Source: Buchnera aphidicola str. Ak (Acyrthosiphon kondoi) (GTDB lineage Bacteria > Pseudomonadota > Gammaproteobacteria > Enterobacterales > Enterobacteriaceae). Taken from it: 64,000 nucleotides of DNA. Both the position numbers and the translations under genes were made by a program. Under the pieces are notes generated by a model. The model saw only the letters and a program-made list of their open reading frames with translations, was not told the origin of the DNA and did no database searches. Of the stretch, positions 1 to 64,000 are shown in pieces (position 1 is the first letter of the stretch; every line of letters begins with the position of its first letter). The stretch is from assembly GCF_000225445.1 (NCBI RefSeq), contig NC_017256.1, forward strand, positions 310,001 through 374,000, written 5' to 3'.

Positions 1-163
1 TAGTACAAGTGATGATATTCTAATGTCGAAGATGGGAGAATACACTTTGTTGAACATTCAATATATTTATAAAAAAAAAATATTAGAACGTTTTACTTCT
101 TCTATAGTACATAATATTAGAAAAATTTTACTTAAAATATTTTTTCATAAAAATTATTTATAA
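1..163 (+). CDS. sohB: SohB inner-membrane S49-family peptidase, C-terminal end only
   Basis: Partial gene entering from the left edge; the frame starts at base 2 and stops at TAA 161-163, giving 53 residues. The first residues, STSDD, followed by a Lys-rich stretch and LERFT, match my recollection of the end of E. coli SohB (TSDD and DRFT). sohB lies just upstream of topA in E. coli, on the same strand, as here. The catalytic protease domain is outside the window. The tail is rich in Lys, Ile and Phe, and a run of ten A (71-80) lies in frame. The call rests on a short match plus synteny; no other frame is open here. Confidence 0.72.
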   Translation, partial: STSDDILMSKMGEYTLLNIQYIYKKKILERFTSSIVHNIRKILLKIFFHKNYL

Positions 164-248
164 TTTTAAAAAAAAATTTTACATATAATTCATGTTGTGT
201 TAATTATTTTTTTAGAATATAGATTAATATGATTTACTGGGTAAAAAC

Positions 249-2834
249 ATGAAAAAATCTCTTGTTATAGTTGAATCTCCAGCAAAAGCAAAAACTATAA
301 ATCAATATTTAGGTGCTGAATACATAGTAAAATCTAGTATAGGACATGTACGAGATTTAATAACAGGTAAATCCCAAAATAAAGAAAAAAATAAAAAACA
401 TCCTAATGAAAGTATTTTTGCAAAACCAAATAAAAAAACTCTTTTGATAAAAAAAATGGGTATTGATCCCTATCACAATTGGAAAGCTGAATATTATATT
501 TTACCTGGCAAAGAAAAAATAATTTCTGAATTGAAATCTATTGCTAATCAGGTAAATCATATATATCTTGCTACAGATCTAGATAGAGAAGGCGAAGCAA
601 TAGCTTGGCATTTAAAAGAAGTTATTGGAGGCGATTCTTCTAAATTTAGTCGTGTCGTATTTAATGAAATTACTAAACACTCAATAAAAAAAGCATTTCA
701 AAACGTCGGTCATATAAATATGAATCGAGTACATGCACAACAAGCACGTCGTTTTATGGATCGAGTGGTAGGTTATATGATTTCACCTTTATTATGGAGA
801 AAAATTTCAAGAGGGTTATCTGCAGGACGAGTTCAATCTGTAGCGGTTCGTATAATTGCCGATCGTGAAAAAATTATAAAAAATTTCATTCCAGAAGAAT
901 ATTGGAAATTAAATTTATCGCTATTTACTAAAGATAAAAAAAAGATTGAAATGGATGTCACACATTATAATAATAAAATATTCCGCCCTAAAAATAGAAA
1001 TGAAATATATTATGCAATAGAGAAAATAAAAAAATCATTATTTTTTGTTAAAAATTATGAAGAAAAAATATTTTATAAAACTGCGTCTGCTCCATTTATA
1101 ACCTCTACTTTGCAACAATCTGCTAGTCTTCGTTTAGGATTTAGTGTAAAAAAAACAATGTTTTTAGCACAAAAACTATATGAAGAAGGTTATATAACTT
1201 ATATGAGAACTGATTCTAATTATTTAAGTAAACATGCAATTAAAAAAGTCAGAACATATATAAAAAATTATTATGGGGATGATTATTTACCTAAAGAACC
1301 TAATTTATATTCCAATCGAAAACATTCTCAAGAAGCTCATGAAGCCATTCGACCATGTGATATTAAAATCGAAAATATCAACTCAGATAATTTAAGTTCT
1401 AGTGCTAAAAAATTGTATAAGTTAATTTGGAATCAATTTGTAGCTTGTCAAATGACATCAGTAAAATATAAATCTATTACTATAATAGTCCTAGCTGATC
1501 TGTTTAAACTACAAAAAAACGAACAAATAGTACTATTTAATGGTTGGACTAGACTTCTAATAGAAGAAAAGAATATAAATTATGAATTTCCTGTTCTAAA
1601 TATAGGAGATATTTTGTTTATAGATAAAATTACACCTAATCAAAAATTTACTAAACCTCCACCACGTTTTAGTGAAGCATCTTTAGTGCGTGAATTAGAA
1701 AAAAAAGGTGTTGGAAGACCTTCTACTTATTCTGTAATCACATCAAAAATACAAGACCGAGGATATGTTAAAATCAAAAAAAATAAATTTTATGCAGAAA
1801 AGATGGGAGAAATTCTTACTATTAGATTAAAAAAAAGTTTTAGCAATTTAATTGATTATAATTTTACTGCCTATATGGAGGAAAAACTTGATAAAGTTGC
1901 TGATAATAAAATTGCTTGGAAAAATGTACTTGATTCATTTTTTGAAGATTTTTCTAAGCAATTAGAAAAAGCTAAAAAAAGTCCAGAAGAAGGAGGTATG
2001 GAATTAAATAGCATTGTTCCAACTTCAATTAAATGTCCAATGTGTTGTAAAAAAATGGGAATTAAGACTGCTATAACTGGTGTTTTTCTTAGTTGTTTAG
2101 GATATAATAATATTGATATTACAAAACGTTGCAAACAAACTATAAACCTTATTTCACTGAATGATTTTAATAAAGAAGAAGATAATCACAGACAGATGTC
2201 TCTAGAATTAATGAATCGATGTGACGAATGTAATATGTCTATGGATAGTTATTTTATTGATAAAAAACTAAAATTACATATCTGTATTAATAATCCTAGT
2301 TGTCTTGGCTATAAAATTGAAAAAGGAGTTTTTAAAAGTCCTGTTTATTTATCTGAAATAATTCAATGTGAAAAATGTAATGGTGACATGATGTTAAAAA
2401 CAGGTCCATTTGGTAAATTTTTTATATGTATTAATAAAACATGTAAAAATACAAGAAAGATTTTGCCCAATGGTGAAATATCTGATCCGAAATTAGAACC
2501 GATTCCCTTTCCACAATTATTATGTAAAGAATCTGATGCATGGTTTGTTTTGCGAGAGGGAATTTCCGGTATTTTTTTTGCTGCAAACACTTTTCCTAAA
2601 TCACGTGAAACTAGATCTCCATTTGTAGAAGAATTAGCTCGATTTCAATATTTGTTACCAGAAAAAATACATTATTTATCTAGTGGTCCTATAATAGATG
2701 ATTATGGTAATAAAACTATTGTATGTTTTGATAGAAAAACAAAAAAGCATTATATTACTTCTAAAAAAGAAGGAAAATTTACAGGTTGGTCAGCTATATT
2801 TATTGATAAAAAATGGTGTGTAACAAGCAAATAG
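249..2834 (+). CDS. topA: DNA topoisomerase I (type IA)
   Basis: Relaxes negatively supercoiled DNA by single-strand passage. The 861 residues compare with 865 in E. coli. The Toprim domain is at the N-terminus: ESPAKAKT (residues 9-16) supplies the catalytic Glu and DLDREGE the metal-binding acidic cluster. The nucleophilic Tyr is in GYITYMRTDS, at about residue 318. The C-terminal third holds three Cys-rich zinc-ribbon-like repeats (CPMC, CDEC and CEKC, each followed by a second Cys pair or near pair) and then zinc-less ribbon repeats, as in gammaproteobacterial TopA. It follows sohB, with suhB convergent 29 bp downstream. Sequence and neighbourhood leave little doubt. Confidence 0.97.
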   Translation: MKKSLVIVESPAKAKTINQYLGAEYIVKSSIGHVRDLITGKSQNKEKNKKHPNESIFAKPNKKTLLIKKMGIDPYHNWKAEYYILPGKEKIISELKSIANQVNHIYLATDLDREGEAIAWHLKEVIGGDSSKFSRVVFNEITKHSIKKAFQNVGHINMNRVHAQQARRFMDRVVGYMISPLLWRKISRGLSAGRVQSVAVRIIADREKIIKNFIPEEYWKLNLSLFTKDKKKIEMDVTHYNNKIFRPKNRNEIYYAIEKIKKSLFFVKNYEEKIFYKTASAPFITSTLQQSASLRLGFSVKKTMFLAQKLYEEGYITYMRTDSNYLSKHAIKKVRTYIKNYYGDDYLPKEPNLYSNRKHSQEAHEAIRPCDIKIENINSDNLSSSAKKLYKLIWNQFVACQMTSVKYKSITIIVLADLFKLQKNEQIVLFNGWTRLLIEEKNINYEFPVLNIGDILFIDKITPNQKFTKPPPRFSEASLVRELEKKGVGRPSTYSVITSKIQDRGYVKIKKNKFYAEKMGEILTIRLKKSFSNLIDYNFTAYMEEKLDKVADNKIAWKNVLDSFFEDFSKQLEKAKKSPEEGGMELNSIVPTSIKCPMCCKKMGIKTAITGVFLSCLGYNNIDITKRCKQTINLISLNDFNKEEDNHRQMSLELMNRCDECNMSMDSYFIDKKLKLHICINNPSCLGYKIEKGVFKSPVYLSEIIQCEKCNGDMMLKTGPFGKFFICINKTCKNTRKILPNGEISDPKLEPIPFPQLLCKESDAWFVLREGISGIFFAANTFPKSRETRSPFVEELARFQYLLPEKIHYLSSGPIIDDYGNKTIVCFDRKTKKHYITSKKEGKFTGWSAIFIDKKWCVTSK

Positions 2835-2863
2835 CATTTAAGAAAACGTAATTTTTAATTAAA

Positions 2864-3661
2864 TTATTTTAAATAATATTTGCGTATTTTTTCAGTAATT
2901 AATCTAATTAATTTTGGACTGCTGGTTATATTACCAGAATGACAATCTTCATATTGGTGTCCTCCTGTAAAATCACTGATTAAACAACCAGATTCTCGAA
3001 CTTGTAACTTACCTGCTATAAAGTTATTAGGTTCTAAATCAAAATCAAATAAACAATCTATTTTTCCAGCTGCAACGTAAGCCAAATCGAGTACAGTAGA
3101 ACCAGTACATCTAAAAGAAATGCCAGATAAAATTAATTTTTGATATATTTTAAAAGAAGATAAAATGTCATTTTGAATTTTATTAGGTAGATTAACAGCA
3201 ATCGTTGTTTGATCTAAAGTATTAACTTTGCTGCATCTAGTACGGTATCCATTTAATTGAGAACCTTGTCCTTTTACAGCTGTAAATAAATCATTTTTTA
3301 TAGGATCATATATTACAGAAATTTCAGTTCTGTTTTTCACAATAACAGCAATAGAAATGCAAAAATACGGAAAACATTTAATAAAATTATTTTTTCCATC
3401 TAATTCATTGATAACCCAAATAGTGTTTTTTTCATTTTTTTTAATAAAAATATTTTCATTTTTTTTTAAAATAATATGATTAGGATAAGATCTATGAATA
3501 ATTTCACTTATTATTCTATTTGTTTTATACATTATGTTTTTTATAAATGTTTTGTTTTTTTCTAAATCTTCTATAATAAATTTATATGTATCATAATTTT
3601 GAATAATAACGTTTCCTCCTTTTCGTACTGCACGAATAGCAATATTTAACATTGGATGCAT
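2864..3661 (-). CDS. suhB: SuhB, inositol-monophosphatase family protein with degraded active site; likely antitermination factor
   Basis: 265 residues against 267 in E. coli, collinear from MHPMLNIA to the end. SuhB is an inositol monophosphatase fold that in E. coli also joins the NusA/B/E/G complex for rRNA antitermination. Most catalytic metal ligands are changed. The EES motif reads KKN (66-68), DPLDGT reads NELDGK (85-90), VTNVD reads IKNIM (40-44), and PWD near the C-terminus reads PNN (211-213). The fold-defining stretches (NFIK, YDP, GSTVLDLAYVAAGKID, SDFTGG) remain. I therefore infer that phosphatase activity is lost and the RNA-polymerase role kept. A good ribosome-binding site (AGGAG, 7 bases before ATG) supports expression. 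Confidence 0.9.
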   Translation of the reverse strand: MHPMLNIAIRAVRKGGNVIIQNYDTYKFIIEDLEKNKTFIKNIMYKTNRIISEIIHRSYPNHIILKKNENIFIKKNEKNTIWVINELDGKNNFIKCFPYFCISIAVIVKNRTEISVIYDPIKNDLFTAVKGQGSQLNGYRTRCSKVNTLDQTTIAVNLPNKIQNDILSSFKIYQKLILSGISFRCTGSTVLDLAYVAAGKIDCLFDFDLEPNNFIAGKLQVRESGCLISDFTGGHQYEDCHSGNITSSPKLIRLITEKIRKYYLK

Positions 3662-3893
3662 GGTAATCTCCTAAATTTTAAACTTTTTTAGAATAATATC
3701 ATGATTTAAATATCTTTAATATGCATTAAGAAATAATAATATTTTTTAAAATATTAAAACAGTGTGAAAATTAATGAACTTATTATATTAATTGAGTTAT
3801 ATAAAATTATAATACATTTTTACTATTTTTTTTCTTCTAGGGTGAAATTTTAAATGAAAAAGTATTTTTTAGTAATTCATTTCAGGTCTATAG

Positions 3894-4985
3894 ATGAATA
3901 AAAATATCAATATATTAAATATTTCAACATCTAAAATTAATTTGTTAGATTTAAATCGTCAAGATCTAAGATGTTTTCTTATTTCTTTAGGTGCAAAAAA
4001 TTTTTGTACAGATCAAATCATGAATTGGATTTATAATTATTACTGTAATGATTTTAATAAGATGTTTAATATTAGTAAAAAAATAAGAAATCAATTATAT
4101 GAAAAATCTCATATATTTGCATCAAAATTTATAGAAGAAAAAGTCTCTTATGATGGTACGATAAAATGGATTACTTCTATTCATAATCAAAAAATTGAGA
4201 CAGTTTATATTCCTGAAAAAAAACGCTCTACTCTTTGTGTTTCTTCACAAATAGGATGTGCTTTAAAATGTCATTTTTGTGCTACTGGACAAGCAGGTTT
4301 TCAACGTAATTTAAAAGTTTCTGAAATTATTGCTCAAGTTTGGCGAGCAAATAAAACATTAAAAGAAAAAAAAATTGCAAATGGTGTTACTAATATAGTC
4401 TTTATGGGTATGGGTGAACCTTTATTAAATTTAAATAATGTTGTTTCTGCATTAAAAATAATTTTAGATAAAAATGGTTTTGGTTTATCAAAACGTCGCA
4501 TTACTTTATCAACTTCAGGAATAGTTCCGGCTTTAGATAAATTAAGACATATGATTGATGTTTCTTTAGCAATTTCTTTACATGCTCCGAATGATTCTAT
4601 TAGAAATTGTATTATGCCGATTAATAAAAAATATAATATTTCTTCCGTTTTAAATTCGACATTAAAATATTTAAAATATTCTAATGCAAATCGAGGTGGA
4701 GTGACAATAGAATACGTTATGTTAGATGGAGTCAATGATTCTAATGAAAATGCTCAACAATTAGCTAGTTTATTGAGTCGAATACCTAGTAAAATTAATT
4801 TAATCCCTTGGAATTCTTTTTTAGGTTCATCTTTTTTATCTAGCAGTATGAATCGAATAAATATTTTTGCAAATATTTTAAGAAAAAAAGGATTTACTGC
4901 AATGATTAGAAAAAACAGAGGAGACGATATTCATGCTGCATGTGGTCAATTAACTGGTAATATAACTAATCGTTCTAAAAAATAA
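3894..4985 (+). CDS. rlmN: Dual-specificity 23S rRNA/tRNA adenine C2-methyltransferase (radical SAM)
   Basis: Methylates C2 of A2503 in 23S rRNA and of A37 in some tRNAs, using a 4Fe-4S cluster and two molecules of SAM. The radical-SAM CX3CX2C motif is at Cys122, Cys126 and Cys129 (CALKCHFC). The GMGEPL SAM-binding motif and the C-terminal HAACGQL Cys (about residue 350), which carries the methyl intermediate, are present. The 363 residues are somewhat fewer than the 384 of E. coli, with loss mainly at the N-terminus. It precedes ispG by 48 bp; rlmN, ispG and hisS are also clustered in E. coli, there with rodZ between, which is absent here. Confidence 0.96.
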
Positions 4986-5033
4986 TTTATTTATTATTCC
5001 TTCTATTATATATGAATATATAAAAAAAAATTT

Positions 5034-6146
5034 ATGAATAAATATAAAATCATTAACAGAAGAAAATCTGATCGCATCTATATCGGAAAAGTACCTATTG
5101 GAAATAACTCTCCTATTTCAGTTCAATCAATGACTAATACCAAAACTATAAATACTTTAGATACTATTAATCAAATTTTAGAATTACAAAAAGTAGGAGT
5201 AGATATCGTTCGTATTTCTATACCGACTTTAAAAGCCGCAGAATCATTTAAAGAAATTAAAAAACGAGTTCAAATTCCATTAATTGCAGATATACATTTT
5301 GATTATAGGTTAGCCTTAAAAGCTATAGAATATGGAGCAGATTGTTTAAGAATTAATCCTGGAAATATTGGAAATAAAAAAAGAGTATCCGAAATAATTA
5401 ATTATGCAAAAGATAAAAATATATCTATGCGTATTGGTGTAAATGCAGGATCATTAGAAAAAGATATATTAAAAAAACATAAAACTCCTACTCCAGAAGC
5501 TTTAGTAGAATCAGCGATGAGACATATAGAATATTTTGATGCTTTAGATTTTAATCAATTTAAAGTCAGTGTTAAGGCATCTGATGTTTTTTTAGCAGTA
5601 GAATCATATCGGATATTAGGAAAAAAAATTACACAACCTTTACATATTGGAATTACAGAAGCGGGAGGTTTAAGAAATGGAACAGTAAAATCTTCTATAG
5701 GTATTGCTTTATTATTATTAGAAGGTATTGGAGACACAATACGAATTTCATTAGCTGCAAATCCTATTCAAGAAGTAAAAGTAGGTTATGATATTTTAAA
5801 AGTCTTAGGTCTAAGATCAAGAGGAATTAATTTTATTGCTTGTCCTACTTGTTCAAGACAAGAATTTGATGTAATTAATACGGTAAATCAATTAGAAAAA
5901 AAATTAGAAGACGTTTCAACTTCTATAGATGTATCAATTATTGGTTGTATTGTGAACGGGATAGGAGAAGCTAAAACAGCAACATTAGGTTTAACAGGAA
6001 ATTATAAAAAAAGTTCATTTTATGAAGATGGAATACGTCAACAAAAAAAAATCAAAAATGAAAATATTATAGAAATCATGGAAATCAAAATTCGAGAAAA
6101 AATAAAAAAGATAGATGAATTAAATAATAAAAAAAACAATATTTAA
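5034..6146 (+). CDS. ispG: 4-hydroxy-3-methylbut-2-en-1-yl diphosphate synthase (IspG/GcpE)
   Basis: Penultimate enzyme of the MEP isoprenoid pathway; reductively opens MEcPP to HMBPP using a 4Fe-4S cluster fed by flavodoxin. The 370 residues match the E. coli length. An N-terminal TIM-barrel (about 1-250) contains PLIADIHFD and RINPGNIG. The C-terminal cluster domain has Cys270 and Cys273 (ACPTCSR) and Cys305 ([10 protein letters not shown]), with the fourth ligand Glu in the same motif. The fldA gene in this window could supply its electrons. The last ~30 residues are Lys-rich and poorly conserved. hisS follows 42 bp later, probably in the same transcript. Confidence 0.97.
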
Positions 6147-6188
6147 CTATATATTTCAATTAATTTACATGGAATAAAAGAGAAAATA

Positions 6189-7463
6189 GTGAATAAAGAA
6201 ATTAAATCAATTAGAGGGATGCATGATTATCTTCCAAAAGAATTAAAAATATGGAATTATATAGAAATTATATTAAAAGAAGTTCTAACGAGTTACTGTT
6301 ATTTAGAAATTAGATTGCCTATATTAGAAAAAACTGAAATTTTTAAAAGAGCAATTGGTAATGTTACTGATGTAGTAGAAAAAGAAATGTACTCTTTTAA
6401 CGATCGAAAAGGTAACAGTTTAACCTTGCGTCCAGAAGGCACTGTCGGTTGTGTACGAGCTATCATACAAAATCATTTATTAAATAAAAAAAATAATAAA
6501 TTTTGGTATTTAGGCCCTATGTTTCGATATGAAAGACCACAAAAGGGGAGATATCGTCAATTTTATCAATTAGGTGCAGAAGTCTTTGGATTTGATACAG
6601 AAGATATAGATTTAGAAATTATTATTTTGACAAATCGTTTATGGAAAAGAATTGGTATTGATTCAGATGTAATATTAGAAATTAATTCAATTGGTTCTAA
6701 AACAGATCGTTTTCAATATAAAAAAGAACTAGTTTTTTTTCTAAAAAAATACGAACATTTATTAGATGAAGACTGTAAGAGACGATTATATACTAATCCC
6801 TTACGTATTTTAGATTCTAAGAATAAAAATGTTCAAAAAATATTAGAAGAAGCTCCCTTACTAAGTAAATATATCAATGTTTCTTCCAGTAACCATTTTC
6901 AAAATTTATGTAACATAATGAATTCACATGGAATAAAATATAAATGTAATCCAAATCTAGTACGAGGATTAGATTATTATAATAATACTGTTTTTGAATG
7001 GAAAAGTAATCATTTAGGTTCACAAAACACTATTTGTGCAGGAGGTCGATACGACTCGTTAGTGCAAGAAATGGGAGGTCAAAAAACACCCGCTATAGGA
7101 TTTGCAATAGGCATAGAACGTTTAGTTTTATTAACAAAATCACTAAATATTTTTTCTAAAATCATAGAGAAGATTAATATTTATATTATTTTTATAGGAG
7201 ATAAAAATAAATACTATGCCGTAAATTTATCTGAAGAAATAAGAGACTTATATCCAAAATTAAAAATATTCATTAATTTTTTAAATCAAAATATTAAAAA
7301 AAAAATAAAACATGCTGTAAATTCTTTAGCAAGTATTATTATTTTCATAGGTGATGATGAAATTAAAAAAGGATTTTTTTTAGTTAAAGATTTAAAAAAA
7401 GAAAAAGAATATCATCTTTTAAAAAATGAATTAATGATTAAAATTCAAAAAATTTTTAAATAA
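6189..7463 (+). CDS. hisS: Histidyl-tRNA synthetase (class II)
   Basis: Charges tRNA-His. I take the GTG at 6189 as the start, because the next residues align with E. coli HisS ([10 protein letters not shown] after four residues) and a purine-rich AAAGAGAAAA lies just upstream. The 424 residues match the usual length. Class II motif 2 is in [14 protein letters not shown], the histidine-specific motif in [13 protein letters not shown], and motif 3 in GFAIGIERL. The anticodon-binding domain fills about residues 330-424 and is Lys/Ile-rich, as is usual in this AT-rich genome. It follows ispG in the rlmN-ispG-hisS cluster. Confidence 0.97.
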
Positions 7464-7532
7464 ATTTAATGCTTTTTGTAAAAAAAAACTATTTTTTAAA
7501 AATTTAAATAAAACTTAATTTTTAGGTAAAAA

Positions 7533-8786
7533 ATGTTAAATAATAAAATAGATCTTTCAAAATATGATCCAGAGCTATGGCTAGCAATAGAAAAAGAAAA
7601 AAAAAGGCAGGAAAATCATATAGAGTTAATTGCATCAGAAAATTATACTAGCCATCATATTATGCATGCACAAGGTTCTCAATTAACTAATAAATATGCA
7701 GAAGGTTACCCTGGAAAACGATATTATGGTGGTTGTCAATATATAGATATAATAGAAGAATTAGCAATCAATCGAGCAAAAAAATTATTTGATGCCGATT
7801 ATGCTAATGTTCAACCGCATTCTGGTTCTCAAGCTAATTTTGCTGTTTACACAGCACTATTAAAACCAGGCGATACAATATTAGGTATGAAGTTATCACA
7901 TGGAGGTCATTTAACTCACGGATCTCCTGTAAATTTTTCTGGAAAAATATATAATGTTATTTCCTATGGAGTAGATAAAAATGGCGAAATTGATTATGAA
8001 GAATTGTTACATTTAACTAAAAAGTATGAACCAAAAATGATTATTGGTGGTTTTTCAGCATATTCAGGTATTTGTGATTGGAAAAAAATGCGTTTTATTG
8101 CAGACAAAGTAAATGCTTATTTTATTGTTGATATGGCTCATATTGCTGGTTTAGTAGCAGCTCAAATTTATCCAAATCCAATTCATTATGCACATGTCGT
8201 GACTAGTACAACTCATAAAACATTAGCGGGACCTCGAGGTGGACTCATCCTAGCCAAAAACGGAAGTGACACTTTATATAAAAAATTAAATTTATCAGTT
8301 TTTCCTGGTGCACAAGGTGGACCACTCATGCATGTAATTGCCGGAAAAGCAATTGCATTTAAAGAAGCTTTAGAACCAGAATTTAAAATATATCAAAAAC
8401 AAATAGTAAAAAATGCTAAAGTTATGGTGCAAAAATTTCTACAAAAGGGATATACGATAGTATCAGGTAGCACTGATAATCATTTATTTTTAATTGATTT
8501 AACTAATAAAAAAATAACAGGAAAAGATGCTGATATTGCTTTAAGTAAAGCAAATATTACTATTAATAAAAATACTATACCCAATGACCCAAGAAATCCT
8601 TTTATTACTTCAGGCATACGTATTGGAACACCTGCAATTACTAGAAGAGGATTTAAGGAGAATGAAGTTTCTGAAATATCATCTTGGATATCTAGCATTT
8701 TAGAAAACATTCATGATGAACTTAATATCATCAAGATTAAAAATCAAGTATTAGAAATTTGTTCAAAATATCCGGTTTATAATTGA
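7533..8786 (+). CDS. glyA: Serine hydroxymethyltransferase
   Basis: PLP enzyme interconverting serine and glycine with tetrahydrofolate, and the main source of one-carbon units. The 417 residues are exactly the E. coli length. The PLP-binding Lys is residue 229 in STTHKT, followed by the Gly-rich [12 protein letters not shown] and YPGKRYYGG near the N-terminus are diagnostic. The C-terminal part keeps [10 protein letters not shown]. It is convergent with bioD, 89 bp away, with no clear GC-rich terminator between them. With serC in this window it links glycolysis to glycine and folate metabolism. Confidence 0.98.
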
Positions 8787-8875
8787 TTAAAATATATTAA
8801 ATATATCCATCTTTGTTAAAAATTATATTAATAATTATAAAAACAATGCTTTTTGAAAAAATATATTTTGAATTT

Positions 8876-9550
8876 TCATGTAGGTAATTTTATTTTTATT
8901 TTTTTAAAATTGATTTTGTTTTTATTTTCTAAATAAGGAATTTCACCTAAAAAGGGAGCTTTAATATAACTTAACAAAGTTTGGATGTAATATATGTTAT
9001 ATTTGTCTTTAGGAATAATATTATTAGCTATCCAGCCTCCACATTTTATTTTTTCTGAAATAATAGCTTTTTCTGTTAATATTGCATGATTAATACAACC
9101 TAATTTAATAGCAACAACAATAATAACAGTTAACTTTTCTTCTTTAACCCAATCTGAAAAAGTATCTTTATAAGATAATGGTGTATACCATCCACCAGCA
9201 CCTTCTATTAAAATCCAATTACTTTTTTTTATAATCATTCTTAAACCTAAAGATAGCTCTTCTTTTTTAACGTGCTTTTTTTGCAGTGCACTTAAGATGT
9301 GAGGAGGAGCATTTTCAATGAATGAAATTGGATTAACTTCTTTATAATTTAATACTATAGAACTGCTTTTTTTAAGAATAACTGCATCATCATTTAAAAA
9401 ACTACATAATTTTTTTTGACATCCAGAAGATACGGGTTTATATCCTGCTGTTTTATATCCAGCTATAGCAGCTTTTTTTAACAAAATACTACTTACAATG
9501 GTTTTTCCTACATTAGTATCAGTTCCGGTAATAAAAAATTTTTTAATCAT
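8876..9550 (-). CDS. bioD: Dethiobiotin synthetase
   Basis: Third of the last four biotin steps: ATP- and CO2-dependent closure of the ureido ring of DAPA. The 224 residues match E. coli. The P-loop is TGTDTNVGKT (8-17), and the Mg/ATP site motif LIEGAGGWYTPL lies in the middle. It is transcribed leftward, downstream of bioB across a 365-bp spacer where E. coli has bioF and bioC. The C-terminus keeps PYLEN, typical of the family, then becomes Lys-rich. Together with bioA and bioB it would convert externally supplied 7-keto-8-aminopelargonate to biotin. Confidence 0.95.
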   Translation of the reverse strand: MIKKFFITGTDTNVGKTIVSSILLKKAAIAGYKTAGYKPVSSGCQKKLCSFLNDDAVILKKSSSIVLNYKEVNPISFIENAPPHILSALQKKHVKKEELSLGLRMIIKKSNWILIEGAGGWYTPLSYKDTFSDWVKEEKLTVIIVVAIKLGCINHAILTEKAIISEKIKCGGWIANNIIPKDKYNIYYIQTLLSYIKAPFLGEIPYLENKNKINFKKIKIKLPT

Positions 9551-9915
9551 AATTAAATCTTATTTAGCTGACGTGTAATTAAAAGATAGATATTTTATTT
9601 AATATAAAGATTAATACTAGTAAAAATGTTTTTGTATGATTATTTTTTTAAAAAATTATTATTGAAAATTATATAAATATCAAAATTCCTCCAAATCGAG
9701 TAACTCGATACAAGTTATCATGTATATTTGATAAAATAATAGATAACTATAATATTGAGTTACTCCTAAAAATAAAAAAATTATTCTCATTTAGAATAAT
9801 TGCCTGATATTTTATTTAAAGAATAAAATATTTTTATAACATAAAATATTGATAAAATATTGATAAAGTATTTTAAAAACTTAAGTGTTTAAGAATTAAT
9901 TTTTTATATTGTATA
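9551..9915. other. Spacer at the site of lost bioF and bioC
   Basis: 365 bp without a convincing ORF between bioB and bioD. In E. coli this interval holds bioF and bioC (bioBFCD operon), so I read it as the scar of their loss, though I cannot align any residual codon stretch. It contains a striking pair of short palindromes, annotated separately at 9698-9765. The rest is A/T-rich and includes several A/T runs near bioB. Confidence 0.6.
9698..9765. repeat. Imperfect inverted repeat in the bioB-bioD spacer
   Basis: GAGTAACTC (9698-9706) with AGTTATC (9713-9719) is mirrored by GATAACT (9742-9748) with GAGTTACTC (9757-9765). The arms are offset by 6 to 8 unmatched bases, so the RNA could form a two-part stem. 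The left 9-mer also sits in a near-perfect local palindrome, ATCGAGT-A-ACTCGAT. It could be a processing or attenuation hairpin in the bioB-bioD transcript, or debris from bioF/bioC loss. No T-run follows directly on the minus strand. Confidence 0.55.
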
Positions 9916-10947
9916 TTATAATATAGCTGCATTATAGTATTGATCTTTATTAATTTTTGATGAATGAACAATCGTATTATATTTATTGTCTTTTAACATA
10001 TTTTGTTTTTTGTATTCAGGATATAAATTTAATTTGTTAAATAATTCTAAATCATGTTTTTCTTCTGGATTATCTGTAGTAAGTAATTTGCATCCATAAA
10101 AAATAGAATTTGCTCCTGCCATAAAACACATTGCCTGAGTTTGATCATTCATTTCTTGTCGTCCTGCAGACAATCTAATATAAGATTTTGGCATCATAAT
10201 ACGAGCTGCAGCAATGACACGAATAAAATCAAATGATTCTACGTTTTTATTATCTTCCATTGGTGTTCCTGGAATTTTAACTAACATGTTAATAGGAACA
10301 CTTTCAGGTTGAATAGATAAATTAGATAATTCCATTAATAATTCAATACGATCTTTTATTTTTTCTCCCAAACCTATAATACCTCCAGAACAAATTTTCA
10401 TACCAGCATTACGAACTACATGTAAAGTATTAAGTCGTTCTTGATATGTACGAGTAGTGATAATACTGCTATAAAAATTCTCCGATGTATCTAAATTATG
10501 ATTATAAAAATCTAAACCTGCATTTGCTAATTTTTCTGCTTGTGAATTATTTAAAGAACCCAAAGTCATACAGGTTTCCATGCCCATATTTTTTATTTCT
10601 TTAATAATTTTTTCTAAATAAGGCATATCTTTTTCTTTTGGGTTTTTCCATGCAGCACCCATACAAAATCGACTAGAACCTGAAGATTTTGCTTTTTTTG
10701 CAGCACTAATAATTTTTTCCATTTCTAATAAAGGTTCTTTTTTTAAAGTAGTTTTATATCTAGCACTTTGTGGACAATATTTACAATCTTCTGGACAAGA
10801 TCCCGTTTTTATCGAAAGTAATGTACTTATTTGTATGGCATTAGGATTAAAGTTTTTCCTATGTTCTGTTTGAGCTTGAAACATAAGATCAAAAAATGGT
10901 TTTTTAAAAAGTTCTTGTGTGTTTTCTAGTGTCCATTTTTTTTTCAT
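9916..10947 (-). CDS. bioB: Biotin synthase (radical SAM)
   Basis: Inserts sulfur into dethiobiotin to give biotin. The radical-SAM motif CX3CX2C is in [11 protein letters not shown] near residue 55. The 2Fe-2S cluster ligands fit the Cys of FCMGAAW, TCMTLG and [10 protein letters not shown], with the Arg in YIRLSAGR. The 343 residues compare with 346 in E. coli. It is divergent from bioA, with a 77-bp gap corresponding to the E. coli bio operator region. A ribosome-binding site GGAGAT precedes the ATG. Confidence 0.97.
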
Positions 10948-10979
10948 ATTATCTCCAAAAAATTATGATTTTATTTAAG

Positions 10980-10989
10980 TAAACGTTTA
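10980..10989. promoter_or_regulatory. Palindrome in the bioB/bioA divergent spacer
   Basis: TAAACGTTTA is a perfect 10-bp palindrome in the 77-bp gap between divergent bioB and bioA. In E. coli this gap carries the BirA operator, an imperfect palindrome whose arms contain GTAAAC/GTTTAC. The extended string AGTAAACGTTTA resembles two such half-sites brought together, but the spacing is much shorter than in E. coli. It may be a relic or a coincidence in AT-rich DNA. Confidence 0.25.
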
Positions 10990-11024
10990 TAATTAATTAT
11001 TTAATATTTTATATATAAATCATC

Positions 11025-12329
11025 ATGAGTCAATCTGATACATTTTTTGATTATAAACATATTTGGCATCCTTATGCTTCTATGATAAATCCTATTCCTT
11101 GTTATACTGTTATATCTGCTAAAGGAGTTTATTTAAAATTAAAAAACGGAAAAAATATAATAGATGGTATGTCTTCATGGTGGTCTGCAATACATGGTTA
11201 TAATCATCCAATTTTAAATAAAGCATTAAAGAAACAGATGAGAAAAATGTCTCATGTAATGTTTGGTGGAATAACACATCCTTCAGCAATTGCACTTTGC
11301 AGAAGATTAATTGCATTAACACCAGAAAAATTAGATTGCGTTTTTCTTTCTGATTCAGGTTCAGTTGCAATCGAAGTAGCAATAAAAATGTTAATACAAT
11401 ATTGGCAATCTTTAGGTCAAAAAAGAAAATTATTTTTAACTATTCGTAATGGTTATCATGGTGATACTTTTGCGGCAATGTCAGTTTCAGATCCTGACAA
11501 TTCTCTTCATAAAATATATAACGATTTATTACCTAAAAACTTATTTGCAGACGCTCCAGTTTCTTCTTTTTATAAAGATTGGAATAACAGTGATGTCATA
11601 TCTTTCAAAAAAATAATAGAAAAAAACTCTTTAAAAATAGCAGGAGTTATATTAGAACCTATAGTACAAGGTGTGGGCGGAATGAATTTTTATCATCCTA
11701 CATATTTACAAAAAATAAAAATCTTATGCGATCATTATTCTATTCCAGTAATTTTTGATGAAATCGCAACTGGTTTTGGTCGAACTGGGAAAATATTTGC
11801 TTTTGAACATGCTAATGTTGTACCAGACATACTATGTTTGGGAAAATCAATAACAGGTGGCACAATCACTTTAGCTGCAACTTTATCTTCACGTCATATT
11901 GCTGATACGATTAGCAAAAGTAAAGCAGGCTGTTTTATGCATGGTCCAACTTACATGGGGAATCCTTTAGCCTGTGCAGTTGCTAATGCTAATATAAAAT
12001 TATTAAAAACTAATCAATGGAAAATACAAGTATCTAATATCGAAAAACAGTTATTTAAAAATTTATTACCATTAAGAAATCATCCTTATGTAATTGATGT
12101 ACGTATATTAGGAGCTATTGGTGTAGTTGAGTGTTTATATTCAGTAAATATGTGTTTAATACAAAAATTTTTTGTTGAAAATGGTGTCTGGATCAGACCC
12201 TTTAAAAAACTAATTTATATTGTACCACCCTATACTATTAGTTATAATGCATTAAAAAAACTAATTAATGTTATTAAAAAGGCTTTAAATAAGACTGAAT
12301 TATTTAATTTTAATGCAACTCATGTATAA
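11025..12329 (+). CDS. bioA: Adenosylmethionine-8-amino-7-oxononanoate aminotransferase
   Basis: PLP enzyme converting KAPA to DAPA with SAM as amino donor. The 434 residues compare with 429 in E. coli. IWHPYASM near the N-terminus, DGMSSWW, and the PLP-Lys in CLGKSITGG (about residue 275) are all present. FDEIATGFGRTGK and the conserved GPTYMGNPLAC also match. It is divergent from bioB. Its last 20 bp overlap the 3' end of the oppositely oriented pgl gene (12310-12329), so the two transcripts must overlap in antisense. Confidence 0.96.
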   Translation: MSQSDTFFDYKHIWHPYASMINPIPCYTVISAKGVYLKLKNGKNIIDGMSSWWSAIHGYNHPILNKALKKQMRKMSHVMFGGITHPSAIALCRRLIALTPEKLDCVFLSDSGSVAIEVAIKMLIQYWQSLGQKRKLFLTIRNGYHGDTFAAMSVSDPDNSLHKIYNDLLPKNLFADAPVSSFYKDWNNSDVISFKKIIEKNSLKIAGVILEPIVQGVGGMNFYHPTYLQKIKILCDHYSIPVIFDEIATGFGRTGKIFAFEHANVVPDILCLGKSITGGTITLAATLSSRHIADTISKSKAGCFMHGPTYMGNPLACAVANANIKLLKTNQWKIQVSNIEKQLFKNLLPLRNHPYVIDVRILGAIGVVECLYSVNMCLIQKFFVENGVWIRPFKKLIYIVPPYTISYNALKKLINVIKKALNKTELFNFNATHV

Positions 12330-13314
12330 GTATCCATACAGGTCTTTTTCCGGTATTATAAATATTTAATTTTTTTAATTCACCGCTACTATTAGAAATG
12401 CTATATACAACTAATGTATTAGATTTTTCTCCAGCAACTATTAAATGTGTATTATTATCATTTATATGAAATGATCGAGGTTGTTCTTCTGTATAATAAC
12501 TTTTAAAAAAAATAATTGTATTATTATATTGATTGATATGAAATAATGAAATAATATTTAAAAATCGATCTGCAGCATATAAAAAACGACCACATGATGT
12601 TAAATGAATATCAGAAGACCAATAATTTTCTGAAAAATTATTATTTGATATATTAATATTTTGTATATTTTTTACTTTTATTATGTGATTTTTTTGATGT
12701 ATTTTCCATACGTCTATAGTTCCATTTAGTTCGTTTATAGTATAGATAAAATCTTGATTGGGATGAAAAGCAATATGACGGGGTCCTGATTTTTTTTGTG
12801 TATAAAGTATTTTTTGTTCAGTACTTTTTAATATTCCAAATTCTGTCAAATAATACAAATAAATACAATCTTCTTTAAGAGACATGACAAATAATATATT
12901 ATATTTATAATTTATTTCAGCAGAATGACAACCTTCTATATTATAAATGATTTGAATTGGATTTTGTGGGACACAATATTGATTTAAAGGACTTACACTA
13001 ATACAATTAGAATGATAAGAGCTAGAAAATAAAAATTCTTTTCTTCGATCAAAAGAAAGATAATTCGATTTTCCTGGGATATTGCTTTCATTTATTTTTT
13101 TAAGAAAACCATTTTTGTCTATAGAATACGTAATAATTTTATTATTAGGAAAAATACCAGCATATAATAAATTTTTATTTTTGAGAATTTTTATAGGTTG
13201 AACTTGACCATTTGTTTTAATTGTTTGTATTAGATCCATATCTCCATTATTATATAAATTCCATACTTCTATACTTTGACTATCTGAATTTGCAACATAA
13301 ACAATTTGTCTCAT
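12310..13314 (-). CDS. pgl: 6-phosphogluconolactonase (Pgl/YbhE, beta-propeller type)
   Basis: Hydrolyses 6-phosphogluconolactone after Zwf in the oxidative pentose-phosphate pathway. The 334 residues compare with 331 in E. coli. It begins MRQIVYVANSDSQSIEVW, typical of the seven-bladed propeller family, and later has GPRHIAFHPNQDFIYTINELNGTIDVW, a strongly conserved blade (quoted here in two motif parts: GPRHIAFHPN and YTINELNGTIDVW). In E. coli pgl (ybhE) is also close to the bio genes. zwf is in this window at 46722, so both first steps of the pathway are encoded. Confidence 0.93.
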   Translation of the reverse strand: MRQIVYVANSDSQSIEVWNLYNNGDMDLIQTIKTNGQVQPIKILKNKNLLYAGIFPNNKIITYSIDKNGFLKKINESNIPGKSNYLSFDRRKEFLFSSSYHSNCISVSPLNQYCVPQNPIQIIYNIEGCHSAEINYKYNILFVMSLKEDCIYLYYLTEFGILKSTEQKILYTQKKSGPRHIAFHPNQDFIYTINELNGTIDVWKIHQKNHIIKVKNIQNINISNNNFSENYWSSDIHLTSCGRFLYAADRFLNIISLFHINQYNNTIIFFKSYYTEEQPRSFHINDNNTHLIVAGEKSNTLVVYSISNSSGELKKLNIYNTGKRPVWILIHELH

Positions 13315-13394
13315 ATAATTCCTTTAATATTTTAAATAATTAAAATACATAAATATTTTCAATAATTTTAAGATATGTTGTTATAGAATAAAAG

Positions 13395-15833
13395 TTAAAA
13401 ACTATTTTTATGTAAATTTCTTAATAAATTTATAATCCATTTAAGACGTGCATGATCATTTTTAAAATTTAAAACAAATTTTATTTTTATTGGGCTTTTC
13501 ATTTGCCAAATTTTTGGTTCTTCTTTAAAAATTTTTAGTAGATATTCAATATTTACAGAATTATTATCATTGAACTCTATAAAACCTGTATTTTTATTAG
13601 ATTTGATATATTTAATACCAATTTTTTGTGCTATCAATCGAATTTTAGAAATTAAAATTAAATTTTTAGAAAAAATAGGTAATTTTCCAAATTGATCAAT
13701 CAGTTCATATTTTATTTTTTCTATTTCTTTCTCGTTTTTAGCATTAGAAATCTTCTTATAAAAAAATAGTCTTGTATTAATATCTATTATATAGTCATCA
13801 GGCAATAAAGATGAGACGTATAATTCAACTTCTGTTGATGTTTTTAATAATTTATTAGTAGATAACATTTTTCCACTTTTTAATAAATCAACAGCGTTTT
13901 GTAATAATTCCATATATAAAGATAGACCTATATTTTTGATATGTCCACTTTGTTCTGTACCTAATATCTCACCTACTCCTCTAATTTCAAGATCGTGATT
14001 AGACAGAGAAAAACCGCCCCCAAAATTGTCGACCGATGAAATAGCTTCTAATCTTTTTTTTGCATCCGGAGTAATTTTTTTAAAATTATTAATAAGAAAT
14101 AAAGCATATGCTTGATGATGGGATCTACCAATACGACCACGAAGTTGATGAAGTTGAGATAATCCAAAACGATCAGAATTTTCAATAATAATTGTATTGG
14201 CTTTTGGTATGTCAACACCACTTTCAATAATTGTAGTGCAAACCAAGACATTAAATTTATTTTTGTAAAATTCATTCATTACTTTTTTCAAATCAACATT
14301 CTTCATTTGTCCATGACCTATTTTAATACTGGCTTCAGGAATCAACATTGACAATCTCTCAGCAATATGTATGATATTTTGAACTCGATTATATATATAA
14401 TAAATTTGACCACCTCTTGATATTTCGCGTAATATCGTTTTTCTTATTAGTAAAGGGTTGTATTCTTGAATGAAAGTTTTAATTGCTAATCTTTGAGCTG
14501 GAGGTTTTGCTATAATAGATAAATCTTTTATACCAGTCATTGCCATATTTAAAGTACGCGGTATAGGTGTAGCTGTCAAAGTGAGTATATCTACGTTAGA
14601 ATATTTTTTTTTAATAATCTCTTTATGACTTACACCAAATCTATGTTCTTCATCAATAATTAATAATCCAATATCATACCATTCTATTTTTTTAAATAAT
14701 AATTTATGAGTACCGATTATAATATCAATCTGTCCGTTTTTAGTATTTTGAAAAATTAGATCTTGTTCTTTTTGTGTTTGAAATCTAGATAATATTTTAA
14801 TAATAACAGGCCAATTAGAAAAACGTATTTTAAAATTTTTATAATGTTGTTGCGCTAATAATGTAGTTGGTACTAAAATAGCTACTTGTTTCTTATTAGA
14901 TACGGATAAAAAAGATGCTCGCATTGCAATTTCTGTCTTTCCAAAACCTACATCACCACAAATTAAACGATCCATAGGAATTGATTTAGACATATCTCTT
15001 ATTACAAATTTCATTACTTCATCTTGATCTGATGTTGTCTTAAAAGAACAATCCTTGCAAAAGCAATCGTATTTTTCTTTATCTTTTTTAAATGCAAAAC
15101 CTTTTCTTGATTTTCTTTTAGCGTAAATATGCAATAATTGTGCAGCATGATCATAAACAGTTTTACTAATTTTATTTTTTTCTTTATTCCAATCCTGACT
15201 ACCTAATTTATGAAGAGGAGCATTTTCTAGTGATTTTGAAGTATAGGGTGAAACAAGATGTAAATAGGAAACTGGTACATATAATTTGTCTCCTGCTGCA
15301 TACAAAATAATTAAATATTCAGATTGTGTACTAGCGGTTTCTATAGTAGTTAATCCTTTATATCTTCCTACACCGTGTTCAATATGCATAATTGGATGAT
15401 TTAAAACTAATTGAGATAAACTACAATATTTATTAATATCAGGTTTTTTTTTTGTATTGGAAATAGATTTATTGTCAACTAATATTGGTAATAAATCTTT
15501 TGTACAAATAAATAAAAGATTATTTTTTTTATCTAAAAAACTATTTTCTAATTCTTCTACTATGTAGAAATAATCAAATTTTGCATTAACATCAAGAATG
15601 TTTTTTATGAGTTGTGGGTAAATTTTATTTTTTATCAAAAATTTCAAAATTTTTCTTAAAGATTCTTCTTTTTTTAAAGAAAATATTATTTTTCCTGAAA
15701 ATGAATGTAAATAAGACGATAGCTTATTCATTATTTTTGGATTATTAACATTATAAAATAGATTTAATAATCTTTCGTGTTCCAAATTAATAATTCTTTT
15801 ATTTTTTACAATTTTTTTTTCTATAATTTTCAT
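13395..15833 (-). CDS. mfd: Transcription-repair coupling factor, N-terminally shortened
   Basis: SF2 translocase that removes stalled RNA polymerase. Only 812 residues against 1148 in E. coli: alignment begins near E. coli residue 340, so the UvrB-like N-terminal region with the UvrA-binding surface is missing. Present are the RNA-polymerase-interacting domain (LNHPIMHIEHGVGRY onward), the translocase with Walker A GDVGFGKTE, DEEH, TLTATPIPRT and LRGRIGRSHHQAYA, and the C-terminal TRCF domain. This fits a genome without uvrABC, where displacement of polymerase could be the only remaining job. A run of ten T on the top strand (15444-15453) lies in frame. Confidence 0.95.
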   Translation of the reverse strand: MKIIEKKIVKNKRIINLEHERLLNLFYNVNNPKIMNKLSSYLHSFSGKIIFSLKKEESLRKILKFLIKNKIYPQLIKNILDVNAKFDYFYIVEELENSFLDKKNNLLFICTKDLLPILVDNKSISNTKKKPDINKYCSLSQLVLNHPIMHIEHGVGRYKGLTTIETASTQSEYLIILYAAGDKLYVPVSYLHLVSPYTSKSLENAPLHKLGSQDWNKEKNKISKTVYDHAAQLLHIYAKRKSRKGFAFKKDKEKYDCFCKDCSFKTTSDQDEVMKFVIRDMSKSIPMDRLICGDVGFGKTEIAMRASFLSVSNKKQVAILVPTTLLAQQHYKNFKIRFSNWPVIIKILSRFQTQKEQDLIFQNTKNGQIDIIIGTHKLLFKKIEWYDIGLLIIDEEHRFGVSHKEIIKKKYSNVDILTLTATPIPRTLNMAMTGIKDLSIIAKPPAQRLAIKTFIQEYNPLLIRKTILREISRGGQIYYIYNRVQNIIHIAERLSMLIPEASIKIGHGQMKNVDLKKVMNEFYKNKFNVLVCTTIIESGVDIPKANTIIIENSDRFGLSQLHQLRGRIGRSHHQAYALFLINNFKKITPDAKKRLEAISSVDNFGGGFSLSNHDLEIRGVGEILGTEQSGHIKNIGLSLYMELLQNAVDLLKSGKMLSTNKLLKTSTEVELYVSSLLPDDYIIDINTRLFFYKKISNAKNEKEIEKIKYELIDQFGKLPIFSKNLILISKIRLIAQKIGIKYIKSNKNTGFIEFNDNNSVNIEYLLKIFKEEPKIWQMKSPIKIKFVLNFKNDHARLKWIINLLRNLHKNSF

Positions 15834-16383
15834 GGAAGAGTATTTTATTTAAAGAAAATAATGATAATTTGATTCGACTTGAATAGTATTTTTTGAATTG
15901 TAAAATTATGGTGTTTAATCAAATTACATTTGTCTACGATTTTATAAAAATGATTTTTAATAATTTTTTTAAAGTCGTATTTAAAAATAACAACTACTAA
16001 TGATTTTTTATTAAACTGTCTTTTTAAATTTTTTGCTATAAATATTTTTATGTTTTAGTAAAAATATCTATTTTAATCATAAAACATCATAAAAAATAAA
16101 TTAAAAATAGTAAACTCAATTTTATTTAAATTAAATTTGATAAAATAGAAGAAATAATAGCGTTATACAATAAAAATATATTATCAAATAAAATTTTTAA
16201 ATATTTTTTATGTTTTACTTTTTTTGTACATATAATATTAGTATTTAGTATATAATAAAAAGAATAGAGTTAGGAATTAAGAATTTTATTAATATAAATA
16301 AAAAAATTTTTTAGTTCCCTTTATTTTAAGTTTATATCCAAAAGATTTAAATAAAATTTTTATAAATTTAAGATTATATCAGA
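15834..16383. other. Divergent spacer between mfd and lolC
   Basis: 550 bp, nearly all A/T, between the starts of mfd and lolC. It must hold promoters for both. No credible ORF or RNA gene is visible. It could contain remains of the missing mfd 5' region, since mfd starts about 340 codons later than in E. coli, but I could not read a reliable frame match. Confidence 0.6.
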
Positions 16384-17583
16384 ATGTACAAGCCTATATC
16401 TTTTTTTATTGCTTTACGTTATTTATGGAACACTCATCTCCCAAATTTTAAAAAAATTATTACAGTTTTATCTATTATGGGTATGAGTATTAGCAGTGCT
16501 TCATTAATTATTATAATATCTATAATGAATGGATCTGAAGAAAATTTTAAGAAAAATATTTTATCTTTTATTCCACATTTAATAATAACTAACAAAAATC
16601 AATATATTAAAAAATCTGAATTTCCTAAAAATATTTTACAATTAAATAACATTGAAAAAGTTTCTGATTTTATTAGTAAAGAAATTATTGTTAAAAGTCA
16701 AAACAATATAGCTATGGCAGAAATAATTGGAATTGATAATACAAATTATTATTATAAAAATAACTATAATACAAAAAATATTTTAGATATACTTAAGGCA
16801 GGATATTATAATATAATTATAGGTGAACAATTAGCTAAAAAACTTAATGTTCATATTGGTGATAGACTTAAATTAATTCTTTTATCTAATAAAAACAATT
16901 TTTTTTCAGGGAAAATCTTTAATCAATGTACATTTAAAATAGTTAGTTTTTTTTCAACTCAAAATGAAGTTGATTATTATCAAATTTTAATGAATAAAGA
17001 AGATAGCTTAGATTTCTTAAATTACTCTAAAAATTATATTACTGGTTGGCGAATATGGTTAAAAAATCCATTATCTCTAGATATTCATCAAATAAAAAAA
17101 ACAGTTGATAATTTAATTATATTAGATTGGAAAACACAAAAAGGTGAGCTTTTTAAAATGATAAAAATTGAAAAATATATTATGTTATTTTTATTTTTTT
17201 TAATTTTTTTAGTTGCTGTTTTAAATATATTTATTATTCTTACTGCACATGTAATAGAAAAAAAAAATACCATTGCAGTTTTAAAAACACAGGGATTATC
17301 AGATTGGAAGATTATGTTAATATTTATTATATTTGGTTCAAGCACTGCAATTATTGGAAACATATTAGGTACAATTATTAGTATATTACTAATAATACAA
17401 AATAATTTTTTAAAATTTTTTATAAATATTTTTATTGATGAAATTAATATTCCAATAATTGTTATGCCATATCAAGTCTTTTTTATTAATATGATATCCA
17501 CATTTTTTGCAATTTTTTTAACATTATATCCATCTTGGAATGCTGTTCGATTAAAACCAGCTAGAATTTTATCTAATGAATAA
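16384..17583 (+). CDS. lolC: Lipoprotein-releasing ABC transporter permease LolC
   Basis: Inner-membrane subunit of LolCDE, which extracts outer-membrane lipoproteins and passes them to LolA. The 399 residues match E. coli LolC (399). One membrane segment near residues 25-48 is followed by a large periplasmic domain, then three membrane segments from about 260 to 390. The start MYKPISFFIALRYLW resembles E. coli LolC. The final 8 bases overlap lolD, so translation is probably coupled. It could in principle be the paralogue LolE, but order (first gene) and N-terminus favour LolC. Confidence 0.88.
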   Translation: MYKPISFFIALRYLWNTHLPNFKKIITVLSIMGMSISSASLIIIISIMNGSEENFKKNILSFIPHLIITNKNQYIKKSEFPKNILQLNNIEKVSDFISKEIIVKSQNNIAMAEIIGIDNTNYYYKNNYNTKNILDILKAGYYNIIIGEQLAKKLNVHIGDRLKLILLSNKNNFFSGKIFNQCTFKIVSFFSTQNEVDYYQILMNKEDSLDFLNYSKNYITGWRIWLKNPLSLDIHQIKKTVDNLIILDWKTQKGELFKMIKIEKYIMLFLFFLIFLVAVLNIFIILTAHVIEKKNTIAVLKTQGLSDWKIMLIFIIFGSSTAIIGNILGTIISILLIIQNNFLKFFINIFIDEINIPIIVMPYQVFFINMISTFFAIFLTLYPSWNAVRLKPARILSNE

Positions 17584-18256
17584 TATTATTATAAAATGTA
17601 TTAATTTAACTAAATCTTATCAAGATGGAGATTTTACTTTTAATATTTTAAAAAATATATCGTTTGAATTGCAGAAAGGAGATATTGTAGGTATCATTGG
17701 AAAATCAGGTTCAGGTAAAACTACTTTTTTACATCTACTCGCCGGATTAGATACTCCTACTTCTGGTGACATATTGTTTAATAATAGATTGTTTAGTTCT
17801 ATGTCATGTAATCAAATATCAAAATTTAGAAATGTTGAATTAGGTTTTATTTATCAATTTCATCATTTAATGTTAGATTTTAACATACTAGAAAATGTCG
17901 CAATGCCTCTTTTAATAGATAATAAAAGCAGAAAAGAATCTGAAGAAATAGCATACAAAATGCTTAAAAAAGTTAAATTAGAAGGTAAAACTAAAAAATA
18001 TCCATCTGAAATTTCCGGAGGAGAAAGACAACGTGTTGCGGTTGCTAGAGCTTTTGTTAATAAACCTTCTCTAATAATCGCAGATGAGCCTACTGGTAAT
18101 TTAGATAAATACAATACAAATATTATTTTTGATTTAATGTTTCAATTAAACTCTGATTTTAATACTTCTTTCTTAATAGTTACACATGATCCTAATTTAA
18201 TTAAAAAAATACCTATTTTACTCCAAATGAAAAATGGTCAATTATTTAATTATTAA
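17576..18256 (+). CDS. lolD: Lipoprotein-releasing ABC transporter ATPase LolD
   Basis: ATP-binding subunit of LolCDE. Walker A GKSGSGKTT (about 42-50), Q-loop and LolD-type motif in YQFHHLMLDFNILENVAMPL, signature ISGGERQRVAVARA, Walker B LIIADEPTGNLD and switch His in VTHD. The 226 residues compare with 233 in E. coli. It overlaps lolC by 8 bases and is 5 bases from lolE, a tight operon. The partner carrier LolA and receptor LolB are not in this window. Confidence 0.95.
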   Translation: MNNIIIKCINLTKSYQDGDFTFNILKNISFELQKGDIVGIIGKSGSGKTTFLHLLAGLDTPTSGDILFNNRLFSSMSCNQISKFRNVELGFIYQFHHLMLDFNILENVAMPLLIDNKSRKESEEIAYKMLKKVKLEGKTKKYPSEISGGERQRVAVARAFVNKPSLIIADEPTGNLDKYNTNIIFDLMFQLNSDFNTSFLIVTHDPNLIKKIPILLQMKNGQLFNY

Positions 18257-18261
18257 AATTA

Positions 18262-19515
18262 ATGAAAAAGAAATATTCAATGAATTTTTTGCCTTTTTTA
18301 ATTGCTAGAAGATTGTATCTTAAACAAAATAAAAACTATACAGTCTTATTAACTTCTATTTTATCTAAGATAGGAATTTCTATTAGTATATTTTCATTAA
18401 TTATAAGTTTTAGTGCGTTAAACGGATTCCAGGCATTATTAAAAAAAACAATTTCATCAACTCTACCACACGGCATTATTCAATTAACTGATGAATCATT
18501 ATTAAAATGGCAAGATGTCATAAAAGAACTAAAAATTTTTCCAGGAATTGATTATTCTGAACCTTATATTATCACTAATGGATTATTAGTTATAAAAAAC
18601 AAAGTAAAACCAATTGAAATTAAAAGTTTTAGTAATATAAATTACTTAAAAAAAAATTTTTCTATTTCATATAATAATGATTTTTTTAAAAAAAAACACT
18701 ATAATCATGGAATTATTCTTTCATCTTCTTTATCAAAAGATTTATCGATAAAAAAAGGCGACTGGATTAATGTGCTTTTTCTAAAAAATAAAGATAACAA
18801 TCTTAGTTATCCAATCCAAAAATTTTCTTTAAAGATTATAGATATATTTCAAGCAAACGGGATATTAGATTCTAATATAGGATATGTTCCTTTTAGTTTT
18901 TTTAAAAAATTTTTTCATATAGAAAATCACATCAATACAATTGAATTACATATATCTGATCCGTTTGACGCAGATAAAATCATTTTAAATATTGCAAAAA
19001 AAATTAATATACCCTTTTTGGCATATACATGGACTAACAGTTATAAATATATATATCATGATATTAAGAAGATTAAAGTAATAGTATATTTAAGTATTTC
19101 ATTACTAGTGATTATTTCATGCTTTAGTATTGCATCTATTTCTTTAATGACTATATCTAAGAAAACTCAAGAAATTGCAATTTTACGTAGTATAGGCGCT
19201 AATAATATTCTTATTCAATTAATTTTTTTATATTATGGATTACGCACTATCATCGTAGGTAACTTAATTGGTTTATTCTTAGGAATAATAACAATCTTAA
19301 ATTCTAAGAGAATTATGTTATTTTTAGAAAAAAAATTTCAAGATAACATGTTATTAGATAATTTTTATTATCATTGTTTTTTTTTATTAAAAATAAATTT
19401 ATCAGATGTAATAATTATATTCATAAGTACAACAATTATAGGAATCATAACAAATTGGTATCCAGTACGTTATGCATCAAAAATTAATCCTAGTAAAATA
19501 TTAAGAGAATATTAA
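18262..19515 (+). CDS. lolE: Lipoprotein-releasing ABC transporter permease LolE
   Basis: Second membrane subunit of LolCDE; LolE is the one that contacts lipoprotein first. The 417 residues compare with 414 in E. coli. A membrane segment lies at about 28-52, with the SALNGFQ motif directly after it, followed by a periplasmic domain to about 270. Three C-terminal membrane segments end in WYPVRYASKINPSKILREY. The start could also be the Met six codons later (18280); there is no clear ribosome-binding site for either, and translation may be coupled to lolD. Confidence 0.9.
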   Translation: MKKKYSMNFLPFLIARRLYLKQNKNYTVLLTSILSKIGISISIFSLIISFSALNGFQALLKKTISSTLPHGIIQLTDESLLKWQDVIKELKIFPGIDYSEPYIITNGLLVIKNKVKPIEIKSFSNINYLKKNFSISYNNDFFKKKHYNHGIILSSSLSKDLSIKKGDWINVLFLKNKDNNLSYPIQKFSLKIIDIFQANGILDSNIGYVPFSFFKKFFHIENHINTIELHISDPFDADKIILNIAKKINIPFLAYTWTNSYKYIYHDIKKIKVIVYLSISLLVIISCFSIASISLMTISKKTQEIAILRSIGANNILIQLIFLYYGLRTIIVGNLIGLFLGIITILNSKRIMLFLEKKFQDNMLLDNFYYHCFFLLKINLSDVIIIFISTTIIGIITNWYPVRYASKINPSKILREY

Positions 19516-19613
19516 TAAAAATATCTTTTAAAAAAACTTATTTTTTAATGAAAAAAAATAAAAAATATATATCTATTAAAAACACACATCTCATTATGAA
19601 AATAATTTTTTAA

Positions 19614-20624
<1,011 letters not shown>

Positions 20625-21293
20625 ATATAAAATATAATTATAGTAGTAACTTTAAAAAATGTAGTATTTATATTGCTATTAAAATAATGATCGATGTATT
20701 TTTATTTTTTTGTATATAGCAGTATTAAGGCTGTACTTAATACTGCTTTTTATATTTTTAAAATATTTTTTATCATAATTTTTAATTACATGAAATAATT
20801 TTTATTTTCTTCTAATTAAAAATTCGTGTCTTTTTTTTCAGTTAATAGTAATTACTTTATTTTTTATTTTCAAAAGAATAATTGATATGATAGAGAACTT
20901 TTTAATATACTATTTATAAAGTTGATCATTGCTTTTTAAAAAAAATATTAAAAAATAATTAAATATAATTAAATTATTATATTTCATATGTAATTTTTAT
21001 AAAAAATGAGTGAAATTATTAAAATATAATCTATTTTTTAATAGATAATACAAAAAGATTTTTCTATTATGTTTTTTTATAAGATTTTATAATTGACTAC
21101 TTTTTTTATATAAAAAAATATAAATATTTTTGCATAAGTATATTTTTTAAAATAAAATCTATACAACTATTAAACTGTTATTAAATGAAATACTATTACT
21201 GTATATTTTAGATATTAGTATATTAATGATATTTACATTATTTATTTTTAGAATGTAAGTTTATAACTTTAAGAATATACTTTGATATTTTAT
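20625..21293. other. Long spacer between gapA and fldA
   Basis: 669 bp between the convergent gapA and fldA genes. Apart from the gapA terminator at its left end, I see only A/T-rich sequence with stops in all frames. E. coli has yeaD after gapA, so this may be the residue of a lost gene, but no motif of it can be read. Confidence 0.6.
20718..20752 (+). terminator. Rho-independent terminator of gapA
   Basis: Perfect 12-bp stem AGCAGTATTAAG (718-729 of the 20 kb block) and its complement (736-747), with a 6-base loop GCTGTA, followed by a run of five T and further T-rich sequence. It lies 94 bp after the gapA stop codon. Confidence 0.85.
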
Positions 21294-21803
21294 TTAAATG
21301 AAATAAGGTTTAATTTTTTTCACCCATTTTTTTATTCTATATTCAGTTTTTTCTGCTTGTCTGTCTTCATCTAAAATTAATCCAACAAAATATTCTTTAT
21401 CTAATAAAGCTTTGGATCTTTCAAAAAAATATTCCTTTGTAGACCATTTACCAACTATATTTGCTTTATTTTTTTTTAAAATATCATAAATTACACCTAC
21501 TGCATCACAAAAATATTCACTGTAATCCTCTTGATCTCCACATCCAAATAATGCCACAGTTTTATTTAAAAAATTAATCTTTTTTAAAGTTGGCAAAAAA
21601 TCATCCCAATCACATTGAACTTCACCATAGTACCAAGTAGGTACTCCTAATATTAAAAAATTAAAATCTTCAATGTCTTTTTGAGAAGCATTACTAATAT
21701 CGTATAAAACAGAAATATCATTACCTATATGTTGTTGAAGTAATTTAGCTATTTTTTCTGTATTTCCAGTATCACTTCCAAAAAAAATACCTACTTTTTT
21801 CAT
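21294..21803 (-). CDS. fldA: Flavodoxin 1
   Basis: Small FMN electron carrier. The FMN-phosphate loop is [12 protein letters not shown] (9-20); the isoalloxazine-binding [15 protein letters not shown] and [16 protein letters not shown] match long-chain flavodoxin. The 169 residues compare with 176 in E. coli, with the C-terminal tail shortened. Likely clients here are IspG and BioB, both radical or Fe-S enzymes in this window that accept electrons from flavodoxin in E. coli. A ribosome-binding site AGGAGA precedes the ATG. Confidence 0.96.
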
Positions 21804-22289
21804 TTTCGTCTCCTGTAATAAAATATCTTTTTAATATCAATATATGATATTGTATTTATATTGAATATATAAAATAAAAATTGCATTCTTATATAATTTT
21901 ATAGAAAAAGACAACGTTGTTATTGTAATATTATTTTTTTAAAAAATTCATACTTAAAAATTAAAAAATTAGTATTAAAGATTTTTTTAATTAAAAAATT
22001 GTTGCTCGATTTTTTTTGATTTTATCTATATTATAGTGAAATTATAAATGTATTTAGAAAGATAATAATTATTAAAAGATAAAAATATTTTTTAAAATTA
22101 TAAAAAATTTTATAATATTATGTAGAATAAAAAAAATATTTCTTCTTTTAAAAAGTCATGGATACTTATTTATATATTCATGAAAAAATTAATTAATATA
22201 TAGAATAGTTATATAAAATTTTACATAAAAAAATAGTACATATTTATAATATGTTTTTCTAATTTATTTATTTATTAAATATAAATATT
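21804..22289. other. Divergent spacer between fldA and phrB
   Basis: 486 bp of very A/T-rich DNA between the starts of fldA and phrB. Promoters for both genes must lie here, but many TATAAT-like strings make a specific assignment arbitrary. No ORF or structured RNA is apparent. Confidence 0.6.
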
Positions 22290-23717
22290 ATGCAAAAAAA
22301 TTTAATTTGGTTCCGTAATGATCTTCGTTTATATGATAATACAGCTTTACATCAAGCATGTAAATCTAATGAAGATAAAGTAATAGGTTTGTTTATTGCT
22401 ACTCCTGAGCAATGGAATAATCACTATATGTCTGAAAAAAAATTATCTTTCGTTTATCATCATTTGATTTCTTTACAAAAAGAATTATTTAAATTGAATA
22501 TTATTTTATATTATCATGAATCTACTAATTTTTTAAATTCTATAGAATATCTTATTTTTTTTTGCGAAAAACATAAAGTAAATAATCTATTTTATAATTA
22601 TCAATATGAAATAAATGAACGTAATCGAGATTATTTAGTAAAAAAAAAATTATCTCAAAAAGGATTTATTATAAAAGGTTTTCACGATAATCTTTTATTT
22701 TCTAATACAAAAATTAAAAACAAGCAAAATGAAACATATAAAGTTTTTACTTTTTTTAAAAAAAAAGTTATTCAGAATTTACATAATAATATACCAGAAT
22801 GCTTTCCTGTCCCTTTAAAAAGAAAACCTGATAGAGATATTTTTTTAAATCCTATTTTCCTTAAAAATTTAACTTTTAATTTTAATAGAAACATTTTCCC
22901 TATTGGAGAAAAAAAAGCTATTGATCGTTTAAAAAATTTTTGTATACATAAAATTCATGATTATTCATTCAAACGAAATTTTCCTTTTTTAAATAGTACT
23001 AGCATGTTATCTCCATATTTGTCTGCAGGAATAATATCATCTCGACATTGTCTTATGATGCTTTTAAAAACAAAAAATAATTTTTCATTAAATGCTCTTG
23101 TTACTTCTTCTTGGTTCAATCAAATATTATGGCGTGAATTCTATTATCATTTATTAATTGGATTTCCAAGAATTAGTAAATATGAATCATTAGTGACATG
23201 GGAAAAAAAAATCATCTGGATGAATAATACAGAACATTTTAATGCTTGGAAAAAAGGAAATACAGGTTTTCCTATAATAGATGCTGGAATGAGACAATTA
23301 AATAAATTAGGATGGATGCATAATCGATTAAGAATGATTGTATCTAGTTTTTTAGTAAAAAACCTTTTAATTGATTGGAGACAAGGCGAAAAATATTTCA
23401 TGTCACATTTAATTGATGGAGATTTAGCACTAAATAATGGAGGATGGCAATGGTCAGCATCAGTAGGATGTGATTCTGTGCCCTACATACGAGTTTTCAA
23501 TCCATTGAATCAATCAAAAACTTTTGATATATCAGGTGCTTTTATAAAGAAATTTATTCCAGAATTAAAAAATATACCTAATCATTATATTCATCAACCA
23601 CACATATGGTCAAAGGAACAAAATTTCAAGCTGGATTATCCCGCTCCTATTATAAATTATAGCGATAGTAGAAAAAAATCTTTGTTAATATTTAATCAAG
23701 CACGATTAAAACTTTAA
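22290..23717 (+). CDS. phrB: Deoxyribodipyrimidine photolyase
   Basis: Light-driven repair of cyclobutane pyrimidine dimers. The 475 residues compare with 472 in E. coli. The N-terminal alpha/beta domain (LIWFRNDLRLYDN) binds the antenna cofactor; the C-terminal FAD domain has LSAGIISSR, WREFYYH, GFPIIDAGMRQL, WMHNRLRMIVSSFL and NNGGWQWSASVG. All look intact. A run of ten A (22640-22649) lies in frame. Retention in a symbiont living inside insect cells is odd but known in Buchnera. ybgI follows after 20 bp. Confidence 0.96.
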   Translation: MQKNLIWFRNDLRLYDNTALHQACKSNEDKVIGLFIATPEQWNNHYMSEKKLSFVYHHLISLQKELFKLNIILYYHESTNFLNSIEYLIFFCEKHKVNNLFYNYQYEINERNRDYLVKKKLSQKGFIIKGFHDNLLFSNTKIKNKQNETYKVFTFFKKKVIQNLHNNIPECFPVPLKRKPDRDIFLNPIFLKNLTFNFNRNIFPIGEKKAIDRLKNFCIHKIHDYSFKRNFPFLNSTSMLSPYLSAGIISSRHCLMMLLKTKNNFSLNALVTSSWFNQILWREFYYHLLIGFPRISKYESLVTWEKKIIWMNNTEHFNAWKKGNTGFPIIDAGMRQLNKLGWMHNRLRMIVSSFLVKNLLIDWRQGEKYFMSHLIDGDLALNNGGWQWSASVGCDSVPYIRVFNPLNQSKTFDISGAFIKKFIPELKNIPNHYIHQPHIWSKEQNFKLDYPAPIINYSDSRKKSLLIFNQARLKL

Positions 23718-23737
23718 AAAAATAGGTTTAAAAATTT

Positions 23738-24481
23738 ATGAATAATTTTTTTTTAGAAGATATTATTAATAAAAAATTATCATCTAATCAACATAACGAT
23801 ATAGTTCCTAATGGTTTACAGATTGAAGGAACAAAAACAGTAAATAAAATTATTACTGGAGTTACTGCTTGTCAAGCTTTATTAGACAAAGCATTATTTT
23901 ATAATGCTGATACTATAATAGTTCATCATGGTTATTTTTGGAAAAATGAATCAAGATATATACATAACATGCAAAGGAAACGATTAAAAACCATACTTTC
24001 TAATAATATTAACTTATACAGCTGGCATCTACCTTTAGATATTCATCCAGAATTAGGTAATAATGCTCAAATAGCAAAAAAATTAGATATTTGTACTCGG
24101 GGTAATATTTTACCATATGTTTTTTGGGGCACGATAAAAAATCCAATGAACGGTTTTGAATTTGCAAAAAAAATAGAAAAAAAATTTAAAAAATGTCCTA
24201 TACATCTACATGAAAATGCTCCATTGTATATTAATCGTATTGCTTGGTGTAGCGGTAGAGGACAAAGCTTTATTAAACAAGCATGCAAATTTGGAATCGA
24301 TGCATTTTTAACAGGTGAAATTTCAGAAGAAACTACTCATATTGCTAGAGAATTGGGTGTCCATTTTTTTTCTTTAGGACATCATGCTACTGAAAAAGAT
24401 GGTATTAAGTCTTTAGGTAAATGGCTAAATAAAAAATATAATTTATGTGTTGATTTTATTGATATCCATAATCCTGCATAA
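23738..24481 (+). CDS. ybgI: YbgI, NIF3-family dinuclear-metal protein
   Basis: Member of the NIF3 family; E. coli YbgI forms a toroidal hexamer with a two-metal site and its reaction is not firmly established (a GTP cyclohydrolase I type 2-like label is used in databases). The 247 residues equal the E. coli length. Metal-binding residues are visible: HHGYFW (about 61-66), WHLPLDIHPELGNN (about 95-108) and GHHATEKDG (about 213-221). phrB-ybgI adjacency resembles the E. coli phrB region. Confidence 0.93.
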   Translation: MNNFFLEDIINKKLSSNQHNDIVPNGLQIEGTKTVNKIITGVTACQALLDKALFYNADTIIVHHGYFWKNESRYIHNMQRKRLKTILSNNINLYSWHLPLDIHPELGNNAQIAKKLDICTRGNILPYVFWGTIKNPMNGFEFAKKIEKKFKKCPIHLHENAPLYINRIAWCSGRGQSFIKQACKFGIDAFLTGEISEETTHIARELGVHFFSLGHHATEKDGIKSLGKWLNKKYNLCVDFIDIHNPA

Positions 24482-24578
24482 TGTTATTAAATTAAAAATT
24501 CAATTATAGAAAAAAATTATCAATTAATTTTTATTTTTTAAAAATTAATTTAATATTTTTCTTATTTAAAAGAATATT

Positions 24579-27290
24579 ATGAACAAAAATAAAATAGAAT
24601 ACTGGTTAAATTCCTCTTGGTTATCTAGAGAAAACCTAGATTATATAGAAAAAATATACAAAAATTTTTTAATAGATGCTCAATCTGTAGATACTACTTG
24701 GCATAAAGCATTTTTAGAGCTTTCTAAGGGAAAAAAAAATAAATATTCACTCATTGATAAAATCAATTATATTATTAATTCATTTCGTCTACAAGGTTAT
24801 AAAGCAGCTTTAATTGATCCACTACAATTAACAAAACAAAAAAATATTCAAGATTTAAATTTATCATCTTATAGTTTTACACAAGATGAAATAAAAGAGA
24901 ATATTAAAATAAATTTTAAAAATTGTATTAATTTTAAAACTAATATTGTCAGTTTACATAAAATATTATCTGAAAAATATTGTGGTTCTATTGGTTTTGA
25001 ATATATGTACATAGATGATATCTTAGAAAAAACATGGATTACAAATTATATAGAATCTTTTTTTAATGAAAATTTATTAACTAAAAAGGAAAAAGTAAAT
25101 TTTTTAAAAGAAATAACTTATGCTGAAACTTTAGAAAAATACATTGGAAAAAGATTCCCTGGTGCGAAGCGTTTTTCTTTAGAAGGAGCAGAAACATTAA
25201 TTCCTATGTTGCATGAAGTAATAAGATTTTCGAAAAAAAGCAACATATCTAAAATCATATTAGGAATGGCTCATCGAGGCAGGTTAAATGTACTTGTCAA
25301 TGTTTTAAACAAAAGTCCAAAAATTTTATTTGATGAATTTTCTGGTTTAAATTCATTTAAAAAAATAAGTGGTGATGTTAAATATCATATGGGAGGAACT
25401 TCTGAAATAAAACATGAAAAAAAAATAATTCTTAATTTAGCATGTAATCCATCTCATTTGGAAATAATTAATCCTGTTGTATCTGGAATAGCTCGATCTT
25501 ATATTGATGAAATAAAAAAAATAGACAGCGAAATTTTACCTATCAGTATTCACGGTGATGCTTCTGTAATTGGTCAAGGTGTAGTACAAGAAACATTAAA
25601 TATGTCTCAAACAGAAGCTTATAAAGTAGGAGGAACTATTCATATTGTTGTTAATAATCAAATTGGATTTACTACTTCTGATCCTAAAAATCTTCGTTCA
25701 AGTCAATATTCTACTGATATTGCAAAAATAATTCAAGCACCTATATTTCATGTTAATACCGATAATATAGAAGCATCTATTTTTACTATCCAATTAGCTC
25801 TTAATTTCAGAAGAAAATTTAAAAAAGATGTCTTTATAGACTTAGTTTGTTATAGACGTCATGGACATAATGAAGTAGACGAGCCATCTGTTACGCAACC
25901 GTTAATGTATCAAAAAATAAAAAATCATCCTACTGTAAGAAAAATATATTCTGACTTTTTGATATCTCAAAAAATAATTACATCTAAAAAAAATCAAGAA
26001 ATTATAGATCAATATTCTTGCAAATTAGAAACAGGTCAATGTATTTTTTCAAGATCTAAAGAAATATATTTTAAAGATGATATAATTTTTAAAGAAATAA
26101 AAACAAAAAAAATAATCAAAAATATAAATTTTTCTAGTTTACAAAATTTAGCTTGTTCAATTAATAGCATCCCTGATTCAATTAAAATGCATCATCGAGT
26201 TAAAAAAATTTATCAAGAACGATTAAAAATGGCTCAAGGATTAAAATTATTTGATTGGGGTGCAGCTGAAACATTAGCTTATGCTACAATCATTAATGAA
26301 GGAATTTCTTGTCGTATTTCTGGAGAAGATGCAAGTAGGGGTACTTTTTTTCATCGTCATGCTATTATTCACAATCAAATAGATGGTTCTATTTACATAC
26401 CTTTGAACAATATAAGATCAAAACAAGGAAAATTTCAAATTTGGGATTCTGTGTTATCAGAAGAAGCAGTTTTAGCTTTTGAATATGGATATTCTTTATT
26501 TCCATCGAACACTCTTACTATTTGGGAAGCTCAATTTGGAGATTTTGTTAATGGTGCTCAAATAGTTATTGATCAATTTATAAGTTCTGGTGAACAAAAA
26601 TGGAATCAAAAATCTAATTTAGTTCTTTTTTTACCTCATGGTTATGAAGGACAGGGACCTGAGCATTCGTCTTCTAGAATCGAACGATTTCTTCAACTTT
26701 GTGCAGAAAAAAATATGCAAATATGCATGCCAACTACATCATCACAAATATTTCATATTTTACGAAAACAAATATTAAATGAAGTTTATACACCACTAAT
26801 TATTTTCACCCCAAAATCTCTTTTAAGAAATGCTATGGCAGGATCTTCTTTAAATACTCTTGCAGATGGTAAATTTCAAAAAATAATAGATGAAGTAGAT
26901 AATATTAATAAAAAAGAAAAACGTCTTATTTTTTGTACTGGAAAAATATATTATGATTTATTACAAAATCGTCGTGAAAAAAAAATTGATTCTATTCTTT
27001 TAATTCGTATTGAACAGTTATATCCTTTTCCTAAAAATGAAATAGTAAAAATACTAAAAAATTATTTTTACGTAACAGATTATATATGGTGTCAAGAAGA
27101 ACCTTATAACCAAGGTGCGTGGTTTTATATAAAAGATTATCTAAATGATATATTGCCGTTAAATACTTCATTGAAATATATTGGTCGTAAATCTTCAGCT
27201 TCACCTGCAGTTGGTTGCATTTCCATTCATAAAGAACAGCAACAAAAAATAATTCAAAATGCATTAAACATCAATTCAATAATAGGATAA
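24579..27290 (+). CDS. sucA: 2-oxoglutarate dehydrogenase E1 component
   Basis: Thiamine-diphosphate decarboxylase of the 2-oxoglutarate dehydrogenase complex. The 903 residues compare with 933 in E. coli. [23 protein letters not shown] and the ThDP region [20 protein letters not shown] are intact, as are the C-terminal [16 protein letters not shown] and [11 protein letters not shown]. It lies 3 bp before sucB. No sucCD, gltA or sdh genes are nearby; Buchnera is known to retain only this part of the TCA cycle. Confidence 0.97.
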
Positions 27291-27293
27291 AGA

Positions 27294-28496
27294 ATGAAAA
27301 AAATAAATATTCTTGTTCCAGATTTACCGGAATCGGTTAGTGATGCAACAGTTGTAAAATGGCATAAAAAAATAGGAGATACAGTTAATCGTGATGATAA
27401 TATAGTTGATATTGAAACAGATAAAGTTACATTAGAAGTATCCTCTCCATGCGATGGAATATTAAAATTAATTTTAGAAGAAGAAGGGAAAATAGTTAAG
27501 TCTCGACAAATACTCGGTGAAATAAAAAATGTAAATATTATTAATAATAATATTTTAGAAGAAGAAAATAACTCATTAAATAGAATAAATAATTCTACAA
27601 ATAAAGAAGAGCAAGAATATCTTTTAGAAAAAAAAGAGAAATATCTTACTCCATCTCTAAGACGATTAATTAAAATAGACAAAAATAATACAACTAATCT
27701 TGAAAAGATTGTAAAAACACAAGAAAACATATCGAATAATAACTTATTAAATTCTAATACTTTAAATCTTAATGAGGATAACCAAAAAGAAAATAAAAAA
27801 TTTGAAAATAGAGTTAAAATGACTCGCTTACGACAAAGAATTGCAGAACGATTACTAGATAGTAAAAATAATACAGCTATGCTAACAACATTTAATGAAG
27901 TAAATATGCGCGAAATAATACTTTTAAGAAAAAAGTATGGCCAAGATTTTGAAAAAAAATATGGTATTAGAATTGGTTTTATGTCTTTTTTTGTAAAAGC
28001 AGTAATTCAGGGTTTGAAGAATTTTCCAGAAATAAATGCATATATAGATAAAACAGATATAGTTTTTTATAAGAATTTTGATATAAGTATTGCTATTTCA
28101 ACACCTAGAGGATTGATAACACCAGTCTTAAGAAATGCTGATAAAATGTCCATGTCAGAAATAGAAAAAAAAATAAAGGAATTTTCTGATAAAAGTATTC
28201 AAAATAAAATTAATATTAAAGAATTAATCGGTGGAAATTTTACTATCACGAATGGGGGTGTTTTTGGTTCTTTGATATCTACACCTATTATCAATCCTCC
28301 TCAAACAGCTATATTAGGTATGCATATGATTCAAGAACGGCCAGTAGCTGTTAATGGAGAAATTAAAATTCTTCCTATGATGTACCTAGCATTATCTTAT
28401 GATCATCGTTTAATAGATGGAAAAGAATCTGTAGGTTTTTTAGTGAATATAAAAAATACATTAGAAGATTTTACTCGTATTTTAATTGATATTTAA
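27294..28496 (+). CDS. sucB: Dihydrolipoamide succinyltransferase (E2)
   Basis: Core of the 2-oxoglutarate dehydrogenase complex. A single lipoyl domain at 1-77 has the modified Lys in [12 protein letters not shown] Asn/Glu-rich linker leads to a peripheral-subunit-binding segment ([10 protein letters not shown], about 122-150). The catalytic domain holds the active-site motif [15 protein letters not shown]. The 400 residues compare with 405 in E. coli. Its ribosome-binding site must lie within the end of sucA, so the two are coupled. The E3 subunit (lpd) is not in this window. Confidence 0.97.
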
Positions 28497-28665
28497 AGTT
28501 ATTTTTTATACTTTAATATTTTATATTTTAAAACACAATAATTAAATTGATTATATAATATACTTTTATTTCTAAAATTAAAAAATACAGAAAGTTTTAT
28601 ATAACAAATTTTTTTAATAATTAAAAGATAACATTTATAGAAAAAAAGTGATAAGAGAGAATTCC

Positions 28666-29361
28666 ATGACAATTAATAAACTAGTTTTAATCAGACATGG
28701 TCAAAGTGAATGGAATGAATTAAATAAATTTACTGGATGGCATGATGCTAAATTATCTAAAAAAGGAAAATATGAAGCAAAATCTGCTGCTATCTTATTA
28801 AAAAAAGAAAAATTTTTTTTTGATTGTGCATATACATCTGTATTGAAAAGAGCAATACATACATTGCAATATATTTTAGATGAATTAAATCAGAATTGGT
28901 TATCAGTAAAAAAATCTTGGCGTTTAAATGAAAGACATTATGGTGCATTAGAAGGATTAAATAAAGATGAAGTCATTCAAAAATATGGAGAAAAAAAAGT
29001 TCTCTTATGGAGGAGAAGTTTTGAAACTAGTCCTCCTCATATTGATATCAAAGACAAACGTTTTCCAGGAAATGACATACGCTATTCCCATTTAAATATC
29101 AATGATATTCCTATAGGAGAGAGTCTAGAAATCACTGCAAAACGAGTTATACCTTATTGGAATAAAATTATTTATCCTCAATTAAAAAATAATAAAAAAA
29201 TACTTGTTGTAGCACATGGAAATTCTTTGCGTGCTTTAATACAACATTTAAATAAAATAGATAATAAAGAAATTTTAAAATTAAACATACCTACTGCAAC
29301 ACCTATTATTATAGAATTTGATCAAAAAAATAATCCAATTAAATGGTATTATTTAAGATAA
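28666..29361 (+). CDS. gpmA: 2,3-bisphosphoglycerate-dependent phosphoglycerate mutase
   Basis: Interconverts 3- and 2-phosphoglycerate. The phosphorylated His is in [10 protein letters not shown] and the second catalytic His in VAHGNSLRA; the family string [11 protein letters not shown] is present. I start at ATG 28666 because the protein then begins as E. coli GpmA does (231 residues) and a purine-rich AAGAGAG is well placed; a GTG six codons upstream (28648) would also be open. Confidence 0.96.
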
Positions 29362-29562
29362 TTTTATTAAAAAAATATTTTTTTATTTTATATTTTTTAA
29401 GAACGTCTTGTTTGCTTCGTTTAGTTATATTTAGAATTGTATTTACACTAAATAATATGAATATATTTTCTAATATAATTATGTTTAATAGATTTTTTTA
29501 AAATATTAACAGGAATAAATAGAAAAATAAAATTTTTAGAAGTTAAAAAACAAGAGGTTCTA

Positions 29563-30525
29563 ATGATTAAAAAAATTGGAGTCTTAACCAGTGGTGGAGA
29601 TGCTCCAGGGATGAATGCTGCAATTAGAGGAGTTGTTAGAACAGCACTTAGTGAGAGATTAGAAGTCTTTGGAATTTATGATGGATATTTAGGTTTATAT
29701 GAAAACCGTATGGTAAACCTCGATAGATACAGTGTATCTGATATGATCAATAGAGGTGGAACATTTTTAGGATCAGCTAGATTTTCTGATTTTCATCAAG
29801 ATAAAATACGATCTATTGCAGTACAAAATGTAAAAAAAAGAAAAATAGATGCTCTTGTTGTTATCGGAGGCGACGGATCGTATATAGGAGCTCAAAAATT
29901 AACAGAAATGGGTGTTCCATGTATTAGTATTCCAGGTACTATAGATAATGATGTTTCAGGTACTGATTATACAATAGGTTATTTTACTGCTTTACAAACA
30001 GTTGTTGAAGCTATTGATAGATTACGTGACACCTCATCTTCTCATCAACGTATTTCTATAGTAGAAGTAATGGGTAGATATTGTGGAGATTTAACATTAG
30101 CTGCAGCTATTGCTGGTGGATGTGAATTTATTGTACTACCAGAAATTGACTATAAAAAAGAAGAATTAGTTATTGAAATCCAAGCAGGTATTGCTAAAGG
30201 AAAAAAACATGCTATTGTTGCAATAACAGAATATATTTGTGATGTAGAAGCATTAGCACGATATATTGAAAAAAAAACAAATCGAGAAACTAGAGCTACA
30301 ATCCTTGGACATATTCAAAGAGGTGGATCCCCTGTAGTATATGATCGAATATTAGCTTCAAGAATGGGTGCATATTCAGTTGAACTATTAATAAAAGGTT
30401 ATCAAGGTAAATGTGTTGGAATACAAAACGAAAAGATGGTTTTTAATGATATAAGAAGTGCACTAAAAAATATGAAACGTACTTTTAAAAAAGATTGGTT
30501 AATTACTGCTAAAAAGTTATATTAA
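29563..30525 (+). CDS. pfkA: 6-phosphofructokinase I
   Basis: Committed glycolytic step, fructose-6-phosphate to fructose-1,6-bisphosphate. The 320 residues equal E. coli PfkA. ATP site [13 protein letters not shown] and GGDGSY, catalytic Asp in PGTIDND, and [10 protein letters not shown] are present. The basic residues of the E. coli allosteric site (in AIRGVVR, SARF and the 210-215 region KGKKHA) also remain, so ADP/PEP control may persist. A strong terminator follows at 30535-30564. Confidence 0.98.
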
Positions 30526-30534
30526 TATGAAATT

Positions 30535-30564
30535 AGTGCCGGTCTTGCCGGCGCTTTAGTTTTT
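30535..30564 (+). terminator. Rho-independent terminator between pfkA and glpF
   Basis: Eight-pair stem AGTGCCGG / CCGGCGCT (one G-T wobble) with loop TCTTG, 9 bp after the pfkA stop, followed by TTAGTTTTT. It is one of the most GC-rich strings between genes in this window, which argues that it is under selection. Confidence 0.8.
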
Positions 30565-30592
30565 AAACCAAGTGATATAGGTGTTTTAAAAA

Positions 30593-31384
30593 ATGAACAT
30601 TTATAGAAAAAAAAATATTTTAAAAAAATGTTTTGTTGAGTTTTTTGGAACAGGTTTAATAATATTTTTTGGTGTAGGAAGTTTAGCTGCTTCTAAACTA
30701 ACAAATGTTAATTTTGATCAATTTGAAATCAGTTGTATTTGGGGTTTTGCAGTATCTATATCAATATATTTTAGTTCTACAATATCTGGTGCTCATTTAA
30801 ATCCAGCTATTACTATTTTCTTTTGGTTATCCTCTAAATTTAATAAAAAAAAGGTATTGCCTTATATTATATCTCAAATATTCGGTTCTTTTTTTTTTAC
30901 AATGTTAATATATTATCTTTATAAAAACTTTCTAGTATCATTCGAAATAAAAAATAATATTTTTAGAGGAACACAAGATAGTCTTAATTTAGCCTCTATT
31001 TTTTGTGTATATCCTAATAATAAAAACAGTTTTATTTTTGATTTTATGATTGAAATATTTTCAACTGCATTGTTTATGTTAATAATATTAGAATTTAATA
31101 ATAAAAATAACAATTACTTTTTATATAATAAATCTATAGTTCCTATCTTAATCGGTCTGCTAACTTGTCTGATTAATTTAGTTATAAATCCTTTGAATAA
31201 CATAAGTCTAAATCCAGCAAGAGATTTAGGTCCTAAAATATTCCTAAGTTTAACTGGATGGGGCGTTTTGTCTTTTACTGGAGGAAATGACAACATTCTA
31301 TATTGTTTAATTCCTATGATAGGACCAATTTTAGGTGCTAATTTAGGTGGTTGGATACATAAAAAATTAATTGATAATAGTTAA
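30593..31384 (+). CDS. glpF: Glycerol facilitator (aquaglyceroporin)
   Basis: Inner-membrane channel for glycerol and small solutes. Six hydrophobic segments plus two half-helices with the NPA signatures GAHLNPAITIF (about 66-76) and SLNPARDLGP (about 203-212); the Asp after the second NPAR is typical of glycerol-conducting members. The 263 residues compare with 281 in E. coli. No glpK or glpD is nearby. It is convergent with tpiA, only 9 bp away. Confidence 0.94.
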   Translation: MNIYRKKNILKKCFVEFFGTGLIIFFGVGSLAASKLTNVNFDQFEISCIWGFAVSISIYFSSTISGAHLNPAITIFFWLSSKFNKKKVLPYIISQIFGSFFFTMLIYYLYKNFLVSFEIKNNIFRGTQDSLNLASIFCVYPNNKNSFIFDFMIEIFSTALFMLIILEFNNKNNNYFLYNKSIVPILIGLLTCLINLVINPLNNISLNPARDLGPKIFLSLTGWGVLSFTGGNDNILYCLIPMIGPILGANLGGWIHKKLIDNS

Positions 31385-31393
31385 TTGTTTCTT

Positions 31394-32158
31394 TTAAAGA
31401 ATATGATCAGATATTTTAATAATTCTACAAAATTCTGCAGGATCTAAAGAAGCATTTCCAATTAACAAACCATTGATATCTGGTTGCTCCATAAATTTTT
31501 TTGCATTAGAATAATTAATAGAACCTCCATACTGAACTATTATATCATTTATATCAATTGAATCATGTTTTACAATGTAATTTTTTATAAATTTATGTAT
31601 TAATTGTACATCTTTAGGTTCAGCTGATAAACCTGTTCCAATAGCCCAAATAGGTTCATAAGCAATTATAGTATTTTTAAATGCTGATTTGCCTATTTTT
31701 TTAAATATATCATGTAATTGTTCTGTAATAACTTCTTGAGTTTTGCCATTTTTTTTATCTATTTCTGTTTCACCGATACATAAAATCGGTATTAAGTTTG
31801 ACTCTTTAATTAAATGAAATTTTTTTATAATAATATCATTAGTTTCATTATGCATTAAACGTCTTTCAGAATGTCCAATGATAACATATTTTACTCCTAT
31901 GTCTTCTAGCATTAAAACTGATGTTTCACCAGTAAAGGCTCCTTTTAAATGAATATCTATATTTTGTGCACCAAGAAAAATATTCATGTTACTTACATCC
32001 TTGTATACTCGTTCTAAATATATAGTTGGAGGAGCAATAATAATTGTATTCTTTTTTGAATGAATTGATGATTGTAATTTTAAATATTTAAAAAAATTAG
32101 AAATCATATTTATATTGCCGTTTAATTTCCAATTAGCTGCAATAAAAAATTTTTTCAT
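31394..32158 (-). CDS. tpiA: Triosephosphate isomerase
   Basis: Interconverts dihydroxyacetone phosphate and glyceraldehyde-3-phosphate. Catalytic residues are all present: Lys in AANWKLNG (about 11), His in IIGHSERR (about 95) and Glu in AYEPIWAIGTG (about 167); the phosphate loop is YGGSIN. The 254 residues match E. coli (255). It follows ihfB on the same strand, separated by a strong inverted repeat. Confidence 0.98.
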   Translation of the reverse strand: MKKFFIAANWKLNGNINMISNFFKYLKLQSSIHSKKNTIIIAPPTIYLERVYKDVSNMNIFLGAQNIDIHLKGAFTGETSVLMLEDIGVKYVIIGHSERRLMHNETNDIIIKKFHLIKESNLIPILCIGETEIDKKNGKTQEVITEQLHDIFKKIGKSAFKNTIIAYEPIWAIGTGLSAEPKDVQLIHKFIKNYIVKHDSIDINDIIVQYGGSINYSNAKKFMEQPDINGLLIGNASLDPAEFCRIIKISDHIL

Positions 32159-32191
32159 TTGCCTACCTTAACTAAAGTATAATTTTATAAT

Positions 32192-32247
32192 AATAGAAAC
32201 TAAGCTTTCTTATAAAATAAAGAAATCATGTAAACTTAGTTTCTATT
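32192..32247 (-). terminator. Long hairpin downstream of ihfB
   Basis: AATAGAAACTAAG (32192-32204) and its exact complement (32235-32247) make a 13-bp stem. The 30-base loop itself can fold (TTTCTT with AAGAAA). It lies 20 bp past the ihfB stop and upstream of tpiA. There is no clean T-run beyond the stem on the minus strand, so it may stabilise a 3' end instead of terminating by itself. Confidence 0.6.
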
Positions 32248-32267
32248 GTAAAGAATATTAAAAGATA

Positions 32268-32552
32268 TTATTTATATATATTTGCTCTATCGCGTAATTT
32301 TTTTCCGGGTTTAAAATAAGGAACATATTTTTCATTTAATTTCACTGTTCTTCCAGTCTTAGGATTCCGACCAATACGAGAAGCACGATAATGTAAAGAA
32401 AAACTACCAAATCCCCTAATTTCAATTCTTTGTCCCTGTGCTAAAGAGGTAGTCATATGTTCTAACATTTCTTTTGTAGCACGTTCTATCATTTTATTTG
32501 AAATATGAATTCTTTGTTCAGCAATTTTTTCGAATAATTCTGACTTCGTCAT
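32268..32552 (-). CDS. ihfB: Integration host factor beta subunit
   Basis: DNA-bending HU/IHF family protein. The 94 residues equal the E. coli length and include [15 protein letters not shown] and GRNPKTG, the DNA-intercalating arm with its Pro. It is downstream of rpsA, as in E. coli (cmk-rpsA-ihfB). The ihfA partner is not in the window; if it is absent from the genome, the protein may act as a homodimer. Ribosome-binding site GAGG. Confidence 0.96.
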
Positions 32553-32643
32553 AAATCCTCTATATTTATAAATTTTAAAATGTATTTCTTCATATTTTAA
32601 AAAAAAATTATATAAAAAATATATTTTTCTATAACAAAAGTAA

Positions 32644-34320
32644 TTATTCAGTGTTTTTAGCTGCTTTAAACGCTTCTGTCATAACATTAGAAAACGAGTC
32701 ATCATTTGTTTTGCTATTAGGTGAAGCCACTAAATCTTTTTTTTCATTTTCATCTGCAATATGAATTACAACATAAATTATTCTATTTTTGCGATCAAAG
32801 CTAGATAACTTTACTGAAATTTCATCTGCAATTTTGAACTTATTTATTATTTGATCAGAATCTAAACGGGGGATGTCAGATAGTTTTACAATAGCTTCTA
32901 AATGTTCTGGTAATGTTACAATAATATTTTTTTTATCCAAAGATTTAATCTTTCCAGTAATAATAGCTCCTTTCTTATGATTGGCAATATACACATTAAA
33001 AGGGTCTTCTTCCAACTGTTTAATACCTAAAGATATACGTTCTCTTTCTGCATCAACTTGAAGAACTACAGCAGAAATTTCATCATTCTTTTTGTATTTT
33101 TTCACTGCCTCTTCACCAGGCGTAATCCAAGAAATATCAGATAAATGTACTAATCCATCAATACCTCCATTTAAACCAATAAAAATTCCAAAATCTGTAA
33201 TAGATTTAATTTTTCCAGTAACATGAACTCCTTTTTTGTGAGTTTCAGAAAATTCTTTCCATGGATTAATTTTACATTGTTTCAAACCAAGAGAAATACG
33301 ACGACGTTCTTCATCTATATCTAATACCATCACCTCAACAATATCATTAACTACAACTACTTTTGACGGATGAATATTTTTATTAGTCCAGTCCATTTCA
33401 GATACATGTACAAGACCTTCTACTCCCTCTTCAATTTCTACAAAACAACCATAATCAGTTAAATTTGTCACACGGCCACTTAATTTAGTTTCTTCTGGAT
33501 AACGTTTAGAAATTGCTATCCATGGATCTTCACCTAATTGTTTTAATCCTAATGATACACGTGTTCTTTCTCTATCAAACTTCAAAATTTTAATATTAAT
33601 CTCATCTCCTACATTTACTATCTCACTGGGATGTTTAACTCTTTTCCAAGCCATATCAGTAATATGTAAAAGACCATCTACACCACCTAGATCTACAAAA
33701 GCTCCATAATCAGTTAAATTTTTTACAATACCTTTAACATGCATTCCTTCTTGTAAATTTTCTAATAATTGATCTCTTTCAGCACTATTTTCTGATTCAA
33801 TTACAGCACGACGTGAAACAACAACATTATTGCGTTTTTGATCTAATTTTATTACTTTAAATTCTAGTTCTTTCCCTTCAAGATGAATTGTTTCTCGAAC
33901 TGGTCGAACATCAACTAAAGAGCCTGGTAAAAATGCACGTATCTCATTTAGTTCAACAGTAAAGCCGCCTTTAACTTTACCATTAATAATTCCAACAACT
34001 GTTTCTGATTTTTCATGAGCTTGTTCTAATATTAACCATGCTTCGTGACGTTTTGCTTTTTCACGAGATAGAAGTGTTTCTCCAAATCCATCTTCAATTG
34101 CATCTAAAGCAACATCAATTTGATCTCCTATATTAATATCTAATAAACCTTGAGAATTTTTAAATTGTTCAGTAGGAATAGCAGATTCAGATTTTAGACC
34201 CGCATCGACTAAAACTATATCTTTTTCTATAGAAACAATAGTACCGCGAATAATTGAACCTGGACGAGTTTTGATTTCTTTTAGCGATTCTTCAAATAAT
34301 TGAGCAAAAGATTCGTTCAT
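32644..34320 (-). CDS. rpsA: 30S ribosomal protein S1
   Basis: mRNA-binding ribosomal protein with six S1 (OB-fold) repeats; 558 residues against 557 in E. coli. Start [13 protein letters not shown] is nearly identical to E. coli. Repeats 3 to 6 are easily seen from recurring [37 protein letters not shown] and [19 protein letters not shown]. The protein is better conserved and less A/T-driven than most neighbours, as expected for a highly expressed gene. Confidence 0.98.
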
Positions 34321-34448
34321 ATTGATAATTTTGAAAAATTTTTATTAAATGTTCATTTTAACTTCATGCTAAAATGATCTTATTTTATATGTCTTATGAT
34401 AGTCCTTATCAAAGAGTGTAATATTTCAAATATTAAATTTATTTTTAA

Positions 34449-35105
34449 TCATATTTTTATTTTTTTAATAATATATTTCATTAACACTCCAAATACTTCT
34501 AACAAACTCATATTAGTAGAATCTAATATTATAGCATTTTTTGCTGCGCATAAAGGAGAAATTAATCGATTTTGATCACGTTCGTCACGATTCTTCATTT
34601 GTGCAAATAATTCTTGAAAATTAGCATGATAACCATTTTTTTTTAATTCTAACATTCTTCGTTTTACACGCACTTTTAAATCAGCATTTAAAAAGAATTT
34701 AAGTACCGCATCTGGAAATACTACTGTACCCATATCACGTCCTTCTGCTATTAAACCTGGTAAACATCTCATTAATCTTTGTTTTTTCAATAAAATTTTT
34801 CTAACACGAGGATAAACTGATAATTGAGAAGAAATTTCGCTAATTATATTAATATTTCTTGAATTATAAAAAAAATTAATATTTTTTTTTTTAATTAATG
34901 AATCATCTAAATTATTTAATAAATTAATAATATTTTTTTCAATAATAGAAATATTTTCTTTTAGTGCTAAACATGCTACTAATCGATAAATTTTTCCTGA
35001 CTCTAATAACGACCAATTTAACTTATCAGATATTATTTTAGAAAGAGTGCTTTTACCAACACCACTAGGACCGTCAATAGTAATAACCGGAATTTTATTT
35101 ATCAT
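34449..35105 (-). CDS. cmk: Cytidylate kinase
   Basis: Phosphorylates CMP and dCMP. P-loop GPSGVGKST (about 13-21), lid and NMP-binding residues including AEGRDMGTVVFPDA and RDERDQNR. The 218 residues compare with 227 in E. coli. It precedes rpsA on the same strand by 128 bp. A run of eleven A in the coding strand (34882-34892) encodes a Lys stretch in frame, one of the longest homopolymers in a gene here. Confidence 0.96.
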   Translation of the reverse strand: MINKIPVITIDGPSGVGKSTLSKIISDKLNWSLLESGKIYRLVACLALKENISIIEKNIINLLNNLDDSLIKKKNINFFYNSRNINIISEISSQLSVYPRVRKILLKKQRLMRCLPGLIAEGRDMGTVVFPDAVLKFFLNADLKVRVKRRMLELKKNGYHANFQELFAQMKNRDERDQNRLISPLCAAKNAIILDSTNMSLLEVFGVLMKYIIKKIKI

Positions 35106-35159
35106 ATTTTATCTTTAATATATAGAATAGTCCTACTCAAAAAAATTTTATAAAATTCG

Positions 35160-36443
35160 TCAGATTTTACTAATAGATAAAAAATCTTTAAAATAAGATG
35201 GAAAAGTTTTTGAAATACACTCTGGATTCAGTATATTTACACCTATTTCAGATAAAGATATAAGCGAAAAACACATAGCCATACGATGATCATTATAAGT
35301 GTTAATATTAGAATATTTAAATAAAATAGGAGGAGAAATAGATAAAAAATCTTTTCCTTCTTTAACTATAGCACCAATTTTTCTTAATTCTATAGTCATT
35401 GCAGATAAACGATCAGTTTCTTTAACTCGCCAGTTATATATATTTCTGATAACTGTTGTACCTTTTGAAAAAAGAGCCACCATTGCAATAGTCATTGCTG
35501 TATCAGGAATATGATTCATATCTAAATCTATTGCATTCAACTTATTACGAGTACAAGTAATAGAATAGTCTTCCCAATCAATTATTGCTCCCATTTTTTC
35601 AAGAACATTTGCAAATTCTATATCTCCTTGAATACTTTTTTTTCCAACACCAGTAACTTTGATTGAACCACCTTTTATAGCTGCAGCAGCTAAAAAATAA
35701 GAAGCTGAAGACGCATCCCCTTCAATTATATAGTTGCCTGGTGTTTTATATTTTTGTTGCCCTTTTATATAGAATACATTATAAGAATTATGTTCAATAT
35801 TTACTCCAAAATGTTTAATTAAATTAAGTGTAATATCAATATAAGGTTTAGAAACTAAATTTCCTTTTATAAAAATTGTAGTATCTTTTAGCGCAAGCGG
35901 AGAACTTATTAATAATGATGTTAAAAACTGACTAGAAATATTTCCATGCAAAAAAATAGAACCTCCAATAAAACCACCCTTTGTGCGTATCGGAGGATAT
36001 CCTATTTGTTTTTGATATTCTATAACAGCACCTCCTTGCTTTAAAGCATCAACAAGATGTTCAATAGGTCTTTCATGCATTCTATCATCTCCACTTAATA
36101 TAATATCATTTTCATGTAAAGATAATATAGCAAGTAGAGGTCGTATAGCAGTACCTGCATTGCCTAAATATAATGAAACCGGTTTAGGCAAAGAAAAAGC
36201 TTGTCCTATACCTTGAATATAACATGTTTTTTTATCATCAGATAAATGATATTTAACGCCTAATTTTTTTAAGGCATTAAGCATATATTGTGTATCATCA
36301 CTATCTAATAAATTAGTTAAACATGTTGTACCTTGGGCTATTGAAGAAAGTAATAAAACTCTATTTGAAATACTTTTTGAACCCGGTAAAAAAACAGTTC
36401 CATTAACATAAGATATTGGTTTTAAATTAAAAGAATCTTGCAT
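35160..36443 (-). CDS. aroA: 3-phosphoshikimate 1-carboxyvinyltransferase (EPSP synthase)
   Basis: Shikimate-pathway step toward chorismate and aromatic amino acids that the aphid host needs. Key motifs: [10 protein letters not shown] near the N-terminus, [21 protein letters not shown], and the C-terminal NDHRMAMC followed by KTFPSYF. From ATG 36443 the protein has 427 residues, the E. coli length; an ATG three codons upstream (36452) is in frame and cannot be excluded because no strong ribosome-binding site separates them. Placed after serC, as in E. coli. Confidence 0.96.
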
Positions 36444-36505
36444 AATAAACATTGCTCTATTTAATTAAAGTTAAAAAACATTTTAAGAAATAAATTAAAG
36501 ATAAT

Positions 36506-37591
36506 TTATCCATATCTATTTTCAAAATAAGACATAAATTTTATTAAAGATTTAACTCCTTTTAGTGGCATGGCATTATAAATAGATGCACGCATACCAC
36601 CTACTATACTATGTCCTCTTAAATACTTTAAACCTAATTTAGAAGCTTCTTTTAAAAAAATTGTATTTAATTTAGGATTGATTAAATGAAATACAACATT
36701 CATTTGTGATCTATTCTTAGAATCTATTTTATTTATGTAAAATTCACTATTATCTATTTTTTTATATAATAAATCTGATTTCTTTTGATTTAATTTTTCA
36801 ATTTCTTCTAAACCACCTTGTTTTTTTAACCATTTAAAAACTAATCCTGATAGATACCAAGCAAATGTAGGTGGTGTATTAAACATAGAATTATGTTCTG
36901 ATATTGTTTTATAATCTAAAATAGAAGGAGCTATCTTAGATGAATATCCTATAAGTTTTTTACGAATAATAATTATTGTTATACCTGCAGGACCAATATT
37001 TTTCTGAGCACCGGCATAAATAAGATCATAATTTTTAATATTAATTAAACGTGATAAGATGAAAGATGAAAAATCTGCAACAATAATTTTATTTTCAAAG
37101 AATGGCTCTTCATAAATAGATAATCCATCTATTGTTTCATTAGGACAATAATGAATATATGCTGATTTATTGCTTACATTCCATTGCCTCATTGGTAAAA
37201 GACATTCTTTCTTATTATGATTTTCTCTAATATATATTGACTGAGGAGAACAGTATTTTTTAGCTTCTATAAATGCACAATTCGACCAATAACCACTATT
37301 AATATAATCTGCTGTTTTTGAGTTTCCTAATAAATTCATAGGAATAGCAGAAAATTGCCCTCTGGCACCACCTTGACAAAACAATACTTTAAAAGAATCA
37401 GGTATTTTCAATAAATCCCTTAAATCTTGTTCTGCTTCTAAAGCCACTCGGATAAATTCTTCACTACGATGACTGATCTCCATTACAGAGGAACCTGATT
37501 TTTTCCAATTTTGTAATTCTTTTTTAGCTTGATAAAGAACATCTCTTGGAATCATAGCTGGACCAGCACTAAAGTTGTAAACTACATTCAT
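36506..37591 (-). CDS. serC: Phosphoserine aminotransferase
   Basis: PLP enzyme of serine biosynthesis; also acts in the pyridoxine route. The 361 residues are one short of E. coli. NFSAGPAMIP start, HRSEEF, GGARGQFSA, the PLP-Lys in YAGAQKNIGPAG, and RGHSIVGGMRASIYNA are present. serC-aroA is a conserved enterobacterial operon; spacing to aroA is 62 bp. With glyA, it connects 3-phosphoglycerate to serine and glycine. Confidence 0.97.
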   Translation of the reverse strand: MNVVYNFSAGPAMIPRDVLYQAKKELQNWKKSGSSVMEISHRSEEFIRVALEAEQDLRDLLKIPDSFKVLFCQGGARGQFSAIPMNLLGNSKTADYINSGYWSNCAFIEAKKYCSPQSIYIRENHNKKECLLPMRQWNVSNKSAYIHYCPNETIDGLSIYEEPFFENKIIVADFSSFILSRLINIKNYDLIYAGAQKNIGPAGITIIIIRKKLIGYSSKIAPSILDYKTISEHNSMFNTPPTFAWYLSGLVFKWLKKQGGLEEIEKLNQKKSDLLYKKIDNSEFYINKIDSKNRSQMNVVFHLINPKLNTIFLKEASKLGLKYLRGHSIVGGMRASIYNAMPLKGVKSLIKFMSYFENRYG

Positions 37592-37629
37592 TATTTCACC
37601 AATTATATTTTAAATATTATCTCAATAAA

Positions 37630-38913
37630 CTAATTTATAAATTCTAAGCCCTGCATATATTTTTTTTGAAGAATTTTAGGAATTTCTATACGACCATCAG
37701 AATGTTGATAATTTTCTAAAATAGCTGCTAATGTTCTACCTATTGCTAAACCTGAACCATTTAATGTATGCACAAAAAGATTCTCTTTTTTAGATTTTTT
37801 TCTATAACGAGCTTTCATACGACGTGCTTGAAAATCATTCATATTAGAACAAGAAGAAACTTCTCTATATTTTTTTTGAGAAGGAAACCAGACTTCTAAA
37901 TCGTAAGTTTTTACAGCTGTAAAACCCATATCTCCAGCACATAAAAGCATTTTTCTATATGGTAATTTTAAAAGTTGTAAAACTTTTTCAGCATGATTAG
38001 TAAGTTTTTCTAGCGCTTCTACAGATTTTTCTGGTTTAACAATTTGGACTAATTCTACTTTATCAAATTGATGTAATCTAATTAGTCCTTTAGTGTCCCG
38101 TCCATAAGAAGAAGCTTCTGATCGAAAACAAGGAGTATGTGCAGTTAACATAATAGGTAAATCTTTCTCGTCTATTATTTGATTATAAAATAAATTAGTT
38201 AATGGAACTTCTCCAGTAGGAATTAATATATAATTTTTTTTATTTACATAATTTATATGAAATAAGTCATCACTAAATTTTGGTAATTGTCCCGTTGCAT
38301 ATAAAGCTTCAGGACGAACTAGATAAGGAACATAAGTTTCTATATAACCATGATCTACAGTATGTAAATCTAACATAAATTGACCAAGTGCACGATGTAA
38401 AAGAGCAATTTTGCCCTTCATTACAACAAATCGTGATCCTGATATTTGTGCTGAAGATTTCCAATCTAATTCGTTAAATTTTTTTCCTATTGTTATATGA
38501 TCTTGAACCATAAAATCATATTGCCTTTTTTTACCCCAATATTTAATTTCTTTATTGTTTTTTGATGTATTTCCTTCTGGTACGTCATCAGAAGGAATAT
38601 TAGGTATACACAAAGAAAAATAATGTATTTTTTTTTTCAAATTATCAAGCTCTATTTTAGAAGCATCTAAATCTTTACCTGACTGTATAACTTTATCTTT
38701 TAGGGATTCATTTTCATTCTTGATAATTTTAGATTCTCTGACTAAATTGGATAAAGTATTGTGCTTAAATTGTAAATTTTCAGTTTGAATCTGTAATTTT
38801 TTTCTTTTATCTTCCATAGAAGATATTGCGGAAACATCTAATTTATAACCTTTTTTTAATAGCTTTCTAGCTGTTAAGTGTAATTCGTTTCGTAATAAAT
38901 AAGGATTTAACAT
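37630..38913 (-). CDS. serS: Seryl-tRNA synthetase
   Basis: Charges tRNA-Ser; a tRNA-Ser(UGA) gene is in this window. Two long helices at about 30-110 form the N-terminal coiled-coil tRNA-binding arm. The class II core has [45 protein letters not shown] and [19 protein letters not shown]. The 427 residues compare with 430 in E. coli. A ten-T run on the top strand (38628-38637) is in frame. Confidence 0.98.
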
Positions 38914-39222
38914 AGAATGTTTAGCTCTTTTAAATTATTGTTAAATTATTTTATACGTCAATAATATAAAGATTAAAATATTTAATTTATTTTTAATATA
39001 TGAAATAAATATTTTTTAAATTAAATTATATATTTAACATAGTAAGACGTATTTTATAATATTAAAAAACAATATAATAGCATTGTGTATGAATAATCTT
39101 ATTAAATATAAAATTATTTATTTTTTCAAATAATTTGTTTTTAGTAATATATAAAAATTATAATATTTATTATATTCTCAATTAACTTAGTCATACTTAT
39201 TTTTATTTTTAGGAAATTTAAT
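38914..39222. other. Divergent spacer between serS and trxB
   Basis: 309 bp, A/T-rich, between the starts of serS and trxB. In E. coli lrp, ftsK, lolA and rarA lie between these two genes; all are gone from this position. I see no remnant ORF. The end contains the trxB ribosome-binding site (AGGAAA). Confidence 0.6.
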
Positions 39223-40182
39223 ATGTTTAATATTAAACACAGTAGAATAATTATTTTAGGTTCTGGACCAGCTGGATATACTGCAGCAATATATGCTTCA
39301 AGAGCTAATTTAAAACCTGCTTTGATTACTGGAATAAACAAGGGAGGACAATTAATGAACACTGATGAAATTGAAAATTGGCCAGGAGATGCTAATAAGA
39401 TAAGTGGTTTAGAATTAATGGAACGCATGCATGAACATGTCATCAAACTCAATACTAAAGTTATCTCTGATAATATAAAATCAGTGAATTTTGACAAAAA
39501 ACCTTTTCATTTAATAGGTGAAAACAGAGAATACACTGCTGATTCAGTTATTATTGCTACTGGAGCAAATCCCCGTTATTTAGGATTAAAATCAGAGAGT
39601 TTATTTAAAGGAAAAGGTGTTTCAACATGTGCCGTATGTGATGGTTTCTTTTACAAAGCAAAAGAAGTTGCAGTTGTAGGTGGAGGAAACACAGCTATAG
39701 AAGAAACATTATATTTATCAAATTTTGTTGAAAAAGTTCATTTAATACATCGTGGAATCAATTTTAGCGCTGAAAAAATTTTACTTGATAGATTAGCTAA
39801 AAAAATAAAAAATAAAAAAGTAATAATTTATTTAAATTCTACTGTAAAAAACATATTAGGAAATTCTACCGGAGTTACTAATGTATTGATTGAACAAAAA
39901 AATTTACAAAAAGAAAAAGAGTTAAATATTAAAGTTTCAGGAATATTTGTTGCAATTGGATACACTCCTAATACAGATATATTTATCAATAAATTAAAAA
40001 TGAAAGATGGTTATATTGAAGTAATGCGTGAAACGCATGGAAATTATACTCAGACAAGTATACCTGGTGTATTTGCCGCGGGAGATGTAATAGATCATGT
40101 ATATAGACAAGCAATCACATCATCTGCTAGTGGTTGTATGGCAGCATTAGATAGTGAACGTTATCTTAATTCTTTAATGTAA
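39223..40182 (+). CDS. trxB: Thioredoxin reductase
   Basis: FAD enzyme reducing thioredoxin with NADPH. FAD-binding LGSGPAGYTAAIYASRA, redox-active disulfide CAVCDG (about 138-143), NADPH site GGGNTAIEE and C-terminal FAAGDVID. The 319 residues compare with 321 in E. coli. It is followed by a short hairpin and infA. Confidence 0.97.
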   Translation: MFNIKHSRIIILGSGPAGYTAAIYASRANLKPALITGINKGGQLMNTDEIENWPGDANKISGLELMERMHEHVIKLNTKVISDNIKSVNFDKKPFHLIGENREYTADSVIIATGANPRYLGLKSESLFKGKGVSTCAVCDGFFYKAKEVAVVGGGNTAIEETLYLSNFVEKVHLIHRGINFSAEKILLDRLAKKIKNKKVIIYLNSTVKNILGNSTGVTNVLIEQKNLQKEKELNIKVSGIFVAIGYTPNTDIFINKLKMKDGYIEVMRETHGNYTQTSIPGVFAAGDVIDHVYRQAITSSASGCMAALDSERYLNSLM

Positions 40183-40221
40183 AAAAATTTATATCTAGCC
40201 AAATCGTTATATGATAAAAAC

Positions 40222-40244
40222 ATACTAGTCAATATGACTAGTAT
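40222..40244 (+). repeat. Perfect hairpin between trxB and infA
   Basis: ATACTAGTCA-ATA-TGACTAGTAT, ten pairs with a 3-base loop, 39 bp after trxB. No T-run follows, so it is a weak terminator candidate; it also overlaps the presumed -35 region of the infA promoter and could influence either. Confidence 0.5.
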
Positions 40245-40254
40245 CTGATATAAT
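40226..40254 (+). promoter_or_regulatory. Candidate promoter of infA
   Basis: TATAAT (40249-40254) lies 32 bp before the infA ATG. Seventeen bases upstream is TAGTCA, which matches four of six positions of the -35 consensus. The perfect -10 is suggestive, but such strings are common in AT-rich DNA. Confidence 0.4.
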
Positions 40255-40286
40255 AAATTCAATATTTTTGAAAAAACGAGAATAAG

Positions 40287-40505
40287 ATGTCTAAAGAAGA
40301 AAACATTGAAATGCAAGGAGTCGTAATAGACACATTACCAAATACAATGTTTCGTGTTGAACTAGAAAACAAACATGTCATTACTGCACACATTTCAGGA
40401 AAAATGAGAAAGAATTACATTAGAATATTAACAGGAGACAAAGTGACTGTTGAGCTAACACCGTACGATTTAACTAAAGGAAGAATTATTTTTAGAAGTC
40501 GTTAA
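40287..40505 (+). CDS. infA: Translation initiation factor IF-1
   Basis: Seventy-two residues, the E. coli length, with near-identity over the whole OB fold ([20 protein letters not shown], then [19 protein letters not shown]). It binds the 30S A-site region during initiation. It is among the best conserved proteins in the window. Confidence 0.99.
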
Positions 40506-40578
40506 TAGACATTAAGAGAGAAAATCGAATTATAAAATATAAAAGATATAAAATCAATTATTTTCTGAAAAAATAAAA

Positions 40579-40590
40579 TTCACCTCCTCA
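40579..40590. other. CACCTCCT string identical to the 16S anti-Shine-Dalgarno core
   Basis: The infA-aspS spacer contains TTCACCTCCTCA, so the minus strand reads TGAGGAGGTGAA, a nearly perfect ribosome-binding site. On the minus strand only a tiny GTG-initiated frame of nine codons follows, so a gene is not supported. The string stands out in an otherwise A/T-only spacer. Confidence 0.4.
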
Positions 40591-40675
40591 AAACTTATCT
40601 TTTGAAAAAATCTTTTTAAAAAATAAAAACATTTTTATTATTTTTATAAGACATAAAAAATTTTAAAGAGAATTT

Positions 40676-42442
40676 ATGCGTACTAAATATTGTGGAAATA
40701 TTCGAATAATTCATTTAAACAAAACAGTAACATTATGTGGATGGGTACATAAAATAAGAAATTTTGGTCAATTTATTTTTGTTGACATGAGAGATTATAC
40801 TGGTCTTGTTCAAATTATTTTTGAATTAAAAAATAATATAACTTTTCAAAAAGCTTTATATTTAAGAAATGAATTTTGTATTCAAATTTCTGGTGTAGTT
40901 AAAAAAAGAACAGAAAAAAATAAAAATATAAAAATTAGTACTGGAGAAATAGAAATATTAGCTAATACATTAAATATTTTGAATATTTCAAAATCGTTGC
41001 CGTTAAATTATACACAAAACAATAATGATGATGCAAGACTAAAATATCGATATCTAGATCTACGTTCTTTTAATATTTTAGAAAATCTTAAAATAAGAAA
41101 TAAAATTACTTATTTAATAAGAAATTTCATGACAAAAAAAAATTTTTTAGATATTGAGACTCCTCTTTTAACAAAATCTACACCAGAAGGTGCTAGAGAT
41201 TATTTAGTACCAAGTCGAAATCATTATGGAAAATTTTATGCATTGCCTCAGTCTCCTCAATTATTTAAACAATTGTTAATGATTTCTGGTATAGATAGAT
41301 ACTATCAAATAGTAAAATGTTTTCGTGATGAAGATTTACGTTCAGATCGACAACCAGAATTCACACAAATTGATATTGAAGTTTCTTTTATGGATGCTAA
41401 AAAAGTTCGTGATTTAGTAGAAAAACTCATAAAAAAAATTTGGTTAAAAATAATAAATATTAATTTAAAAAAATTTCCTAAAATATCTTTTTATGAATCA
41501 ATGAAAAAATATGGATCAGACAAACCTGATTTACGAAATCCAATTGAAATTATTGATGTATCCAGTTTATTTAAAAATAAAAAATTTACATTATTTTTTA
41601 GTTTAGATTCCAAAAAAAATAATCGAATAGCATTATTATGTATCCCTGGTGGCGCTGATTTAAGTCGAAAGAAAATTGAAACTTACGATCAATATATAAA
41701 AATATTTAATATAAAAAAATTATTTTATATAAAAGTAACAGAAAACAATATTGGACATACGATCATTCATAGTTCTATGAAAAATATTTTAGATGAGATA
41801 ATTTTAAAAAAAATAATAAAAAAAAGTAAAGCAAAAAACGGGGATATATTATTTTTAATAGCTGATCAGGAACATATTGTCAATAAATCTCTTGGCATGT
41901 TGCGTTTAAAATTAGGAATTGATCTCGATATTACGATAAAAAATAGTTGGAAACCAGTTTGGATAGTAAATTTTCCTATGTTTAGTCAAGATAAAGAAGG
42001 AAAATTTTCCTCTATTCATCATCCATTTACTGCAGTAAAAAATATGGATATAAAAAAATTAATAAATGCACCTGATCTTGCTATTTCAGACAGCTATGAT
42101 CTTGTTATAAATGGCTATGAAATCGGTGGAGGTTCAGTGCGGATTCATGATTTTAATATGCAAAAAAAAGTATTTGATATTATTGGAATAAAAGAATCAG
42201 TACAAAATGAAAAATTTGGGTTTTTAATAGAAGCATTAAAATATGGTGCTCCGCCACATGCAGGAATTGCTTTAGGTCTAGACAGAATAGTTATGCTTTT
42301 GACTAACAGTAAAAATATTAGAGATGTTATTGCTTTTCCAAAAACAACATCAGCAACTTGTTTAATGACAAATTCTCCTAGTACAATAGAGAATTCAATA
42401 TTACAAGAACTAGCTATAAAAATTTCAAAAAATAGATATTAA
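40676..42442 (+). CDS. aspS: Aspartyl-tRNA synthetase
   Basis: Class II synthetase for tRNA-Asp. An N-terminal OB anticodon-binding domain (1-105, CGWVHKIRNFGQFIFVDMRD split around residue 20-40), motif 2 in FRDEDLRSDRQPEFTQIDIE, a bacterial insertion domain (about 285-410), and motif 3 in GLDRIVMLL. The 588 residues compare with 590 in E. coli. It converges on znuB with 13 bp between stops. Confidence 0.97.
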   Translation: MRTKYCGNIRIIHLNKTVTLCGWVHKIRNFGQFIFVDMRDYTGLVQIIFELKNNITFQKALYLRNEFCIQISGVVKKRTEKNKNIKISTGEIEILANTLNILNISKSLPLNYTQNNNDDARLKYRYLDLRSFNILENLKIRNKITYLIRNFMTKKNFLDIETPLLTKSTPEGARDYLVPSRNHYGKFYALPQSPQLFKQLLMISGIDRYYQIVKCFRDEDLRSDRQPEFTQIDIEVSFMDAKKVRDLVEKLIKKIWLKIININLKKFPKISFYESMKKYGSDKPDLRNPIEIIDVSSLFKNKKFTLFFSLDSKKNNRIALLCIPGGADLSRKKIETYDQYIKIFNIKKLFYIKVTENNIGHTIIHSSMKNILDEIILKKIIKKSKAKNGDILFLIADQEHIVNKSLGMLRLKLGIDLDITIKNSWKPVWIVNFPMFSQDKEGKFSSIHHPFTAVKNMDIKKLINAPDLAISDSYDLVINGYEIGGGSVRIHDFNMQKKVFDIIGIKESVQNEKFGFLIEALKYGAPPHAGIALGLDRIVMLLTNSKNIRDVIAFPKTTSATCLMTNSPSTIENSILQELAIKISKNRY

Positions 42443-42455
42443 TTTTTTTATATTT

Positions 42456-43244
42456 TCAAAAAAAATACTTTTTTATATTAGCCAATAAACATAAAAACGA
42501 AGAAAATAAAACAATAGATGGACTAGCTGGTGTATTATACAAAACAGATAGAGATACTCCTCCTGTAACAGATACAATGCTTATTATAATAGCAATAATG
42601 ACCATTTTTTCTGGAGAACCTGAAAAATGTTGTGCAGTTGCAGGTGGGATAATTAATAAAGAAGTGATCAGTAATGCACCGACGAATTTAATAGATATGG
42701 CAATAGTAAAAGCGGTCATTAACATTACAGTCAAGCGAACAAGAAAAATATTTACACCATCTATTTGAGCCAATTCTTCATTAATAGTTGCCGATAAAAT
42801 AGAATTCCAACGAAAAAATAAAATACTAAGTATTATGATACTTGTTATGGAAATGATAATTAAATCATATTTTTTGACAGATAATAAATCACCAAATAAA
42901 TAACTTGTAATATCTATTTTTTTATTAGCAGACATTAAATTCATGCAAACCATTCCTAAAGATAGTGAACTATGCGAGATTATATTCAATATTACTTCTA
43001 ATGAAACAGGTAACAATTTTTCTAACCATGCTAAAATAATTGCAATTAAAGTCATTAGAAAAAAAAGAGCATAAAATGAATTAATATTAAATGCAATAGA
43101 CACTGCTATACCAAGTAAAGAAGAATGCGATAGGGTATCACCAAAAGATGACATTCGACGCCAAACTATAAATGAACCTAATGGACCAGTTGTCAAAGCT
43201 AGTATAATACCTGCAAACCATCCTGGAGAAATTAGTTCAAACAT
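42456..43244 (-). CDS. znuB: High-affinity zinc ABC transporter permease ZnuB
   Basis: Inner-membrane channel subunit; about eight hydrophobic segments. The N-terminus GPLGSFIVWRRMSSFGDTLSHSSLLG is the diagnostic region (best seen in GPLGSFIVWRRMS and GDTLSHSSLLG). I use ATG 43244, which gives 262 residues as in E. coli (261) and puts GAG eight bases upstream; a GTG three codons earlier is also open. Cotranscribed with znuC. The zinc-binding protein ZnuA is not present beside it. Confidence 0.94.
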   Translation of the reverse strand: MFELISPGWFAGIILALTTGPLGSFIVWRRMSSFGDTLSHSSLLGIAVSIAFNINSFYALFFLMTLIAIILAWLEKLLPVSLEVILNIISHSSLSLGMVCMNLMSANKKIDITSYLFGDLLSVKKYDLIIISITSIIILSILFFRWNSILSATINEELAQIDGVNIFLVRLTVMLMTAFTIAISIKFVGALLITSLLIIPPATAQHFSGSPEKMVIIAIIISIVSVTGGVSLSVLYNTPASPSIVLFSSFLCLLANIKKYFF

Positions 43245-43276
43245 AACAACCACTCTATAATTATGTTATTAAATAT

Positions 43277-43993
43277 TTAAAAATTGTGAGTATGATTATG
43301 ATCATGATGATAAACTGCTAATTCCTGTACACGTTTAAATCCAAATATAGAAATAAATTCTAAATTGTTACAAACAGTTTCAGGAGTTCCAGAACAACAA
43401 ATATGATTATTTAAACAAATCACATCATCTGTTTTAGCCATAACAAAATTTAGATCATGAGAAACCATTAAAATAGAACATTTTAACTCATTTCGAATTT
43501 CATTAATTAGACTATATAAATCTAATTGTCCCATTACATCTACTCCTTGCGTAGGTTCATCTAAAACTAATAAATTAGGACTTTTTAATAAAGCTTTAGC
43601 TAAAAGAACTCGTTGCATTTCTCCGCCAGATAACTGTTGTAACTGACAAGATTTCAAGGATTCTGCTTTTACACGTTTTAAAATATCTGATATTTTTACA
43701 TTGTTTGTTTTTTGAGATAACTTCATAAATCGTTCTACTGTCAAAGGTAATAAAGTGTTAAGATTTAATTTTTGAGGTACATAACCAATAGATAAATTAT
43801 ATGAACGCATAATCGTGCCTGAATCAGGTTTTATTAAGCCTAAAATAATACGCACTAAAGTAGATTTGCCCGCGCCGTTAGGTCCAATTAGAGTAAGAAC
43901 ACGATTGGGAATTAAAGATAACGATATATTAGTAAGAATAGAACGATTAGATAAATTTACATAAACGTTTTTTAATTTTATAAATTCAAACAT
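43277..43993 (-). CDS. znuC: Zinc ABC transporter ATPase ZnuC
   Basis: ATPase of the zinc importer. Walker A GPNGAGKST, signature QLSGGEMQRV, Walker B LLVLDEPTQGVD, switch His in VSHD. The C-terminal tail HHDHNHTHNF is His-rich, as in other ZnuC proteins, and may bind zinc. The 238 residues compare with 251 in E. coli. In E. coli znuA starts divergently from znuC; here that side is an empty 991-bp region. Confidence 0.95.
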   Translation of the reverse strand: MFEFIKLKNVYVNLSNRSILTNISLSLIPNRVLTLIGPNGAGKSTLVRIILGLIKPDSGTIMRSYNLSIGYVPQKLNLNTLLPLTVERFMKLSQKTNNVKISDILKRVKAESLKSCQLQQLSGGEMQRVLLAKALLKSPNLLVLDEPTQGVDVMGQLDLYSLINEIRNELKCSILMVSHDLNFVMAKTDDVICLNNHICCSGTPETVCNNLEFISIFGFKRVQELAVYHHDHNHTHNF

Positions 43994-44984
43994 GGTTTTA
44001 TAAATTTTTTTTAAATCTTGATATGATAAGATATTTTTTTTAAAATAAACATCAATATTACATTAAAAATTAAAATACTGCATTAATCATTAATATATTA
44101 TTATTTAAATTCTAATTATAGCTACATCTGAAATATTAAGATTAGTAGAATATATATTCTGCAAAAAAATAAATAAAAAAACTTACTATAAGTAATTATA
44201 CTATAATAAAAAATTATTTTTAATATGCATGAGATATAAAAATAAGAAAATAATGGATTTTTTAAAAAAATTAAAAATAATATCTATGTAAGATTTTTTA
44301 TAAAAAATTTTTATAAATTAAAAAAATAAATTTTAAAAATAAAATATATGCGTATTTAAATATATATAGTAAGACTATCATTGAAATAAAATTTTTTTGT
44401 GTTTTTTAAAATAAATATGTATAAAAAATATGAAAATAAAATATCTTCTAGAATTATTCAATCTTTAAATTAATATTTTTTTCAAAAAAAAAATGGCCAT
44501 ATCATTCAATAATAACTATTTTTTGTATTTATTTCAAAATATCACACTTTTTTAATAAAAAAAATTTTTTTTAAGAAAAAAACAAGATTTATTTGAAAAA
44601 TATCATTATATAAAATGATAAAAATCAAAAAAACGGAATAATTTTTTTATTTTAAGTAAACAAATTAATATAATATTTTTAATAATTTAAAATAAATTTA
44701 ACTTAGAATAATTCATAATCTGGTTATAATTCGTTTTGTAAGAAGAATTAAATATAAAAAAAATATGATAAAATATTCAAAAAAATCTTACCAAAACATA
44801 CTAACGAATAATCTTATTGAATATTATTAATAATAATTAAATTTTTAAAAATATAAGTAGATAAATGTTATATCGGAAATTTATTACATAATAAATATGC
44901 ATCTTTTATATTTTAAAATAAATAATTCTCAAAAAATATTGTTTTATAATTTTTTTATTATAAAATACATAATCAAAAAAGATA
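43994..44984. other. Gene desert at the znuA-mepM-lpxM site
   Basis: 991 bp between znuC and the 3' end of pykA, the longest non-coding stretch here. In E. coli znuA, mepM (yebA) and lpxM occupy this place, in the orientation that would be plus here. All frames are broken. A weak possible relic of a membrane-anchored N-terminus lies on the plus strand from ATG 44417 through a run of ten A (44484-44493) to about 44575, if one frame change is allowed; I would not call it a gene without comparison to other Buchnera. Confidence 0.55.
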
Positions 44985-46427
44985 TTATATAACTTTTAAG
45001 ATTCTACTAGTATTAGTTTTTCCTATTCTTCCCATAATATCACCTTGAGTTATAATCACTAATTCACCACTGCATAAAAAGCCTTGATTACACAAAAGCA
45101 TAATGGCTTCATTAGCAGCTTTAAAACCATTATTCATACTATTAAAGTATATAGGAGTAACGCCTCTATAAAGAGTTGCTAAATTTAAAGTTTTATTATT
45201 TTTTGATAAAGCAAAAATAGGTAATCCAGATGTAATTCTAGATGTCATAAGTGCAGTTTTTCCTGATTCTGTCATCGTTATAATTGCTGTAATTCCTTTT
45301 AAATGATTAGCAACATACATAGCTGACATAGCAATTGCTTCTTCAATATCATTAAATTTTGCATTAAGACGGTGTCTAGAGACATTAATGCTAGGTACTT
45401 TTTCCGCTCCTTTACAAATTTTTGCCATTTTTATAACAGTTTCGGATGGATATTTACCAGATGCTGTTTCAGCTGAAAGCATGACTGCGTCACTACCATC
45501 TAAAACAGCATTAGCTACATCCATTACTTCTGCACGAGTAGGCAATGGATTTGTAATCATTGATTCCATCATCTGTGTTGCAGTAATAACTATTCTATTT
45601 AATTGTCTAGCAGTTCTGATTAATTTTTTTTGAATACCTGCTAGTTCAGAATCACCAATTTCTACGCCTAAATCTCCTCTAGCTATCATAATTGCATCTG
45701 ATGCTAAGATTATATCTTCTATAGTATTTTGGTTCATTACAGCTTCTGCACGTTCTATTTTTGCAACAATTTTGGCATTGCTTCCGGATTTTTTAGCTAG
45801 TTTTCTTGCTTCTTTTAAGTCATCACCGCATCTTGGAAAAGATATTGCTAAATAATCTACATCAATATCAGCTGCAAGAATTATGTCTTTTTTATCTTTT
45901 TCAGTTAATGCATTTGCAGATAAACCACCACCTAACTTATTAATACCTTTATTGTTAGAAAGAATTCCCCCTATAACCACTTTTGTTAATATTTCATCAT
46001 GAGTAGATTTTATCACTTTTAATTGTATTCTTCCATCATCTAATAATAGTATATCACCTACTTTTAAGTCATATGGTAATTGTTTATAATCAATACCTAC
46101 TCGTTCTTTAGTTCCATTATTTTGACCTAAAGTTGCATCTAATACAAAAAAATCACCAATATTTAAAAAAATATTATTTTTTTCAAATTTAGAAATTCGA
46201 ATTTTAGGCCCTTGTAAATCACCTAGTAATGCAATATGACAATTTAAATTTCTCATTATTTCTCTTGCTTTTTTTGCTCTTAATTTATGTTCATTTTCTA
46301 AACCATGAGAAAAATTAAATCGAAGAACATTAACACCGGCATGAATGATTTTTTCTAAATTATTATCAATATCTGTCGAGGGTCCTAAAGTAGCTACAAT
46401 TTTTGTTCTTCTTAATCGATTCAACAT
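44985..46427 (-). CDS. pykA: Pyruvate kinase II
   Basis: Final ATP-yielding glycolytic step. The 480 residues equal E. coli PykA, and the start [15 protein letters not shown] and the active-site strings [19 protein letters not shown] and [12 protein letters not shown] favour PykA over PykF. It is divergent from zwf across 294 bp, exactly as pykA-zwf in E. coli (with hexR lost). Confidence 0.97.
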
Positions 46428-46721
46428 AAAAACACACCTTTTAAAAAATTTTTAAAAAATATTTTTTATATTTTTATAAAAATATTAGTTATCTAAAATA
46501 TTTATTTGTTTTTGTGAAGTTATTTAGTAAAATTAATGAAAACATTTTTTTAGATGATGTATATTATAAAAAATAAAATTACTTAAATAACAGTGTATTT
46601 TAAAAAAAACTTTGCATGTATATCTTAAAAAATTTATAAAAATTTTCGCGTAAATGCTATTATTTAAATTATTGCATTAAAATTTTAAATTTTATACGCA
46701 AATTTTAAAAAAGAGAAAATT

Positions 46722-48197
46722 ATGATCATAGAAATAAATCAAGCTTGCGATTTAGTAATTTTTGGTGCTAAAGGAGACTTAACAACAAGAAAACTATTAC
46801 CTGCTTTATATAAATTAGAAAAATCTAAAAAAATACATGAATGTACACGTATTATTGGTGCTGGTCGTGCTGATTGGAGTACACAAGATTATATAAAAAT
46901 AGCAAAAACAGCAATAAAAAAATTTTTAAATGAAGAAATGGACGATTTTATTTGGAAAAAATTCAGTTCTCGAATATATTTTTGTAATATCGATGTCCAG
47001 AAACTAGTACATTTTTTTAGATTAAAAGAAATATTAAATCAAAAAAAAAATATTATTATTTATTATTGCGCTGTTCCTCCTAATACATTAGATTCTATCT
47101 TTATAGGTTTAGGAAATGCAAATTTAAATTCTATTTCATCACGTATAGTTTTAGAGAAACCATTAGGAACTTGTTTGCAAACATCTAAAAAAATTAATAA
47201 TCAAATTTCTAAATATTTTTTAGAATCTCAAATTTTTCGTATTGATCATTATCTTGGAAAAGAATCAATATTGAATCTCCTTGCTTTACGATTTGCTAAT
47301 GCATTTTTTTTTCATAATTGGAATAATAAAACAATTGATCATATTCAAATTACTGTATCTGAAGAAGTAGGAATTGAAGGTAGATGGAATTACTTTGATA
47401 TGATGGGACAAATGAGGGATATGGTACAAAACCATCTTTTACAAATATTAACAATTCTTGCAATGGATCAACCAAGCAATATGACCTCTGAAAGTATTCG
47501 ATATGAAAAAGTAAAAATACTACGTGCTTTAAAACCTATTAACGTTAACAATATAAATAAAAAAACTGTTCGAGGTCAATATTCTTCTGGATTTATTAAA
47601 GGAGAGCAAGTACCTTCTTATATAAAAGAAAAAAATGCAAAAAAAAACAGTTGCACCGAAACTTTTGTGGCTATAAAAGTTGATCTCAATAACAAAAAAT
47701 GGTCTGGAGTTCCATTTTATTTAAGAACAGGCAAACGTTTAGCGCATAAATACTCTGAAATCGTAGTTTTTTTTAAAAAAATGCCAATAAACTTATTTAA
47801 AAGTTCAAATTTAGAATTATTACAAAATAAATTAATTATACGTTTAGAACCACAACCAAATATTACGTTTGATTTTGTAAATAAAATACCAGGATTAGAA
47901 AAAGAATACAATTTAGAAAATTCTCAATTACAATCTGTTGATTTCGATGAAAAATATTCTAAGAATTTAATCGATGCTTATGAAAGATTATTATTTGAAT
48001 GCATGAGAGGTGTGCAATCTTTATTTGTATGTCGTGATGAAGTGGAAGAAGCATGGAAATGGATAGATCCCATTATAGATGGATGGCAACAGACTGAAAA
48101 TAATATTCCTCAATTATATATGTCTGGAACTTGGGGACCTAAAGATTCAGATCTATTGCTTTTTCATGACAGTCGTTATTGGTATGAATTCAACTAA
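46722..48197 (+). CDS. zwf: Glucose-6-phosphate 1-dehydrogenase
   Basis: First step of the oxidative pentose-phosphate pathway, producing NADPH. 491 residues as in E. coli. NADP-binding FGAKGDLTTRKLLPALY, active-site RIDHYLGKE (about 177-185), and LRTGKRL near residue 335. It works with pgl in this window. A run of ten A (47041-47050) lies in frame. Confidence 0.97.
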   Translation: MIIEINQACDLVIFGAKGDLTTRKLLPALYKLEKSKKIHECTRIIGAGRADWSTQDYIKIAKTAIKKFLNEEMDDFIWKKFSSRIYFCNIDVQKLVHFFRLKEILNQKKNIIIYYCAVPPNTLDSIFIGLGNANLNSISSRIVLEKPLGTCLQTSKKINNQISKYFLESQIFRIDHYLGKESILNLLALRFANAFFFHNWNNKTIDHIQITVSEEVGIEGRWNYFDMMGQMRDMVQNHLLQILTILAMDQPSNMTSESIRYEKVKILRALKPINVNNINKKTVRGQYSSGFIKGEQVPSYIKEKNAKKNSCTETFVAIKVDLNNKKWSGVPFYLRTGKRLAHKYSEIVVFFKKMPINLFKSSNLELLQNKLIIRLEPQPNITFDFVNKIPGLEKEYNLENSQLQSVDFDEKYSKNLIDAYERLLFECMRGVQSLFVCRDEVEEAWKWIDPIIDGWQQTENNIPQLYMSGTWGPKDSDLLLFHDSRYWYEFN

Positions 48198-48380
48198 AAA
48201 AATATTAAAAAATTCATCTATCTTGACTTAATTAAGATAAATATGATAGCTTAAAAATTAATTTTTTAATATTTTAATAAATAAAAAAATAAAATATTTA
48301 TATATTTTGATATTAGAAAATATTGAATTTTAAATTTATGTAAAATATCTATTTTGCTAATCTTAGGAAGATAATATCTT

Positions 48381-49259
48381 ATGACACGTATTATTCTTTT
48401 CTTATTAACTAATTTAGCAGTTATGTTAATATTCAGTCTGATTCTTTTCCTGACAGGTATTCAATCTAATAATATTTATGGTTTATTAATCATGTCAGGT
48501 CTATTTGGTTTTAGTGGCTCTATTTTATCATTAATTCTATCAAAATGGATTGCCTTACGCTCGATTAATGGTGAAATCATAACTCATCCTCGAAATGATA
48601 TAGAAAATTGGCTTATAAATACTGTTCGTGCACAATCTATTCAAAGGGGTATTATTATGCCTCAAATAGCAGTATATCATGCAACAGATATTAATGCATT
48701 TGCAACAGGCGCCCGTCGAAATTCTGCTTTAATCGCTGTTTCTACGGGATTATTAGAAAACATGACTCGTAGTGAAGCAGAAGCAGTAATTGCTCATGAA
48801 ATTAGTCATATTGCCAATGGCGATATGATCACTATGACATTAGTTCAAGGTGTCGTTAATACTTTTGTAATTTTTATATCTCGTATTCTTTCACAAATCA
48901 TTAGTAATATAATGACAAGCAATCGCCATGAAAATAACACAGAAGAAAAAAATCCTTTTGTATATTTTTTGATTTCTACATTTTTAGAATTAATTTTTGG
49001 TATTTTAGCTAGCATTATTACAATGTGGTTCTCTAGGCATCGTGAATTTTATGCTGATGCAAGTTCTGCAAAAATGGTAGGTCGTGAAAAAATGATTTCT
49101 GCTTTGAATCGTTTAAAAACAAGTCATGAACCTCAAGAATCTGATAGTATGATCGCACTTTGTATAAATGGAAGAACTAACTCTTTTTTAAATTTATTTG
49201 CGTCTCATCCTTCTTTAGATAAAAGAATAGAGGCTTTACATAATAAAGAATATATGTAG
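48381..49259 (+). CDS. htpX: HtpX membrane-bound zinc metalloprotease
   Basis: Inner-membrane M48 protease that helps FtsH in quality control of membrane proteins. Two N-terminal membrane segments (about 5-25 and 35-55), zinc motif [10 protein letters not shown] (about 139-148), a second hydrophobic pair near 155-215, and the third zinc ligand in HREFYAD. The 292 residues compare with 293 in E. coli. Confidence 0.96.
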
Positions 49260-49274
49260 TAAAATCTAACTTCA

Positions 49275-49308
49275 CTTAATAGAAATATATTTTTATATTT
49301 CTATTAAG
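49275..49308 (+). terminator. Perfect 15-bp hairpin after htpX
   Basis: CTTAATAGAAATATA (49275-49289), loop TTTT, and the exact complement (49294-49308), 15 bp after the htpX stop. The 3' flank is A-rich instead of T-rich, so termination would be atypical; it may serve as a 3'-end stabiliser. Confidence 0.55.
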
Positions 49309-49461
49309 AAAAAATGAATTCCAAATAGAAAAATTATTTTTTTAAATAAATTTACACTTGCATTTTTATATAAAAATGATATAATGCAAAAATATTATGC
49401 TTTTTATTAATGAAATTTTTTAGGTAAAAATAAGTTACAATCCTGTTATGCATAGAATATT

Positions 49462-49563
49462 AAATTTAAAAAAGTTTAGAGTAAAGACGTTGATACAGCT
49501 TCTCTTGCCAAATCTTAAATTCATGCCTCATACAGTAATGTTTCTGTTTTCTCCGTAAATTAG
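49462..49563 (+). pseudogene. yobF: Probable yobF relic in the cspC leader
   Basis: In E. coli the 47-residue protein YobF is encoded immediately upstream of cspC. Here the frame through 49480-49563 reads SKDVD, then (after an in-frame TAA at 49516-49518) HASYSNVSVFSVN and a TAG at 49561. From memory, E. coli YobF contains SKHVD and, later, GASCSNVSVLSM. The spacing differs by about two residues. A TAG at 49477 also interrupts the upstream end. I infer a decayed yobF whose DNA persists as part of the cspC 5' leader. The comparison is by eye and from memory, so the call is moderate. Confidence 0.5.
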
Positions 49564-49600
49564 CAATAAGACTGATAAATATTCTTAAGGAAGTTACAAA

Positions 49601-49810
49601 ATGGCTAAGATTAAAGGTCAAGTTAAGTGGTTCAACGAATCTAAAGGTTTTGGTTTTATCACACCATCAGACGGAAGCAAAGATGTTTTTGTTCATTTTT
49701 CTTCAATTCAAGGAAATGGATTTAAAACATTAACTGAAGGACAAAATGTTGAATTTGAAATTCAAGATGGACAAAAAGGTCCAGCTGCAGTCAATGTTTT
49801 TTCCGTATAA
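49601..49810 (+). CDS. cspC: Cold-shock-like protein CspC
   Basis: Single-stranded nucleic-acid chaperone and mRNA stabiliser. Sixty-nine residues, the E. coli length. RNP1 KGFGFITP and RNP2 VFVHFSSI are intact. The start [18 protein letters not shown] is nearly identical to E. coli CspC/CspE; the neighbourhood (htpX side, upstream yobF relic) favours CspC. Strong ribosome-binding site AAGGAAG and a strong terminator downstream suggest high expression. Confidence 0.95.
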
Positions 49811-49839
49811 AAATAGATAAATCAATAAAAAATTTTTAA

Positions 49840-49876
49840 AAGCCCTCTGCTAAAAAATCAGAGGACTTCGTTTTTT
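49840..49876 (+). terminator. Rho-independent terminator of cspC
   Basis: AAG-C-CCTCTG pairs with CAGAGG-A-CTT (nine pairs around one mismatch), with loop CTAAAAAAT, followed after CG by six T. It lies 29 bp after the cspC stop. Confidence 0.85.
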
Positions 49877-50062
49877 AAATCCTCAAAAAATAATATGATT
49901 TTTTCTAAAAAAATATATTTTTATATCATTTTAAACAAACAATAACTTCACAAATTAATTCTTCAAAATATATTCATTCACATAACCTATTTTTATCAAA
50001 AATATTTTTAATCTTCTAGATATAATAAATCGATACATCCTATTTTTTATGGAGTTTTTCTG

Positions 50063-51643
50063 ATGGAGTTTTTTTTAGACCCGTCAACTTGGGCCGGCTT
50101 ATTAACACTAGTTATACTAGAAGTAGTATTAGGAATTGATAATTTGATTTTTGTGGCAATTTTATCAGAAAAACTACCTCCTCATCAAAGAGATAAAGCA
50201 CGTTTAATCGGTTTAGGATTAGCATTAATAATGCGTTTAGCATTACTATCATTAATATCTTGGATTGTAACGCTTAATTCTCCTATTGTTCATAATAGAT
50301 TTTTTTCTTTATCAATACGTGATATTATTCTCCTATTTGGTGGTTTTTTTTTATTATTTAAAACTACAATGGAGCTTCACGAAAGATTAGAAAATAATCA
50401 TCATGAAAATTCAGAAAATAAAAATTATGCAGGTTTTTGGGCTGTAGTAATTCAAATAGTAGTATTAGATGCAGTTTTTTCTTTGGATGCAATAATAACG
50501 GCTGTAGGTATGGTTAATCAGTTGTTAATTATGATGATAGCAGTTATATTAGCAACGTTGTTAATGTCATTAGCATCAAAAGCATTAACTAACTTTATCA
50601 ATCTTCATCAAACAGTAGTAGTGCTATGTCTTAGCTTTCTATTAATGATTGGTTTTAGTTTAGTTACAGAAGCATTAAGATTTTGTATTCCAAAAGGATA
50701 TTTGTATGCTGCAATAGGATTTTCAATTTTAATCGAAATTTTTAATCAAATAGCACGCCATAATTTTATGAAAAATCAATCTAGAAGGCCGATGAAACAA
50801 AGAGCAGCTGAAGCTATCCTAAGATTAATGGTGGGAGAACAAAATAAAAAAAAACAAACAAAAAAAATAACAAAAAATAACAATCAAACTACTTCTATTC
50901 AATCTTCAAAAGAAATAGAAACATTTAAAGATGAAGAAAGATATATGATTAATGGAGTTCTTACATTGTCTGGACGATCTATTAGAAGCATTATGACTCC
51001 ACGAAGTAATATTTCTTGGGTAAATACAGAAAAAAATAATGATGAAATTCGAATGCAATTATTAGATACACCGCATAGTTTATTTCCGGTATGTAAAGGA
51101 GAACTAGATGAAATAATAGGTATTGTGCGAGCTAAAGAATTGTTAGTAGCTATCGAAAAAAAAATAGATGTATCTACCTTTTCTAGAAAAATTTTACCTA
51201 TTATTATACCAGATACTCTCGATCCTATCAACCTTCTTGGTGTGCTTCGTCGTGCTCAAGGTAGTTTTGTGATCGTTAGCAATGAATTTGGAGTAGTGCA
51301 GGGATTAATTACTCCCTTAGACGTTTTAGAAGCGATAGCAGGAGAATTTCCAGATGCTGATGAAACGCCTGATATTATAAAAGAAAATAACAGTTGGTTA
51401 GTAAAAGGCGAAACTGATTTACATTCATTACAGCAATTACTTAATACTGAAGAATTAATTAAAGAAAACAATTATGCTTCTTTAGGAGGTTTATTAATTG
51501 CTCAAAAGGGTCAATTACCTCTTCCAGGAGAAATAATTTATATTTATCCTTTTCATTTTCATATAATTAAAGCTACAGAATATCGTATTGATCTAGTGAG
51601 AATTACGAAAAATCAAAATGACAATCAAGAGATATCTAAATAA
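50063..51643 (+). CDS. yoaE: YoaE, TerC-family membrane protein with CBS and CorC domains
   Basis: Integral membrane protein of uncertain function; TerC relatives have been linked to metal export. N-terminal TerC domain (about 10-235) with seven or so membrane segments and the acidic motif EVVLGIDN plus DAVFSLDAI, which could bind a divalent metal. A CBS pair follows at about 300-425 ([28 protein letters not shown]-like [10 protein letters not shown]), then a CorC/HlyC-type C-terminal domain. The 526 residues compare with 518 in E. coli. It precedes tsaB by 65 bp. Confidence 0.93.
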
Positions 51644-51708
51644 TTTTATAATCATTGAAAGCAATATACAGTGTTTTTTAAAAATTAAATTAATTCTTTG
51701 AGAAAAAT

Positions 51709-52371
51709 ATGTCTAATATAATTTTAGCACTTGATAGCTCGATTGATTGTTGCTCAGTTGCTGTATATAAAAACGAATGCGTTTATTCTATATCAGAGAA
51801 ATGTAAAAAAAAACATACTATACAAATATTGCCTATGATTCAAGAAATATTATTTCAAACAAAAACAAAATTTAAAGAACTAAATTATGTTGCTTTTGCT
51901 AAGGGACCTGGAAATTTCACAAGTATACGCATTGCAGCAAGTATTGCACAAAGTTTATCTATCAGTTTAAAAATTCCTATAATCAGTATTTCTACTTTAG
52001 CTATTATGGCCGAAAAAGCATGGCGAAAATATAAAGAAAAAAAAATAATAGTTATGATTAATGCAAAAAAAACAGAAGTATACTGGGCTAAATACACAAG
52101 AAATAAGGAATCTATTTGGATAGGAGAAAATACTGAATTTTTATTAAAAAAAGAGTCAATTAAAAATAAAATTAATGATTTAAAAACAAAATGGACTCTT
52201 GTGAGCAATGAATATCAAATAATTGAATTTAAACATTTTTTACATGTCAATAAGATTCAATGTTTTCTGCCTAATGCAAAAGATATAATTCCCTTTTCTT
52301 TATGGAAAATAAAAAACAAAAATTTATCATCTGAAGATAATAGTATTAATTATTTATATAACCAATTCTAA
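51709..52371 (+). CDS. tsaB: tRNA t6A biosynthesis protein TsaB
   Basis: Partner of TsaD in threonylcarbamoyl-A37 formation on ANN-reading tRNAs. ASKHA-fold start ILALDSSIDCCSVAVY and the central FAKGPGNFTSIRIAASIAQ (family form GPGSFTGLRIG) are recognisable. The 220 residues compare with 231 in E. coli; the C-terminal half is diverged. It converges on minE with a shared hairpin between them. Confidence 0.93.
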   Translation: MSNIILALDSSIDCCSVAVYKNECVYSISEKCKKKHTIQILPMIQEILFQTKTKFKELNYVAFAKGPGNFTSIRIAASIAQSLSISLKIPIISISTLAIMAEKAWRKYKEKKIIVMINAKKTEVYWAKYTRNKESIWIGENTEFLLKKESIKNKINDLKTKWTLVSNEYQIIEFKHFLHVNKIQCFLPNAKDIIPFSLWKIKNKNLSSEDNSINYLYNQF

Positions 52372-52395
52372 AAAAGATTATGGTTTATATAACAT

Positions 52396-52442
52396 AAAAA
52401 ACAATCAATGCTGAAATATTCAATATACTTCAGTATTGATTG
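52396..52442. terminator. Bidirectional hairpin between tsaB and minE
   Basis: CAATCAATGCTGAA (52402-52415) pairs with TTCAGTATTGATTG (52429-52442): fourteen pairs including one G-T. For the leftward min transcript it is followed by a run of six T (A-run 52396-52401 on the top strand), a good terminator; for rightward tsaB there is no T-run. Confidence 0.7.
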
Positions 52443-52524
52443 AACTAAATTAGTACTAAATGATAAAAAAATAAAATATTCATTTTAATTTTTTTATTTT
52501 AAAAAATACGTTTTATTTAATAAT

Positions 52525-52776
52525 TTAATCAGGCAAAATAATATTTAATTCTAATATAGAAATATCTTCACTTTTTTGTTCTAATTGAACAGTTACCATA
52601 TTTGGTTCTATATTTACATATTTACAAATTACAGATAGTATTTCACGTTTTAATTGTGGAAAATAATCTGGTTCATTATTATATCTTCTTTGTTCTGCTA
52701 CAATTATTTGTAATCTCTCTTTTGCAACATTAGCAGTATTTTTCTTCCGGGATAAAAAAAAATCCAATAAAGCCAT
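52525..52776 (-). CDS. minE: Cell-division topological specificity factor MinE
   Basis: Drives pole-to-pole oscillation of MinCD so that the Z-ring forms at mid-cell. 83 residues against 88 in E. coli. Membrane-targeting start [11 protein letters not shown], MinD-contact helix [16 protein letters not shown], then the dimerisation domain. It lies 2 bp after minD, in the order minC-minD-minE as in E. coli. Confidence 0.96.
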
Positions 52777-52778
52777 AT

Positions 52779-53591
52779 CTATCTCCCGAATAAACGTTGT
52801 AAAAAACTTTTTTTTTCTTCTTCAATAAAGCGAAACTTATGTTCTTCGCCTAGTAGTCGATTTACAGTATCGCTGTAAGCGTATCCTGCATTTGAATTGA
52901 CATCTAATATTATAGATTCCCCCTGATTCGATGCACGAAGAACTGATGCATCTTCTGGGATAACACCTATTATAGGTATTTGAAGAATATCTAAAACATC
53001 TGTCATACTTAACATTTCTCCTCTGTTAACACGTTTAGGATTATAACGTGTTAATAAAAGATATTCTTTTATAGGAGTTTTATTTTGTTCGGATCTTTTT
53101 GATTTAGATGCGATTATTCCTAATATTCGATCAGAGTCTCGTACTGAAGATACTTCAGGATTAGTAGTAATAATAGCTTCATCTGCAAAATATATGGCTA
53201 AAATAGCACCTGTTTCAATTCCTGCTGGTGAATCGCAAATAATAAAATCAAATTCCATTTTTATTAGTTCTGTTAAAACCTTTTCCACTCCAATACAAGT
53301 TAAAGCATCTTTATCTCGAGTTTGTGATGCAGGAAGGATAAATAAATTACTTGTTTTTTTATCTTTAATTATAGCCTGATTAAGTGTTGCATCACCCTGA
53401 ATAACATTAATGAAATCATACACTACTCTACGTTCACATCCCATAATTAAATCTAAATTTCTTAATCCTATATCAAAATCTATAACAATTGTTTTTTTAC
53501 CTTTCCGTGCTAAACCCGTTGCAATAGCTGCACTGGAAGTAGTTTTACCTACACCTCCTTTCCCTGAAGTTACTACAATAATCCGTGTCAT
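52779..53591 (-). CDS. minD: Septum-site-determining ATPase MinD
   Basis: Deviant Walker [11 protein letters not shown] (11-20), switch regions including [14 protein letters not shown], and the C-terminal amphipathic membrane helix [13 protein letters not shown] are all present. 270 residues as in E. coli. It recruits MinC to the membrane and is released by MinE. Confidence 0.98.
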
Positions 53592-53617
53592 ATAAGAATT
53601 TCCTTAAAAAAGCATAC

Positions 53618-54328
53618 TTAACTGAGAGAATTGATAGTTAAAAATTTATTTTTTAAGTAAATTTGAGCTGATTTTCCAATAAATTCTGATGGTATCTGGT
53701 CTGATAACCAATATTCCCCAGATATAGAAACTAATTCGGCAAATAATCCTGTGCAAAATATTTTTCTTGATGTATCTCCATTAGCACCTGCAAGAACTCT
53801 ACCCCGAACTATACCATAAATATGAATGTTTCCATCTGCTACTAGTTCAGCTCCAGCACTAACATTATTAATAACTATTAAATCAGCATGTTTAGCATAA
53901 ATTTTTTGACCTGAACGTACAGGTATATCTATAATATGAGTTTTTTCAACTTGATTAATTGTTTCTTTTTTGTTTTTTTCAGAATTAATATAAAAATTAG
54001 AAAAAAAATGAGATTTATTCTTTTTTCGTTCAGATAAAACAGGTAATCCTGAATCAATAATATTTTTTTTTAATGTACTGTCTTGACAACCACTTACGCC
54101 TATAACAGAAAAACCATGAGAAATGATAATTGCTTGTATTTTTTTCCAATCTGCTGTATTGCATAATCCTGATACATTCACAATAATAGGTGCATTCTTA
54201 AAAAATTTTGGACATTCTTGAGTTTTTTTATATAATGATTGATTAATTAAATCTATATTTTGATTGTTTAAATACAATACTAATAATGTAAAATTGCGGC
54301 CTTTAATTTCGATAGATTTTTTTTGCAT
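53618..54328 (-). CDS. minC: Septum-site-determining inhibitor MinC
   Basis: Inhibits FtsZ polymerisation away from mid-cell. N-terminal domain (about 1-110) with GFSVIGVSGC, then a linker and the C-terminal beta-helix with ADLIVINNVSAGAELVADG, YGIVRGRVLAGANGD and the MinD-binding region. 236 residues compare with 231 in E. coli. First gene of the minCDE operon. Confidence 0.95.
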   Translation of the reverse strand: MQKKSIEIKGRNFTLLVLYLNNQNIDLINQSLYKKTQECPKFFKNAPIIVNVSGLCNTADWKKIQAIIISHGFSVIGVSGCQDSTLKKNIIDSGLPVLSERKKNKSHFFSNFYINSEKNKKETINQVEKTHIIDIPVRSGQKIYAKHADLIVINNVSAGAELVADGNIHIYGIVRGRVLAGANGDTSRKIFCTGLFAELVSISGEYWLSDQIPSEFIGKSAQIYLKNKFLTINSLS

Positions 54329-54587
54329 ATTTATTGCTCAATAATATTAACTTATATGCATATAAAATTTATTTATTAATATAATTTTTATTTTTTATAT
54401 TTTATGATAATTAATAAAATTTCATGCAATAAAATTATAATATAAATAACACATGATAACAATTTCTATTTTTATGTTAAAAATAAAAATATATATAAAA
54501 AAAATCTTATTAAATGAATATAAAAAGCTTTAATAAATATAGTTGTAAAATATATATTTATTAAATTTTATAAGGAAGTGTATTATT

Positions 54588-55603
54588 TTGTTATTATCTA
54601 AAAATAGTCAACTCATACTACGTCATAGTAAAATATTTCAAATGAAAAAAGTTTTTTTTTCGGGAAATATACAAGATAAATTTCCTTTATATCTCTCTAC
54701 TATTGGCACTAAAATAAACTGTCAAAAATATAGTAATTATATTTATTTGAAAAAAAAAATATTAAAAATATTAGTATTTATAATAATTTTTTAGTTTCTC
54801 GAAAAATAATCAAAAACTACGATACAATAATATATTATTGGCCTAAAGATAAATCTGAAGCACAATTTCAATTAATGAATATTATTTCATGTTTTCCAAT
54901 TAATACTGAAATATTTATTGTAGGAAATAATGATAGTGGAATAAGAAGTGCTCCATTAATCTTAAAAAAATGGATTGAATTAAATAAAGTAGATAATGCA
55001 AAACATTCTATTCTATTCTCAGGTTTTATTCAAAAAAAGACAATTTTTATATTAGAAGATTTTTTTAAAACACATATATGGAAAAAATTAATTATAAAGT
55101 CATTACCAGGAGTTTTTGGTCATAAAAAAGTAGATTTAGGTAGTAAATTGCTTGCCTCTACTTTTTCAGGGGAGATAACTGGAAAGGTTTTAGATATTGG
55201 TTGTGGTACAGGGTTTTTGTCGGCATATTTATTATATCTTTCAAGCAATGTAACTTTAACTTTAGTTGACAATGACATATCTGCTTTAAAATGTAGTCAA
55301 GCTACACTTGATATTAATAAATTTCAGGCGGAAGTAATATCTAGCAATTTATACTCAAATATTTTTAAAAAATTTGATTTGATTATTTCTAATCCACCAT
55401 TTCATAACGATTTAAAGATAGATTTAAATATAATAGAAGAAATAATATCTAGCTCTAGAAAATATCTAAATTTCAAAGGAGAATTAAGGTTTGTAACAAA
55501 TAGTTGTTTTAAATACAATGTTCTATTGAAAAAATTTTTTAAAAAATATAATGTACTAAAAAAAGAGAGTGGATACAAAGTATATCAAGCTTTTTTGAAT
55601 TAA
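54588..55603 (+). pseudogene. rsmC: 16S rRNA G1207 methyltransferase RsmC, split by a frameshift in a poly(A) run
   Basis: Two pieces align collinearly to E. coli RsmC (343 residues). The first, from TTG 54588 (AAGGA 11 bases upstream), reads LRHSKIFQMKKVFFSGNIQD and stops at 54792-54794. The second frame is readable from about 54758 through NYDTIIYYWPKDKSEAQFQL to the end at 55603, and its first ATG is 54875. The frames meet at ten A (54750-54759); one extra A would restore about 338 codons. The catalytic C-terminal domain is intact (LDIGCGTGFLS, SNPPFHND). Transcriptional slippage at the run, known for Buchnera poly(A) tracts, could rescue it; otherwise only the C-terminal part is made. Confidence 0.85.
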
Positions 55604-55620
55604 GTAATAATTTGACATTT

Positions 55621-55707
55621 TGGTACCCGGAGCGGGACTTGAACCCGCAAAGCTATAAAGCCGAGGGATTTTAAGTCCCTTGTGTCTACCAATTTCACCA
55701 TCCGGGC
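55621..55707 (-). tRNA. leuZ: tRNA-Leu (anticodon UAA)
   Basis: 87-nt leader-to-CCA gene. Acceptor GCCCGGA pairs with TCCGGGT; anticodon loop CTTAAAA gives UAA; a class II variable arm is present; T-arm GCGGG-TTCAAGT-CCCGC. The terminal CCA is encoded. Order cysT then leuZ on this strand matches the E. coli glyW-cysT-leuZ operon, here without glyW. Confidence 0.97.
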
Positions 55708-55721
55708 ATAAACAATTTTAG

Positions 55722-55792
55722 AGGCGTATCCCGGAATCGAACCGGGTTATACGGATTTGCAATCCGCTACATAGCCAATCTGTCAACACGCC
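55722..55792 (-). tRNA. cysT: tRNA-Cys (anticodon GCA)
   Basis: 71 nt without CCA. Acceptor GGCGTGT pairs with ATACGCC (one G-T); anticodon arm CGGAT-TGCAAA-TCCG reads GCA; T-arm CCCGG-TTCGATT-CCGGG. The discriminator T is followed by CTA, so CCA must be added by tRNA nucleotidyltransferase, unlike the neighbouring tRNA-Leu. Confidence 0.96.
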
Positions 55793-55801
55793 TATAATGT
55801 T

Positions 55802-55830
55802 ATTATAGGAAAAAAAAATGAAAATTACAA
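55802..55830 (-). promoter_or_regulatory. Promoter of the cysT-leuZ tRNA operon
   Basis: On the minus strand, TTGTAA (55825-55830) and TATAAT (55802-55807) are separated by exactly 17 bases, and the -10 lies nine bases before the tRNA-Cys 5' end. The -10 is also part of an inverted repeat CCTATAAT-GTT-ATTATAGG (55791-55809). Confidence 0.55.
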
Positions 55831-55954
55831 ATAAAAAATGAATTATTTTCAAACAATTAATTTGTATTAAATAAAACAAAATTATCTTTGCAATAAATAG
55901 TATAATGATTTATTATAAGACTAATAATTTATTTAAATTATTTTGTATATTTAC

Positions 55955-56039
55955 GGAGAGGTGGCCGAGCGGTTTAAGGCAGCGGTCTTGAAAACCGCCG
56001 ACGAGCAATCGTCCGAGAGTTCGAATCTCTCTCTCTCCG
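55955..56039 (+). tRNA. serT: tRNA-Ser (anticodon UGA)
   Basis: 85 nt without CCA. Acceptor GGAGAGG with TCTCTCC, D-arm GTGGCCGAGCGGTTTAAGGC, anticodon stem GCGGT-CTTGAAA-ACCGC (UGA), long variable arm GACGAGCAATCGTC, T-arm AGAG-TTCGAAT-CTCT. Divergent from the tRNA-Cys/Leu pair and convergent with ompA. Confidence 0.96.
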
Positions 56040-56132
56040 AAAATTAATGCATTAACAAATATTAGACTTCTACTCATAATTGAAAATTTTTATAAATTAA
56101 ACTGTAAAAAATTTGATCTATACTAAATAAAA

Positions 56133-57179
56133 TTATTCAATATTAGATAATACTTCAATTTCTACACGACGATCCGGAGCTAAACAACTAACTAGTAAAG
56201 GCTTATTTACTATATCTTTACATACTTGATTAGTTAATGGATATAAATTCCCCATTCCTTTAACAGTTATTTTATCTCTAGAAAAACCACGAGACGTTAA
56301 ATAGTTTTTAATACTATAAGCACGATCTTCAGATAGTTTTTGATTATATTGATCATTACCTATTTTATCAGAATGTCCTAAAAGAATAATAGAAATATTT
56401 TTCAATTTCATATCCTTAATATCATCTTCTAACTTGTTAAGTTTATCATAAGAAATAGGTTTTAATTCTGTACTATTAAAAGGAAAATTTATATTTTCAT
56501 TTAATACACTATATTGCGTATTTGATAATTCAGGATCATAAGATGAAAAAATATCACTTATGTAGGATTTTCCAAACTTCCATCCAATAGATAAAGCAAT
56601 ATCTCCTATAGTAGGTTTAAAAGATAAATCTACTAAATTTTTAACGCTATTTTTCCAAGTATAATCTAATCTAGTAATAATTTGTTCATTAAAAATATAC
56701 TCTGCTCCTAAAGAAAGACTAGGAAATAATGAACTTTCTTTGCTCAATAAATTTCTTAAAGTGTTTTTAGAAGCTAGATCGTCCCACGAAATTATTCCAC
56801 CTAATCTAGTATAAAAATGAAAATCATTTGTTATGGGATATGATAATTTAGTCGCTAGCTGAACACTATTAGATTGCATATGTTCTTTTTTATTTTGGAA
56901 CATAAAATGAGGAAAAAAACCATTTGTATCATTTTCTATTTCAAAACCAAAATATGGATTAAATTCATATCCTAAAAATAAACCAATAATTGGAGCACTA
57001 AAATTATTTGTTATAGAATCATTCTTGTTAATTTGATAATTATTAAAATCATATTTTAAAGGATTAAAATGAGACCATCCCATTTTTGTACCTAGATACC
57101 ATCCATTTTTTTCTTCAGCTTGAACAGATGTCACTAAGCTTACTAATAAAAAGGCGATAGCAAGAGCTCGTTTTTTCAT
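56133..57179 (-). CDS. ompA: Outer-membrane protein A
   Basis: Porin-like anchor between outer membrane and peptidoglycan. Signal peptide [21 protein letters not shown] ends at Ala21 by the usual AXA-like rule (quoted in two parts: [10 protein letters not shown] and SVQA). The beta-barrel begins [14 protein letters not shown]. The C-terminal OmpA domain has [12 protein letters not shown] and [13 protein letters not shown], which bind peptidoglycan. From ATG 57179 there are 348 residues (E. coli 346); GGAG is six bases upstream, which excludes the TTG start at 57191. A hydrophobic start and intact barrel suggest a functional surface protein. Confidence 0.95.
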
Positions 57180-57268
57180 TTGAAACTCCAATGTTTTTAG
57201 ATGAATTATAAGAAATATGAAATTTGTATAATATTATATAATAAACATTATATAATAAATATGATATT

Positions 57269-57307
57269 AATCATATATCAATGATTACATATCATTGATA
57301 TATGATT
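57269..57307 (-). terminator. Perfect 17-bp hairpin between murJ and ompA
   Basis: AATCATATATCAATGAT (57269-57285) and its exact complement (57291-57307) with loop TACAT. It starts 13 bp past the murJ stop on the minus strand and 90 bp before ompA. The downstream side is A/T-rich but has no pure T-run. It is the longest perfect inverted repeat I noticed in the window. Confidence 0.6.
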
Positions 57308-57319
57308 CATATAATATTA

Positions 57320-58858
57320 CTATATTTTAAGATTTTTAGAAAAATTTAACAGGCGTATTCCTAAAATATTTAACATAAACAAATATGTAATACCAGAAAT
57401 CAGCAAAACAAAAAATAAACGAATAATTTTATTAAAGAACGAACCTATATTCCAAATTGGCATTATATGTAATATACAAAGTAAAATTACTATCATTGCT
57501 GATGTTGATAGAATTATAGAAATAATGAAAATTAATTCACTATTTTTGAAACATATAATTTTTCTCTGATATAATCTCGAATAAAGTAATAAAAAATTTA
57601 TCCAACCCGAAATACTAAGAGATAAAGCAAGACCTGCATGTTTAAAATAGAAAATTAAAAATGGATTCATTAATTGAGTTAAAAAAAGTGTTAATAATGA
57701 AATCTTCATAGGTATCTTGATTTCTTCAAAAGCATAGAAAGCAGAAGATAAAATTTTCACTAAAATAAAAGAAACTAAACCAAGAGAATATAATTTTAAT
57801 GCCTTTTCTGTCATTAAAACATCAAAATCTGTGAATTTACCATATTGAAAAAGAACTATAATTATTGGTTTTGAAAGAAAAAAAAGTATTGCTGCACTTG
57901 GCAAAGATACAATCAAACTAGTACGAAAACCCCAATTAAGTAATTTTTTACACTCTAATTTTATGCCATTTTTATAATTTTTAGCAAGAGGTGTAAATAA
58001 AATAGTACTTAGTGAAACACCTAATATGCCTACTGGAAATTCTATTAATCGATCAGCATAATATATCCAAGATATTGATCCGGAATTAAGCAATGAACTA
58101 AAAATAGTATTGATTATTAAAGAAATTTGATTTGCAGAAGTCCCTAAAATAGCAGGTCCCATTTTTTTTGAAACTCTTAAAAGACCAACATTATTCCAAT
58201 TAAAATTCGGTATAACTAACATATTTATTTTGTATACAAATGGCAATTGATAAAATAATTGAATAAAACCACCTATAATAACTGCCCATGCTAAAGAAAT
58301 AATAGAAGGGTTAAAAAAGGAACTAAAAAAAACAGAAAAAATAATAATACTAATATTCAAAAATATTGGAGAAAATGCTGGTATAAAAAAATAGTTCCAA
58401 CTATTTAAAATAGATGAAAATAATGAAGATAAAGAAATCAATAAAATATAAGGAAACATTATTGTTAATAAATTTGTAGATAATATTAGTTTTTCAGGTA
58501 AATTTGAAAAACCTGGTGCACTTATTACAATTATAAATTTAGAAAACAGTATTCCTAAAATGGTCAATAAAAATAAAAAAAAGATCATAAAACCAAATAT
58601 GGCTGAAATAAAATCTTTTATATTTTTCTTATTCTTTTTGGTTTTATAATCTACTAATATAGGTATAAAAACTTGAGAAAATACACCATCTGCAAAAATA
58701 CGACGTAATAAATTAGGAATTTTAAAAGATACAAAAAAAGCATCAGTAAACATAGAAGCACCAAAAATACTAGCAATTAAAACATCTCGAATAAACCCTA
58801 ATACACGAGATATAAAAGTCATTAAACTTACTGATATTAAAGATTTTAAAAGATTCAT
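57320..58858 (-). CDS. murJ: Lipid II flippase MurJ (MviN)
   Basis: Flips the peptidoglycan precursor lipid II across the inner membrane. 512 residues against 511 in E. coli, with about 14 hydrophobic segments. The N-terminus keeps SRVLGFIRDVLIA and the RRIFADGVFSQVFIP motif (MviN signature), with charged residues of the central cavity. Its retention with ompA agrees with Buchnera keeping a thin peptidoglycan layer. Confidence 0.96.
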   Translation of the reverse strand: MNLLKSLISVSLMTFISRVLGFIRDVLIASIFGASMFTDAFFVSFKIPNLLRRIFADGVFSQVFIPILVDYKTKKNKKNIKDFISAIFGFMIFFLFLLTILGILFSKFIIVISAPGFSNLPEKLILSTNLLTIMFPYILLISLSSLFSSILNSWNYFFIPAFSPIFLNISIIIFSVFFSSFFNPSIISLAWAVIIGGFIQLFYQLPFVYKINMLVIPNFNWNNVGLLRVSKKMGPAILGTSANQISLIINTIFSSLLNSGSISWIYYADRLIEFPVGILGVSLSTILFTPLAKNYKNGIKLECKKLLNWGFRTSLIVSLPSAAILFFLSKPIIIVLFQYGKFTDFDVLMTEKALKLYSLGLVSFILVKILSSAFYAFEEIKIPMKISLLTLFLTQLMNPFLIFYFKHAGLALSLSISGWINFLLLYSRLYQRKIICFKNSELIFIISIILSTSAMIVILLCILHIMPIWNIGSFFNKIIRLFFVLLISGITYLFMLNILGIRLLNFSKNLKI

Positions 58859-59111
58859 TCCAAACTTAACCTATAACTATAAAAAGAAATTTTTTACTCT
58901 TTTTAGTTAGACGAAGATTAAAAATTAGGCTTAATGTTTTAAACAACTAAAATAAAAATTTCAATATATAAATTTTTAAAAAAAATCAATTCAATTAATT
59001 ATTAATAACAATTTTTTTATATTACATCATATTAATTGTAAAAAGTTACATTAATCTTTAAAATTAGATAAATAATCATAATTATACAGAAAATATAAAA
59101 ATAAGAATAAA

Positions 59112-60167
59112 ATGTCTAAATTTATAAAAAAAATAATAATAAAAAAACCTGATGATTGGCATGTGCATTTAAGAGACAATGAAGTTTTACGTAAAGTTGT
59201 TAAATATACCGGTAAATTTTATAAAAGAGCTGTCATTATGCCAAATCTTGATAATCCCATTACGAATTGTTCAAAAGGTATTGCTTATCGTAGTAGAATT
59301 TTAAAATCAATGCATTTGAATTATCAATTTCAACCGTTAATGACTTGTTATTTAACTAATCTTACAATTCCTAAAGAATTAGAAATCGGTTTTTCTAATA
59401 AAATATTTATAGCAGCTAAATTTTATCCTAATTATTCTACAACTAATTCAAAAACAGGAATAAAAAAAATTAGTGATCTTACTTCTGTTCTAGAGTGTAT
59501 GGAAAAAATAGGCATGCCATTACTGATTCATGGTGAAGAGATGCATAAAAATATTGACATCTATGATAGAGAGGCAAAGTTTATCGAAAAAACACTAGAT
59601 CCTTTACGAAAAAAATTCCCAAAATTAAAAATAGTTTTAGAACATATTACAACTAAAGAATCTGTGGAATATATAAAAAAAAGTGATTTTAATTATCTAT
59701 CTGCAACTATTACACCGCATCATTTGATGTTAAATCGAAATGATATGTTTTGTGGTGGAATGAAACCATATCTTTATTGTTTACCAGTTTTAAAAAAAAA
59801 TACGCATCAAATGGCGCTAAGAAAAGCTATCTCTAAAGGAGACAAACATTTTTTTTTAGGAAGTGATACGGCGCCACATCTTCATAAAAATAAAATTAAC
59901 TTGCTTAGTTGTGCTGGCATATTTAATGCTCCATCTTCTTTATTATCTTATGTTAAAGTTTTTGAGGAAATGAATGCTTTAAAACATTTACAATCTTTTT
60001 GTTCTGAAAATGGACCTAAATTTTATAATATGCCTATTAACCAAGAAACTATAACAATAGTGAAAAAGCCATTTAAAATTATAGAAAAAATAAATATTGG
60101 AAAAGATATAATTATTCCGTTTTTATCAGGTGAAACTTTAAATTGGTCTCTAGAAAATAAATATTGA
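59112..60167 (+). CDS. pyrC: Dihydroorotase
   Basis: Third step of pyrimidine synthesis. 351 residues against 348 in E. coli. Binuclear zinc site: DWHVHLRD (His pair near 16-18), the Lys to be carbamylated in AAKFYP (about 104), His in LIHGE and LEHITT, and the catalytic Asp in LGSDTAPH (about 253). All ligands are intact. The gene converges on flgN with 8 bp between stops. Confidence 0.97.
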   Translation: MSKFIKKIIIKKPDDWHVHLRDNEVLRKVVKYTGKFYKRAVIMPNLDNPITNCSKGIAYRSRILKSMHLNYQFQPLMTCYLTNLTIPKELEIGFSNKIFIAAKFYPNYSTTNSKTGIKKISDLTSVLECMEKIGMPLLIHGEEMHKNIDIYDREAKFIEKTLDPLRKKFPKLKIVLEHITTKESVEYIKKSDFNYLSATITPHHLMLNRNDMFCGGMKPYLYCLPVLKKNTHQMALRKAISKGDKHFFLGSDTAPHLHKNKINLLSCAGIFNAPSSLLSYVKVFEEMNALKHLQSFCSENGPKFYNMPINQETITIVKKPFKIIEKINIGKDIIIPFLSGETLNWSLENKY

Positions 60168-60175
60168 TTTATTTT

Positions 60176-60586
60176 TTAATTAAATACTAGATTCCCGTTT
60201 AAATTATAAGTAATGTATTTTTTATCAGATGAAAATAATTCTAAAAAATATTGATTTAAATAAAATTTTTTATTTATAAGAATTTTATTCTGAAGATTTA
60301 ATTTTCTTAATAAAAAACATTTTTTTATAATTTCATTCCAGGAGTTTTTTAATTCCTTGTTATTTTTATAAGGTGCAAATATACAATATTTTTTATCAAG
60401 AGATGCTCTATGTTGATTTAGAATAATAAATTTCTTAAATAATATTTTTTTATTTTCGATCAATTCTAATATATCTAAATTAAGAGTCTTGGAATTTAAT
60501 AAATAATAATACTCTTGCATTAACATGGATTCTAAAGAAAATAAAACGTCTTCTATTTTTTTAATTGTATCTATTAGCATTTTCAT
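60176..60586 (-). CDS. flgN: Flagellar export chaperone FlgN
   Basis: In enterics, chaperone for the hook-filament junction proteins FlgK and FlgL. 136 residues against 138 in E. coli; mostly helical and Lys/Leu-rich. The clearest match is LRKLNLQNKILINKKFYLNQY near the end, given here as LRKLNLQN and NQYFLELF. It lies downstream of flgA on the same strand, where E. coli has flgA-flgM-flgN; flgM is missing. Divergence is high, so the call leans on position. Confidence 0.78.
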   Translation of the reverse strand: MKMLIDTIKKIEDVLFSLESMLMQEYYYLLNSKTLNLDILELIENKKILFKKFIILNQHRASLDKKYCIFAPYKNNKELKNSWNEIIKKCFLLRKLNLQNKILINKKFYLNQYFLELFSSDKKYITYNLNGNLVFN

Positions 60587-60680
60587 TTTTATGCAAAAAA
60601 AAATATATTTAACATATTTACATAAACGTGAGATTTCATCAACAAAAAAAGTATTTTTTTTAGATCAAAAAATAATTATT

Positions 60681-61370
60681 TTATAGAGAAACTATGATTT
60701 CACCTTTTTCATTAATAATACCGTTAATAATTTTACCATTTTTTGTTTTAACACGTATATTTTCATTTTTAGAACCATTACTTAATGATTTAGCTTTAGA
60801 TACAACACTAAAATTGTTACCATTAATGATAACAGTAACTTGTTGATTAACTTTAACCAGCCAAAATGGACGTGTCATAAAAGATGTTATTGGTTGTAAT
60901 GGAGAAAAATCACATAAATTTATTCTATTTATGACATCTTTTTTCTTGCGATAAGTATTATTAGGTAATATATCTAAGCGTCCTGTTAAAATTTTTAAAT
61001 CTGATTCTTGTATTTTAGTGCCTCGGGGAATTTTTCTATTTGCTGCAATATATTCTCCCTTAGCCTGAATTTCTACTGTTAGATAGTAATGTTTTTTATT
61101 ACAAATTAAAAGCACATCCATCAAACCTAGAGTATGAAAATTACTTACAAGAGAAAAAATGGGTTTTTTACAAGATATATTTTTTTTTAATGGAGTACGT
61201 AATATGATGCTAATATCATCTTTATTGAATGGATACTCCTTTTTAAAAAAATCATTCAATTGCTTAGTAACATTAAAAAAATTAAATTTTTGTACAGCAA
61301 AACTAACAGAACTAACTGTAAAAGATATAAATAATAAAAAAAAATAAATCATTACCTTCATTATTATCAT
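60681..61370 (-). CDS. flgA: Flagellar P-ring assembly chaperone FlgA
   Basis: Periplasmic chaperone for the P ring protein FlgI. An N-terminal hydrophobic stretch (about 5-25) ending SFAV is a signal peptide. The SAF/beta-clip domain has IPRGTKIQESDL, then LQPITSFMTRPFWLVKVNQQVTV and the C-terminal GKIINGIINEKGEIIV. 229 residues compare with 219 in E. coli. I use ATG 61370, five bases after AAGGA; a second ATG three codons later is less well spaced. Divergent from flgB as in E. coli. Confidence 0.93.
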   Translation of the reverse strand: MIIMKVMIYFFLLFISFTVSSVSFAVQKFNFFNVTKQLNDFFKKEYPFNKDDISIILRTPLKKNISCKKPIFSLVSNFHTLGLMDVLLICNKKHYYLTVEIQAKGEYIAANRKIPRGTKIQESDLKILTGRLDILPNNTYRKKKDVINRINLCDFSPLQPITSFMTRPFWLVKVNQQVTVIINGNNFSVVSKAKSLSNGSKNENIRVKTKNGKIINGIINEKGEIIVSL

Positions 61371-61599
61371 TTTTTCCTTGATTTATGTTAATTGATTGAT
61401 TTATAAATATAGTTTTTAAGAACATTTTCTTGATAGAGAATATATAATAAAGATATTATATAAATATATTTTATATTACATGTTTTATTTTTAATTTTTA
61501 CTTTTTTTTTAAAAAAATAGATATTCCAAAGAAAATAAAATACTATTTCAGTATTTTCTTTAAAATAATTTTATACATGTATAATTAAAGGATATCAAT

Positions 61600-62010
61600 A
61601 TGTTTGATAAAATAAATCAAATGTTTAATTTTAGTCAACAAGTATTAAATCTTTATGCTAAAAGACAAGAAATCTTATCCACTAATATTGCTAATGCTGA
61701 TACACCTGGATATAAATCAGTAGATATTGATTTTAAAGATGAAATGAGTAAAATACTAAATAAAAAAAAAGAAAAACACGCAAGTATTTTTTTAAAAAAA
61801 ACATCTCCTCGTCATTTAAATGCAAAATATGAAGATTCATTTTTTTTGAGAACTATACCTGTAATTACCAATCAAATAAAACAAGATGGCAATACAGTAA
61901 ATATGGACAGAGAAAGAATTGAATTCATAAATAACAGTTTAAAATATCAATCAAGTTTAGCATTTATGAAAAATGAAATAAAAAACATGATGTATGTTCT
62001 AAAAGGATGA
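61600..62010 (+). CDS. flgB: Flagellar basal-body rod protein FlgB
   Basis: Proximal rod subunit. 136 residues against 138 in E. coli. The rod/hook-family N-terminal motif [17 protein letters not shown] (33-49) and the C-terminal helix are present. First gene of flgBCDE; ribosome-binding site AAAGGA. Buchnera is non-motile, and the basal body is thought to work as a protein exporter. Confidence 0.95.
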
Positions 62011-62018
62011 TATAAATT

Positions 62019-62429
62019 ATGTCTTTACTAAATATATTAAATATTGCAGGTTCAGCAATGAATGCTCAGTCACAAAAAATGAATTTAATTGCTAGTAACT
62101 TAGCTAATATGGATAGTACAATATATAAAAATGGAAAATTTTATCCATATATTGCAAAACAAGTAATTTTTAAATTAGATGATTCAAACAATTCAAAAAT
62201 AGGTGGAGTGAAAATATCTGATATAATAGATGATCCGAGTCCTATGAAATTGATATACGATCCAAACAATCCTATGGCTGATAAAAAAGGTTATATCTTA
62301 ACATCAAATGTCAACCCTATTACAGAAATGGTAAACAATATCTCAGCAGCAAGAAGTTATCAAGCAAATATAGAAGTATTAAAGACAGCTAAGACTATGA
62401 TAATAAAAACATTAACAATTGGTGAATAA
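62019..62429 (+). CDS. flgC: Flagellar basal-body rod protein FlgC
   Basis: Rod subunit next to FlgB. 136 residues against 134 in E. coli. N-terminal NIAGSAMNAQSQKMNLIASNLAN and C-terminal EMVNNISAARSYQANIEVLKTAK are typical (given here as SAMNAQSQKMN and ISAARSYQANIEV). Eight bases separate it from flgB, so the two are cotranscribed and likely coupled. Confidence 0.96.
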   Translation: MSLLNILNIAGSAMNAQSQKMNLIASNLANMDSTIYKNGKFYPYIAKQVIFKLDDSNNSKIGGVKISDIIDDPSPMKLIYDPNNPMADKKGYILTSNVNPITEMVNNISAARSYQANIEVLKTAKTMIIKTLTIGE

Positions 62430-62439
62430 AGGAAAAAAA

Positions 62440-63141
62440 ATGAGTACTATTAATATAAGTAATATTAATTCACCTGACGTTAATTCAAATATAGATAATG
62501 AATTAATTAAAATAAATAGCAATAGTTTGCAAAATAACACTAATCCTTTGGATTTGCAAAAAAACTTTCTAAGTTTATTAGTTGCACAAATTAAAAATCA
62601 AGATCCTACTGATCCTATTAAAAACTCTGACTTAACTTCACAGTTAGCTCAAATTAACACTGCAAATGGAATTGAGAGATTAAATAACACCGCAATTCAA
62701 TTTTCAAATCAAATTAATAGAAACCAAAGTATTCAATTTTCTTCATTAATTGGACATCATGTAATAGTTCCTAATAAGGAAATAATACATACTAAAGATA
62801 CTCCAACAAAATTCGGGATAGAATTAGTTAAAAATGCTACTTCAGTTGAAATAAAAATTTTAGATGAAAATAATAAAACTTTGTATCTAAAAAAAATAAA
62901 AGATGCAAAAGCTGGTATACAAACTTTTTTATGGGATGGTAAAGATTTAAATAAAAAAAGTGTAATGACAGGGAAATATAAAATTTTAGTTACAGCTAAA
63001 AACAAAGATCAAGATATTCCTGTTAACAGTTTAAGTGAAGCAGTAGTAAACAGTATTATCATTTCTTCTAATGGTCCTGTTATTGATTTAGGAGCAGCAG
63101 GGAAAACAATACCTTCAAAAATTAGTGAAATTCTTAAATAA
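62440..63141 (+). CDS. flgD: Flagellar hook-capping protein FlgD
   Basis: Scaffold that caps the growing hook. From ATG 62440 (AAAGGA six bases upstream, at the flgC stop) there are 233 residues, near the 231 of E. coli; an upstream TTG (62419) overlapping flgC is open but not favoured. [17 protein letters not shown] is the conserved N-terminal core; the Ig-like C-terminal part has WDGKDLNKK and GKYKILVTA. Confidence 0.95.
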
Positions 63142-63182
63142 AAAAAAATATCTTATTCAACACAAATAAAAGGAATAAAATT

Positions 63183-64000
63183 ATGTCAACTATGGGAGCT
63201 GTAAGCGGCTTACTAATTAATAGTGATTATATAGATATCATATCTAATAATATTGCTAATGCATCTACTATAGGGTATAAATCCAGCAAACCTATTTTTT
63301 TTGATATGTTCTCGCATTCATTTTATTCTAATACGACAAATGGATATGGTGTTGAGATTTTAAACGTTATACAAAATTTTAACAATGGAATGTTAGTGCA
63401 AACTGGTAGAGATTTAGATTTAGGAATTGTAAAAGATGGTTTTTTTCGTGTTATAGATGCTGAAGGTAATGTACATTATACAAGAGATGGTCAATTCTTT
63501 CTTGATAAAAATCAGAACATTGTTAATACACAGGGATTATACCTAACCGGAAAAAATAAATCTTATTCTCAAAACAATTTTAATAACGGATCTAGTACAG
63601 AAGCTATTAATTTAAAAAACGCTTATATATTAAACAAAAAACCTACTTCTATAATAACATTAAAAGCTATTTTAAATCGTAATACTAATACCATTAAAAA
63701 TATAGATAGTTCTAGTAATGATTTTTCTAATTCAGAAGATTATGCTACTCATATTGGTATATACAATAAAGATGGTGAAAAAGATCAAATTACAATTTCT
63801 TTTAAAAAACAAAATAAAAATACATGGAAAGTTTATGTAAAATCAGATCATTCTAATAATCATATAAAAGATATAAATGATAGTTTTGATTTAAAATTTA
63901 ACTCTGATGGTGAATTAATTTCTAATAAAAGTTTTCATATTCAATCTAAAAATCTAGAAAAATATGAAAATATTACTCTTGATTTCAATGGTACTATAGA
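63183..64000 (+). CDS. flgE: Flagellar hook protein FlgE, N-terminal part
   Basis: Open frame from ATG 63183 (AAAGGA nine bases upstream) to the window edge: 272 complete codons and no stop. [26 protein letters not shown] contains the family N-terminal motif ([17 protein letters not shown]). Further motifs include VKDGFFRV and YTRDGQF, typical of FlgE/FlgF/FlgG; length and position after flgD point to FlgE. The middle domain is Asn-rich and diverged. Confidence 0.93.

Follow-up and report, generated by a model that had tools for sequence, protein, structure and literature searches.

Loss of phosphatase active-site residues from SuhB in Buchnera and other reduced genomes of its family, with probable retention of the protein as an rRNA transcription factor

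The closest described relative of the protein considered here is SuhB of Escherichia coli (structures 2qfl, 6ib7, 6ib8, and 6tqn), which is both an inositol monophosphatase and a Nus factor. Two papers report that the effects of suhB mutations are relieved without SuhB phosphatase activity (PMC6614801; PMC4807359), and the dispensability of catalysis for these effects is thus already known. In E. coli, stable binding of the NusA AR2 domain is abolished by a double mutation of K251 and L254, although binding of full-length NusA is partly retained by this mutant and AR2 is dispensable for the joining of SuhB to the complex (PMC6614801). The metal ligands of the superfamily (one Glu and three Asp) and an active-site Thr are described for relatives in PMC5516325, and these residues were transferred by motif to E67, D84, D87, T89, and D212 of the E. 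coli protein.

The window analyzed in this work is a stretch of 64,000 nucleotides of Buchnera aphidicola str. Ak. The genome containing it comprises 653,223 bases in three contigs; 6,000 bases of the second contig match a leucine plasmid from the Buchnera of Acyrthosiphon caraganae (99.5% over 99% of the query). The gene of interest lies on the minus strand, with flanking genes that we take to be topA and rlmN. Frame 1 of the plus strand over 2864–3661 has stops throughout, and a scan for promoters and terminators around suhB found nothing informative. As the first-pass annotation had stated, the product aligns end to end with E. coli SuhB (phmmer match to 2qfl over residues 1–259, E 7.4e-69) and the start codon is preceded by a good ribosome-binding site. 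The features of the gene are given below, including the codon at the position of D44, which we take to be a catalytic Asp.

2864–3661, minus strand: suhB coding sequence, 265 aa, ATG at 3661 (from the ORF and homology)
3668–3672, minus strand: AGGAG, likely ribosome-binding site, 6 bases 5' of the ATG (from the sequence)
3530–3532, minus strand: codon for M44, which replaces D44 (from alignment to E. coli SuhB)
3461–3463, minus strand: codon for K67, which replaces the metal ligand E67 (from alignment)
3407–3409, minus strand: codon for N85, equivalent to the metal ligand D84 of E. coli (from alignment)
3398–3400, minus strand: codon for D88, equivalent to D87 of E. coli, the sole acidic metal ligand retained (from alignment)
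3392–3394, minus strand: codon for K90, equivalent to T89 of E. coli (from alignment)
3023–3025, minus strand: codon for N213, equivalent to the metal ligand D212 of E. coli (from alignment)

The window protein belongs to the inositol monophosphatase superfamily, scoring 134.5 bits against PF00459 (cut-off 27). The top model for it among the six NCBIfam families listed was NF008027 (PRK10757, an inositol-1-monophosphatase equivalog), which matched residues 1–261 with 264.8 bits, a score below the curated cut-off of 332. When 30 distinct sequences were ranked by similarity, the E. coli SuhB entries came first and a CysQ last. Because E. coli SuhB tops this list and CysQ is a separate gene, the window gene is, as judged by homology, an orthologue of suhB and not of cysQ.

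In comparison with E. coli SuhB, five of the six active-site residues of this protein are replaced (D44M, E67K, D84N, T89K, and D212N) and D87 alone is retained, which upholds the earlier claim that most of the catalytic metal ligands have been lost. The accompanying statement that EES reads KKN was mistaken, as KKN aligns over T66-E67-E68, giving K for E67 and N for E68. The residue set of a catalytic inositol monophosphatase (Glu, three Asp, and Thr) is not present, since E67, D84, T89, and D212 are all substituted. With D44, the catalytic Thr and all but one of the four acidic metal ligands missing, the window SuhB is most likely no longer a Mg2+-dependent inositol monophosphatase. R184 and L254 of the E. 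coli protein are also replaced. The same fold as that of E. coli SuhB is predicted by AlphaFold2 (43-sequence alignment; pLDDT 83.3, pTM 0.86, with low confidence at residues 72–76 and 237–242); the model belongs to the IMPase fold, and the best-scoring solved structures among 1000 chains compared were the SuhB proteins of E. coli and P. aeruginosa. As the alignment consisted mostly of active relatives, such a likeness is expected and the model is weak evidence.

The loss of the active site extends to the entire genus. A suhB gene with an open frame was found in all 36 Buchnera genomes searched, and of the six active-site residues one is kept in 35 of them and two in the other. Three of the four acidic ligands have become non-acids in 35 of the 36 genomes (one counted case, L029, is a gap at E67 that was scored as lost), and T89 is lost in every one. 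R184 is likewise changed in 36/36 Buchnera and retained in 12 of the 62 other reduced genomes considered below. Some loss of the gene itself is on record, PMC11188193 listing suhB among the losses in Buchnera of Calaphidinae plus Phyllaphidinae.

The wider distribution of these changes was examined in a sample of 198 genomes from the family, 191 of which gave a SuhB match at E 1e-30 or better, and 163 SuhB sequences were aligned. Three rows were dropped, viz. L131 (from G063, 49 percent complete, with suhB in pieces), L120 (the second locus of G195) and G157 (a match with no locus). For the 64 large-genome rows, 64 of the 125 large genomes in the sample were selected for high score among the matches listed, and hence nonrandomly; G063 was then dropped and E. 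coli K-12 added; a nominal size of 4 or 4.5 Mb was assigned to 40 large genomes, the listed sizes being 3.3–5.5 Mb. The alignment across Buchnera and these large-genome relatives bore out the first-pass annotation, as the site is lost in 36/36 Buchnera and intact in 62 of the 64 rows from large genomes (E. coli K-12 being one of the 64), the two with a broken site being G104 (3.3 Mb) and G181 (3.1 Mb).

Outside the genus Buchnera, the sample holds 62 reduced genomes (0.3–2.4 Mb), which from their small size are presumably those of symbionts. At least one of the six residues is lost in 60 of them, spanning 48 genus codes besides Buchnera's own; all six are retained only in G043 and G086, and no intact active site was found among the 45 reduced genomes of 1.0 Mb or less. 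At least one acidic ligand has become a non-acid in 59 of the 62 and at least two in 55, and a mild change is illustrated by G071, where D44A is the sole one. The site is likewise broken in Candidatus Steffania adelgidicola (G169; DKDNKD at the six positions) and Candidatus Gillettellia cooleyia (G170; NGYDAV), although these proteins differ from those of Buchnera in that partly other residues are hit and both K251 and L254 are intact. In G104 and in G225 (2.1 Mb), which share one genus code, most of the active-site residues have been lost from SuhB, and extreme genome reduction therefore need not come first. A separate set comprised 80 named gammaproteobacterial loci, of which 75 have an intact site; the other five are from the two symbionts just named, two Vibrionales (A44) and a Candidatus Oceanisphaera MAG (E44). 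In the last three of these (L323, L324, and L345, respectively) D44 alone is changed, hinting that D44 may be less strictly required than the metal ligands.

One explanation of these replacements is that the emptied site has been rebuilt, with lysines 67 and 89 either taking over from Mg2+ by pairing with D87 or binding RNA. It is favored by the Buchnera consensus at the site, with K67 in 31, N84 in 34, D87 in 35, and K89 in 33 of the 36 genomes. However, the replaced residues were not found to be specially conserved, as the five sites concerned do not significantly exceed other changed positions in conservation (P 0.12), and different residues are present in other reduced genomes, where T89 has become I in 20 of 62. 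A rebuilt site thus seems unlikely to us.

A useful control for the fate of such a site is provided by CysQ, a paralogue that belongs, like SuhB, to the PF00459 family, forms the second family match in the same genome, and is a 3'(2'),5'-bisphosphate nucleotidase by NCBIfam-type homology. Unlike SuhB, it has kept all six active-site positions in all 33 of the Buchnera genomes where it was found (G001, G018, and G020, with no second family match, are excluded from this control). The median dN/dS values, obtained by a simple counting method from pairs that are not independent, were 0.284 for SuhB, 0.365 for CysQ and 0.126 for NusA; SuhB is under purifying selection and is more constrained than CysQ. 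As CysQ keeps all six sites while SuhB is under purifying selection, the loss of the site does not represent plain decay. The claim that this is not a dead gene is therefore sustained by its open frame in 36/36 Buchnera, the median dN/dS of 0.28 and the fold predicted to be intact.

The extent of the loss can also be compared with that at other conserved positions. The six active-site positions are invariant in a reference of 62 large-genome sequences, from which G104 and G181, with their broken site, were excluded. In the 62 reduced genomes these six sites are kept in 0.285 of cells, as compared with a mean of 0.65 for sets of six invariant positions drawn at random (P 0.0001, kinship ignored), and in the genus Buchnera the corresponding values are 0.171 and 0.57 (P 0.014, kinship ignored). 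When only acidic invariant positions are considered, the excess loss at the active site holds for the reduced set (P 0.005, kinship ignored), whereas in Buchnera the loss there does not significantly exceed the loss at other acidic sites (P 0.28, kinship ignored). By retention in the reduced genomes, five of the six sites are within the 24 least kept of 130 invariant positions, with D87 ranking 54th. Over the family as a whole, then, the residues of the enzyme site were released and much of the remainder of the protein was held. Ten residues (W81, N91, P97, Y117, N122, F125, N136, L190, Y194, and E222) are identical to those of E. coli in all 98 sequences (36 from Buchnera and 62 from the other reduced genomes); they may mark what is required for the Nus role, although the demands of folding could by themselves account for them.

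These results bear directly on the possibility that suhB is a decaying relic, its catalytic and other parts all drifting and its loss still to come. The low identity of SuhB to its E. coli homolog (about 0.42, vs. 0.75 for NusA), the losses listed for some Buchnera lineages in PMC11188193 and the failure to find SuhB in 7 of the 198 genomes of the family would all agree with such a course. In view of a dN/dS below that of CysQ, the frames that are open throughout the genus, and the ten residues fixed in 98/98 sequences, we consider it very unlikely. That SuhB is still a phosphatase, with fewer metals or another substrate, is hardly credible given the non-acids at three of the four ligands in 35/36 Buchnera (one a gap) and the universal loss of T89 in this genus, even though D87 is so widely kept there, D44 alone may be dispensable as in the two Vibrionales, and a few reduced genomes such as G071 are mildly changed.

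The E. coli partners of SuhB, i.e., NusA, NusB, boxA, and boxC, are all present in the genus Buchnera, where NusA and NusB were each found in 36/36 genomes. The mean identity of NusA to that of E. coli (30 aligned sequences, G026 set apart) is 55 percent in AR2, 45 in AR1 and 91 in the KH region, the domain limits, except for those of AR2, having been set by us. In G026 (L355, C1:419800-422400) nusA has a frame break immediately ahead of AR2 and an AR2-like stretch lies in another frame, which could reflect a true loss, a site of slippage or a mistake in sequencing. A 16S match was obtained in 35 of the 36 genomes searched, and all 30 of the 16S leaders that were read contain both boxA and boxC. 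The signals in these leaders are GCTCTTTAA(A/C)AA and TGTGTGGGCAC, and the boxA–boxC linker is close to that of E. coli. The E. coli form of boxA, which we take to be GCTCTTTANCAAT, was matched in 3 of the 36 genomes and never at a 16S leader, as the leaders carry the Buchnera form. In the genome of the window the 16S and 23S genes lie apart, yet a boxA is present upstream of each. This genome has only two exact copies of the 12-mer GCTCTTTAAAAA, one within the 16S leader (C1:275026) and the other separating tRNA-Glu from 23S (C1:543443); as 16 sites with one mismatch were counted vs. 23 for a reversed control, only the exact matches carry weight. Of the two residues at the NusA-AR2 contact, position 251 is K or R in all 36 Buchnera, and L254 is changed in all of them (to T in 27); of the 62 other reduced genomes, 47 have K or R at position 251 and 47 have retained L254. 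The sparing of NusA contacts that was to be expected is thus only partial in Buchnera, extending to position 251 and not to position 254.

The residue loss, the open frame, the low dN/dS, the predicted fold and the retention of NusA, NusB, boxA, and boxC together argue that the SuhB of the window is a pseudo-phosphatase kept by selection as a structural rRNA transcription (Nus) factor, and we place the probability of this reading at roughly 0.8. The protein would fold as before despite its emptied phosphatase site, would bind the boxA–boxC linker of the nascent rRNA leader as well as NusA, would help to load NusB/S10, and would in this way protect rRNA transcription and folding on RNA polymerase. 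Retention for the RNA-polymerase role, as suggested in the first-pass annotation, gives the best fit with the loss of the site, the low dN/dS and the retained partners, whereas that this is the only role kept is something that we infer. Several results weigh against this reading: the change of both L254 and R184 in all 36 Buchnera, the broken nusA frame of G026, the reduced genomes with nusB and boxA–boxC in which no SuhB was detected, the listed losses of suhB in Calaphidinae plus Phyllaphidinae, and, within Buchnera, the lack of a significant excess of loss over other acidic positions.

At the thresholds used, no SuhB match was obtained in 7 of the 198 family genomes, all reduced (G094, G111, G129, G134, G136, G166, and G219). 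In four of these (G094, G219, G166, and, as a fragment, G134) nusB is over the cut-off, and a boxA–boxC match is present in G094, G219, and G134. Overall, all but one of 68 reduced genomes gave a nusB match (67, of which 65 exceeded the cut-off), and the exact boxA–boxC pattern was matched in 16 of the 68 (three of them without detected SuhB) and in 5 of 6 large ones, the pattern being so strict that misses say little. The match in G208 resembles chance, its linker being unlike the others. A strict co-loss of SuhB with either nusB or boxA–boxC was not seen in the 68 reduced genomes, and SuhB is apparently not needed for a Nus system to persist. Because some reduced genomes have boxA–boxC and nusB without detected SuhB, and because losses of suhB are listed in Buchnera, SuhB seems to be useful yet not indispensable for a symbiont with the Nus system.

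The number of times that the site was lost was estimated from trees of 97 rows, comprising all 62 reduced rows, 10 of the 36 Buchnera rows, 21 of the 64 large-genome rows and four outgroups. Trees based upon SuhB only gave four changes, or five when the active-site columns were excluded, counts that long branches and weak forks make unsure. Independently of any tree, the 98 affected sequences are not all accounted for by any single position or any pair, and at least three positions are needed, which fits with several first hits, though reversals are possible. It appears somewhat probable to us that SuhB has lost its phosphatase several times independently in the course of endosymbiosis but has been kept as an rRNA transcription factor, an outcome seen in some 50 of the sampled genera. 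We know of no metabolic need for SuhB phosphatase activity in E. coli. If repeated loss is the correct account, it would constitute a natural separation-of-function experiment, and the phosphatase activity would meet a need of free-living life that vanishes inside a host.

What appears to be new in these results is that catalysis has been dropped in nature, widely, with the SuhB protein kept; among the matches listed from open-access full text (subscription papers lying outside the search), no report of SuhB active-site loss in symbionts was found. Evolution would here have separated the phosphatase of SuhB from its Nus role, two functions not easily distinguished in E. coli, and the reason for a catalytic site in free-living bacteria becomes testable. 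The results also advise caution where a symbiont is credited with inositol metabolism on the strength of suhB, a step taken for Blochmannia on the basis of a gene of the IMPase family (PMC1360075); if the phosphatase has indeed been stripped repeatedly, inositol pathways inferred from suhB in symbionts would be wrong.
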